Shown here in pieces: positions 1 through 64,000 of a stretch of DNA of 64,000 bases. Where the stretch lies: the NCBI GenBank assembly GCA_027919835.1, contig JANVFP010000001.1, positions 2,046,001 through 2,110,000 of the forward strand. Reading direction: 5' to 3'. Source of the stretch: Lentinula raphanica (taxonomy: Eukaryota > Basidiomycota > Agaricomycetes > Agaricales > Omphalotaceae). A program made the position numbers and the translations under genes. How positions within the stretch are numbered: the first letter of the stretch is position 1; each line of letters begins with the position of its first letter. The notes under the pieces were generated by a model. That model ran no database searches, was not told the origin of the DNA, and was given only the letters and a program-made list of their open reading frames with translations.

Positions 1-570
1 CCCAATACGATCTGATACGATCCGGAAACAAAAATTCTATTCACGGAATGATCTAAACTGGAGACAGTTTGAAAAACGTTTCCGCGAAACCTGGCGGTGC
101 GGAAGTCGAAAGAGCGACTGGGAAGAATACAGCTGAGAGGTGTTGAGAAGATCAAGGTCGAAAGACGCTCTCACTGGGGATGGAAAGGTTGGTACATACA
201 AAGGGGGCGTGATAAGCGCGATACGAAAGAAAGATACAGCTGCGGAGGTTTAAACAAATCCCAAAAGTGAGAGTTTTGAGAAACTCAAGGTGAAAGTACG
301 CTCTCAGGGATAAAAGAAGTTGGTACATACAGGTAGATGTTACATGCGAAAAAGATACAGCTGCTAAGTTCAGGTTTAATCGAAACACTTCGGCCTGGAA
401 GCGGAGAGGACGTACCTGTTTTTTTGGATACACAAAGACAGAGAAGGGAAATGAAGGGAATACACTGTTCATCATAAGTTAGCCCACGGAAGGAGTTGAA
501 AAATTGTCGAAGCTCACGTTTGAAGTTTGACAATGAAGCATTTGAAGTCTATAAGTAACGGGAGAAGTAC
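1..570. repeat. Non-coding stretch with diverged tandem repeat
   Basis: No gene is recognisable here. Two diverged copies of a unit of about 130-150 bp lie in tandem at roughly 148-285 and 286-400. Both carry the ordered words CGCTCTCA, TTGGTACATACA and AAGATACAGCTGC, with indels between them. The stretch lies downstream of the minus-strand membrane-protein gene and may include its 3' UTR. Confidence 0.5.
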
Positions 571-2629
571 TCAATGTTTATGCAGCTCCTCGAACACCAA
601 AGTGTCATGAGACTTGTCAGATCCAGCTGGCGAAGGAAGAGGATCATTCATGAAGCGGTTCACTTTCTTGGCGAGTCCCCAAACCGCTCCAGCTCCGTAT
701 CTATGTAGAGAAAGTGAACGGTCACGTCTGGCGAATACTGGAATGCACTATAGTACTCACACTTGTGTTGCCATCAAAAGTACCGTGAGGACGACCAAGA
801 GTACGGACAGGGCGATATCGTCGGAGGAGTGGAATTGGACCAGGTGCTGAGCCCAGAAACCGAGAAGATACGCCGCAAAACCAAGTTTGAAGATACTAGA
901 CAAAGCATTAGAACTCTGCGATGACAATGCATTCCAGCTCTGGGCGTTACTTACAACGATTGAATGGCTGCAAGATACAAGACGTCACGAGTCCACCTGG
1001 GTGAGTAATCGAGTCGATCTAGTGATAGAGATTAGAAACGGAATCCACACTAGATTGGAGAACATACACATCAATAACCCGACAAAGACACTTTGCTCCG
1101 TCGTAGCCTGGAACAGCCAGATCTCTCCTGCTCCCATCAACGCCGGATGTCTGGTGTAGGACAGCACACTGAGCAACAGGACGATGGCGAAGATTGTACA
1201 GAAATGATGCGTCATGAGAGGCCATCTCATCGAAATACGATATGTGAGCTCGAAGATGTACAATCCCGAAATGAGCAGGGCTGTGACTTTGAGCATACCG
1301 GACGCAGCGAACGTGTATCGGTTATTGAGCACAGGAGAAGAGACGAGCTGAAGAGCGAGAGCCGTGATTGTCACAAGAAGGTCCATGACATATGTTACAG
1401 AGTTTCGTTGATTGGTGATAGACATGGTGCGATAGGACATCGAGTAACGGTAGAAGAAGAACTCGATGACCTTCGCGAGGACGTATAGCAGGAGCATGTA
1501 GATCACGCAGGATACAGAGTACTGTGAAAGGAATTCATGAGTTCAATCTTGTTCGGAATAAGTATCGACTTACAAAGGCGACCGTGGTCATGTACACGAT
1601 TTCAGTCGCGATTTCCACTAATTCATCTTGGTTGTGATCAGGAACGTTCTTGATGTCGAGAGCATTATAGCTTGCGTTATACGCGACCAAAGTGGCGTTG
1701 AAGGGCATGTCCTCGGTGAGCTGGACATAATCCCTCGCAATGCACATGTCTCCTCCGGTGGGACCAATATGAGGACAGTGCACTTCGGGTCGATACTTCA
1801 CCATATCTAGTCAGTCGATGTCAGCGACAGAAAACGAACAGACTGAAAGACGAACTTTTATGGATATAACGACACCATCCGTTATCCATTCCTCCTTCCC
1901 AGGGGTTTCCAAACTCGATGTTCGTCATGAACTCCATACACGCATCGTTCGAGTCGTACACTTGATTCTCGCCGGTGCAATACTGCGTAGACATCTCGCA
2001 TACATCGTTCGCCGTCTTCATCGTGATCAATTCGGTACTGTTCGTTGATGTCGAGTTGAGCTCAGTAGCGATTTGTGGGACGATCAACGGGGTGAGGTAT
2101 GTGAAGAATTCACTCCATCGACGAAGGATCGCGTCGTAGGAAATGATCTTCATGTCGTCGTCAAATGCTATGAACAAGTCGATCTGGAGAGGAAAGTAGG
2201 AATTGATAGTCGGGTAGTGGAGCTGGTTGACTAAGCTAACTGCGACGTTAGGAGGCTCGACTACCAGGGACTGGGTGGTGTATGATGAAGGGGATCCGAT
2301 CAGTTGCGTGGATGTTTCTGAGGCACCTTCAACGAAGAGACCAAACAAGTATTCCGTATTTAACTCTTGCCCTACGAAAGTGGTCGTGACGTCGATGCGG
2401 CCCACGACGTCTTCCGCAAGGGGGGACGCGATTGAACCATTGATGACGGAGGACGGATTTGTAAACCTGATGAAGAATGGGGTTAGAGTGATATGCAGCG
2501 TTATTATAGTAGCACGCACGCGTCAGCAAAGGATTGAATCGCCTGAAGATAGGCGTAAGGCTGACGGTAAGCAGAGGCAGTGAGGACGAGTTGTAGAATA
2601 ACAGAAAGAGTCAAGGGGTAGGCAAACAT
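571..2629 (-). CDS. Secreted-domain / seven-TM membrane protein, copy 1
   Basis: Seven exons on the minus strand: 2520-2629, 1856-2466, 1574-1806, 1068-1521, 955-1018, 761-895, 571-700. They sum to 1737 nt (578 residues). The start is the ATG at 2629, which opens a signal peptide (MFAYPLTLSVIL...) aligning with that of the paralogue at 6927. An extracellular N-terminal half follows, with N-glycosylation sequons and conserved cysteines (YCTGENQVYDSNDAC, VHCPHIGPTGG). The C-terminal half has about seven hydrophobic segments and the motif ELTYRISMRWPLMTHHFC. Its Arg/His-His pattern resembles TLC-type membrane domains; that assignment is an inference. All introns (48-60 nt) sit at the same positions as in the paralogue. 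Function unknown; likely a surface or secretory-pathway membrane protein. Confidence 0.8.
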
Positions 2630-5600
2630 GGTCGGAGGCAAAAAGGTGAGCGGGCGGAAGGAGTATTAATGAGTGCTTATACGATACCAGCTAGAACTGG
2701 GATTGTAAGGAGCTCCGTCACTGTCAAGGACAGTAAGACAGGATGTTCAGACACATTGAACGAAAATGCACTCGCCTCAGAGATACTGGGATATCTGAGG
2801 GAAGTCGAACGAATTGAGGATATTTAAAGCGAAGCCGGAGATATCGCATGTAGGAACGATGATCTATACCATGATTTGCGTGATAGGAAACGATTTCGGC
2901 CTGTCAAATCCAAAAGGAATAACTGATCGCGCGCGATTCGTCTATCCCGACGCGTAAGTGAGTCCTCCGTCGCCTTGAGCATGCGGCAACGCCCACGAAA
3001 GATGGATGTTCTTTTTTCCGCTTTGAGCGATTACTGTCCTCCTATCTCAACTGAAGTCCTTGCGGAGTCCTATACGGCTACTCATAGCTACCTATAGCTG
3101 CTTGCGGCCACCGTTTTATCAGACCGTCGAACATCCAGGCGACTTCATTGTGCTGAGTCGGACTCTTCATCAAGCCATTCTTACAATTTGCCAATCTCTC
3201 CTCTAGTATTCGAGGCACCCAATTGAAGGCGCAGCTTCTGTCGAAAATTGATTGGTGGTAATTGCGGAAAGTATTGAACGTGAACTTCGACGTACGTATC
3301 TTGAGAGCGAAGCAGAAGGTCCCTGGCAAACCCGGCAAGTCCTTCCGTTGAAGCTCTCTGAAGCTTCCTGAAATGCATGCGTCTTCGAGCCATTCAATGT
3401 GATTGCGAGGCGTGATAAACAGAAGCAGTCAGCACTTAGAAGAGACAAAATCAGGTTTCGATAATAGGTGTAAGCTCATCGTGCATTCTGTAGTCCAGCT
3501 CTGAGGTCACCGGTCAACATTGGCCATTGCAGGACAGGTGAATGCTTAAGGTCAGACCTTCGAGTCAAGAATAATGAAGGGACCTCGATTTTTTGTCCGT
3601 TCAGAGCGATTCATGAGATTCATGAACCATTGTAGCAAGTTCGCAGAATCTACACTGCCAGAAACTGCCCACACCACAAGTACGATCAGTATCATTGGAT
3701 GGAAGGATTCGATTATGCACCACCTTGAACCACCTGACGCCACTCCCATCTGCATGCAATTAACTGCAATAAACTACACTTTGATTCATCAGAAACAGAG
3801 CCCAAATGGCGCATTGGCTATAGTACCTGCTGGTGCTCTAGACCCTGGTGCAGTATGCTCCAAAGACAAGGTCTCAGGAACTATGCGGCTAATGCGAGAT
3901 TATTTATAAGTGCTAAAAAGGAAACGTCAGTAGTAGTGAAATGTCCTCTGAATGTTCCTGTACGATACTCACAAACAGGAATCGGGCTGTGGCATTCAAC
4001 AAGGAAATTTCGACAAAGAGAATGAACAAGACTTTTGCATTGAACTTTTGACCAAGAGGATCGTAATTTCGACGCGACCTACGACATTATCTGCACAATG
4101 AATGATGGTAGGGAAACATTCATTCAAATGAATCAACAAGTTCTTGTCCGTTCTCCCTTAGAGGAAGAGACTCAGATGACGTCGAGAAGATAGCAATCGA
4201 GTTAGGATTCGTAGTACGTACCTTGCTCCTACGGTCTCCTACGGTCCAGGTCTTTGGGGAATGAGCGGATATATTTCGTGCTTCGCTCGTATAACGTAGT
4301 ATGGGAATCCCGGCGGAACGATATAAGACGATGGAGAGTTCTTGGTTACCTACATGCTCCCTGATGAGAAAGCTAGAGGACCACAGATGACCACAAAGAC
4401 TCAAAGGAGCTAGAAGAGGGAGCTAGGCGCAATTCACGGCTCAATGCTATCCAGATTCATAATGTATGAACATCTGGTGCTCGACCACAGTGTCGAATCG
4501 GAAGATGGCGGCAGAATGGGAGTAAATATCTGTGCAAGAATCGATGAATGGTGAGGATAATGATATTCGAAAAATTCGAAAACTCACGAGTCACCAATCC
4601 TGCTTACTTGGCTAATTGGCAAGCAGTGTTCTAGGTAAGCCCCATCAAGCAGGGTCTATGTGTATTCTGAGGGCGGCAAACAAGTTAGAGCAGGAGACTA
4701 GAATCTGAGCTAGCGTCTTTCCGATTCGGATTCCCGAGGTATTCATTCTGACAAGCTATGTCGAAAGAAAGAGCGGATGTTCACGCTCGAATTCAAGAGT
4801 GACTCATCCCCAGTCAAACTCTTTCTGTATTCCTAGTCAAGCCGAACATCAGCTCGAATGAAGTCGAACGAGAGGAAATATCATATTACTTTCAGGTCAA
4901 AACTCCATCCGAAATCCCGAAATGACCTCAAAACTCTCCGAAGGGCGATGATAGCGACTGATAGCGAGCGCGTCCGGACTATTATATTCATCTCCTGAGC
5001 TCCATCAGCCTTACGAGATAACCTCGAAACTCCCCGAAAAGCGATGATAGCGAACCCGTCCTGCCGGTTATTTGCGAGTGGTGCCCATGGCATCTCTTGC
5101 AATCCTCCTGATTGTACAATCTCCGGTTCTCTGGGTTTTCAATTTTAATTGCCCCGCACAGCCCGAAAGTCACAGTAACACTGTCCCGGTTCGGTGGACA
5201 GACTAAGATGTGGGCTAGGAGAGAACGTTGCGGGCAGGATTGTACAATGTACGCGCCGGGCATGTGAACGTTTATAATAATATTCATTCAGTGAATATTC
5301 GAAGACAGTCCGAGACCTTTTGCCCATTCACGTAGAAAGCCAGCACCTCTGCCTTCCTTCTTAGTTATCGTTGAACGGGAAGGCAGACGCTCTATCAAAC
5401 CATGTCCAATCCGAGCTGAGAACGGAGAAAGATAGAAAGAAATTAATGCCCTAAATAGACAATTGAGCTGTCGTTATATCTCCGGATTCGAGAACTTTGC
5501 TCACCAGAGAGTTCCTTGTATCAGAGGGCTTATAATTTGGTCTCGAGCCGTAACCCACAATACATGCATCCATTCGATCTCTATCACCTCGGCTGGTCCT

Positions 5601-6926
5601 GCTTGTTGAGAGAAAGGAAATTTTTCATCCTTGAACACGCTTTCGCCTTTCGCGTCCGGAGAAGGACGTCTGCGAAGGCGAACGAAGGGCTGAATGCTTC
5701 TGAGATAAGTCAATTCAAAACGGAGGTCGGGAAGTGGTGGAAGATGTGGTCGGTTATGACCTGCAAAGCCACGATCACGGAAGGTCGTATGCTCGTGTTC
5801 GCGAAGGATGAACGGAGCTTCAGGCTCATGATGTGCCATTGCTGGTGGAAGGTGGTGGAGAGAGTAGAAAGAGGCAGAAAGAGGTCACAGTGTAACAGTA
5901 ACGGTCACAACTCACCACACAATAGCCACATGAGCGGTTAATGGGCGCTTGAGTACTACTTCGAGCTTCGTTCGGAACCTCGACTAACCTCGACCAAGTT
6001 CCAACCTCGCTGGTACATTTACAAAATGATTCAACCGTACGTTGATCAACTCAAATACTAGAGCTCTTAGATTGGAAATTTGAACATTTTCGAAACCAGG
6101 GGCGCCTTATTGACCCAACATATCGACTGGCTATCCGCGTCGCGCATTCTCGGATATATGTAGACTCCGGAACATCAGCAAAACCCTTGGTGAAACTCGT
6201 TGCTTAATACGATGACAGCTGATGGCGGTAAGTACTGGTGTTTGGTTCTCAAATCACAGATAACGTAGCTCTAGCCTCGAGTACCCTAGTCAACTTCAAG
6301 GCAAGGCTTCAGCCTAAAGTAGCGTGGTCACCCATGGTCGTGTTTTGGATGGACGTCGGCGACTAGGTGAACTTTGGAGCATGAGGCTGGCTGTGGACAG
6401 GTTACAAATGACAAGTGTATGTTATGCTTTTCTCGTCCTGTCTATATCTGTTGATTCAGTTTGCAATAATCTACTTAGTTAACATTCCTGTCCTTTTCCC
6501 AAGCCCGGAAATCTGCACAGTGTAGACTCATTAATATTCCTTCGCTGGTATGTCCGAGACTTTCTGTATTACTTCAAACTCATGGAACTTCATTCACAGG
6601 CGAATGAGTATGTTCTGACGCGCCGAAAGATCTGGCGTAGCTTTCCGTGGTCTTCGAAATAGTGTCAGCCATCCCGCCGATAGAGCCATGCACAGGCCCG
6701 AGATAAATCCATTAGTTGACCAATTCCAAACACTTATCTATAGCGCCCCGGTTTTGACAACTTGGGCAACATGAATAGTCCAAGATGTAGGCGGAAAACA
6801 ACTTTAAAAAAAGGTTCAGTCAGTATAAGTAGCTCACAGTTTCACCTCTTCACCATCCTCTCAGCCTCTGTTAAATTTCTCTTCTTCTTTGTTGTCTGTT
6901 TTTGTTCGAGTTCTGTAACTTAAATC
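2630..6926. other. Divergent intergenic region between membrane-protein paralogues
   Basis: About 4.3 kb between the two divergent genes. Apart from a decayed gene fragment near 4009-4094 (listed separately), no convincing coding region is seen. ORFs of 60-140 codons here lack family resemblance and consistent splice sites. A short degenerate direct repeat lies at about 4914-4975 and 5014-5062, sharing TAGCGA and GCGATGATAGCGA words. The last 100 bp before 6927 hold TATAAGTAG at about 6826 and a CT-rich run, plausible promoter and 5' UTR of the plus-strand gene. Confidence 0.5.
4009..4094 (-). pseudogene. Relic fragment of a third membrane-protein paralogue
   Basis: Read on the minus strand, this stretch encodes DNVVGRVEITI and, after a one-base shift, GQKFNAKVLFILFVE. 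It aligns with DDVVGRIDVTTTFVGQELNTEYLFGLFVE positions of the two intact neighbours (exon 2). The match covers about 85 nt with one frameshift. Flanking exons are not recognisable. It suggests an older, decayed copy in this gene cluster. Confidence 0.6.
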
Positions 6927-9204
6927 ATGTTCCTTCGTCATCCAGCCAAGCTTTATTTATTTTTCCAACTGATAACTCAAGCGGCCGCATATAGACAACC
7001 GTTCGAGTACATCAATGCAATCGAATCATTTGCTAATGCGTGCGTGTTATAGATCCATATTTTCTGTGATGGTCCCGAGCTGACACTATACTCTATTAAC
7101 CCAGCTTCACCAATCCTTCATCTGTTATCAACAATTCAATCCCCTCACCCCTCTCAGATGATGTCGTTGGGCGAATTGACATCACGACGACTTTCGTTGG
7201 ACAAGAGCTCAACACCGAGTACCTCTTCGGTTTATTTGTCGAAAGCGCATCAGAGAACACGACTCAACTCATAGGCACCCCGGTTCCCTTGTTCTCCACC
7301 CAATCGCTGGTAATCCAGCCGCCCGTCGTTGCAGTCAGTCTGGTCAACACCCTTTGGTATCCGACCATCAACTCCTCTTTCCCATTGCAAATCGACCTAT
7401 TCATAGCATTCGACGATGATATGAAGATAGTATCTTATGATGCTATTCTGAGAAGATGGAGCGAATTCTTTAATTATGTGGTGCCCTTGCTGAGTCCAAG
7501 GATTGCACAAGAATTGAATGTCACGTTGGACGAACAGTCAAACTTGACCGCGACAGAGGTCGCTCAGAGTTTGGGTTTGTTGAATGATACGGTGAACGGG
7601 ACCGCTCTTCCTCAAGGGACGAATGGGACAGATGCGACAAACTCGACTCTCAACACAGCAGAGCTTATCAGGCTGAAAACAGCGGTCGACGTATGCCAAA
7701 TGTCTACCCAATACTGCACGGGAGAGAATCAAGTGTATGACTCTAACGATGCTTGTATGGAATTCATCACTCAACTTCCGTTCGGACAACCCTGGGCAGG
7801 GGGTATGGACAATGGATGGTGTCGATATGTCCATAAGAGTATGTTCATCACTGTTTCGGCTGCGCCGTATAGCAAATTCTGACTGTACATTCACCTCTTG
7901 AATAATTCGAATCTAGATATGGTAAAATACCGACCAGACGTGCACTGTCCTCATATCGGGCCTACGGGAGGTGACATGTGCATCTCAAGAGACTACGTTC
8001 AGATAACGGAAAGTGTCCCTTTTAACAACACTCTTCTTGCATTCAACGCTAGCTTCAATGCCCTCGATGTGAAAAATGTTCCGCTCAAGAATCAGATGGA
8101 GCTTGTCAGAGCTGAAACTGAAGTCGTCTACACAACCACAGTTGCCTTTGTAAGTCAAACAAGCACATATTTCTCTGCGCCCTTCACTGAATTGATTTTG
8201 GTGCACAGTATTCTGTCTCCTGCGTCCTCTACATGCTCCTGCTCTATGTTTCTGCCAAAGCCGTCGAATTTCTCTTCCGCCATTTCTCTCTCTCCTATTC
8301 CGATATGTCCTTCTCCAACCAACGAAACACCGTAACCTACGTCCTCGCCACCTTCTTCACGACTGTCGCATTCATTCTTCAACTTATCTCTTCCCCAATC
8401 CTCAACACACATTCCTACACTTTCACCCAAGTTGCTCTACTCAAAGTGGCCGCGCTCATCATCTCGGGCTTTTACATATTCGAACTCACGTACAGGGTCT
8501 CGATGAGATGGCCTTTGATGACACACCATTTTTGCACCATTTTTGCGATCGTTCTATTGCTCAGTGTGTTATCGTATACAAGACATCCGGCGTTGATGGG
8601 CGCCGGGACGATTTGGTTATTCCAGGCCACGACAGAACAGAGTGTTTTTGTTGGGTTGTTGATGTGTGAGTTTGAGTATTATGCATCATCGTACTTCGAA
8701 CTAATGCCTTATATAGATCGTATGGGGTTCTCCTACAACATGACGAAGAACGTTCTCTATTTTGCTGCCGTTCAGTCATTGTGAGGCACCCTTTCCTCGA
8801 ACTGAGGCCTGAACTAACACACGTACATTCCAGCACATGCAAGTTCGCATTCGCCGCCTATTTGCTTGCCTTCTGGGCTCAGCATCTTGTCCAATTCCAT
8901 ACCTCATCGGATGATGTGGCCTTATCCGCCATGTTGGTGATACTAACTGTGCTGCTGATGTGTACGCAAATGTGAGTTCAAACCTGCGAATCTTCTGTTG
9001 ATCAAAGATCGAACTAAATGTCTCGCTGCTTTTTCTTGACTGAATAGATATGGTGCATGGGCAGTGTGGGGACTTGCAGCAAAAGTAGATCGCTCGATGC
9101 GTAAACGCTCTATCATGGGTGCTGTCCCTACTCGATCAGCATCGGATGAGACTGTATCGTTTTCTCGTTCCACCTTGGTTTTGAACATGCATACAAAGGT
9201 TTGA
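6927..9204 (+). CDS. Secreted-domain / seven-TM membrane protein, copy 2
   Basis: Seven exons: 6927-7039, 7105-7838, 7917-8149, 8209-8665, 8717-8780, 8834-8971, 9048-9204, total 1896 nt (631 residues). A signal peptide (MFLRHPAKLYLFFQLI...) is followed by an extracellular region with the same cysteine motifs as copy 1 (YCTGENQVYDSNDAC, VHCPHIGPTGGDMC). The C-terminus has about seven membrane segments, including ELTYRVSMRWPLMTHHFC. The main difference from copy 1 is an insertion of about 40 residues in exon 2, rich in N-x-S/T sequons (NLT, NDT, NGT, NST), suggesting a glycosylated loop. Exon borders and intron phases match copy 1 exactly. A TLC-like fold for the membrane part is inferred from the His-His pattern only. 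Confidence 0.82.
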
Positions 9205-9894
9205 CCAGTTCAATTTTTCATATTGGGGTGATCTAGAGAAAGAGAGACAGAGGGAATAGGAAACGTACAGTTTCGTCGGTGATGCGAGGGCGATGCTGAG
9301 GCTGTAGTATATAATGAAGAGTATAGGAATCTATCCTCTCTGGAAGATTCCTATTGGTCTACTTAATGTTTGGAAAGAGCAACGGCCCGAGTGCAGAACA
9401 AAAAAGGCGCATCTTCCAGCAGCTTCTAGCGCTTGGCGCAGTGTTCTTGATTTCGGATTCACATCTTCAATGTCCCTTCACCACTTGCTTTCGTACCTCA
9501 TATCACCATCTCGGAACCAGGAAGGACAAGAATACCTCGCCCGAGCGCTCTTGATCACACTTGTTTTTACATAAACAATTCTTGATGGATCGAGCTCGCC
9601 GCTGCTTTTCAAGACGGAGTATCAATTTTGACCCGTCTGCGATAGAATGTTTGCTGATGAACCAAAGGCGGTCACATATGAAGGAAACGGTACTTGGTAG
9701 TGGTGAGGAGAAATGAAGAAGCCGAAAAACATGAAAGGAGGTGCACTTAAGCGTATGCGAAATTAGATATGCCCAAGGGCCAAGGCCCAACTGCGTGCCG
9801 AAAGCGGGAGGTCACCGAGCTCGTATTATGTACACTTCCGAAAAAGGGCAGGCGCTGGCAATCTTGAGTATTGACCATCATCATCCACCATCAC
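9205..9894. other. Intergenic, no gene seen
   Basis: 3' flank of the membrane-protein gene and 5' flank of F-box copy 1. ORFs of 66-95 codons in this stretch overlap each other on both strands and show no recognisable domain. Confidence 0.5.
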
Positions 9895-11352
9895 ATGTCC
9901 TTGCCCAACGAGTTATTAAACTCCATTGCCGAATACCTTGCATACACTCCGCCATTACCAGGACCACAATCCGAGTGTTTGCATAGACGTGCATCACCTG
10001 AACTTGTCGCGCTTTCCGTGCTCAATCGCCGGACGCGTCGAATCTGTTCGCCTTTACTCTTCGCGTACATCCAAATCAAGAAACGTCGGGATGCAGCGCA
10101 TCTTAAAGACCGGCCTACTAATGTGCTGCAACAATTTACTAAGTATGTTCCATTTCAATCATTGATTCGGACCCTCACTCTTCTTAGGACGTTGTCTATA
10201 GATTACATCTATCACCGCCCAGAAGAAGGCCAACAGATCCTTTGTCAAATCGTGCCACAGTTGAAGCGTCTTACACATGTTCAATTGTGTGGCTGCAATG
10301 CTAGGACTACCTTGTTGGCCGCAGCACTCGCACATCCCACAGTTATAGCCGTTCTGGTTAACGAACTACCTCACGAATCCCTATACGAGTCGGATTTGTC
10401 CAAAGTGATTTTGGAAGAAACCTGGATGTGTGACACACTCTCTCAGAATGTTGAACGATGCATGGACCAGGGCATGGGGCTGAAATGCCTTGAAATCCTC
10501 GAACCGGAGTTGCTTGACGTGGATTTTGGTTATAAACATTTCAAAGGGCTCGAACAAATCAGAGTGTCAACAGGACTTAAACACATCTGTTTTTCCTGGC
10601 TCTCTAGACTTTCCGCATCACATCCGTCCTTGAACGAACTCTTGCTCCAAGATGGCCGCAATTTCTATTTCAAGCGTCACACGCCTCCATTTATATCTTC
10701 TTTTGTCGAAGAGACCCGACGACAGGGCCTCGATGAAGAATTCAGCATCAAATGTGTCTCCCTTCGCAGGATCATTGACCAAGGCTCAGAAGACTGGCAC
10801 GTTATTGGCTTGTCCATCACCACCACCTTTGGCAGCAGTTCCTCACTGGTTGAACTCCTCACACTGATTTCTTCCTCATTTCCGAAACTTGAATCTCTCA
10901 CTCTGAATACTGAATACCACAAAACCAGTTATCGTGTTGTGCGTCGTCTTTTTACTATCAGCTCATTTCATTCATGCTGATTGCTTCGAGCTCAGGATGA
11001 CCTTGTTTCCACGTTTGCGCGCTTTCCATCTCTCAGAGTTCTGTACCTCCATCGATTCCGTAAGCGACTCGCCTTTGGTTCTGGAACTGAACGATGCATG
11101 CCATCGGTCCAGGATTTTGAGTCTGCAGGTTTCGAAGAACTCATCTCTCGTGCGGAAAACCGGTTACTGTCGTTCACATCCCTTCTGGTAAAACAAGTTA
11201 GAAGTCTGGACTCGATCTACATCGAAGATATGGGTTACGAGCATGAGAAGACTGGTCACGGGAGACTTTGGCGTAGCAGAGGATGGCTTCATGTGTACAA
11301 TGGTGAGAGGAAGCTTATTGGAGGAGTTGGACGAACCAGGATCTGCCCGTAA
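9895..11352 (+). CDS. F-box-like protein, tandem copy 1
   Basis: Three exons: 9895-10142, 10188-10938, 10996-11352, total 1356 nt (451 residues). The start ATG opens MSLPNELLNSIAEYL, the same opening as the other three copies. Residues 1 to about 65 fit an F-box-like fold with an insert (LPNELL...ELVALSVLNRRTRRICSPLLF). The rest is leucine-rich without clear LRR repeats. F-box proteins usually recruit substrates to SCF ubiquitin ligases; that role is inferred. The first intron is 45 nt, has no stop and keeps frame, so the ORF reads through it. The splice is supported by copy 3, where the same intron does contain a stop. The 3' end converges on the minus-strand partner ending at 11774. Confidence 0.85.
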
Positions 11353-11773
11353 CATCTGCCCTCCCGCCTACTTATGCTGTTGTCGTTACTTATATCAGGA
11401 TTCCATTAGTCCGTGCGCGAAAATATGGTCGTTGCATTCTTATACGATCAATCTATTTTCTACAATTGGACTTCAGCGACTTCCACCAGATTTTCACTAT
11501 GGTGTTTACTATTGAAACTGGAAATTAGATCGTATCGTGATTTCATTTGAATGCATTGCGCCTGAGGTATCACTGATCAGATAAAGTGTACTGGAGCATA
11601 GCGAGGCGCATTCGCCTCTGTGAATGGAACTCGTTGTAAACGACTGAATGCCTTGGATGGTAACATGAGCTTTGTACAATTGGATGCTAGATGAACATTC
11701 TAGAGGATTGTAAGCGTAGTCGCTTCGCAAAAGAGATAGCACCCACTTATAAAACAGCTTCAATGATATGATC
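11353..11773. other. Convergent 3' intergenic region, cassette 1
   Basis: About 420 bp between two convergent stop codons, probably the two 3' UTRs. It is clearly homologous to 15165-15595: both share the words CCTGAGGTATCACTGATCAG and AGATAAAGTGT. This shows the whole two-gene cassette was duplicated. Confidence 0.6.
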
Positions 11774-13547
11774 TCAAACCTTTCGTCGGGACCGTTCCAC
11801 ACTACTACCACTGGAAGCGCCGCTTGATGATCTCTGCGTCATACTGGCTGAGGTAGTGCGTGTGCCAGTCCTACTTCTGCCTTGCCTGGTTCCGGCACCT
11901 CCAGTTCCTCCGCCATGAGGTGGAGGATGAGGTGGCTTTCCACTGAGTGGACCAGGATTTGCGCGCTTAAGTTGTGTCTTCTTCCGTTTTGAACGACGAA
12001 GCTTGTTTCCATGTGCGTCGGTGGCGAAACTAACTGGGTTTTCTGGGTCCTCGGAATCGACCTTTTCGGGCTCATACTCCCAAATATAATCAGGTTCTTC
12101 GCTGGCTTGACTGGAAGAGACTATGGGATCAGGCAGCTGGTCCGGCTCGGATTGTACCCCTCTGTATGGATCGTCCAAAAGACCATCGTTTTGACTCCGA
12201 TCTAAGCTATCATGGTATGCATCCAGGAAGAACAACGCTCGTTGAATGATGTGCCCTTCGCCTGACGCTTGCTGGAAGGGTGACATGACGATATGAGCAG
12301 TTTTTCGATTTCGTTGGAAGAGCCAAGAGTGATTGTATGAAGACACCACAGCGAAAGTTAGATTATGTCTTATGAGTTGCGCACAAGCCTTCATGACCAG
12401 CTCAATAAGAGGTGGATTCATCGCAATACAGACTTACCTGGACAAACACGTTATGCATACTGTTGACCCATACCATGATGATATTCAAGAGGTTATCGAG
12501 ACCCCCAAACTGCTTCAGCGTATTCTGCTGATTGGCCAAGCTGGATTGCAAAATTTTCAGCAGGGGTTCTCGAACCTGCTTTACAGGAAAGTCGCCAGTG
12601 CTTATAAGTTTCGGACTTGCCACATCGATATTTGAGCCGCGGCTCTCTACAACCAGTCGAAGAGCTCGATGAATCTCTGCATATAGATCATCGGCATTCG
12701 ACATTGTGAGACCATATCCGCCTGCACAATCCTTGGGGATCCTGACAGCAGCAAAGCCGTCCCGAGCCTTATGAGATTCCGCAAACTCCCCACAGTGTTC
12801 GCATTCAGGATTTGACCACAACAATATTGGAGGTTCCGATTGGGTGAGAAGAGAGAGCAGAAGCAGCGCCAGGTAACCCATAGGATCTCCAAGTCGCGAA
12901 TGTATGCATTCTTCAGCGAGAATATATTGCATGAAGTCCATATTCAACTGTCGAGGTAAACTCGGAGGCCGTTCCAAATGATTGCGAGGATCTGTTTCCA
13001 TTATTATCTTGTCCTTCGCCAATCCGAGTAGCATGCCGGCCTCCGTTTCTTGACTAGAATGAGTGACAAACGGTATCCACGACCCAGTGTTCTTTATATC
13101 ATCCGTTGATAGGTCCAAAATTACAAGTGAAGCAAGGTCATAGACGATTTCGGCGATACGCTTTTCAGCATCCATGACACTATCCTCGTTCCAGACCCTC
13201 AGACGCCGAATGTATTGGAGATCTCTTCTCCACTGAAGTCGAAGGTAGTCCCTTACACCTCCCGACACTTTGTTCAACACGTCAGGCTGTTCGAGTAGCT
13301 TGGAGAAGTAATGATCTTGGGCCGAAGCAAGCTGGTATTGAGATTTTCCAAGCAGGATTGTTTTTGGTTGTAGCACATCCGGAATGTGACTATCGTATAG
13401 AGAAGGAGACCGCGTGGAAGTTGAGTTCGTATGATCATCGAAAGGTGTTATTTGGGGAGCTCGAGTCCACAATTCGAAATCTGCCGCAGTCACTGTCGTC
13501 GTCGTTGTCGTTGGTGGCCCACTGACAGATCTTGAAGCCCTCGACAT
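11774..13547 (-). CDS. Unknown protein with basic nuclear-type tail, copy 1
   Basis: Two exons on the minus strand: 12438-13547 and 11774-12388, total 1725 nt (574 residues); the 49-nt intron runs GTAAGT to AG. The start was set at MSRAS, the first methionine conserved with copy 2, although the frame stays open upstream to 13664. The N-terminus is Thr-rich. The middle is alpha-helical looking, with conserved LNMDFMQYILAEEC, GYLALLLLSLLTQ and a CxxC pair (NPECEHCGEFAESHK). The last 110 residues are Ser/Gly/Pro-rich, with DAHGNKLRRSKRKKTQ, a likely nuclear localisation signal. I do not recognise the family. Its promoter is shared with F-box copy 2 (162 bp between start codons). Confidence 0.8.
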
Positions 13548-13709
13548 GGTTGTGTGAACAGAGCAGTTGGGTAACTTGGGTTGGATCGATGATGATGCAC
13601 CTGGTCCGTGCGTTGAGCCGCGAGCTTTGGGTATCACCTGATCCGCGTGTCGCGTGCCGCTCACTGCCGGTGCTGCTCAGATTTTTACCATCTACACCAA
13701 TCTACACGC

Positions 13710-15164
13710 ATGTCTTTGCCCGACGAGTTATTACACTCCATCGTCGAATACATCGCGTACACTCTACCACTACCGGAATCTCAACACAAGTCTCTGCATA
13801 GACGTGTATCACCAGAACTTGTCGCGGTTTCCGTTCTCAATCACCGAACGCGTCGAATCTGTTCGCCTCTACTTTTTGCGTACATTCAAATCAAGAATCC
13901 TCAGGAGGCAGCGCATCTCAAAGACAGGCCTACTAATGTGCTCCGACAATACACTAAGTATGTTCCATTTCTTTTGTTGATTCGGATATTCACTCTCCTT
14001 AGGACTTTGTCCATAGTTTACACCTATCACCGCCCAGAAGAAGGCGAAGAGATACTCTGTCAAACTTTGCCAAAGCTGACGCGTCTTACACATGTCGAAC
14101 TGCGTAGCTGCAATGCTAGGGCTACCTTGTTTGATGCAGCCCTCGCACATCCCACAGTTACAACCGTTCTGGTTAACGAACTACCTCGCGAATCCCTCTC
14201 CGACTTGGACTTGTCAAAAGTGATCTTGGACGAAGCCCGGATGTCTGACATACTCTTTCAGAATGTTGAACAATGCATGGACCAGGGGATGAGGCTGAAA
14301 TGCCTTCAGATCCTCGAACCCAAGTCGCTCGACGTGAAATTCGGTTCAAAACATTTCAAAGGACTCGAACAACTCAGAGTGTCAACAGGACTCGAGCACA
14401 TCTGTTTCTCTTGGCTCTCTAGCCTTTCCTCGACATATCCGTCCTTGAATGAACTCTTGCTCAAAAATGGTCGCAATCTCTATTCCAGGCATCACACGCC
14501 TCCATTTATATCTTCTTTTGTCGAAGAGACTCGACGACAGGGCCTCGACGAAGACTTCAGCATCAAGTATGTCTCCCTTCGCAGAATCATTTCCCAAGGC
14601 ACAGATGACTGGCATCTCATCAGCCTAACCTTCGCTACAACCTTCGGGAGTTCCTCTCTGATTGAACTCCTCACACTTATCTCCTCCTCATTTCCGAAAC
14701 TTGAATCTCTCACTCTGAATACTGAATACCACAGAACCAGTTATCGTGTTGTGTGTCGTCTTTTTTGTATCGGTTGATTTCATTCATGCTGATTGCATCG
14801 AGCTCAGGATGACCTTGTTTCCACGTTTGCGCGCTTTCCATCTCTCAGAGTTCTGTACCTTCATCGATTCCGGAAGCAACTCGACTTTGGTTCTGGAACT
14901 GAACGGTCCATGCCATCGGTCCAGGAGGTTGAATCTGCAGGTCTTGAAGAACTCATCTCTCGTGTGGAAAGCGGGTTACTGTTGTTCACATCCCTACTGG
15001 TAAAACAAGTTAGAAGTCTGGACTCGATCTACATCGAAGATCTGGGTTATGAGCATGAGAAGACAGGTTCTGGGAGACCCTGGTGTAGCCGAGGATGGCT
15101 TCATGTGTACAATGGTGAGAGGAAGCTTGCTGGAGGAGTTGGACGAACCAGGATCTGCCCGTAA
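13710..15164 (+). CDS. F-box-like protein, tandem copy 2
   Basis: Exons 13710-13957, 14003-14750, 14808-15164, total 1353 nt (450 residues). It opens MSLPDELLHSIVEYI, with the F-box-like region over the first 65 residues (ELVAVSVLNHRTRRICSPLLF). The frame is open upstream to 13647, but homology with the other copies begins at 13710, so that start was preferred. Intron positions and phases equal those of copies 1, 3 and 4; the 45-nt first intron is again in frame. It is followed by its own convergent partner gene. Confidence 0.85.
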
Positions 15165-15595
15165 TGCACCATTACAGGAACGTGACTATGCTGTTGTCAA
15201 TACTTATGTAGTACATCAGGGTTCAAACGTTCAAGTTCCATTAGTTTTATTTGCAAAAACATGGTCATTTCAATTGTTTCTGTGGTCAATCTATTGTCTA
15301 CAATTGGACCTCAGCGACATCCACTATACTGTTGAAACTGGAAGTTAGACTGTATCGTAATTTATTTGCAAGGACTGCTCCTGAGGTATCACTGATCAGA
15401 TAAAGTGTTCTGAAGCAGCTCCAGGAGGTGCATTCGCCACCATGAACGGAGCTCATTGAAAATGACTGAATGTCTTGGACGGTAACATGAGCGGTGTATA
15501 ATCGAATGCTAGATGAAGTTTCTAGAGGGGTGTAAGCATAGTCGCATCACAAGAGAGCTAGCACCTACTTGTGAAACAGCTTCAATAATATAAAC
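15165..15595. other. Convergent 3' intergenic region, cassette 2
   Basis: About 430 bp between the stop codons of F-box copy 2 and its convergent partner. It is homologous along most of its length to 11353-11773 and holds no separate gene. Confidence 0.6.
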
Positions 15596-17395
15596 TCAAA
15601 CTTTTCGTCGCGCCCGTTTCACACCACTACCACTAGAAGCACCGCTTGATGATCCCTGCGTCGTACTGGCTGAGGTGGTACGCTTTCCAGTCCCGCTCTT
15701 TCTTCGCCTGGACCCGGCACCTCCAACACCTCCGGCACCTCCACCAGGAGGTGGAGGATGAGGTGGCTTTCCACTGAGTGGACCAGGATTTGTGCGCTTT
15801 TGTGTCTTCTTCCGTTTTGAACGACGAAGCTTGTTTCCATGTGCGTCGGTGGCGAAACTAACTGGGTTTTCTGAGTCCTCGGAATCGACCTCATTGGCGT
15901 CATGGTCCTGATCACGTTTAGGATCATCGCTGCCTTGACTGGAAGAAACTATGGGCTCAGCCGTCTGGTCCGAGTTAGATTTTGCCCCTCTGTACGAATC
16001 GACCGGAGATTCACCAATCTGGCTACGAGCTAAGCCGTCATGATATGCATCTATGAAATACAAAGCTCGTTGAAGGATATACCCTGTATCTGACGCTTGC
16101 TGAAGGGGCGAGAGGACAATTTCAGCAGTTTCTCGGTGTCGTTGGAGGAGACAAGAGTGGTTATATGAAGAAATTAAGCCAAACGTTAAATTATATCTGA
16201 CAAGTTGCGAACAGATCTAGATGAGCAGCTCATTAAATGGTGAATGCATCTCGCTGTCGCAATACTGGCTCACCTGAACAAAGATGTTACGCATATCATT
16301 GACCCTTGCCATGACAGCATTCAAGAGACGATCTATACCTCCCAGCTGGTTCAGGATGACCTGGTAGTTCGCCAAACTAGATTGCAGAATTTCCAATATG
16401 GGTTCTCGGACTTGAGTGCAGAAGTCACCAGGAGTTGTTGCCTTGGCAGTTGCATCAACGTCGAGTTTAGAGCCACCGCGTTCATCTGATATTAGACGAA
16501 GAACTCGAGCGACTTCTGCGTTGAAATCATGGGCATACGATTCCAGTGGCGATGTTGTGAGAATATCGTTTTTGTTACTGTCGGAAGGGACGTTGACCTT
16601 GAGAGAACCACGCTTGACTTTATGAGATTCCGCGAACCCCGAACATTCAGAGCAGTCAGCATTTGGCCACAACTGTATTGGAACGTCGAATTGTGTGAGA
16701 AGAGAAAGCAGAAGCAAAGCCAGATAACCCATGGGTCCTCCGAGATGCAGATTCTGACATTCCTCAGCAAGAAGATATTGCATGAAATCCATGTTCAGAT
16801 GCTCGAGTAATGGCCAGATAGCTTGTCGCGGGTCGTTTCGTGAATCTCTTCGTATTACGATCTGTTTGCTGGACAATCCAAGAAATGAACCAGCCTTGGT
16901 CTCATCGTTATTTGAATCAGTACCAAAAGCCGTCCATGACCCAGTAGTCTCAACCTGATCCTTTGATAGGTCCAGAATGACAAATGCTGCAAGGTCATAA
17001 ACAATCCGGGCAACGCTCTTTTCAGCATCTACTATTTCTTTTTCGCTGCGGACCTTCAGGATTTCAATCTGTTCGAGGAGTATGCTCCAACGTGCTTCGA
17101 GGTAGTTCCGCACTTTGCCCGATACACTGTCCAGCACGTTGGGACGCTTGAGCAGCTGGGAGAAGTAGCAGTCTTGGGCTGAAGCAGGCGAATATCGAAA
17201 TCTTCCAAGCAGAATGTTCTTTGGTTGTAGCGCTTGTGGAACATGTTGATCGTAGAGAGAGGGAACTCGCGTCGAGGTTGAGTTCGTGTGATCTCTGGAA
17301 GGTGTTAGTTTGCGCGTTCGAGTCCACGATTCGAAGTCAGCTGCGGTCAGAACTGTCGTTGTCGACCTCATTTCAGCGACAGAGGCTCTCGACAT
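15596..17395 (-). CDS. Unknown protein with basic nuclear-type tail, copy 2
   Basis: Exons 16274-17395 and 15596-16216, total 1743 nt (580 residues), with a 57-nt intron at the same place as in copy 1. The conserved start is MSRAS. Shared blocks include LTAADFESWTR, LNMDFMQYLLAEEC, GPMGYLALLLLSLLTQF, a CxxC pair (NADCSECSGFAESHK) and the tail motif DAHGNKLRRSKRKKTQ followed by a Pro/Gly-rich stretch. The level of change against copy 1 (many substitutions, small indels, no frame loss) suggests both are under constraint. No known domain is recognised. The start faces F-box copy 3 across 348 bp. Confidence 0.8.
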
Positions 17396-17743
17396 GGTGG
17401 TAAATAGAGAAGCTGGTAGCACAATTGGGACTGGGCATATGTTGAATCAATGATCGCTTAAAAATCTTGCGAACTTGTAACTACTTGTTGAAAAACTCAG
17501 CAAAGAAGCTTGCGAAATGCGAATCGATGGATGAGACGAACCATTCAGAGCAGTAACGTTCCATCGTTTTCAACACCTCGCGTTCCTGACCCTCATAGCC
17601 TGTGGCAGGAACTTGAAGCTAGAAGTTGGAGTATCTGGTCCGTGCGTTGACTCTGAGCGTCGGGAAATATCACCTGATCGCCGTGTCACATTCTGGACAC
17701 GGTCCAGCGCCTGCAGCTCAGACCTTTACCATCATCTACACGC
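17396..17743. promoter_or_regulatory. Divergent promoter region, partner 2 / F-box copy 3
   Basis: 348 bp between divergent start codons, likely a bidirectional promoter. The part next to F-box copy 3 resembles the 5' flank of copy 2: both carry CTGGTCCGTGCGTTGA and TATCACCTGATC. The duplicated unit therefore includes upstream sequence. Confidence 0.45.
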
Positions 17744-19193
17744 ATGTGTTTGCCTAACGAGCTGCTTCACTCCATCATCGAATACCTTGCATATATCCCC
17801 CCATTACCTGGACCCCGATCAGAGACTCTGCATAGACATGTCTCTCCCGAACTTGTCGCGCTTTCGGTGGTCAATCGTCGCACTCGTCAAATCTGCTTGC
17901 CTTTTCTTTTTGCCTACATCCAAATAATTTGTTTTCAAGATGCGGAGAGACTTAGAAATCTTGGGACTGATGTGTTGCAAGGTTTCACCAAGTAAGAATA
18001 TATCATCACACAAATTCTCGTCCTTACTCCTCTTAGGACTTTGTCCTTAGCTTATCTCTATCAACGACCTCAAGAAGGCGATCAGATTCTTTGTCAAATC
18101 GTGCCAGAGTTGAAGCGTCTTACACACGTCCAACTGCATAGCTGCAATGCCAGGTCTACCTTATTGGGTGCAGTGCTCGCGCATCCCACAGTCATAGCCG
18201 TTTTGGTCAACGAATCACCTCCCGAATCCTTATACGATTCGGATTTGTCAAAAGTGATCTTGGAAGAAACCTGGATGCGTGATACACTCTCTAAGGATAT
18301 CGAGCGATGCATGGGCCAGGGCATGGGCTTGAAATGCCTCGAGCTTCTCGAGCCCAAGTTGCTCGACGTGGAATTTGGGTTCAAACATTTCAAAGGGCTT
18401 GAACAACTTCGAGTGTCAACAGGATTTGATCCCATCTGTTTCGCCTGGCTCACTGAGCTTTCCTCGACACATCCGTCCTTGAACGAACTCTTGCTCAAAG
18501 ATGGCCGCAATCTCTATTTCAGGCGTCACACGCCTCCATTTATATCTTCTTTTATCGAAGAGACTCGACGACAGGGTCTCGGTGAAGACTTCAAGACCAA
18601 ACATGTCTCCCTTCGCAAAGCTATTGGCAAAAATCCACAAGACTGGCATGTTAACAGCCTGACCATCTCCACCACTCTTCGCAGTTCCTCTTTAATCAAA
18701 CTCCTCACACTCATTTCCTCCTCATTCCCGAAACTTGAAATTCTTATTTTGAATACCGAATACCACAAAGCTAGTTATCGTGCTGTGCGTCGTGTTCTTT
18801 TTTCGGATCCGCTAATTTTATCCATGTTGATTGTGTCGAGCCCAGGATGACCTTGTTTCCACCTTTGCGCGTTTTTCATCTCTTAGAGCTCTGTACCTTC
18901 ACAGATTCCGAAAGCGAATCGCCTTTGGTTGTGAACCTGAGAGGTGCATGCCATCGGTCGATGCTACAGGTTTCGAAGAACTCCTTGCTTGTGCAGAACG
19001 CGGGTTACTACTTTTCACATCTCTACTGGCAAAACAAGTTAGAAGCCTGGACTCGATCTACATCGAAGATCTGGGTTACGAAGATGATAAAACTAGTACC
19101 GGTTGTCGTTGGCGGCTCAGGGGATGGCTTCATGTGCTTAACGGTGAGAGGGAACTTGTCGGGACACTTGGGCGATCCAGGACTCTCCCGTAA
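17744..19193 (+). CDS. F-box-like protein, tandem copy 3
   Basis: Exons 17744-17991, 18037-18784, 18846-19193, total 1344 nt (447 residues). It opens MCLPNELLHSIIEYL; the F-box-like part reads ELVALSVVNRRTRQICLPFLF. Here the first intron (GTAAGA to TTAG) contains a stop codon, which shows that the homologous intron in the other copies is real. Exon 3 is slightly shorter than in the other copies. The convergent partner found after copies 1 and 2 is missing except for a short scrap near 19268. Confidence 0.85.
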
Positions 19194-19263
19194 TGCACTA
19201 TAATTGCAATATACATGAGGGCTCTTCAGTTCGTTTGCGAAGATGGTTGTTTCACAGTCAGTG

Positions 19264-19306
19264 TAAGCTCGAGTCCACCATTCGAAGGCAGCTGCCTCAA
19301 ACTTCA
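19264..19306 (-). pseudogene. Scrap of a third partner gene (5' end)
   Basis: About 40 bp on the minus strand match the start region of the two unknown-protein genes. The block rich in GAATGGTGGACTCGAGC corresponds to their LTAADFExWTR codons (compare 13460-13490 and 17310-17345). Nothing else of that gene remains, so F-box copy 3 has lost its partner. The surrounding 19194-19548 holds no other gene. Confidence 0.6.
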
Positions 19307-19548
19307 AAGAAGGTGGAAGTTCAGAGTCAAGTGATAAGTAAATCACAATAGATATCGATGAATTAACATTCAGACTGGGCATGCAATTGCTGCCTCGTTG
19401 ATTATTTTGCCCTGTTACGGTTGACCTATACCTCGTTAGAGTCAAGAGGATGAGATTCTGCCTTTGAAGTCTGGAAGACTCAAATACGAGCGCTGAGCCT
19501 CGAGCGGCTAAATTTCAGAGCATCATGATCTAGACTTCTATGTACCAC

Positions 19549-21005
19549 ATGTCTTTGCCCAACGAGCTCTTACACTCCATTGTTGAATATCTTGCATATG
19601 AGCCACCACTACCAGGACCACATCCAGAGCCTCTGCACAGACATGTATCTCCTGAACTTGTCGCGCTTTCGACTGTCAATCGCCGCATACGTCAAATCTG
19701 CTTGCCTTTTCTCTTTGCCTACATCCAAATCAGGATGTTCAAGGACGTGGAAAACCTCAGAGATATCCAGGTTGACGTATTGCAACGCTTCACAAAGTAT
19801 GTTTTATCGCATTTGTCACTTCTCGTCCTCACTCTTTTTCTCAGGAATTTGTCTATATTCTACATCTATTCTCGCCCAGAAGAAGGCGATCAGATACTCT
19901 CTCAGACGATGCCATATTTAAAGCATCTCACATATGTCCAAATCACAAGCTGTCATGCCAGGATCCCCTTGTTGAAGGCACTGCTTGCGCATCCCACTAT
20001 TATGACAATTCTGGTTGACAAGCTACCTCACGAATCCCTAGCATATGACGTGGATTTGTCAAAAGTGGTCTTGGAAGAAACATCGATGGGTGACCCGCTT
20101 TCTTCGACTGTTGAACGATACTTGGATCGTGGCATGAGGCTGAAGAGTCTCAAGCTCGTCGAGCCCGAATTACTCAATGAGGATTTTGGATTCAAAACGT
20201 TCAAAGGTCTTGAAGAACTTCGAGTGTCAACCGCACTTGGTCACATCTCCTTTTCCTGGCTTTCTACACTTTGTTCCGTCAACCCCACCTTGAATGAGCT
20301 CTCGCTCATAGATGGCCGCAAACTGTATTTCAGGCGTCACACCCCGATTTTCATAACGTCTTTCGTCGACAGGATTCGGCAACAGGGTCTCACTGAAAAC
20401 TTCGATATTGACTTTGTCTCTCTACGCAGACTTACTGGACACAGCCTACAAGACTGGCACGTTATTGGCCTGACCATAACCACCACCTTTCGCAGTTCTT
20501 CTTTGGTCGAAATCCTTATGCTCATTTCTTCATCATTTCCGAAACTGAAGACTCTCATTCTGAATACTAATCACCACAAAGCAAGTTATCGTGTCGTGCG
20601 TCATGCCTTTCTCCGTTACTTCCACTCATGATGATTGTGTTGAGCTAGGATGACCTTGTTTCCACGTTTGCGCGCTTTTCATCTCTTAGAGTACTGTACC
20701 TTCATAGAGTCCGCAAGCGACTTAATTTCGGTTCCAAACTCGAAAGTCGCATGCCATCGGTTCAGCAGATCGGTTCAGCAAGTTTTGAAGAGCTCGTTGA
20801 TCATGCGGAACGCGGGTTACTGCTGTTCACATCCCTTCTGGCAACGCAAGTCAGAAGTCTGGACTCAATCTACATTGAAGATCTGGGTTACGAGCATGAA
20901 GAATCTGGTTCTGGTACACGTTGGCGGCTCAGGGGATGGCTTCATGTGCTTAATGGTAACAGGGAACTTGTCGGGAGACTTACGCGATCCAGGAATTACT
21001 CGTAA
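19549..21005 (+). CDS. F-box-like protein, tandem copy 4
   Basis: Exons 19549-19796, 19845-20595, 20649-21005, total 1356 nt (451 residues). The start is the methionine of MSLPNELLHSIVEYL; an in-frame ATG 9 nt upstream is possible. The F-box-like region reads ELVALSTVNRRIRQICLPFLF. It is the most diverged of the four copies but keeps all exon borders; its first intron is 48 nt. No partner gene follows it. Confidence 0.84.
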
Positions 21006-21856
21006 CGCACCGTTATGGTAGCTCGACTATGCCATTGTAGACAAGAGAACGATGAACCATTTGTTACAACCATGATGTAGCTGCCTTCCTTCGTTCAGTC
21101 ACCTCGTCCCCGGAATGAAACGTAGGACAAAATGACAGCCATTGTAACCATGTCGTAGTCCTATAGAAGCAGTAGGCGTCGACCAACGAGGGGCATGAAA
21201 AAGATTCCTGTATAATTTTGTAGTTTACTGCGTACTTTATAGACGTTGTTCGTAGAGGGGCTGCATTATGTAGGTCACACATACTAAGCAAAGAGACAGA
21301 CAATCGGAGAAACAGAAAGAAAAGGAGAATAAACAAACGTGAGATAACCGGGACAGAAGAGAAAGAGAAAAGCAGACATGATAACCGGTTGGTAAGATAA
21401 GGAGAAGGGAGGTCCAAAGAATTCAGGACATGATGAAGACAGTGGGCGACAAAAGGCTTAGAAACAATGAATAAAGCAGGAGGCAGAATACTAGAGCTAT
21501 ATTCGATATAACCACTAAAGGAAAGTAATGCATGCAGTGACCAATCGAGCAGAGTACAGGAAGGGATATTGAAACAAACGTGGGGAAAGAGAGAAAGGAA
21601 GGAGGGAAGAAAAAAGGAGACAGAAAGGAAAAATCATGATTAATAAAGCCCATACATGCTTCGTCCATATGCTTCGTCTTTCGATTTAGTTCTTAGAATT
21701 CTTGCCCCCGCCCCAGTCTCCCCCTTCTTCTTTCTGAATCCCCATAACAGCCAGGAACGTCCGTCTCTTTGATCATTGTCGTCTGAGGGGACGTCAAACT
21801 CTAATCGAATGATCCGAACATCCGGAAAAGCGAACGTCCTCGCAAGGTTTTCGAAA
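21006..21856. other. Intergenic / 3' flank of the Cla4-type gene
   Basis: About 850 bp with strongly A/G-rich tracts on the plus strand between 21290 and 21640. The minus-strand ORFs here (about 80-117 codons) are low-complexity Ser/Phe/Leu strings from CT-rich sequence. No gene is supported. Confidence 0.5.
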
Positions 21857-24800
21857 TTACGAAGCTTGCTTAGTCCTGAACCTCAACAACGGTGCAAGTC
21901 CACTGAGCGCGCATGCTTTCTTGAGGAATTCGTGCTGTATGAGAAGACGGTAGATATAATCGTCAGTGAATGGTCGGCGGATGTAGCAACACGAAAATGA
22001 ACAGCAAACTCACCTCCAGCAACTCACTCGCCGTCGCACGGCTGGCGACGTCTACGCAAAGACAGACGGCAAGGAAACTCTTGAGTTCACGAGACAGAGA
22101 CTCGGGTTTCTTCAGCGTCGGCGTTCCGTTCGTGGCAATGAGGTAAAGAGCCTAGAGAAGGGGAAAGATAGAAAATCAGCCAAACCCAAAACCAACCACC
22201 CAACAGGAACAAACTCTCACCTTCAACGGCTCCTCATCCAGATATGGTGGTTCGTTCTCGATCATCTCAATCGCCATAATCCCCAAACTCCAGATATCCA
22301 CTTTCGCCCCATACTCTTTCTGCTTCACTACCTCCGGTGCCATCCAATACGGAGTGCCCACCATCGTCGCTCGCTTGCTCTTCTGATCAGTGAGCTTCGC
22401 GCAGAATCCGAAATCGGTAATTTTGACACGGCCGTGGGAGTCGAGAAGGACATTGTCGGATTTGATGTCGCGATGGATGATGTGTTGGGAGTGTAGGTGA
22501 GTGAGGCCTTTGCAGGTCTGAGGAAGAATTTAGCAGGAATGGAGAGAAGGGAAAGACGAATGGACGAACCTCAAGACTGATACTACTGATCTGGTCCTCC
22601 TCTAACGTGTTGTTCTCGATGATATCCGTCAACGCACCTCCCTCCATGTACTCCATCACGACCCATAGTTCGTTGGATTTGACAAGGTAACTACGAGTGT
22701 ACCATCAGCAATCAGGCGGGTTATTTTAGGCCTGATGAACTTCCACAGACCTATTGAGGAAATTGACAATATTGGGATGCTGACTTTCTTGCATCACCAG
22801 GATCTCATTCACGATCAGCTCTTTCCTGGGCTGATGGGACAAATCCATCTCTTTAATAGCAACTTTGCGTCCTGTAGCGAGCGTTTTGGCGACATAGACG
22901 TGTCCAGATGCACTAAATAACAGAAAGACGAAGAGAATGAAGAAAAGTAAGAATGAAGAAGAGCACCGAACACTTACCCTTGCCCAACCTTCTTGATCTT
23001 TGAATACAACGTCTTCGGATCTTCATCACTAACCACGCTTCTGAGTTTTTCCATAATCTGCACCTCCGTCATTGTGCTTATTCTCTTCTCTTTCTCTACT
23101 TTACCATGTCCACCAGCAGACGGTTTCTGCTCTAGAGCGGCAGCTGCTGCTGCTACACCAGCTGAATTGGGAGCTTTGTCTGATTTACAAGGAAGACACG
23201 ATGAGAGTGGGATAACGGCGCAAAAACTGAACAGATACCTTTCTTTGCGTCCTCGATAACCACCTTCTTCGCCGGCTGCAGAGGTTTGACTGGCGGCGGA
23301 CCGGCAACTGCACCAGCTGCACCACCTACAGGCTGAGTAGCAGGGAACGTCGTTGCTGGACTGCTCTTTGATGGTGCACCGAGCGGAGTAGCGGGTGGTC
23401 GTCCACCCACCGGAGGCTCGGGAGTCCGATCTCGAGATCGGCTCTGGGCTGGAGTTTGAGGTTGAGGTTGTTGAAGTTGTTGAGCTTGTTCAAGCCGCTC
23501 TCGTTCTCTTTCCCTACGTTCCCTATCTCTTCTATCACGTTCCTTCCTCTCCTGATCAGCCCTATCCCTATCCGCTCTCTCCCTATCCCTCCTCTCCTGC
23601 TCTACCCTCTCCTCTCTCTCCTTTTCCTTTTCCCTGATCTCTGCCGAAGCCAACGAATCCTGTCTGATAGGCGGCGGCAACCCGGGCTCTCTAGGTCCAA
23701 TGGCCTTCTGCCTTGCCCTCAAGTCCGCAGAGGAGGGCGTGTGTGCCTGTCCAGCGCCAGAACCAGTGGTAGGAGCGGGTGGAGCCGTTCGTTGGCCAGT
23801 CAGTAGAGGTCTGGGAGGGGCAGGTCGAGAAGCTTGGAGGCCTGTGCCTGCGAGAGAAGGAGGGACACGTTGAGGTGTGCCGTTGGAGACGATGGTGCCA
23901 GCGATAGCGGCAGCGGATGAAAGAGGAGTAGACGGAGTAGAGGTGGATGCGGCTGAAGCACCGCCGAGACCTGTGCCGGGAAAGCGAGCAGGAGAAGCGA
24001 GAGAAGAGGAGGCCAAGCCGGACATGGTGACTGGCCCGCCCATGCCGAGCTCCTCCATTTCTCTCTTCTTGAGACCATCAGTGTAGAATTCGAGCACATC
24101 AAGCACAGCCTGGGGATCTTTGGCATAATCTTCTCTTGTGATGGCGCTCTTTGTCAATAGCTTATTCCACTGTTCGGGCATGCCTGTGAATACGCCAGAG
24201 ACAGGGTCGAACCCTACGTGGACCTTGTGCACGAAGTTTGTTGGCTGAGAGAACGAGGAAAGTGGCGAGCGAGAGTAAATATCGTCCTGCCATGAGTAGA
24301 GCTCTTCATCTGATTTGAGAGAAAGATAGTATCGTTTGTTGGGCGATGCTTCGAGGAGGAGGCAATAAGGCTTGAGATCTGTTCGTTCGACGTTCGACAC
24401 ATCCTTCAACATTATTGTCGTTTGCGGCGGTGCATTTTCCGATTTGGCCATGCTCAGTGTCTGTTCTTTCAACACCAGCCACTTCACTTTCCATATCCAA
24501 CTCGCAAACGTCCCATCCTCTTTCACGCTGGCCTGTCCGCTGCGAATGACACCCTCGCCTTGGCCTGAGCCACCACCTCCGCCGCCACCCTGTGAAGCTA
24601 ATCCACCAGGTGAGGGCCCAGCGAGACTGCCAGAGCTTCCGCCATTGAGAGCGAGGCTAGACGAACCATTCGACCCTGCAGAGTCCATGGAATTCATCCG
24701 ACTCGGCACACCTCCGATTCCAGAGTAATTCGAGTTGTATGCCGAGCTCGACGAAGCGGGGGAGAACGAAATGGCGCTGCTGTATCCTGAGTTGGATAGA

Positions 24801-24892
24801 GCTGTGTTTGGTGTGTACATATTGGAGTTGGAATTGTCAGGTTTAGGTGCAGGTCGTGAAGGAGTCAATGCCGTTTGGGTGAGATAGGACAT
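21857..24892 (-). CDS. CLA4: Cla4-type p21-activated protein kinase (PH-CRIB-kinase)
   Basis: Seven exons on the minus strand: 23239-24892, 22978-23179, 22751-22912, 22570-22690, 22221-22517, 22014-22151, 21857-21934, total 2652 nt (883 residues). Domain order: Ser/Gly-rich N-terminus, PH domain (about 115-208, [12 protein letters not shown]...[14 protein letters not shown]), CRIB/PBD (about 216-245, [19 protein letters not shown]), a long Pro/Ala and Arg/Glu-rich linker, then the kinase domain (about 610-880). The kinase shows GQGASGHVY, the lysine of [22 protein letters not shown] and [11 protein letters not shown] plus CRIB before a STE20-type kinase is the Cla4 layout, a Cdc42 effector in septin assembly, budding and polarity. 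The first exon reads through its splice site into a short intronic tail, which is not coding. Confidence 0.93.
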
Positions 24893-27084
24893 TCAAATGA
24901 ATGTTGTAGCCGATCCTGATTGTGTATGTACGTTGGAGCAAACTCGGCGATGTGATTGTCGTCGTTGCCTTGCGCCTTGGGGATCTTGGTAAGAGAAATC
25001 TATGATTCCCGTTCAAAGCTTCGTAACTAACAACACACACCAAGCTTTTTACCCCGTTGTTACGACTGTCAAAATTCACAAAAATGACAGCAAAGACAAA
25101 TCAAAATCGCGGATACAACGTTCCAGTTGGGCTTAATCAGCGATTTAGAGATTGAAGAGGAAGAAAGATTTGTTCGATGTCGAATCGTTGGACGAAGAGA
25201 GCGCTTGGGGTTTAGAGAGGCGCAACGTACAACAAACACAATAAAATCACAGTTTCCCCCTTCACATCAACGTCTGACAAAGAAATCGATCATGCGGTAT
25301 TCTCCGGCCCGTCTCCGGTCAACTCGCCGGGAGTTTCTTTTTTTGGTAAGAACACTCTTGAAACGTTCTCCTTTGCTCGACGCTGTTATCCCCTTTGGAT
25401 CCCTCGACGCTCATCTTCGCTTCTCTTGCGGTCAACTTCTGATACTGCACAGCCCAAACTACTCATTGCCGCTCGACTCGAATTCTCAATTGAATTTCTC
25501 TCACACAACCAATGATATTACCGTGAAACCTTGTTCCAAGGTCCAAATCATTCGTGCTACTCATCTGCAGCAATGGAATTTCGGAATTCATCTTGATGAA
25601 TGATATATCAGACCAAGCTTGATCTACATACCATCGCCATCAAAGGTACCATACGATCTTACAAAACCCAATATCATCCGGGAGTTTCAACGAATACAAC
25701 ACGCATCTCTTACCCGCTAATAGTAACATCACTGGCTTTTGATCATTGACACTGTTTGTCTCCCTAGCCTTGGACCTGCATGATGTTTGCAAAGAGTACT
25801 CACTGCTGTGCTTGTACCCAGCGCTACTAACCGCTTTCTTCTCGATTGCATATCATCACACCACCGAGTCCAACCATTGGCCAGTAGTTCGTCCCAGCAG
25901 CTTTCGACTGCGGCGGGTAAGATTGTTCTCCAAATCGAGCGTTCGAGAGAGGATGACGGAGACCTGGCCGATTCGGGTGAAGATACAGAGGCTATGTCGG
26001 AACGGCGTTGGTAGTATCTTCTAAGTTCTTATTGTCGCGATGAGGTTTAGATTTGCTAAACTTCAATTCGTTACTCTAGGGTTGTTTAACGGCATAGTTG
26101 GGACGGATCCGGCTGAAACCCTTCGAGAAAACATGCCAGGTATGCTCAGCTTGTCTGAATATATGAGGTGCAATGCGGTTTTAGGAAATAGACTTGAGAT
26201 CAGGAGGAGTCAGTCTCTTTTCTCCTTCATTCTTTCCCTTAGTATAGCCTTTATCCGACTCTCAAAAGCGGCGCTCTTCAAGCGGTCTCGCTCATTTGCA
26301 CCCCATGTCACCCAGCTTGCAAGTTAAATTCAACATCAAGATTGCCAGAGTGATACATCGTTCACTAAGCAGCAGAAAATGCGCATGAACTTGAATTAGG
26401 CGAACTCGAAGAGGCTTCGTCTCCTGTGCTCGGTTCTCATTCATATGCTCTGCCTTTGTTGGATGACGGCCCACCTTGTGAACAGGTCAGTAATGCTATA
26501 TTCTATACCCATTTCTTCATGTGCTTAACTTTTCAAGTTTCGTCAAAAAACTCCATCAGTCAATGTTCTAAACCCTAGCCGCGTTCGCATCTGACATGCC
26601 TGAGTGGGGTACAATATGAACTTCCAACAACCCAGTAAATGCTGACTCGGATGTAATCAATGCCCACCTTGGTGATATCAGTGGTAGGCAACGAAGCTGC
26701 CGGACAAATGGTGTCTATGGGACAGGCACTACCGACAGCAAAGAAACCAAGACACAGGCACTGGCAACAACATCAAAGCGCATTGTAGAGGCAAAACTTG
26801 TTGAAGTGAATGTGAGAAGGCGGAGCACAAGAGAGAAAAAGTTCAGGGCCCAGGCTGACTGACGTGGAGAATTGGTGTTGAGTCAAGAGGGTTTGAGTAC
26901 GACTTCGCCGGCAAAGTAGTACTACGTGGATGATGGAAGATGATGGAGGTTGTAGTTCGAGCAGAAACTGGCATCGAGAATCAGAATCAATTGATTGTGA
27001 GATTTTGGATGAAAGCACCCAAGCGCTTCGCAATTGTATCTATTATCGGTGTCCATCACCACACTGTCGCCCAGCTCTCATTTG
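24893..27084. other. Promoter side of the Cla4-type gene and gene-poor stretch
   Basis: About 2.2 kb upstream of the kinase start and up to the retrotransposon. CT-rich and A-rich runs near 24900-25080 fit a fungal promoter and 5' UTR. ORFs of 60-158 codons here overlap without recognisable domains or paired splice sites, and none is called. Confidence 0.45.
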
Positions 27085-27473
27085 TGTTAGGAAAAGTGAG
27101 TGTCGGTGAACCTCTACTCGGAGTGTCGGGAGGTGGTTCGCCCCTATGGACAGTTTCTTATCCGATCGCACTCTCTCTCTACATATCGTTCCTACTGACC
27201 GTTTCACCTATAGTGTTTCGTTTCATAAATTTTCATTCTAAAACTTACTTAAACTTACGATACTCATCCCACGCACCTCAGTCGTTCCACTTACTGTGTG
27301 ACCGCCTGAGGTACGTCTCCAATACTTATTTATTATACACAGTCTTTACTCACTATCTATTGGTACAGTATATCTCGTACTTACTCGATTCCGTCAGGTA
27401 CTGTACCTAATAACAGTCGTTCCACTTACTGTGTGACCGCCTGAGTATATCTCGTACTTACTCGATTCCGTCA
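27085..27473 (+). repeat. 5' LTR
   Basis: 389 bp, TG...CA ends. It contains an internal duplication: GTTCCACTTACTGTGTGACC occurs twice, each time followed by a TCGTACTTACTCGATTCCGTCA-like segment. Confidence 0.95.
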
Positions 27474-27490
27474 GGTTATGGGCCCCGCGC
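27472..27490 (+). promoter_or_regulatory. Primer-binding site, half-tRNA(iMet) type
   Basis: Right at the LTR end the sequence reads CAGGTTATGGGCCCCGCGC. This is complementary, with a few mismatches, to the anticodon arm of initiator methionine tRNA (CAU anticodon read as ATG) and not to a tRNA 3' end. This resembles the Drosophila copia and yeast Ty5 arrangement, where a cleaved half tRNA primes reverse transcription. Confidence 0.6.
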
Positions 27491-27567
27491 TCGAACTCTG
27501 AACAAGCGAAAATACACAGAATAATCGACTCAGAAATTCGAAGAGCTGCTAGAAACTTACGCTAGAC

Positions 27568-30180
27568 ATGGCGTCCTCTACCCCGAGCAACTATACTACC
27601 ATTCAAATGCTTCCTGATGATCAGAAGTTTAATGGCGAAAACTACGTTTCATTCAAATCTATCATGCTCCCTACCGGTAGACTCAAAGGTCTAAATCTAT
27701 ACTGGGAGGGACGCATTACTAACCCTGACAACAATCCATCCCCTTACCCTTCAACGACTCCTTCTTCAATCAACGACCCTAATCCAAGTCCTCTCGAATA
27801 TGAACTTCGTGAGTCAGTTGCATATCTCACCCTCTGGAACAATATCAAGAACCCCGATGGTCTCGGTATTCCCCACAATCTGAGCTCGAAGGAGCTTTGG
27901 GATTACCTCGAGAAAGAGTTCCAGACGGTGACTTCGATTGCCCAACAACGAAAGGAGGATAATCTCCGAGCCGCTAGATATATCGAGGGCACGAAGATTG
28001 CAGGAGAAGGGGGATACGCTGAAAAGATGCGTATTTTGCTGAAGGAGGCAAACGACTGCGGAGCCAAGATTTCACCCAGCCAGTTCAACACCATCTTCTT
28101 AGACTCGTTCCCTCGTAACCCAACCTGGTTAGTCGTAACCGGGAACCTAATGGGAGAAGTAAGCTTCAATGTCATCGTCACTAGACTTGAAGAATACTAC
28201 CTCCATATGGGTACATCCCACTCCGGGTTACCTGTGAATTCTGGAGATCGTGTCTCGGCCCTTCAGGCAGAGGTGAATGAGTTGAAGGCTGCGCTAGCCG
28301 CGGGATCTATACCTCACCGAGGACCAGCGAACCCCGATCTTGTGTGCGTGAACCCTAACTGCAAAGGAAGGGGTCATGTAATCGAAAATTGCTGGAAACT
28401 AGGGGGCGGAAAGCAGGGTCAGTATCCGAAATGGTGGAAAGGGAAACGAGACGCACCTCTTCTAAATCCTTCGGCGAATAACACCACGACGTCAGCTAAT
28501 GCCACTGGAAACATCGCGAATGGACAAATTTATGCCCTTACTTCAACCGTGTTCAACGCGGTATCGACTCCTATACTCCCTGCTGGACCCGCAAGAACGT
28601 TTGCGGACTCGGGAGCCACGGCTCACTTTTTTCATGACCGATCTGTCTTCCGCAACTACGTTCCCAAAACAGGGACAGTCGGTAACTCGTCCAAGAAAGG
28701 AGTGAACTTCGAAATATTAGGCCAGGGAGATGTCGACGTTAGAGTTGTTTACAAGAACAAGGCGCATACACTTACCTTTCAAAATGCACTTCACGCCCCC
28801 TCTATCGCATCCAATTTGATCTCCATCAGTGTGTTAGACAGTCTTGGATGGATGATGACAATTGGGAGGGGTCGAATCATGTTCCATGAACCTGGTGGAC
28901 AAGAAGTGTTCGAAGGTCGTATGATGGACGGACTATACTTGATGGAGGGATCCTTCGTGGGGAGCGCCCCTACTGCGCTAACAGCTAGATCCCTCATATC
29001 TCCGGGTGACAAGAACCTTTGGCATCGAAGGTTTGGTCATTGCGGCGTCACCCGGATTGTCCAAGCATCCGACTTAGTCGAGGGGCTGAGTTTGACCGAA
29101 GGGGAGGTCCTGAAATGCGAAGATTGTACATTAGCAAATCAAAAACGACGTCCGTTCGATGGCGAAGGAGAAAAGGAGGAAGACCCACTCGAGCGTGTTT
29201 ACTTAGATATATTTGGGCCATCCCGCGTACCTTCAGTCGGAGGTAATCGATACGCCATGGTGATTGTCGATGGAGCAACTGCGAAGAAAACTTCGTACTT
29301 CACCCCAAATTGCACCGCCGAAATCACCCTTGGTAACCTCGACAACTTTAAAACTGAAGCTGAGCGCCAGACCGGCTACAAATTGAAACGAGTACGCACT
29401 GACAATGCTCCGGAGTTTAGAGGAAAACTTTGGGCAGATTGGTTCAAGAAGCATGGTATTATTCACGAGTTCACTACTGCTTACTCCTCAGCATCGAATG
29501 GAGTAGCAGAACGTGCTATTGGTGTACTCACTGAACATGCCAGAGCCATGATGACCGAATCGCGATTGGGAGCTCGTTGGTGGTGTGAAGCGTTTGACAC
29601 AGCCGTATATGTGGGAAACCTCCTACCCTCTAGTCGTCGACCAAACTCTATCCCTGAAGAACGATGGTCGAAGAAGAAACAGGACGTCGGTCATCTCAGA
29701 GTATGGGGTTGCATCTGTTACGCGAAGATCCAAGTTGAGACCGGGATAGGAAAATTCGATGACTGGTCTATAAAGTGTCAGTTCATTGGATACGAAGCTC
29801 CAGGGATATATCGATGCAAGGTGGTGGGTTCGGATGAAGTGGTGAGATCGAGAGATGTTGTTTTTGAAGAAGGCCATGGACACTGGACGTCTTCGACTGA
29901 GGGGGAGACAGAAGTAGACGAAGACATGGACGTGAGCTTCTTGAATGCTCCAGTCTCAGAGTCCAAAACCAATGAAGTGGATCCACCAATCAGAACTCCT
30001 AACAGCATCGATACCGAAGCGATGGACCGGCTCGAAGACCAAACCAATGAGACAAGCGAGAGCGGAAATCAAAATCAAAGTCATAGAAATCCCCCTAAAC
30101 CCCCTCGCAAACCTCGTCGTCTTATCTCTACCGAACTGACTAGGAAATCGTCTCGTATTCGAAACTTCTCAAAGCTATGA
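27568..30180 (+). CDS. copia gag-protease-integrase polyprotein
   Basis: 870 residues. The N-terminal 250 residues are a copia-type gag (QKFNGENYVSFKSIM...). A zinc knuckle CxxxxCxxxxHxxxxC lies at about residue 259 (CVNPNCKGRGHVIENC). The aspartic protease motif FADSGATAHF is at about 345. The pre-integrase HHCC region (WHRRFGHCG...CEDCTLANQ) precedes the integrase core, whose likely D-D-E residues are in YLDIFGP, RTDNAPEF and NGVAERA. The frame stops at TGA 30178-30180 just before the RT part. The ATG of the next ORF overlaps it (ATGA), so this is either stop-restart coupling or a one-base frameshift in an originally single pol frame. Confidence 0.92.
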   Translation: MASSTPSNYTTIQMLPDDQKFNGENYVSFKSIMLPTGRLKGLNLYWEGRITNPDNNPSPYPSTTPSSINDPNPSPLEYELRESVAYLTLWNNIKNPDGLGIPHNLSSKELWDYLEKEFQTVTSIAQQRKEDNLRAARYIEGTKIAGEGGYAEKMRILLKEANDCGAKISPSQFNTIFLDSFPRNPTWLVVTGNLMGEVSFNVIVTRLEEYYLHMGTSHSGLPVNSGDRVSALQAEVNELKAALAAGSIPHRGPANPDLVCVNPNCKGRGHVIENCWKLGGGKQGQYPKWWKGKRDAPLLNPSANNTTTSANATGNIANGQIYALTSTVFNAVSTPILPAGPARTFADSGATAHFFHDRSVFRNYVPKTGTVGNSSKKGVNFEILGQGDVDVRVVYKNKAHTLTFQNALHAPSIASNLISISVLDSLGWMMTIGRGRIMFHEPGGQEVFEGRMMDGLYLMEGSFVGSAPTALTARSLISPGDKNLWHRRFGHCGVTRIVQASDLVEGLSLTEGEVLKCEDCTLANQKRRPFDGEGEKEEDPLERVYLDIFGPSRVPSVGGNRYAMVIVDGATAKKTSYFTPNCTAEITLGNLDNFKTEAERQTGYKLKRVRTDNAPEFRGKLWADWFKKHGIIHEFTTAYSSASNGVAERAIGVLTEHARAMMTESRLGARWWCEAFDTAVYVGNLLPSSRRPNSIPEERWSKKKQDVGHLRVWGCICYAKIQVETGIGKFDDWSIKCQFIGYEAPGIYRCKVVGSDEVVRSRDVVFEEGHGHWTSSTEGETEVDEDMDVSFLNAPVSESKTNEVDPPIRTPNSIDTEAMDRLEDQTNETSESGNQNQSHRNPPKPPRKPRRLISTELTRKSSRIRNFSKL

Positions 30181-31304
30181 TGGAGTCTCAACAATATCAA
30201 GAGGAGGAAGGAAATGCTCGAGAATCTGGAGAGAATTGGGCAGGAGACTGGGAGATCCCGATCTTGCCAGAGTTTGATGAGGAAGAAGAAGGTGGTATAA
30301 AGGCGTTGATTGCTCAGAATGAACCCCTCGCTCCCGAACCTGACAACAAATGGACACCTGCCAACTACACCGAAGCTACATCTAGGCTCGACCTATGGGG
30401 ACCCGCTCTGGAGAAGGAAATTGGAAGACTCGACAACCGACATGCCTTCACACCTGTTCCACGAGAAGACTGGATGAAACTCATTGGCACACGACTGGTG
30501 TTCGACGTTGTTACCAACCAGGAAGGAAAGGTTGTGAAGCGAAGAGTCAGGCTCGTTGCGCAAGGACATACTCAAAAGAAGGGGATTCACTACTTTGACT
30601 CCTTTTCTCTCACTGCGCGATACGAGTCCGTCCGCTTTGTCATCGCTCTCGCTGCTCTCTACGGGTTGGAACTTTGGGCCGGAGATTTTGCCGCTGCCTA
30701 TCTGAACGCGAAACCCCAAACCATGAACTACCTTCGTATCCCTGAGGGGTACGAAAAACACTATGGGTTGCGCGACGGCAAGGAAACAGTTCTTCGACAG
30801 GAGATCAATCTGTACGGCACCAAAGATGCAGGAAACAACTGGTACCGACTCCTCGATCAGACTTATCGAGACCTTGGGCACCGTTCCATATCCTCAGACC
30901 CCTGCGTTCGATACCGACTCACCAACGACGGCGAAACTATCACGGCTACTTACACCGACGATGTCCTTGGAGCCTCCACCACTGTTGAAGACGGAGAAAA
31001 GGTTCAGAAGGAGTTGGGTGAGAAGTTTGAATTCAGGAAAGATGGCAAACCGGACACCTGCTTAGGGATCGGGCTCGAATATGGAGAAAATGGCGACATA
31101 TCTATTCACCAACAAGCTCTCATCGAAAATACTCTGGAGAGGTTCGAAATGATTGGATGCGCTCCCAAGTATACACCTCTGTCCCCTGGACTGGACCTCA
31201 ACGACAGTCAGCCTAAACCTATTACCCCCGAAGATCTCCAATTCATGAACGATAAGGATTACATGGGACTTTTAGGCTATCTAAAGAGAAATAAGCTCTA
31301 TAAT

Positions 31305-32681
31305 ACTTAAACATCCATGGACATGTCCACCTTTGGTTTAAACCTGTTTAAACAGGCAGATAATTATATTGAATCAGAGTCTTCAACCCTGGGTTTAAAC
31401 AAGAGGTTTAAACAGTAGCAACTTAAACAAGACAATCTCTCTTTGAACAAGAGTACTTAAACAAGAGGAGATTTGAACCAGAGCCTAGAGGATTTGAACA
31501 AGAGGAGGTTTAAACAAGAGGAGGTTTAAACAAGAGGAGTTTTAAACAAGAGGAGTTTTAAACAAGAGGAGGATTTAAACAAAAGTAATCTAGTTCAAAG
31601 ATGGAATGCTAGTTCAAAGATGGAATGACAGTTATGTGGACTCAGGTAACAAGTGTGCAAAGATGAAGCATGCACAGAGATAGAATCACAGGCATAATGA
31701 AATGAGAGGTGTGCTGCATGCAAGTAGATAAGAGTCGTATGGAGACGATGAATGTGGGAGTATGCAAGTGAATGACAGTCCTGTTGAGACGATGAGCGTG
31801 CAAGTGAATAAATTTGAGGCGACAGACAAGACAATGAATGTGCAAGTGGATAATAGCAGTTATGTTGAGACGACGAGCATGTGAGTGAATGAAGTTGAGG
31901 CAATGACTATGCAAGTGTTCCAGGATAGAATGAGACAATGTAGTGGGTCGCGACGATGATGATGGAGGAATGAGAAAGAAGAGTTTTGAGTTCCCACGGA
32001 ATTTGGATTCAACGTGAGGCCGAGGTTCCGATAGAAAACAGCTAGAAAAGGCAACAGATCGGAACCTCGGCCTCACGTTGAATCCAAATTCCGTGGGAAC
32101 CTAAAACTTTTCTTTCTCGTTCCTCCATCATCGTCGCGACCCACTACTTGCTTCTTCAACTCATTCACCTCATTGCTGCCTGAACATCTCGTCACCACCT
32201 GTACTACACCTTGTCGCCACCCTGTACACCATATCACCACTTGTATGCTGTGTCACTCATTCATCTGTTGTGTCTTGCTCTAGCCACCTCATTCCATTGT
32301 TGCTACTTCCCATCTATAGAATCGCTGTATACCGCTGCTCATGGAAACAGGTGAATTCTTCTCCAATATCACTTCATTTCAGACCTTCTGTTCATTTGAT
32401 TTTTCTGTTTGTTTAATTCTTCCATTTGTTTAAACCTTACATTTGTTTAAACCTTCCGCTTGTTTAAACCTTCCATTTGTTTAAACCTCTCATTTGTTCA
32501 AACCTCTTGTGTTTGCTTAAATCTTCCATTTGTTTAAACTTCCCATTTGTTCAAACCTTCCATTTGTTTATTAGACCTTCCAGTTTAAACCTTCTTTGAA
32601 TGATATCTCTCGATACATGAATATACAATGATGTTTAAACATATTTAAACAAAAAGTGGACAGGTCCATGGTTGTTTAAGT
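31305..32681. mobile_element. Foldback / non-autonomous element FB-1, nested in copia pol
   Basis: 1377 bp with imperfect terminal inverted repeats of about 48 bp (31305-31352 and 32634-32681), starting ACTTAAACA and including CCATGGAC-TGTCCAC. Subterminal parts are packed with GTTTAAAC-type words, including five tandem units of roughly 17 bp at 31495-31580. In the centre a long palindrome (arms 31940-32032 and 32058-32147, 25-nt loop) would fold into a hairpin. There is no coding capacity. No clean target duplication is seen: flanks CTCTATA (left) and CTCATA (right) are similar but not equal. It shares ends and palindrome core with the element at 61047. Confidence 0.8.
31940..32147. repeat. 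Central palindrome of FB-1
   Basis: Inverted arms of about 90 bp around a 25-nt loop. They are nearly identical, with one 3-bp indel and a few substitutions. The inner arms carry TTCCCACGGAATTTGG and CAACGTGAGGCCGAGG, also present in the second foldback element. Confidence 0.9.
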
Positions 32682-33372
32682 GAAACTCATAGGGTTACAG
32701 GTCTAAACCATATCGCCCAGGGGACTCGACCGGACATTGCATACTCTGTATCACTTCTCCAAAGGTTCGCGTCCGATCCTCGACCAATCCACTGGAGTGC
32801 CGCAAAGCACATCTTAGCCTACCTCAGCGCGACGAAGTCCTACAAACTCCGTTATCGACGACAACTCAACCCCGAACAGAATCCCACATTTGTCGGATAC
32901 GCCGACGCCTCTCATGCGGATATCCAAGATGAGTTTGGGGTTGCTACTCGAAAGTCGACAATGGGATATGTTTTCCTCGTTGCTGGTGCGGCGGTTTCGT
33001 GGAGTTCCAAGAAACAGTCTGTTGTTGCCCTTTCTACCACAGAAGCGGAATACCTGTCTATGGTTCATGCTGGCAAACAAGGTGTGTGGATGAAGAACTT
33101 TCTGAAGGGAGTCAACCGCTTCGATGGGAATACTCCCGAAATTCGAGTGGACAACCAAAGCGCCGTTGCTCTCACTCAGACCACCACTCACCATGCACGA
33201 ACCAAACACTTCGACGTAAACTGGTCCTGGATCCGTGATATGGTTCATGAGGGTGAACTGTCCTTTACCTATACTCCTTCTACCAGCAACCTTGCGGACA
33301 TTTTCACGAAAGCTTTACCGCGACAAGCCGTCACTGAAATCACTCGTGGAATGGGCCTTACCGAGTAGAGTT

Positions 33373-33382
33373 TCAGGGGGAG
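33373..33382 (+). promoter_or_regulatory. Polypurine tract of the copia element
   Basis: CAGGGGGAG directly precedes the 3' LTR, the expected position for plus-strand priming. Confidence 0.75.
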
Positions 33383-33771
33383 TGTTAGGAAAAGTGAGTG
33401 TCGGTGAACCTCTACTCGGAGCGTCGGGAGGTGGTTCGCCCCTATGGACAGTTTCTTATCCGATCGCACTCTCTCTCTACATATCGTTCCTACTGACCGT
33501 TTCACCTATAGTGTTTCATTTCATAAATTTTCATTCTAAAACTTACTTAAACTTACGATACTCATCCCACGCACCTCAGTCGTTCCACTTACTGTGTGAC
33601 CGCCTGAGGTACGTCTCCGATACTTATTTATTATACACAGTCTTTACTCACTATCTATTGGTACAGTATATCTCGTACTTACTCGATTCCGTCAGGTACT
33701 GTACCTAATAACAGTCGTTCCACTTACTGTGTGACCGCCTGAGTATATCTCGTACTTACTCGATTCTGTCA
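33383..33771 (+). repeat. 3' LTR
   Basis: 389 bp, about 99% identical to the 5' LTR, followed by the ATTTG target duplication. Confidence 0.95.
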
Positions 33772-34073
33772 ATTTGACTCCATATGGCCTTTTGCTTGTA
33801 CACGGTAAAGTCTTTTGCTAATCCATCTCACGTTAGTGAACTTGAAGAGAATATCCTTTCGATGGATCGACACTGTATTAATTTGCTGATAGCCTGACTG
33901 CTGTATCACAGTACGGTATCTGAGCTCAGTGTTCACTCTTAGACACAGGCTCCGATCTACCCACTGTAGTCATGTTGAGTCATGGCCCGATGTGGGCACT
34001 GGGCGCTTTCATTGTGGTTATAACCTTCGTTTGACATGAGGGCCCACAAAGGGATTTTCACCTTCTGCTCAGA

Positions 34074-36500
34074 ATGCTACATCTTGCTGGTCTCAGTTAC
34101 AAGATCACTGCTGCAATTCGTGATAATCTCAACATATGGACAACTCTTCAAAACTGGCTGTTGCCATTGAACGGTTTAGCACATCTCATATCTCTATTCT
34201 CCAACTCCTACTTTCAGGACAGTGCAAAGTTGTTGATCCTCGGATCCATCGTTGAAGCTGGTGCGTGTTATGAAGAAAGTTACTACTATTGCCATATACC
34301 CTCGATAGGAAGTGCCCGATCTTTGCTGATCTCTAGATCTTGACTACTAGGCAGGAGATTATTCCAATGGTTTTTGGAACGATTTCGTATTCGTATGTCT
34401 TTTGTCCGTCCTCTACCAGGCTGTGATCGATGCTGATTGTTGTGGTGGTATCTTTACAGAGTACTCCATAACTGCAGAGTTCGCTCAGGGTGATCCTGCG
34501 TACGAGTGGTTATCGCATTTCTTGGTGGGTTCAAAAATTGTGGCGGGTGTCAAGTTCATTGAAGTTGCACACCACTTCCTGTTCACCGTTTTTCATGTTC
34601 TGTTCTCTTGACCCAGAACCACGAAGAAGTCTGGCGACGTGCTTGCGATTTTCGAGTCAGCTCCAAAAACTCTTCCCAAAAGTGGGGTATATCCGCAGGC
34701 AAGATATCAGAACTTGTCGAATATGTTCCAACATATCTTCGTCCTCAACTTTTCCGATGGAGAGGGTATTGGGTTGAAATCTCGCGAGTTCAGGAGGATT
34801 CCGGTGGTCCATTCGGTCATTCTAGCCCTGGACTCCATTATCCAACTGTTTCAACTATGTATTTGACGTTCGTGTCTTCTATGATTTCCTTCACTGTATT
34901 GAAGCTTCACTGATTGTTCTATCGATCTAGTATCTACACCTTGGACATGTCTGCCATGTCTGCAATTATAGAAGAGGCCCATCAGCGCTATCTAGATGTT
35001 AGCAAAGCGGACGTTATTGTTCATGGGGCAGTAAGTCATTTCGGCATACTTACTCTGTGATACTCTAAATTGATTTGCGAACTTGAACGACAGTCGGACC
35101 ATCATCATGTTGGGTCATGGGACTGGGTCGAGCGTCAGCGTCGTAGACCATTTAGCTCCATCATCTTACAGGAAGGAGTGCTTGAAACTATTTTACAAGA
35201 TGCCAAAGAATTCTTTGCGACTGAAGCATGGTACATCGAACGAGGGATTCCTCATTGAAGAGGTTACCTGCTTCATGGACCTCCGGGCAGTGGAAAAAGT
35301 ATGTGAATTTTGCTAATGAGAAGTCATATCTTGCTTCATCACTGAATTCATAGGTTCTACAATATGTGCATTGGTGAAACTATATCATATTCTTGGAAGT
35401 TTTTGGAATACTTACACCTTGATCATTGTTGGAACAGGCAGGAGAGCTGGGACTGGAAATATACACACTTTCTCTGGCATCAAATCAGTTCGTCCTCATC
35501 AGTCCACGCCATTCAATTCCTGCTAACCTTTTGTTGACAGTATTGATGATCTGTATCTGCAACGCGCCGCAGACTCAATTCCCAAAAACTCCATCTTCGT
35601 GATTGAAGATATTGACTGTGCAATGCCTTCATGGGACGTAGACGAGGATGCCTCACAAATGGCACATCCACAGATAATGATGAATTGGAGATCACCTTCA
35701 AACATCAGGAAAAGCACCCTTGGCCTAGGCAACCCAGAGATACCCCCCAAAACCTAGGCTCTCCCAAAGCACCCAAAGAAATCTGAGGCAAACTCAGGCT
35801 TGCCCAGGCTTTTCCAGGCAAACTCAGGCTTGCTCAGGCTTTTTCAGGCAAATTCAAAGTTTTTAAACTGCTGAGGTTTTGGGGGGTATCTCTAGGCAGC
35901 CTAGGCACCAGGTCAGTTTTGCTGATGAACCGCACTCGCGTCACACTTTCAACCTTGCTTAATGTCATTGATGGTCTGGGAAGTGAAGAAGGGAGGTTAT
36001 TCTTCACAACGGTAATTAGGCTATCTTCGACTGCTTGTGCCACTATGTCCTGAACAACAACCTTTCATAGACCAATCACATAGATCGTTTAGAGCCTGCG
36101 TTGATTCGCCCTGGGCATATTGACCAGAAGATACCATATTATTTGGCTACCCAAGAACAAGCCGCTACTCTCTTCATGCACTTCTTTCCACCAGCTTCTG
36201 CCCCCTCTATTAACCCCCACTCAAAAGCCCCTCGAAAATGGGATTCTCGACAGGGTGACACATGAAACTCAGATGATCCAACTGTCTAAAACTTTTGCAT
36301 CACATATCCCTTCGAATGAATTCTCCATTGCCGATCTTCAAGGGTACCTTCTAGGGTACAAGGACCAACCAGAAAGGGCGGCTGTGGAGTTTTCAGCATG
36401 GGCTGAACAAGAGCGGGAGTTCAAACATCAAGCGGAGGAAAAGGCGGCTAGGAAAAAAATGAAGAAGGAAATCACAGAGGTGAAGTCCTCAAAACCATGA
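34074..36500 (+). pseudogene. BCS1-like AAA ATPase, disabled copy
   Basis: It has the same exon layout as the intact copy at 43248: exons begin 34074, 34351, 34460 and 34617, with matching phases. An N-terminal BCS1-type region ([15 protein letters not shown]) and AAA core are recognisable. There are three breaks. An in-frame TGA at 35256-35258 replaces an Arg codon just before the Walker A motif (GPPGSGKS). A 190-bp miniature element interrupts the exon after the Walker B region ([10 protein letters not shown]). A one-base frameshift near 36225-36250 separates the [15 protein letters not shown] segment from the C-terminus ([20 protein letters not shown]). In addition RPGRID has become RPGHID. 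The 300 bp before it (33772-34073) hold no gene. Confidence 0.85.
35722..35913. mobile_element. MITE of about 190 bp inside the BCS1 pseudogene
   Basis: Terminal inverted repeats of about 38 bp with CCTAGGC near both ends, sharing AGAGATACCCCCCAAAACCT on opposite strands (35735-35754 and 35872-35892). The interior is a small array of CAGGCTT/CAGGCAAA direct repeats. It sits in the exon downstream of Walker B, where the intact paralogue reads straight through. A target duplication is not clear. Confidence 0.75.
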
Positions 36501-36947
36501 CCGTAGTAAGTAAATGTATTGCGACTGAATACCATCAGTCTATCCGAATGCTGAACTGAAGTGAGGAGACCACGGCCCAATTGGTGTGGTCTCCCAAAGG
36601 CAACCAATGAATACCCATTGACACTTCGAGTCGAGGTATCAACCATTGTTTCCTGGCAATCGAAAATTCATCATGTACCTTCTCTTGAGTTTAGCGATGT
36701 CCTCATCATCAATGTCAGATATCATTAACCTCTCTCTATTGTACAAGCAGTGTACATGCATAGCTTGCTTTGAATGGTACTCGACCGTAGTACGCCGTAC
36801 GTTGGATTGATGGCATTGAACGAACGAGCGTCGAAAACTTCCGAGGATTTAGATTAAGCACCTGCTGAGTCAGCACCGCTCTCACTGCACTGTGACAGCG
36901 ACTAATATAACCGAGGTTAGCCGCATGAGTCAAGAGAAGAGTTACGA
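36501..36947. other. Intergenic, no gene seen
   Basis: Spacer between the BCS1 pseudogene and the helicase element. No coding or RNA feature recognised. Confidence 0.5.
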
Positions 36948-36956
36948 GGAGTTACG

Positions 36957-37151
36957 CAGACTCCTTCCCAGTTTCTCTTGCGGGTTAAAAAATTCTGAGA
37001 AAGAGAAGAGAGGTTACTATATATAGTATATCAATATCTTATCGTAATCTATATCTTATCAAAGCCACGTGCATTTAAATTTTTTAACCTCGCAAGAGAG
37101 ACTGGCACAATATGTTTAAGCGCCTGGTGGCTTTGTTTGGTCCCGGCGCTA
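36957..37151 (+). repeat. Left terminal inverted repeat of the helicase element
   Basis: 195 bp, identical to the reverse complement of the right repeat. It has internal symmetry: CTCTTGCGGGTTAAAAAATT near the outer end is mirrored by AATTTTTTAACCTCGCAAGA further in. It contains AT-rich TACTATATATAGTATA and, near the inner edge, a copy of the helicase start codon. Confidence 0.95.
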
Positions 37152-37162
37152 AAAGTACCTAG
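37112..37162 (+). promoter_or_regulatory. Upstream mini-ORF made by the left repeat
   Basis: The left repeat carries the first 13 codons of the helicase gene (MFKRLVALFGPGA). Outside the repeat the frame ends after three more codons at TAG 37160. This 16-codon ORF lies 33 nt upstream of the ATG at 37196 and could act as a uORF. Confidence 0.55.
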
Positions 37163-37195
37163 CGCTCAATATTCATCTCATACAGATATTCATCC

Positions 37196-39933
37196 ATGGC
37201 TTCGCCACTGCAATCGGGACAGTGGATGCAACAGATAATCAGCATTTTGAATGACAATCAACTCACCAGCTGGGATTTCATTCACGATCTTCTTGAATTT
37301 GGAGCAGTTTTTCCGTATACCATACACCATCAGCAATGTTTGATCGAGCACATTTCTGAATTATTCAGTATCCTCTTGCAAACATCGGCAAGGGCCACTC
37401 AGCAGGCAGCTTCAATAACAATGACAGAGACTTACCGGGCTGAAATCCTTGGACTTGTTGAGAAAGCTCAGGGCTTTCACTTCAATGCAAGGACCGCCAC
37501 ACTAGAACAGCTCGAGGGCTTTGCCATCGAGAACCTGGCTGTGCAGATGCAGGCGTTGTGTCCTTTTCTTTCAAATCTTCTCTGCACTCTCCTCGACGCC
37601 CGCTGCACTTATCAGCATCAAGAGTCATCAGATCATGATGACATCGAAACCAACAGAACGGACTCGGAGAATGACGACGAAGGGACTGACCCAGAGGTTG
37701 AGCGAGAAGGTTGGCAAGAGGGTGCAGATGATCTGATGGACTCTGCCTGGACTGAAGACACCAGTATGGATGTTGATGAGACTGGAGAGGATAACAAAGT
37801 GGTCAGTAGAGAAGAAGAGCAGGTGAAACAAAGGCGACACACTCAGGCAACAATTAAGCAGCATGAAAAGCTGTTGGAAATAGTAAGTCACCATCATGTT
37901 ACAGACCGTTCAGCCCAATGAATTTTGTGCAGAAGCGCGTCCTTATACTCTCCGTGATTGGCCATAGTACCAATCAACATTTCAATTCATTCCAGTCAAT
38001 TGTCGGTCTCTTCTTGGAATCGAAGCAAGCTCCCGAAATCATCGTTGAGCTGACCGCGCATATGGGTGTCTCTATCTCAGCCAGTAGCCTACGCAACATG
38101 ATCAACTCCCTCAACAAGCAAGCGAAGATTCGATTGAAAACCATACCGAAATCCAACAAAATCTACGACAACGTTGATGTTGATTTTCACAAAGGTCAGC
38201 CGACCGCTGAAAATCAGAAAATGCATCTCAGTTTTACCGCCGCCACCTTTGTACCAATCAAGAACGTAAATCGAGCGCAAAACTTACGGTTCGTGCGTGA
38301 ACTTCACGAGACATCGCCATATAACCGGCTCGCGACGAATGTCATACACCCTACGTTCGAGGATATAGTGCCTCCTGGAGGCAATATTCTGTCCTCGCGC
38401 GAATCTCCCGAATCCATCTATCGATATTTTACTTGGCTCTGCCTGCAGATACTTGTTGAGCAAGGAGGCCCTGCATTCTCAGCCTTTAAAAGGGAGCTTC
38501 AAGGCGGCCCAGTTGCGATACAGGTTCTTCCATCTGATCAGAAAGATGCTCAGTATCCAGCAGAAGCAATCAACGCAGATGAAGGAACGTACGATGGAAA
38601 TGCTCAAGTGATTACATCACTCTTGGAGCAGTCGAACACCTCAGCTGACGAGCTGGAGCAATATCTGGAGTTTTTTCACGGAGATCTCGGGACATTGGAA
38701 CGTATCGAGGGACTCAAGAAGATGAGGAGTATCGAAGGATCAGCACAGAATCGACTCGACTTTTTGCTCTACATACCTGGACTTTTCCACATGAAGATGG
38801 CTGCGGCAGATGCATATGCACGTATTCATGTAGCGCCTATGGAAAACCGAGGGGAGAAGCTTGGAGTAAATGAATATCTGAACTATCTTCGTCCAAAAGC
38901 GACCGCCGAGTTCACTTCGAAGAACGGTCCTTCGTTTCGGTCAATGCATGATGCAATACATCATGTTGTTTGGACAGATATTCTGCAGTGCTTTGTCCGC
39001 GAAGTGAAGACCCAATATGACTGTGATACACTCGAAACATTTGCGAAGTCGAAGCATGGAACCTGGGAGAAGCTTGTTGAGCTGTCCAAACAGATTGTGT
39101 TCAAGTATTTACCCAATCGCCAACTTCATCATCGGAATCATCAGCCAGATCGTGAACGCGACTTTGTGTTTGAAAACTTGGCCATCCGGAATCGGGATGG
39201 CCTGCTATACCTGGGATTCTCAAGAGCAATCAGCTATGGAGATGTGGGGAGGATTATTCAACTTTTTCCGTACCTTATTGCAACATTCGCAGCAGTCGGA
39301 AAGCACAAATATGCCACATATATGACGAAGTTTCTCACTGATATAAACCGGCGGTACCCTCCTGCTCTACGGGACGCCATACTCAGCAATTGGCTTTTCA
39401 ATCAAAAAGGAACTGCCGATGGATTTCGGCCTTTTGACTGGTTGCAGGAATTGAATAATCTGTACACCAAGGTAAGCAGTGATTTGAGAACATGATAGTA
39501 TGAAATAACAGACCTACGTCTCGTTTAGACAATCTTTGCAGGGAAGGGACCTAATCATACACGCCAGTTAATATTCAAACGGTCCGTCCTGCTCGAAGTT
39601 TACCGAGCGATGCAGGAAACCATTGAAGACAACTTTTTTCTTACTCATCGAACTGTTCACCATTCGAAGCCTACGATGACAAACACGTTGCGAAAGTTGG
39701 CCGAAATTGTATCCGCGCTTGATAGCACTATGTTGAAGCCTGGCCGATTATCGAGTATACCCGGGCACCAAGACCGATGGAAAGTACAAGATGTAATCAT
39801 CGAGGGCTTTGCAATACTGGCACAGAAAAAGGAGTTGTTGATAGGTATGCCGTTTGATGAAGCCGACGAGGCGGAGGCAAACGAAAGTCTTCACTCCCGA
39901 GGAATAGATGGATATGACATTGGTGTCGATTAA
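37196..39933 (+). CDS. Element-borne 876-residue protein, DUF6589-like, candidate transposase
   Basis: Exons 37196-37882, 37933-39471, 39529-39933, total 2631 nt (876 residues). The N-terminal 150 residues are helical, followed by a very acidic stretch (about 140-205). The large middle domain has KIYDNVDVDFHKGQ, LLYIPGLFHMKMAAADAYARI and YLGFSRAISYGDVGRI blocks. From memory the layout resembles agaricomycete proteins annotated DUF6589; this was not verified by search. As the only other gene in an element with TIRs and target duplication, it is the natural transposase candidate, and the DNVDVD block could supply an acidic catalytic residue, but I cannot define a catalytic triad. It converges on the helicase gene. 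Confidence 0.8.
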
Positions 39934-40040
39934 TGCGTTGACGCAGATTATCTATGTACATTCGTATCTGTGTTACCCAATCAGCAAATTGTTCAATGGT
40001 GCTCACTGGGAAACTCACCTACATACAAGAACTACCATAC

Positions 40041-42975
40041 CTATGTTTGCTTCGCGTTAGCTAGTGTCCCTGTTGGCGTGTTCTCAGCGATATTGGTTGA
40101 ATAGTATGGGCAATTATGACTATTTTCTGAGTAACATTAGTGCATAGTCCCGACCAACGCAAACGAACGATACATACTTCGATGGCCCTTCTGAAGACAT
40201 TTACTACATGTAACCTGTGCATATTTACGTTTGACCGTCGTCGGTCCAGACGTGGATGCAGAACTTGCAGAATTAGAAAGCGTCGACGTTGAAGGCAAGG
40301 CCTGTTCCAGGATGGAGTCTGTGTTCGATACGATTGCACCAAACGTACGAATCGTCGGTGTAGTAGATGGGAGTAAGGAGGGCGGCGATAACGTCATCGC
40401 GGTTGCTGGCATAGACGGCGCGGATTGTGAGATGGACGATGGACGAAAGAATGATGGTGGAACAAAATTAAAAGGCATAGCCATTGCTGGAGTAGATGAT
40501 GGAGGGAACAATGGAGGTAGCGAGGGTACAGTGAGTGTAGGTACAGCTGAGGTAGCACCAATGCCCGTCATTGTTGCAAGAACAGATGACGGCGGCACTA
40601 GCGAGGATGGTGGATGCGAGGATGGTGGATGCGAGGATGGTGTATGCGAGGATGGTGTATGCGAGGATGGTGTATGCGAGGATGGTGTATGCGAGGATGA
40701 AGGATCCAAGGATAGAGGATGCATGATCGAATGCGATAATGAGGATGGAAGAGTCCGTTTAGAGGTAGGAATGGCAGCCGCCGCCCTCGAATTGCGTGGT
40801 TTATGAGGTTTGGGTGCAGGAGGTTCGTACTTGTAATTATCTTTGATCAACTGAAGAATTCGCTGACCTAATTTTTCAGTGAATGCCCACGACATCCGTT
40901 TGCGAAAATCGTCCATGTTTAGCAGCTTGTTTTCATGTGCCCAGTCGACGATACGGTCCAAGACTGAATCAGGCCACAACGCACTTGGTGCAAGCAACGT
41001 ATATTGTCCGTAAGTCTCCACGAACCACCGATCTCGCTCCTGATCCAGGACTGCCCACAATTTCGTCTCTTTTGGTCCATGCTCGTAGGTTTTGGGATTG
41101 AGCATCCTGCTTTGTTTGGCACTGAAAGTCTCCTCGGTTGAGAAAGGCCAGTAATCTGGCTCACATAGGTCACAGCAATGTTTGACGGGATGAGGAGAAC
41201 AGCCAGAGCGAGTACAGCAGAAACGATTGATGATGGGTTCTACAGAGAACGTTGTAAATCGAGCAGACCAATCATATCGAAGCATCAACTTACTAAGTCC
41301 AGCGTTCCCGAAGTAAACGCATCCAATCTCGCGCCGGCACTTCTTTCCAGGACGATTCTCGGCATTGATGTAGTCGTCCATGGACCGTTCCACCTTAATT
41401 GCATAACCATTGAAGTCCAACGTTGTGAGTTTGGATGAATTGAGTTCGACGGGTCCTTGAGTTCGAGTTTTCTTTGTACTCCGCTGTGATTTGGACTTCT
41501 CGTTGTTCGATTTCCGCTTTTGAGATTGCACAGTCGCGACCGGATTAGAGGAAGCTCGTTGAATTTCTCGAGCTTCAGCAGCCGCGGTCTCCGCAAGGCT
41601 TTTGGCCAACCTATTGCGCTCATCTGCTTCCTTCGCTACCTTGGCGGCTGCATGTTTTGCATCATCAAAATAGGATGGCTCCGCCAATAAAATCGCGCAA
41701 CCGTCAAGCGTCAGATCACGGACGGCACGTCCCAGCCTCTGATACCAGGAACTAAGAGACGCAGGGACCCCATACTGAATAACCATGTAAATATCAGGTA
41801 TGTCAATACCCTGTGAATGGAACTGTGAGTTCGGAGAATTTAATGTAAACTAGACACTCACCATTCCAACCGCATCTGTAGCACATGCTCCAAGCCTGTG
41901 CCCAAGCTTCAAAGCATGTACTTCATCATGACGAAACTCGTCAGTCATCCCCGAATGAATCCATTTAATCAAGTCGACTTCGTGCTCAGGGAGACGGGAA
42001 CGCAAGAATTGGGCACCCTCTTGGGAGGCGTTACGTGAATTGAAGAAGACGAGGAATTTCTTTTGTACAGAAGCATCCGAAGATTGCGAGACGAGTGGTG
42101 CGAGGTCATGGTAGGAATTGGCAGGGTACTTCATTTTCTGTACGCGATGGAAGATGTTTTTTCGGTCCGTATCGAGTCGAATTTCAGTTGTATCTGCACC
42201 CAGATTCAGATGCATTTTCAGCTGCTCTGCATCGTTGGGAGGAAGTGTTGCCGTGCCGAGATGGTAAGGAATATGTCGCGGTAATGCATAACGAGAGGGT
42301 CCTAGAGTATGATATTCGGGACGGAACGTTCCACCCCATTCACGAATGACATGGCTTTCATCAATGACTATATCAATAACAGAACACATGAATACTCTGT
42401 TATGGAGGAGTATATCATAGCGGTGGTCTTTGGCCATAGTCTCCGGACTGAATATGACTACACGATACTTCAGCTTTGAGATATCCTGTCGTACATAAGT
42501 ATCAATGGTCCCATTCAGCCACCTGAATAACTGGAACTTGAAAACATACCTTGTATATTGCATCTGTTGCATTATGTGCAGTCACATTTATGGCCGCACA
42601 TCCAACGTCATTTAACTGTCCCTCAAACTGAGCTCCGAGTTCTTTCAATGGTGTAACAACTATTATTGTTCCCTTTTCATCAAAAACCAAAGACAGCCAG
42701 TATGCGAGCGATTTTCCTGAACCAGTAGGTGCGACCATAAGAACGTCTTTGCCTTCAAAGATGGCACGAGCAGCTTGAATTTGCCAAAGACAAGGGTATT
42801 TGCCGAAGAGCGTGAATGCTTGATCTCGAATTTCTTCATCTGACTTCGGAAGGTTACCACGAACCATGGAAGACTTGTCAAACTCAAGACCGCTGAAGCT
42901 GGAAGACTTAGAAAATGTAGTGAGTGACCGTGTCGTAGCGCCGGGACCAAACAAAGCCACCAGGCGCTTAAACAT
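40041..42975 (-). CDS. RecQ-like DNA helicase with zinc knuckle, element-borne
   Basis: Exons on the minus strand: 42550-42975, 41862-42485, 40178-41810, 40041-40126, total 2769 nt (922 residues). A further in-frame 54-nt intron within the third exon (GTAAGTTGATG...CTGTAG, near 41240-41295) is possible. The start ATG lies inside the right TIR. Motifs: Walker A APTGSGKS, DESH box (IVIDESHVIREWGGTFRPEY), GTATLP, LVFFNSRN, ACATDAVGMGIDIPDI and the arginine finger region YQRLGRAVRD; order and WGGTFRPEY fit RecQ. A cysteine cluster (CCTRSGCS...CCDLC) follows. Then comes a disordered tail with SSHTP repeats and a CxxCxxxxH...C knuckle completed across the last intron. Likely role: unwinding DNA during transposition or replication of the element (inferred). 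Confidence 0.88.
40600..40705 (+). repeat. 15-bp tandem repeat inside the helicase gene
   Basis: About seven near-identical 15-bp units (TGCGAGGATGGTGTA and variants). On the minus strand they encode the SSHTP/SSHPP repeat of the helicase tail. The plus-strand ORF rich in EDGVC is only its shadow. Confidence 0.9.
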
Positions 42976-43130
42976 ATTGTGCCAGTCTCTCTTGCGAGGT
43001 TAAAAAATTTAAATGCACGTGGCTTTGATAAGATATAGATTACGATAAGATATTGATATACTATATATAGTAACCTCTCTTCTCTTTCTCAGAATTTTTT
43101 AACCCGCAAGAGAAACTGGGAAGGAGTCTG
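42936..43130 (-). repeat. Right terminal inverted repeat of the helicase element
   Basis: 195 bp, exact inverted copy of 36957-37151. The helicase ATG (42973-42975) is inside it, so about 155 bp of the repeat form the promoter and 5' UTR of that gene. Confidence 0.95.
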
Positions 43131-43247
43131 GGAGTTACGTTGATCGATTGATCCATCTTCTTGTACTTAAACAAGTTCTATCATGCTGTGTTTGCGCAGC
43201 TTTCCTTTGTGCTGCAACTCACAAAGGGATTTTTCCTTCCACTCAGA

Positions 43248-45392
43248 ATGCTGCATCTTCCCAAGCTCAATCATGAATCTATCACCCATGGCAGTCCCAG
43301 CTTATGGACTGGTCTCAAAAGTCTTTCACAGTCGAACGGAGTGGCACATCTCATATCTTTCCTGTCCAAATCCTATTTCAAAGACAGTGCAAAACTATTA
43401 ATTCTTGGATCCCTTGTAGAGGCCGGTGAGTATCTATCTGACTTATCACGCTCATTAGGAAGTCTTTGATCTCCTCAATTTCGAAATAGGTAGGAGATTG
43501 TGTCAGTGGTTTTTGGAACGGTTTCGCATACGTGGGTCTTCAAACTGTCTTCATTCTTTCTCTGAATCGCGACTGAAACTGACGCTGCGGTGCCATCTTT
43601 ACAGAGTATTCGATAAGTGCAGAGTTCCATCAGGGTGATCCCGCGTACGAGTGGATATTGCATTTCTTGGTTAGTTCATGCTCTTCTGCACATCATCCAT
43701 TTGTTTTACTTCGTCGTTCTGCTCCGTTGATGCTTGTTCCCCTCATCCAGAATCATGAAAATGTCTGGCGGCGTGCTCGCGAATTTTCAGTCAGCTCAAG
43801 GAGTTCTTCTCGCAAATGGGGTATCGCTATAGGCAAAATATCTGAACTCGTAGAATATGTACCGACATATATTCGTCCTCAAATCTTCCGATGGAAAGGG
43901 CATTGGGTCGAGATCTCGCGTGTCAGGGAGAACAATAACGGCCTTCTTTTTCGTGGTGGTATGAATTCTGTGGTTCCACCCTTTCCACAAGGAAACACTT
44001 CAACCATGATCGTCACGTATGTATCATCTTCGGGCTGGCTCGGCGCTATACTCACTTCTTTGATCAGTGTATACACCTTGGACATGTCCGTCATGTCTGC
44101 AATTATAGAGGAGGCTCATCGGCTGTATCTTGCGGTCAGCAAACCGAATGTTATTGTACATATGGCAGTCAGTCATGAGGACAATGTGTTTGATTTTCCG
44201 TACTGATTCCTGCGTATGAATGACAGTCGAATCATCATGGCGGTTCCTGGGATAGGGTCAAACGTCAGCGCCGTAGACCGTTCAACTCAGTCATATTACA
44301 AGAAGGGGTCATCGAATCGATATTACAAGATGCTCAAGAATTTTTTGCCAGTGAAGCTTGGTACACTGAGCGAGGGATTCCCCATAGGAGAGGTTATCTA
44401 CTGTATGGACCACCGGGAACCGGGAAAAGTATGTGAATCATTTGAATCAAATGCTGTGTCTCTCTGCATCTCTGAATCCATAGGCTCTACTATCTATGCA
44501 CTGGTGAGTTTGAATTATTTGATGCTCATTCTGTATGTAGATACTGATAAGTCTACTTGCATTGCTACAAGGCAGGGGAACTGGGATTGGAAATTTACGC
44601 ACTCTCCTTAGCCTCACACTAGTTTGTTGCCGACATTCTATGCTATTCTCCTTATTCATTCATTTTCTAACAGTATCGATGACTTTTTCCTGCAACGCGC
44701 CGCAGACACAATTCCTAAAAATTCAATCTTCGTAATTGAAGATATCGACTGTGCGATTCCTCCATCGGACGCCGATGAGAATACCCCAGAGATGGTACAT
44801 CCGCAAATGATGATGAGAGGTGCTAGGCGGGTACCCAATCAAACTCGCGTCACACTTTCGGCCTTGCTCAATGTTATCGATGGTCTGGGGAGTGAGGAAG
44901 GGAGATTGTTCTTCACTACGGTAAACCAATTATTTCCCACTGCCAATGCCGTCACCTCTGAATATACACCCTCCGCAGACTAACCATATCGATCGCCTAG
45001 AGCCTGCGCTGATCCGTCCTGGACGTATTGATAGGAAGATACCATACCATCTGGCCACTCAAAAACAAGCCGCTAGTCTTTTCGTGCACTTCTTCCCGCC
45101 CAGCTCCACCTCGTCTAGTGGTTCTCATTCTGAACTGCTCGAAGATGGGACCAAGGCGACGCATGATACTCAAGAAGCTCAATTATCCGAAACGTTCGCA
45201 TTGTGTATTCCTTCGAACGAATTCTCTATTGCTGAGCTTCAAGGGTACCTTCTGGGATACAAGCACCAACCGGAAAGGGCGGCTGTGGAATTTGCAGCGT
45301 GGGCTGAACGGGAGCGCGAATATAAACGCGAAGAACAGGAAAAGGGGGCTAAGAAAAAGGTGTTGAAAGAGATCACCGCGGTCAAGGCTTGA
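43248..45392 (+). CDS. BCS1-like AAA ATPase, intact copy
   Basis: Ten exons: 43248-43425, 43490-43531, 43605-43669, 43751-44016, 44068-44167, 44227-44428, 44484-44503, 44572-44621, 44674-44920, 44979-45392, total 1584 nt (527 residues). N-terminus: one membrane-spanning or amphipathic stretch (about 25-60) and the BCS1-type region. AAA core: Walker A GPPGTGKS (about 280), Walker [11 protein letters not shown] (about 325), and [18 protein letters not shown] with the arginine fingers (about 391). A charged Lys/Glu tail ends the protein. Yeast Bcs1 is a mitochondrial inner-membrane translocase for the Rieske protein. Agaricomycetes carry many divergent relatives, so this is called BCS1-like and not the orthologue. 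Confidence 0.9.
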
Positions 45393-46416
45393 AAATGGAT
45401 ATAGAATCGTGAACTAGAATATGTACATCATTCTTAAGTTTGGTGGCATGAATTGAGATGTCGAGCACTGTCGAGCACAGTCCTTGAGCTGACTGCTAAG
45501 CGTGAGAAACTCATCACTGGTGGACTTCTTCCTCTACCACTTCAGCCAGATGCAAATCATTGTTCAAATTATGGCCATGGAACTCAGCCATCTTGTATGA
45601 TATCGGAGAGCTCTCTAGCTACATTGAGTTCTGCTACATAGCCTGAACTGATTCTCGTCTATAGATCTGCCACAGCCTCCCGCGACATGATGTTTTTTTG
45701 CATTCACGATTGCAAGACTTAAAGGAAAAGATTGAACAATCTTTTAGATGAATCGCCTGCTGCGCATTAAGGAACTGGCGAGACTGTGGTGCCGTTTGAG
45801 GGCGGAGCTAGGCAAAGGAAGCAATAACCAAGGACGATGATTGTTCGTGTTACTGTCACAGTAAACGAGAAAACCCAAGGACAGCCAAGGACATGTTTTA
45901 TTATCTCACCCTTTAGGCTGCTTATGCTTTTTACGCACTCTTCTGTCAGTGTCTGATTACATCGCACGCCTTCCACTTACGTGCCAGTCATGGCAGCGTT
46001 CTATGAGCTCCCAACACCGTGACTGGCACCTCCACTGCTCTTCCATGCACCTCCTAAACTTCAAGGACTTCAAGACATATGTACCCAAACGTATCCAGCT
46101 TATCTATGCTTCTTGCATCAATCCAAAAAAGATCCTCGCCGAATCAGATTGTTTCTTCTTGCATCAGTTCGGTACACAATCTGGGAAAGGAAGAAATCCC
46201 TTACCAGTAAGCAAATCGGTACTTGTAACTCTTATCGCGGTTGTGTATCATGTGCGTCTCCGTCATCTAGGCACCCTCTGGTGCTATTCTCGCTTTGATT
46301 TCCACTCCCATAGACTTCCATTTGTGTCCTGACTTTGGGGAAGCATTATATAACTCGGCACATGCTTCTAGATTACTCGAGGATTCTCTTCCCTCTTCTT
46401 CGTCTATCTCGTCAGA
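45393..46416. other. Intergenic, promoter of the transporter gene
   Basis: About 1 kb with no recognisable gene. The last 60 bp before 46417 are CT-rich, typical of fungal transcription start regions. Confidence 0.5.
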
Positions 46417-49400
46417 ATGGCTGCGACGGGAGCGATACCGACGCTCAAATTCGGTGATTCAACCTCTATCGACGAGAAAGATTTGAGTCGTCCAAACTCC
46501 TTCGACGAGAAGCCTGACAAACATGAAAAGATTGAGGCAGCAGGTGGTGTTCTCATAGACACAGATGATATTGGGAACGTCTTTGACAGTCCTCGTCTCA
46601 TTGATCTGGGTGAGGATGGTAAGGAAAGGCCAATTCGTGAGTACTTTTAGAGTCACAATTCATTGCGTTCATTACGAGCCGTTCGTCAGAGACCAGCACC
46701 GACTATGCGGTCCGTCTTGTATCCCTCGAGGACGACCCCACTCTACGTATCTTTACCTTCAGGTTATGGTTCCTCGGTCTAGGGCTGTCTTGCTTTGGCG
46801 CAGTTCTCGGACAGATTTTCGTAAGCACACTATTCCGACCAAGCTGGCATGTGGAGCTGACAATCAGAATTCGACAGTACTTTCGCCCCCAGACGGTTTG
46901 ATTCGTTCCCTGCTGCAATTCCACCTAGTCCTGATGTATTTTTAGATCACCGTCAGCTCATTGTTTCTCCAGGTAAGGGGCGGTCAAGTACGGGAACGAT
47001 CACGGCGTACTGACAAAGTCATAGATTATTTCATTCATCATGGGAAAGGTATTTGTGCAAATTCCGACCCGAAAGTAAACTCAAACTTACTGCGGGATAG
47101 GCAATGGAGGTCATCATACCTGGTCCCAGCCCAATTGCCCGATTCCGAACTGCAGACAATAGATTTTGGAGGTTAGTAGATTTGCCTTGCTACTACCTTC
47201 TAATCCTGTCCTCTTACCGTCGTCCAGATTCTTCAACCATGGTCCATTCAGTGAGCAAATACTGATACTTCAAAGAACGTAAGAAAGCTAACCATCTACG
47301 TTTAGATCTTAAGGAGCACGTTGCAATTACCATAATGTCATCTACAGCGTCAGCTTCTGCTTTGGCCATCAGTATACTGGCTGCTCAAGACCTGTATTAC
47401 AATGTGGAGGTGAATGCCGGCGTTGGTATCTTCACGTTAGTATACAATCCTTCGTTCTCCATTGACATCATTCATAAACCTTTCTAGTTTGATCTCTTCC
47501 CAGTTAGTTGGTTATGGTCTTGCGGGAGTCATGCGTGACTTCTTGGTATATCCGACATTCGCCATTTATCCTCAAATCATGCCTCAAGTACAATTGTCAG
47601 TCAGAATTTCTGTATTCTCGGTGTCGAAACTTCGGAGATTTCATGTGCTCAACTACCATTTCTTTTGCATCAGGTATGACACTCTGCATCGCGGACAGGA
47701 GGCTATTATGCAAAAGAAACGTATGAGATTCTTTTGGTTCATCTTCATTGGCATCTTCATATGGGAATGGTTTCCGGTACGTTGGTTGATTGGGTGATGT
47801 TACACCATTATTGAACTGACATTGCGTGCGTAGGAGTACATCGCACCGTATGTCCGCCTTTTTCCAAAGTATCCCCTTCTAATTGGACGCCATTGCAGGA
47901 CGCTCACGGGAATCAGCATCTTTTGTCTTGCCGACAGAAAGAGCGCATGGGTTACTCGGGTATTCGGTCAGTTCGAGTTAGGATTCCGGACTCGGAAGCA
48001 ATCAGAATATTGATGAATTTTGACCTAGGTGGTGCTAACAATAATGAAGGTCTAGGTGCTTTGGCGTTGTGCTTTGATTGGGTTTATGTTGGATCTGGAG
48101 GTGGAACTATCGGTGCCATGTTCACACCGTTGTCAACGATGCTATCGCTTTACGCTGGATGTGCCGTTTGCATGTACGTCCATGACCGCATATGGAGCTC
48201 TGATGCACTCATGCAAAAACTCAAATTAGGATTGCGTTTTGTGCTTGCTATGCAGTACGCCGTATTGTTGTCTCTCCTTCGGCCCCGTTCTAACGCGATC
48301 GACGGTCCTAGATGAACACCTGGGACACACAGAACTTCCCCTTCTTGTCGCAGCTACTCTATTATCAGAATGGTTAGTGCAGTCATTCGATTCAAGGATC
48401 TATCTTCAATTGAACATTCATCTGAATAGGGACTGAATACGATCAGCTTTCCATTCTGAACCCTGATCTCACCTTGAACAACACACTGCTAGAGGAACAG
48501 GTATAACATACGCTTCAGTTTTTTTCCCCGAAATGTAGTACTAAATGCCCTTTGAATTAGGGGCTCCCTTTCTATGCTGCCTCGCAGTTATTGTTCCAAG
48601 TCAGCCGGACTATTTACATTGGAGGTAAGTTGTTGTTTTCCTCACATCGACACTATTGACTCATTCGATATCCAGCATCCGTCACTCACTTCTTGGTGTG
48701 GTATTGGCCTACGTTTTCAGAAATCATCAAGAACTATCGGGTAAGACTTAATTTCGATCAGACTCTGTGGCATTCACATTCAGCCTCATATAATCTACTT
48801 ACATAGAACAGAGAATGTGACGATCCTCATTACCAGAAGATGAAGGCGCGTTACAACTGTCCTGCGACTTGCATAACCAATGACTTTTTAGCAGATCTAC
48901 AAAGAAGTCAGCAACTGGTACTACACAGGAATCTTTTTGGTTTGTTCGGCCTTGGCCATTGGTCTGGCCTACGCCGCCAAATCCGGGTTGCCAGCTTGGG
49001 CTCTCATCATCGCACTTATCTTTGCCGCATTTTTCGTTCCCATCATCGGCACGGTATGCTTCATCATTGGGCTTGAGCGCTTAAAAACTCGCTCAATCTG
49101 TTCTACAGCTCAATGCCACCGTTGGATATGCCCCTTTGGTTCAAAATCTCATGCAGGTGCGTATTTCAGCAAATTACATGTACGCCGACATTCAATCTTA
49201 TGGCACCCAAGATGCTCTGTGGAGCCCTTGTTCCAGGAAAGCCCGTTGCAAACATGTACTTCACGTTGTACGGTGAAAACCCTGTCACACAAGCACTTCT
49301 TCTGCTCCAGGACTTGAAAACTGTATGTCGTATACATTCACCTATTGATTGTCAACTCAGCGGGTCAATAGGGTCAATACACCAAGATACCTCCGCGAGT

Positions 49401-50462
49401 AACTTTTACCATTCAAGTGTGCGGAACTGTTGTGGTACGGTGTTGGCTCGAACTTCTCTGCCAAATGCTCAGCATTGACTATCACTCGTAGGGCGGTATC
49501 TTGAACTATGTCATCATGAAGGTCAGCAATTGGAGACTACCATCTTCGCTATGATATACATAGTACTCATCCGATCAAACAGGTCGTCCTTAGTGCACAA
49601 CGAACCATCCTGCTCGATGTCCAAGGCTCCAATATCTGGTCAGGCCAGCAGGTTCGACAGGCTATGCATCTTGAGATAGAGTGACATTCAAAGTAGAGTT
49701 CTAGGTTCAATCTTATAACAGTGCAGCTATCGCGTGGGGCGCTCTTGGGAAGCCTTTGTACGCCCCTGGAACCAAATATGCGGTGAGTGATTCCAAGTGA
49801 AGCATAGAATTTCGACACTCACCTTTTCGTCTTAGTTCGTCCCATACATGTTGCTCGTTGGCCTCCTATGCCCCATCCCGTTCTGGCTCCTACACAGGAA
49901 ATGGCCCAAATTCGGATTCAATCATGTTTTCACCCCCATTTTGGTTGGTAAGTGAATTCACAGCACTATCCTTTAGCGAGGTCCTAAGCAGGCAATAGCG
50001 GAACTTGGTTTCCTCAGTGTCGGTATCAACTCTAGCGTCTTCACAACGTTCCTAGTTGCACTATTTTCTCAATTCTACCTTCGGAAGTAAGTGTTTCATC
50101 GTAGTCTGATACCCGCCTTGACGTTGGTCAATGCTGGATTGTAGGTACCATGCGACCTGGTTCCGCAAATACAACTTTTTACTTTCAGCCGCATTAGATG
50201 GAGGCACTGAGGTATCGCTTTCCCCAATGCTATCGTCTCTTGTATCGCTCACGGCATGTCTTGCAGATCATGATATTCGTCAGTACTTTCGCAGTGAATG
50301 GCGGTAGCGGAAAAGCACATCCGTTCCCGAACTGGGGTCTGGTGAATGTCCTTCCTCGAAGGATGTACTGCTGTATCACTAAACATGATGTTTTCTATTT
50401 TCTCCCAGAATCCTGCACCAGGCGAGGTCAACATTGATTATTGTAAGGCGTTAAATGATTAG
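46417..50462 (+). CDS. OPT-family oligopeptide transporter
   Basis: A gene of more than 20 short exons separated by introns of about 50-60 nt. Exon 1 (46417-46636) encodes a hydrophilic acidic N-terminus. Then follow family landmarks: DYAVRLVSLEDDPTL, FLGLGLSCFGAVLGQIF, YFRPQT, VIIPGPSP, a long run of membrane segments, DPHYQKM, NWYYTGIFLVCSALAIGLA, CGALVPGKPVANMYFTLYG and NSAAIAWGALGKPLYAPG. The stop is TAG at 50460, after VNIDYCKALND. OPT proteins import small peptides or related compounds through the plasma membrane with protons. All exon joins I checked keep frame, so the gene appears intact, but not every intron was proven. Confidence 0.9.
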
Positions 50463-50728
50463 GGTTACATGTTCTGTATCATTTTCTACTTGGGTACATG
50501 TTACAAGATGCTACATGAAGGAAGATGATATAAGTATGCAAGTTGAGATTGAATCACAGCTTAGTACAACGTCCTAGGATTTCGGTGACAGCATACATTT
50601 TTCCTTGTCCCAAATCAAAACATTCTCATTGTTGGAAGATTCCGCGCTCAGAGTCTTGAAAATCAACACTGTTCAAACATATGTACTTCAGTCATACGTC
50701 CTGGAACATGAAGAGACAGCAGCGCCTT

Positions 50729-51899
50729 TCACGTACCTATTTCTTCAGTAATAGTCACTTCTCTGCAGAATTGAACCAGGGCTCTCTTGATTTTTGGCAG
50801 AAACTCCAGCCTAGATCCATATGATTCCAGAGTGAACTTGACTTTCTTCAGTGATTTTAACGCAGACAGCTGCTGCAAGGCCAATTCCACTGAGGTTCCA
50901 AGACAAACCCAATCGTACACATTGATGATCACGTCTTTTACGTTGATGAATTTCGTGACCAAGACAGATTCCGAACGAGTAACATCTGGGATATGTGGAT
51001 GAGCATTGTATGATCAAAGGACAGATGAGAGTATACACACCCTGCCAATTATGAATAATCAGAGATGTGACGGAGAGGCAACATAATTCAATAACTTCCT
51101 CATAAAACTGAAGGGGAACAGGAGGATAGCTCGAGATTGTGATCGTGAGCCGTTGAAGGGACGAGAGGTCGAAAAGAGAATGGGTGTCCCGGAAGAGAGC
51201 ATTGCAAAAGGCTGGATTAGGTAGATTCGTGATGCGTGTTAACGAAAGGGATTTCAATGAGGGACGAGCAACGTTTGAGGTCTCGGATGTTCGGCGTTTG
51301 TTTAAAAAGCCTTCGACAACGTCAGGCGAGGGATGCGTGAGATAGTCGTCCCAGCCATCGTCGATAGTAGTATTGATGATATCAAGGGTACAATGTCGAA
51401 GGTTGTGTAATCCAGCTTGGGAGAGTAGGTCGAAGAAGGCGATGGGATTCATTCGAAAGTTCCTGAGTTTCAGAGTATGGATATTGCGGTTCGTGTTCAT
51501 CAACTCGACGAGTGATGTCGAAGAAGGTGCATAATGAGCACGAGGATTGTAACCAGTGATAGAAAGTCCTCTCAATGCACGGAATTCGAGGTTATCGAGG
51601 AACGGAATGAGGACCTCAGGAGGATATGAAGCAATATGCAGAGATTTGGTGTATGATGTGATATCCGGAAGCGTCGATAACGCGTCCACGAGATACAAAA
51701 AGTCTTTCCCCTCTTTGTCGAGTCCAACTGCTTTCTCCATCGGGAGTTTGACGAAAGCCCAGATGTGTTTTCGCGCCTGACGGTTCAACGCGCGCGAAAC
51801 GAGGCTGAGTGCCTTGAGATCGTTAAAAGAGCCACTCTGAGCACAGATGTCGACTACATTATAGAGAAGTTCTAAGGGAAGTTCGCGCTTGAGGCCCAT
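50729..51899 (-). CDS. F-box-like / leucine-rich protein
   Basis: Two exons: 51041-51899 and 50729-50985, total 1116 nt (371 residues). N-terminus MGLKRELPLELLYNVVDIC...LKALSLVSRALNRQARKHIW fits an F-box-like motif (about 6-50). The remainder has LRR-like stretches (LRGLSITGY, IHTLKLRNFRM, LKSLSLTRITNLP). It is not closely related to the four tandem F-box genes. Likely a substrate adaptor of an SCF ligase; target unknown. Divergent from the zinc-finger gene starting at 52317. Confidence 0.78.
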
Positions 51900-52316
51900 G
51901 TTGCGCTGAAAAAGAGAGTCAGAAGCGTTGAAGCCACATGGAAAGGTGCTTGCTCACTATACTGATTAACGACATTTTTGAGAATAGTCTGCGTGCGGGT
52001 ACCTGAAGGAACGATATTCAGAGTAAGTGGCGTGGGGCGTGCAGTGAGAGGAAGACTAGGATGATGATTGTTTCGAAGGAGTAGAGTTCAGGTAGAGTAT
52101 AAGTAGAGAACAAAGGATGTCCATTGTCCAAGGGCGCTCGAATTGGCGAAAAGGCCAGGGTTGTCCGTCATCACAGCAATTCGCTCAGTCAGGGGATGCT
52201 GGAACGTGTAGAGCACTCGAAAACATCGGGGTTTTTGTGGCAAGCAGCTGTATATGATTGTAGAGCAGAATGAAGAAGTACTTGAATTGAACAAACAGTG
52301 GACAAACAAAGCCGCT
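51900..52316. promoter_or_regulatory. Divergent promoter region
   Basis: About 420 bp between the F-box-like gene and the C2HC5 zinc-finger gene, read in opposite directions. No specific element recognised. Confidence 0.4.
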
Positions 52317-53222
52317 ATGCATCGTACTACTGCTTGGTCCCATTCTTCTTCTCTTACCTCGGACAGACTTACCCCGTCATCTAGACCAGCCTCTTCTCAA
52401 TCCAATTCCAAAGGCAAAGGCAAAGGGAAGAACTCGGAACCGGTGATTCCGAAAAGCGTACAAGTTCGAAAGCTCGAGTCGTTGCTGGCGGCGCTTAGAG
52501 ACTCACCCAAGAAGGATCCGGAGGGAGGATGTTTCTGTCAAGGTGCGTAGTTGTAAGAATCTATCGCTGTAGTCTGACACAAGTGATGTTCAGCTCGAGA
52601 ACACTCTTTATCATCATACACGCCAATCTGTCGAACCTGTGGTTTGATCCTCTGCGACGTTAACCAGCCACAATTCGCATGTCCGCATTGCCTGACCTCG
52701 CTCGTAGCTGGAAACATTCGTGACTCCCTCATTACTCGTATCCAGGCGCAGTTAGACGAGACTGTAGCGAGAGAGATGGCCGCGCGGGAACGGGCTATCG
52801 AAGCAGCTAAACAAGAGGCGGGAGCGTTCCCGACGCTCTCTGGCGCTATCCCTCCTTCCCAAAAACCGGTTGCTCCCCAACCTCGGACTCATAAAGTCCT
52901 ATCAGTCAATTCGAAGTCGAAGAAGGTTTCGCTGTCGTCTTATACGACTACCCCAGCATCATCGAGGCCTTCCTCTCGTTCAGAGGTCAAGGACGAAGAG
53001 GCAGCTATTTTACGGATTTCCCCTCCCCCTTCAGAGGTTGTGTTTGCTCAGAAAGATATCGATCAATCCCGACCGTGGTCTAATCTCCTCGGCGGCAACC
53101 CTGTCTATATCGCTCTACCTACTTCGGCGAATGCATCGACGAATAGGAGTCGAAGGAGGAAGGGTAAAGACAATGCTGCTATGGGTCAGAGAAAGGAAGC
53201 TACTGCATCAGCTGCGTCATGA
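52317..53222 (+). CDS. C2HC5 zinc-finger protein, ASC-1 (TRIP4) / Rqt4 type
   Basis: Exons 52317-52542 and 52594-53222, total 855 nt (284 residues). An upstream in-frame ATG at 52254 would add 21 residues. A basic, Ser-rich N-terminus is followed by the zinc finger spanning the intron: CFCQGAREHSLSSYTPICR, TCGLILC, FACPHC. This cysteine/histidine order is the zf-C2HC5 signature of activating signal cointegrator 1 and yeast Rqt4, part of the complex that splits collided ribosomes. A coiled, Ala/Arg/Glu-rich helix (about 125-155) and a disordered tail follow. Function assigned by the finger alone. Confidence 0.82.
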
Positions 53223-54212
53223 CATGTATCGACACTAAACTCTCGAGACGTTGATACGTACTTGCTGTTGGGTATTTGAGGCTTCTGCAGAGGACATGTC
53301 TCCCAACTCGAAGAATTCAGCGTCACATATCAATATGCTCCGGATACTGTGTTGAACAGGTGCACGAGTGAGCTCAGGGCGAGGGCTAGTAGTCGTAGGT
53401 GACGTTAATCAAAGCCTTTCGCCGAGAGCTCATGCAGAAAGTACAACCAAACACGTTGATACACATGATCGATAAATAACGAACGCGAGCGTACTTGATG
53501 TATATGAGTTATAGCAGATCCATGGAGAACCATCCTCGATTAGACATCAGTCTTCAACTTCACTTTTACATTTTTTGGGGTCAAATTGTAGTTGTGATCA
53601 GTCCTGGATCAGTCTCTACTCTCGTTTCGACGACCTGAGATATATTGACGGTCCTCTATTGAAACCATGATCAGGACCGTTCGACGAAAACAATGACGGT
53701 CGGCTGGATCTTCGACACACCCTACAGAACGAGGTGGTTGGAGAGTCTTCAGTCTATCAGTCTTGATCTGATCACTCAAAGAATTTCCACTGATGACAGT
53801 CGAAAGTGTTATAACATTCGACTCAGCTGTCGCCTTCAGAGCTGAGCGAGAATTGAGCCTGGATAGTCGGCTTAGTGCATGATCAGAAACGTAAGAGAAT
53901 GTTCATAAGAAACCATGATGGAGACGGAGTACACTGTAGATGAGATGATGCTGAGGAGTTCAAGTCGTTCCTCATTCTTGAAAGGCTTTGTTGGTGTCAA
54001 GAGATTGAACAACAATTGAACAACACGAGTTTCCGAGATATCCTCATGAAAGGACGCGCTTTCTTTGCAAGAACTTAGAAGTTCGAGTTGAAGAACGGAA
54101 ATTCAAGTTGTGGGTCACACGTCCTGACCTGCCCTAAAGTGAAGACTTAGGCGCTCTGAGTCTCTTGTTCCCCAGCCCTTCTTCATTATCCACCACGACC
54201 TTGACTCCCGCA
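53223..54212. other. Intergenic, promoter of the SNF2 gene
   Basis: About 1 kb without a recognisable gene on either strand. Confidence 0.5.
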
Positions 54213-57200
54213 ATGGCTGAAAATACAGTCATCGACATTGAGGACGACGAGCTCGATATTATAAGCTCTCCTGACCTGCATACTTCAACTATGCCGCAAT
54301 ATCCTCACTCCGTCAGCGCGCCCGTCATACACCTCAACCACAACCAGTCTTCACCACCCCCTGCTAGTACTCTGAGGCGTTCTTCGCGGTTGACAAAATC
54401 TACATCGAATATTCTTCAAAATACTCAACAAAAGACACGGAAGAGAACTATCTCTGCGGTGGATTCGAGCACTGCAACCCGTAAAAAAGCAAAATTGGAG
54501 GACAAGAAGGCTGTAGGTCCCTTGTCTTGCACGTCTTCCGTGTCTGACTGTTCGCTATGTGCTCTATTCCTATAGAACACCACTCTCAACAATGCAAAGA
54601 AAGTGGAACGAGATTTAAAACGGAACCAGTGGTTCTTAAGGCATCGTGATTTATTCGAGCCTCTGTTACCGCCTTCGAATAGCTTCTTTTCAAACTTGCA
54701 AACCGGTACTCCGGCGAAACATGCCTATGTTCCCTTGCATGAAGTCGAACAACCAAAACTCATCAACAGCTCTGTGGGCTCTATGAAGGATTACCAAGTT
54801 TGTGGCTTCCCTCTGCATCTTGGAATCCGTTTTCTGACGTTCAAGTTGCGCAGATCATGGGCTTGTCGTTTCTTGCGTATATGTATGAAAATGGTAAGAG
54901 CCCTCATTATTTCTGACACGCTTCCTTGACTGACTCATTTATCTAGGAATGAATTGCATTCTGGGTGATGAGTAAGTCGTCTATATGTTGTCCTCGTCCA
55001 GTTGCTGAGGATCCACTAACATCATGTTAGAATGGGTCTCGGAAAGACTTTGCAGGTACGAACTTGATCTTATCATAGGCGGTCCTGTTCTCAAGTTTTC
55101 GTAGACGCTATCTCTTTTGCTTACATCTCAGAACACAACTCTGGTGCGCGGATTCGTACTTCAATCAACGCTGGTCTAACAATGCTAATCGGTCTGCAGG
55201 TCACACCGATCCTCATCTCATCGTGTGTCCGTTATCTGTGCTGTCGTCTTGGGAAGCGGTAATTACCCTGTCTTTTCTGTTCACGCACATCACTAACTTC
55301 AATGTCAGGAAGCTGCACGTTGGGTCCCATCCATGACCGTTGTTCGTTTTCACGGATCTTCTAACGAACGTCTGAGATTGCGGCGAACTCTTAAGGAAGA
55401 TAACTATGACATTTTGGTCACTACGTATGAGGCATATGTTCTCGAAGATAGTTGGTTCAAGTCTCGTCGCTGGACGTATTGTGTCCTAGACGAGGGCCAC
55501 AAAATAAAAAATGTCGAAACCAATGTTGCGCAGAAATTGCAAGGACTCAATGCCATGTATCGACTTAGTCAGTATCGTTATGATTCATACTTATCTCGTG
55601 TTCTTCGATGCTCATACACAGTTTCAGTCTTGACCGGCACTCCGATTCAAAATAACATGGTGGAGTTATGGAGTCTCCTTCACTATCTTTACCCAATGGT
55701 CTTTACACCGACTACCAATGAACTCTTCAAAGCATCGTTCGACCTCAGCAAAGGCTCATACTCTATCCCGTTTGTCAACGCCGCTCAAAAATTGCTCTCC
55801 AAGATCATGATCCGTCGTACGAAAGCGAATGTCGATATCGACGTTCCACCCCGAGAAGAGCAAACCATCTTCATCCCTCTCACTGAAATACAACGGTTCT
55901 GGATGTATCGAATGATCACCAGGCTGGATAATGTTGATTTTCGAGAAATCTTCGATTCGTCTATGGAGTTACAAGACAGTAGCGCGCAGAGTGGCCGGAA
56001 TGAAGTGCTTTCCCTCTTGGAAGATAGTTCAAAGCAGACTGGAAAAGAGCTGAAACGTAAACACTTTGACACCCTCATGGAGTTTAGATGCTGACTTGTT
56101 CCACAGAATGGACTAAGCTGATGAATCTGCTCATACAACTGCGAAGAATCTGCGATCAGTAAGTCCTTCAATGTACAGTCATCCCTTGAAGCTTTCTCAT
56201 GCTGTCGTAGTCCTTATCTCTTGCCAAGAGTCGGTCCCGAACCGTACTATATAGGCGAACACATCGTTGCCTCGTCCTCAAAACTCATAGTTATCGACAA
56301 ACTTCTTGCGGATATTCTTCCGAAAGGAGAGAAAGTCATTATCTTTTCCGTACGTCGTAACATGAACTCTTCTTGACACTAATTTGACTCGAAAATTTTC
56401 CAGCAATGGACAGGGTAATAAGCATCTTGTTGATTAATTTTTCGAAGTAATGACCTCGTTCTCCTTTCGCTAGAATGTTGGATGTGTTAGAAGACATGAT
56501 GCATTTGAGGGGTTTCAAGTACGCTCGCCTTGATGGAAGTACACCTCGTCCACGACGAGCACTGGATATCAAACTCGTACGTCACCGATTTGATCAATAT
56601 TGCCAACCAGACTGACCTGTACTCATCGTTTCAGTTCCAGCATGAGAACTCCCGTAAGCCCCATGTGAGACGTATTAGATCAAAATTTGACCTGACACTC
56701 CTCAGAATTCCAGGTCTATTTGATCTCCACCAGAGCTGGTGGTCTAGGTATGCCGTTCAGAGTTGAAGTTCTCTCGATCTCTTATCACCTTCATTCTAGG
56801 AATCAATCTAACCAGAGCATCCACAGTCATTATGACCGATTCCGATTGGAATCCTCAGAACGATCTTCAAGCCATAGCCCGTGCTCATCGTATTGGTCAG
56901 AGGAAAACAGTGAAGGTGTGTTGGGCGCCCAAAGTACAGTATCGGTCAAAGTCTCATAAATTGGTCTCCCGAAGGTCTACAGACTCATTTGCGGTGGAAG
57001 TGTTGAAGATCAAATGCTGGTCAGTCATCTCCTAAGATCGGACCTGTCCGACCTCATCAACATACGTGATTACTATAGGACCGTATCCGACGCAAACTTT
57101 TCCTCTCTGTTAAAATAATGGGCTCCGACAACGTTGGTTCCAGCGCCTCAGTTTCAGAAACACCGACTATGACTTCTGATGCTCTGATGGACATCCTACG

Positions 57201-58336
57201 GAAAGGGAGCAGCGCGTTGTTACCTGGTTCTGAAATGGAGCTGGGGAAGTTCATTGAAGCGCCGATTGCGGAAATCCTAGCTCTGTCTAAAGCCCGCGAA
57301 GAGGCGAGGGACACCAAGATGGAACAAACTCTTCAGACGGAGGATGAATCGCATCCTGCCCAAGGCAGTCCTGATGCTCATACTCAGCAACTCCTGAGAG
57401 ATGCAGAGGAGGAAGAGCGACGGTTGTTGAGTGGCGCGGCACAGGTTCGATGTCGCTTGTTCGATGGCCGAATGCTGGAACGAGCAGGGTCTTCAAGGAG
57501 CAACAGGCAAATCGCTGAGGAATGGACTACCTTGCAGAAGAGGGCTTCCAACAGTCGAGAGACCGTTGTCATAAACGGAATGACATTCGTTGTTGATCCA
57601 CCGCCTCAGGCTGCCATTCAGGGGCCGCAAGAGGTATTTTAGTTGGGCCCTTCAGTCAGCGTTTCCTGATTTCATCCTCAGATCACCTTGGACGACCAGA
57701 ATGTGTTAAGCACACTTAAGTCTACGAAGGTTGAAAAGAAATCTGAAGATTTTTGTAATGTATGTGAGGATGGCGGACGACTCTTCTTATGCGATTTTTG
57801 CCCTCGAGGTAATGACTCAATTCTCTATCAATCTATGAAACTAAACGCATCTTTATGAAAGTATTCCATGCCGAATGTCGAGGTCTCAGTCCTGCGCAGC
57901 TGCAGACAGGTTGGAATACTTGTCATCAGCATGCATGCTGGGAGTGCGCCAGAGGAACGTCGGACGCGGGTGGGATGTTATTTCGGTACATTATCTGCTT
58001 TCCTTATGTCTGGAAAATTCCATGACTGTTCTTCATAGCTGCAGGACGTGTCCCAGAGCATTTTGCGGCGATTGTCTTCCTGAACCATTTGATCCTATCG
58101 GAGAAACGCTCCCAGAATTGTGAGCTCATTGCCTGAAAATTCATTTGCGAAATTGTCTAATGTTTTGACAGACTTTTATTGGACTATCAAGATACCCCAT
58201 CAGCATACTATATCCAGTGCGCCCACTGCAAAAAATTGATGGAGGAAGATTCTCAATGGAAGATGGGCTGGGACCAGACTATCCGAGCTGCGGAATATGC
58301 ATTGGAAAAGGCGAGACAACCTGACCAACTTCTATG
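54213..58336 (+). CDS. ISWI-like SNF2 ATPase with C-terminal PHD-type fingers
   Basis: A gene with more than a dozen short introns. The start was taken at [12 protein letters not shown] (54213); an in-frame ATG lies at 54165. The acidic [11 protein letters not shown] looks like a SUMO-interacting motif. ATPase motifs in order: MGLGKTLQ (near 55032), [21 protein letters not shown] (near 55488), [71 protein letters not shown]. Then VYRLICGG...[17 protein letters not shown], which is close to ISWI. Instead of HAND-SANT-SLIDE, the C-terminus has an Arg/Glu-rich linker and a PHD finger ([19 protein letters not shown]...FHAEC), then a second cysteine cluster ([12 protein letters not shown]...CAHCKK). 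Probably a nuclear chromatin remodeller. TGA at 58334. Confidence 0.85.
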
Positions 58337-58660
58337 ATTTACATAGAGCGACTGGCCCCTTCTATGATCATGTAGCATAGTACGTATCTGTATCTGTATA
58401 TACATTCTTGAACGGTAATTTCTCGCTGCGCAGGAAAGATATCTATCCGATAGGGTTTGGCACATCAACATGATGCATCATGAACCACCCACAAGTGAAA
58501 GTTCTCTAATTGTGAGTGTACAAAGATGAGGCACTATCCACTATTGTCATTCCGCAGTAAGAAGCCGCATGTCGCAAATCGTGGCAGCAAAGTTTGTACC
58601 ATGCTAAGAACTGGATTCCGATCGATTCGAAACTCGAAGAGTATAAAACCACTATAAACC
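58337..58660. other. 3' flank of the SNF2 gene
   Basis: About 320 bp to the MITE, no gene seen; probably 3' UTR and spacer. Confidence 0.45.
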
Positions 58661-59524
58661 TATGACGTTATTTCTGTACAATTATTATTAGCGCCTTGTA
58701 CATTACTCAGCGCCTCATCAATTCCTCAGCGCCTCACAACTCAAGCCAGCGCACTCGGTAAAATCAGCGCACTCCATAACTCAGTGGCGCTTTGCAGCCT
58801 TATGCAGCTCTGAAATGACACTTTGAGAGTATTTAGCTTTTTCCTGGCTCATTCTATATTACAAAGCTGCTCATAGTGCTGGAGAATGCTATTAGATGCA
58901 ATTAATGTAGAGAACATAGCCAATAATTAGCTGATTTGTCAGGAGACGGACCCATGGAGACACGAGGAGACGCGAGGAGACGCGAAAGCACTAATTCCCA
59001 GGAGCATGTGAACAGCATGTGACCTCTGTCAAGTGCTGATTCCCAGCAATTCCGATCACTCAGATTGGATCCGATCATCAGATTTGCCTAGATACTGTCT
59101 AGACTTGATGAGTCATAGTCACCTAGTCATCTGATTTGAGCGCTAAAGCCTGTCACTTGTGATCTCTGGTGACTTAGTTCTGATAAGATAGCTCTGGATA
59201 AGAGCTGATAAGAGTAGATAACTGAATCAGAGGTGAAAAGAAGCAGAAAAAATTATCTATTTGCCCTTGCCTGAGCTTTTATAGGCTATTACATGCTCAA
59301 TAAATCACACTGAATCAATTGGAATCTTGAAGTACTACTTTGAAGCTACTGAATTGTTGTGGAGTGCGCTGAGTTGTTATGGAGTGCGCTGTTTTTATGG
59401 AGTGCGCTGGCAAAAGATGCCGGAGTTCCGGCTGAAAGGCATTGAGTTTGAGGCGCTGAGGAATTGATGAGGCGCTGAGTAATGTACAAGGCGCTAATAA
59501 TAATTGTACAGAAATAACGTCATA
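58661..59524. mobile_element. MITE, 864 bp, with 76-bp perfect inverted repeats
   Basis: Terminal repeats 58661-58736 and 59449-59524 are exact inverted copies, beginning TATGACGTTATTTCTGTACA. The 7-bp direct repeat ATAAACC flanks the element (58654-58660 and 59525-59531). Subterminal regions repeat the word AGCGCACTC/GAGTGCGCT in inverted order. There is no coding capacity. It ends 58 bp upstream of the start codon of the next gene. Confidence 0.88.
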
Positions 59525-61046
59525 ATAAACCACTAGCCAAGATCCTTATCTGTTGAACACACACCACGACGCGCTTTCAACGATGTCTCAACCGTTGTAC
59601 TGGCCTGGAAGATACTTTCTCTATGGTATAGGGAATACACCGACGATATGTCTGACGCGAGATCTTTCGCCTGAAACTCCAGCGAATATCCTGCTACTAG
59701 GTTGTGGGGATCCTCGCAATATACTCTTCACTGTGTACCATGAGAATCCCCGGATTGGTATGTTCTCCTACAAAACGGACTGATCCAATTTGTTCAGTGG
59801 TTTTACAGAACGTCATCTCGATATTACATGTAGCGATATAGATCCAGGGATCATTGGTGCGTGTCGCATTCAAATTCTGAACTGTCAATAATAATGATAG
59901 TGCTATAGCTAGGAACATCTTGCTTTTTACAATGATCATCGACAAGATGGATCCTTCGACGATATGGAATATCTACTTCGACTTGAAGATTGATCGTGAC
60001 ACTCATTCTACACTCTTGACCCATTGTCGGAAGCTCTGCGATACCTCACACAGCCGGAATGACTGGGAACATTCTAAGTATGGGTCTGTCGTCAAATTTT
60101 CAACCTCTCATACCCTCGAAGAAACGCGGCGCCATTGGCAGCTTTACATCGATATGGAGAACCTCCCTTCGGACAGGCGAACTGCTATTCGTGAAGCTTT
60201 TGCGAAGCAAAGAAAACAAGCCATGGAAACCTCTTCAGGCGTCGTTTTCTCCCCTGCACGCGCAGCGGGCCCTCTCATGCACGAGGCTATCCCTGTGTAT
60301 TCTAATCATCTGAAACACTATGCTGCTACTGGCATCTCTTCTGTCGACCCCAATGTCCAGGTCGCCGCGACCTTGCTTAATCCGACGTTTGCCTATTCTT
60401 TCATGGGCGAAGGGTGTGATGTGCATTATGCGACCTCGCCACTCACACCATTCCATTCTGCCGCGCTCTTTGGAAACGCCAAACGGACTTTGAGTATGCA
60501 AGACGTGGTGCTAGCAGCTCAGACGCAGTTCAGAGAATGGTGTGATGCCTTTCAGACCCACGTCACTTCCCAGCCTTTGAACGTGATCCTGCGTTTCGTC
60601 ATTGCCGAGGCTACTGCTCTCTGTAAGGCCTTCTATAGCATGAACAACGATCATCGTTCATTGACTGTGATACCTGTCTCACAATGGAAATCCACGAGCA
60701 TCAGTTTCGATTCTGCACAATACCGTCCGTTGCCGAACCCCAGTGCGCCTTCCTCATTCAACGTCATCGACACGTCCAACCTAGCTGACCACGTCGGACT
60801 CCTGAATATTCTCGTTTCCACTATACCATTACGTACAGCCACTGGTGTGATATACACTGAATTCATGCTGTCCAGAGGAGAAGACGCAACCAGGGAGTTC
60901 ACTGAAAAGCTATTCGCCGACTTGGGCACAGTCTCACTGCTTCTTGGAGTAGTACCAATGGACTATCTTTCCAGTTTTTTCTCGCGATCCAACACACATG
61001 AGGTTATCATGCAGTCTATGGAAACCGCTGTAACCGTCGGAGTTTC

Positions 61047-62851
61047 ACTTAAACAAATGTGGCTTTGGCCACCAATGATTTAAATGTGTTTAAATCAGTA
61101 TATGTATTCACAAAACACTAACTACTACAAGTTTGAACAACTACACTATTTAAACAAAGCTGTTGAATCTGTGTTAGCTATGGAAGGACACTAGTATGAT
61201 GAACAGGACTTACCTGTCAGATCAAAACAAAAAGCCTTTAAACAAACATTGTCTTTAAACAGACCCACCTTTAAACGAACCGTGTCTTTAAAGAAGCCAC
61301 ATCTTTAAACAGACCTTGTCTTTAAACAAGCCGCATCTTTAAGAAGACCTTGTTGTGCAACCGGCCACACCTTTACATGTCCGATTTTGAAAAATATGCA
61401 GACAAGACAATAAAAGAGACTCGCCTGTTTCAACAAGGGAACACATCTGTAAGCCAGAAAGATGTACACCGTTCTATATTGGAAAAAAGTCAGTGGCTGA
61501 TAACAATATGACGGTACATGGTCCATACCTAGGCCATCTCCTACAAACTCCAACCAGTTCAAATTCGAGAAAAGAAACTGGGCGCAGACTGAAGGTGTGT
61601 TTAATTGCCAAGTATCACTGAGGATGGGAGGATTCACCTCTTGTAGTATGAACAGCAACACACGGCGGTCCTCATTCATGGCAAGACACTGCGGACTAAT
61701 GAGTTTTGAGGTGTGCAAGGGCGTCGAGGTATGCAAGTGGCGACAAGGTGTGTAAGTGGCGACGAGGTGCTAGTAGCATTGAGATGTGCAAGTGGCGACG
61801 AGTTATACAGGCCGCTACAAGATATATAAGTTGCGATGAGGAATGTAGGTTGCAACGAGAATCGTCGGTCGCGACAATGATGGTGGAAGGAGAAAGAAAG
61901 ATTTTGGGGTTCCCACGAATTTGGCATCAACGTGAGGCGGAGGTTTCAACAGAAAACAGCTGGAAAAGGAAAAATTCCCCGTGATGTGGCTGATGTGGCT
62001 TGGCATCACAGGGAATTTTTCCTTTTCCAGCTGTTTTCTGTTGAAACCTCCGCCTCACGTTGATGCCAAATTCGTGGGAACCCCAAAATCTTTCTTTCTC
62101 CTTCCACCATCATTGTCGTCACAATATCGCCCGAACCCACAACTCCCAAGACCTTTGACACTCAACTACTTCTGGTGAGTCTCCGCACTCTTGACGAGGT
62201 CTAGTTCTGACAATTTTGTTTGTTCTGACAGCAGGGACTGGAGTCGGATACCTGTTACATCTTTTTCCTTTCTTGTTCCTCCGTCATCATCATCCCAACA
62301 TACTCTGAAGCACCGCTCCAAGCCCCCGCCACAACTACTGACTGCATTTGGTGAGCCGTTGGGCTTTTGACAAGGACTTGCACTAACTCGTTCTCCACAA
62401 GCTTATTCATACTATTACTAGAGAATGGGTTCGGTGCCATTGCGGGTCATTTTGGGAGCTGAGACAACTGCCTAGTAAGTGCTGTTATGTCTATGTATTT
62501 CGGAACAGATGCTGACTGCCCCTCGAATCCCCAGTGGTCATAGGTTTTGAGTTGAAGAACAGTAGAACAGTGACCAGACTAGTGTATTGGTAGCGTTCTG
62601 GTAGTGTTTAATATCCTCATGTAGATTACCGGTTTTTAATAAGAATTTTGTTTTGTTCCTTTAAATGCCAATGCTCTTTAAACATGGTTTCTTGAACTTC
62701 GTTGATTCTTTAAACAAGTTGTTTAAATGTAGTTCTTTAAACTGATGGCCTTATATTTAAACAGGGTACAGGCAGGTTCAGAGAATAGAGCACTTTGGAT
62801 GGATTTAAATATGTTTAAGTCGAGGGTGGCCAAGGCCACCCTCGTTTAAAT
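61047..62851. mobile_element. Foldback / non-autonomous element FB-2
   Basis: About 1.8 kb with imperfect inverted ends of about 48 bp (ACTTAAACAAATGTGG... left; complement of ...GTTTAAATGT right), each containing a TGGCC-TTGGCCAC dyad. Subterminal zones have many CTTTAAAC words (61240-61345, 62660-62770). The centre is a palindrome at about 61871-62119. Ends, TTTAAAC density and palindrome core match FB-1. The 15-bp word GAGTTTCACTTAAAC at the left end equals the outer right end of FB-1, so the true ends may lie a few bases further out. No target duplication is certain. No coding capacity. Confidence 0.78.
61871..62119. repeat. Central palindrome of FB-2
   Basis: Inverted arms of about 115 bp around a loop of about 15 nt, nearly perfect. 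Inner arms carry GGAAAAATTCCC; outer arms carry TTCCCACGAATTTGGC and CAACGTGAGGCGGAGG, homologous to the FB-1 arms. Confidence 0.9.
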
Positions 62852-64000
62852 GTCTGGCACTTGGTTTCTTGAAACCGAGGATCACAAACAGTTTCACCAA
62901 GTTGTCACTTGGAAGTCGCCGACGTCTGTAGAGGTTGATGCTATTCGACCCGCTGTATGTTTTGACAATATGCAGTTAGGGACCTTTCTCTGGCACATGT
63001 ATCACTCCTTGTTCGAGGAGGAAGATTCGATGACTTATTGGGCCAAATATGGAGCAAATCTGAAAGCCCTCGCAAAATCAGCCCTATTCCCTTACAACCG
63101 AGAAAGCTTTGCTTTGTTCTTGAGGCTGGCCCAATCTAATACTGGTTTGTCATTTGAAGATTGGGAAGTTGTCATGAAACAATTCATTGATCTCCAAGAA
63201 GGCGATACTACCATGCCCATGGATACCGTTAACAGACAAGACTTTCATGCGTGCTTATACAGGTATGGTGTATACACTGTGTCGACCTACCGCGAAACTC
63301 TACGTCGAGTAGGGCTGTTTGCTGAATGGTCTGTAGTTCCCCAATTAGTGCGCGTCGTACTCAGTATTCCTCGGTCGACGCTAGAGGGTGTTTTTGAAGG
63401 TTCGAATATCACAACTCCATCTCTTCAATGCACAGTATCTGGATCCTGGTCGATGAACGCCTTTTCTGCAGTACACGCTGCATTCGGCAGGGTTTCTGCT
63501 TTGGGCTCCAGATCATCCCCCCGCCTGGCGTTTGAAGAGGATGTAGATGGTTGGAAAGGAAGCTCTCCCCTTGTGGTCTCTTTCACGATGCCTACCCAGG
63601 TACTAGTCAATATCGAGCCTCAAGCCAATCTCAAGGTCAATTTTTCGATTATGAAGAGCTCGGGGACTGATATGCTCGTATTTGTCAAAAATCTCGGTCT
63701 GAAAGTCGAGGTATTCAGCGCTAGTTTATCAGACCAAACGCAAGTTCTGGTCCTCCCAGAACCTTCATTGCCATTATCATCTTTCCCTCCTTTCACCTCA
63801 AATATAACCCAATCTATTGGACCATCTAGACCAATAGTGATCGTCTTCGACGATGGATGTAAAAGGATCACTTGGTTGTCTGCTCGAATCGAAGTGCAGG
63901 ATCCTAGCGTTGTCCAATCTTTTGGCTCACTCGGTGCCATACCCAAAGTGAAACAACTTTCGCCATGTATTGTCCGTGTCACCGTGTCGGAAGTTTCCCA

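Follow-up and report, generated by a model that had tools for sequence, protein, structure and literature searches.

The primary description of the AcademH lineage of DNA transposons is reportedly that of Kojima 2020 (Mob DNA 11:15). According to the passages on these elements in a citing paper, AcademH comprises the Academ elements that have a helicase and target-site duplications of 9 or 10 bp, and AcademX, of the same superfamily, has a nuclease instead of the helicase and 3- or 4-bp duplications (PMC10045372). The relevant excerpt of PMC10799480 gives AcademH as low-copy in Basidiomycota, Ascomycota and Mucoromycota, and an excerpt of PMC8290104 notes putative non-autonomous Academ elements in the agaric Marasmius oreades. 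Outside Academ, part of PMC9587614 describes KolobokH as a fungal lineage with terminal inverted repeats (TIRs) and a RecQ helicase, and mentions a rhodophyte Kolobok that encodes a RecQ helicase on the complementary strand. Academ is a little-studied superfamily, and the agaric genome analysed here supplies an intact-looking element of the AcademH type.

We analysed a stretch of 64,000 nucleotides (the window) from Lentinula raphanica, an agaric and thus within the host range (animal or fungus) given for AcademH. The window contains a structurally intact-looking DNA transposon of 6,174 bp (36957–43130) with two convergent, intron-bearing genes. Its left (36957–37151, plus strand) and right (42936–43130, minus strand) TIRs are 195 bp long and 100% complementary over the 195 nt, and the 9-bp target-site duplication GGAGTTACG is present on both flanks (36948–36956 and 43131–43139, no strand assigned). 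These perfect ends, as well as exactly two convergent genes with open frames and good splice sites, had been claimed in a preliminary description of this DNA, and we observed the same. Chance is excluded for the TIRs and the duplication because both recur in further copies within this genome.

The plus-strand gene has three exons (37196–37882, 37933–39471 and 39529–39933, the last including the stop codon) separated by GT-AG introns and encodes 876 amino acids. DUF6589 is the sole Pfam match of this protein at E≤0.1. Its predicted fold matches those of DDE transposases (P element, Hermes and RAG1), the nearest solved folds being P element and Hermes at 7–9% identity; Foldseek alone gave no match at E≤0.001. 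The triad D308-D480-E735, predicted to be catalytic and located in exon 2, is conserved in the DUF6589 transposase. The modelled structure indicates that the protein is likely a DDE transposase having an RNase H-like core with a large helical insertion. The preliminary description had assigned the transposase role to this protein and proposed a search for an RNase H fold; both the predicted fold, which is compatible with a recombinase, and the conserved residues bear this out. DUF6589 is present in many mushroom genera, and no paper mentioning it was found in a full-text literature search. The assignment of DUF6589 as a DDE transposase may be new, and would give a likely function to a family listed in Pfam as of unknown function.

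The minus-strand gene starts within the right TIR and also has GT-AG introns (exon 1, 42550–42975; exon 2, 41862–42485; exon 3 including the stop codon, 40137–41810). In the other full-length relatives, the first helicase codons likewise lie inside the terminal repeat. As the helicase start recurs in the left TIR, a plus-strand ORF of 16 codons plus stop (37112–37162) begins in the same way as the helicase; it lies mostly within the left TIR, extends slightly past it and is located upstream of the transposase start. The 907-aa product matches Pfam DEAD and Helicase_C, and among solved structures its closest relative is a bacterial RecQ (E 3.4e-28 over residues 67–396), followed by WRN, RECQ5 and BLM. 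It contains GSGKS, DESH and QRLGRAVRD, which we take to be helicase motifs, and cysteines that presumably resemble the RecQ zinc subdomain. Judged by its sequence, it is a RecQ-like helicase.

We searched the genome with the TIR and obtained at least 62 matches, both window TIRs included. Twenty-six two-ended elements were read: the window element, those on contigs C2, C13, C27, C10 and C55, and 20 miniature copies of 499–567 bp; five single-ended TIR matches on C9, C14, C21, C26 and C29 were kept outside this set. The elements on C2, C13 and C27 are full-length relatives that carry the same convergent gene pair, and the C10 element is more distant (34% aa). The best other copy in this assembly is 82% identical to the window element in the transposase core. 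The 9-bp duplication is exact in 24 of the 26 two-ended elements; that of L065 contains a single mismatch, and for L067 a length of 8 bp is the best reading. At five places (L059–L063) the right tip was not found, and part of the right arm was matched by the TIR query at two of them. The further copies and duplications that the preliminary description had suggested looking for are thus present in the same assembly. A lack of other two-gene copies, a structure foreign to recombinases, and the two genes being ordinary unlinked host genes had been named as outcomes that would speak against it; none of the three came true.

The C55 copy (L028) has the same TIRs and target-site duplication with other genes between them, and a reading of it as a cargo variant was rejected. 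It is a MITE (a short, internally deleted copy) of ~550 bp split by an independent element of ~5.8 kb, and MITE positions 140–149 (10 bp) are duplicated. This nested element, at about 820–6647 of the stretch read (C55:53100-60800), carries a DUF6729 gene and a 3'-5' exonuclease gene.

Two further DUF6589-helicase families were observed. The copies of the second (L050, L051 and L058) are 98.9–99.5% identical. L050 and L051 share 26% aa with the window transposase, have 9-bp duplications (2/2) and end in TAGACTCG, compared with CAGACTCC in the window's family. On account of the near-identity of its copies, with these ends and duplications, the second family was probably mobile more recently than that of the window. 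The third family (L052, L053 and L055) is diverged, with 75–78% DNA identity in long aligned pieces, and its ends were not found within the stretches read.

These data fit the AcademH type best, and we give a probability of about 0.88 to the reading that the window element is a DNA transposon of the AcademH type, structurally intact and probably autonomous, with a DUF6589 DDE transposase and a helicase partner. It resembles AcademH in being a fungal DNA transposon with an element-encoded helicase and a 9-bp duplication (9 or 10 bp in AcademH), and its transposase is of the DDE type by prediction from fold and conserved residues. No tested feature differs from AcademH as portrayed in the relevant passages of the citing papers. 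AcademX, in the excerpt cited above, shares the superfamily and differs from our element in its nuclease and its 3- or 4-bp duplications, against a helicase and 9 bp here. The suggestion that the element was possibly undescribed does not hold, as helicase with 9–10-bp duplications is already described as AcademH in passages of two papers (PMC10045372, PMC10799480), and KolobokH is another TIR lineage in which a RecQ helicase is reported (part of PMC9587614).

Alternatively, the element might belong to a different superfamily of TIR transposons (KolobokH, Mutator-like or P/hAT-like) and have acquired a RecQ helicase independently, which we regard as very improbable. Long TIRs and 9-bp duplications, as observed here, are also features of Mutator-like elements; however, the transposase has no MULE Pfam match at E≤0.1, only that to DUF6589, and this assignment was rejected. 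The nearest solved folds are those of P element and Hermes (hAT), but the likeness is at the fold level only, with the low identity given above. P element and hAT produce 8-bp duplications, and we know of no helicase partner for them. The target duplication of Kolobok is TTAA, whereas those of our elements are 9 bp and non-TTAA; KolobokH membership was rejected on this ground. KolobokH elements are likewise DNA transposons of fungi that carry a RecQ helicase, and with the rhodophyte case the convergent layout alone would fit Kolobok, as far as described in the excerpt of PMC9587614.

Next, we compared the occurrence of the two genes. The transposase core matches 12 loci in the genome. At 10 of these the helicase query matches too, in convergent orientation, the two matches together covering 2.3 to 6.4 kb, and at an eleventh (on C5) a convergent Helicase_C ORF was recognized by Pfam. 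A convergent helicase is therefore present at 11 of the 12 loci, the remaining one being on C14, where the 6 kb that were read showed no helicase. The arrangement is kept across lineages down to about 26% transposase identity. Seven helicase matches (on C8, C2, C72, C6, C7, C31 and C1) have no transposase match nearby. That on C72 lies at a contig end, within an L050-family copy that is truncated, and the other six could be either helicases of the host or remnants. When the window element was compared with those on C2, C13 and C27, and these with one another, dN/dS was 0.07–0.12 for the transposase core and 0.08–0.12 for helicase exon 2, one C27 codon with a stop being left out; these values are rough, with dS above 1 in 9 of the 12 comparisons. 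Both genes are clearly under purifying selection.

The presence of a convergent helicase at 11 of 12 loci, together with purifying selection on both genes, leads us to conclude that the helicase is part of the element, a partner in transposition and not cargo. If it were instead a passenger, captured once by an ancestor and dispensable for transposition, miniature copies without a helicase would be expected, as would a locus such as that on C14; the miniatures do show that the helicase is not needed in cis. However, a passenger would hardly be kept convergent in lineages so diverged, or be under purifying selection equal to that on the transposase, and we consider a passenger helicase improbable. 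The preliminary description had the helicase assisting excision or replication. Its retention by selection beside the transposase agrees with this, and the assisting role itself is put forward here as a proposal.

The perfect TIRs had also been taken as a sign of very recent insertion, which is an overreach. Within elements, TIR identity ranges from 93.7 to 100% (window, 100%; C13, 189/190; C27, 180/181 plus 18 gap positions; C2, 177/189), whereas between elements it is 81–87% in five of six comparisons, the sixth, C2/C27, being 96.8%. High identity within elements beside much lower identity in most comparisons between them makes TIR identity a poor clock. It appears partly to reflect homogenization within the element, and we rejected its use for dating the insertion. 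The intact duplication and the open frames would be consistent with the element being young and possibly active.

An inverted repeat was observed inside each TIR. In the window element its arms are at 36968–36992 (arm 1) and 37081–37105 (arm 2) in the left TIR (plus strand), and at 43095–43119 (arm 1) and 42982–43006 (arm 2) in the right TIR (minus strand). Across elements, the inner repeat starts about 10–15 bases from the TIR tip and has arms of about 22–30 nt, some 30–110 nt apart. The left end of the window element folds as single-stranded DNA at z −5.98, and the next 150 bases at z −0.28.

We then asked how well each arm pairs with its own partner. Own partners paired at 15.4 of 18 positions compared with 12.6 of 18 for swapped ones, a difference reached by 0 of 5000 permutations; with one row per arm class, the values were 14.9 and 13.0 (0 of 20000 permutations). 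The test covered 49 of 52 TIRs (both C10 ends and L066_R were left out) and swaps among arms with at least 4 differences in 18 positions; related copies among the permuted rows are not independent. The C10 element is the most informative. Five substitutions and an indel of one base distinguish its left arms from its right arms. All six differences are mirrored on the partner arm, so that the arms match within each end (23/24 and 22/23 columns) with scores of 42 and 40, against 21 and 18 across ends. L050 and L051, two copies of one family, show a weaker form of the same pattern (28 and 20 versus 18 and 16), and L041 has one mirrored position. Against co-variation, arm changes are unmatched in L029_R, L037_L, L038, L040_R, L043_R and L044_L, and arm pairing is lost in L066_R.

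As every difference between the C10 ends is mirrored on the partner arm, the alignments suggest that each end is recognized, or copied, as a hairpin. A fixed pair of inverted transposase binding sites would show the same arm sequence at both ends, as most elements do, but does not predict the five mirrored substitutions and mirrored indel of C10. Separating a hairpin from a binding site rests mainly on C10, as the ends of most other elements are nearly identical and hence uninformative. Template switching at a quasi-palindrome would mirror arm changes without selection, and it fits the co-variation, as does selection for a folded end. That the inner repeat represents binding sites or template switching, with no hairpin role, is in our judgement fairly probable. 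Our own proposal, that the ends are self-complementary units with co-changing arms which the RecQ helicase may melt into hairpins for the DDE transposase, is a tentative and rather doubtful one. A co-varying inverted repeat inside each TIR may be new, in comparison with AcademH as portrayed in the passages of the citing papers.

In the mechanism that we propose, the DUF6589 transposase would bind and cut the TIRs and join the element to target DNA cleaved with a stagger of 9 bp; we observed the 9-bp footprint, and the chemistry is deduced from the fold, triad and footprint. The RecQ-like helicase would most likely unwind the transposon ends or a transposition intermediate, which could let the inverted repeat of the TIR fold, or clear strands for gap repair; we infer the link between the inner repeats and the helicase. 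The MITEs were presumably moved in trans by the same machinery, because they share identical ends and duplications. With its defined ends, open frames, predicted triad and miniatures, this two-gene element of the AcademH type offers a good start for an activity test, and the co-varying end repeats provide a way to test why a TIR transposon should carry a RecQ-like helicase.

In the surroundings of the element, the left flank (36500–36956) is unique within this assembly except for a ~50-bp repeat. Two similar ORFs lie one on each side (36105–36500 and 44925–45392), which by eye we take to resemble the C-terminal part of BCS1-like AAA ATPases. At 27553–33368, the window has what we take, also by eye, to be a Copia-like retrotransposon with several open frames and an apparent interruption between 31310 and 32649.
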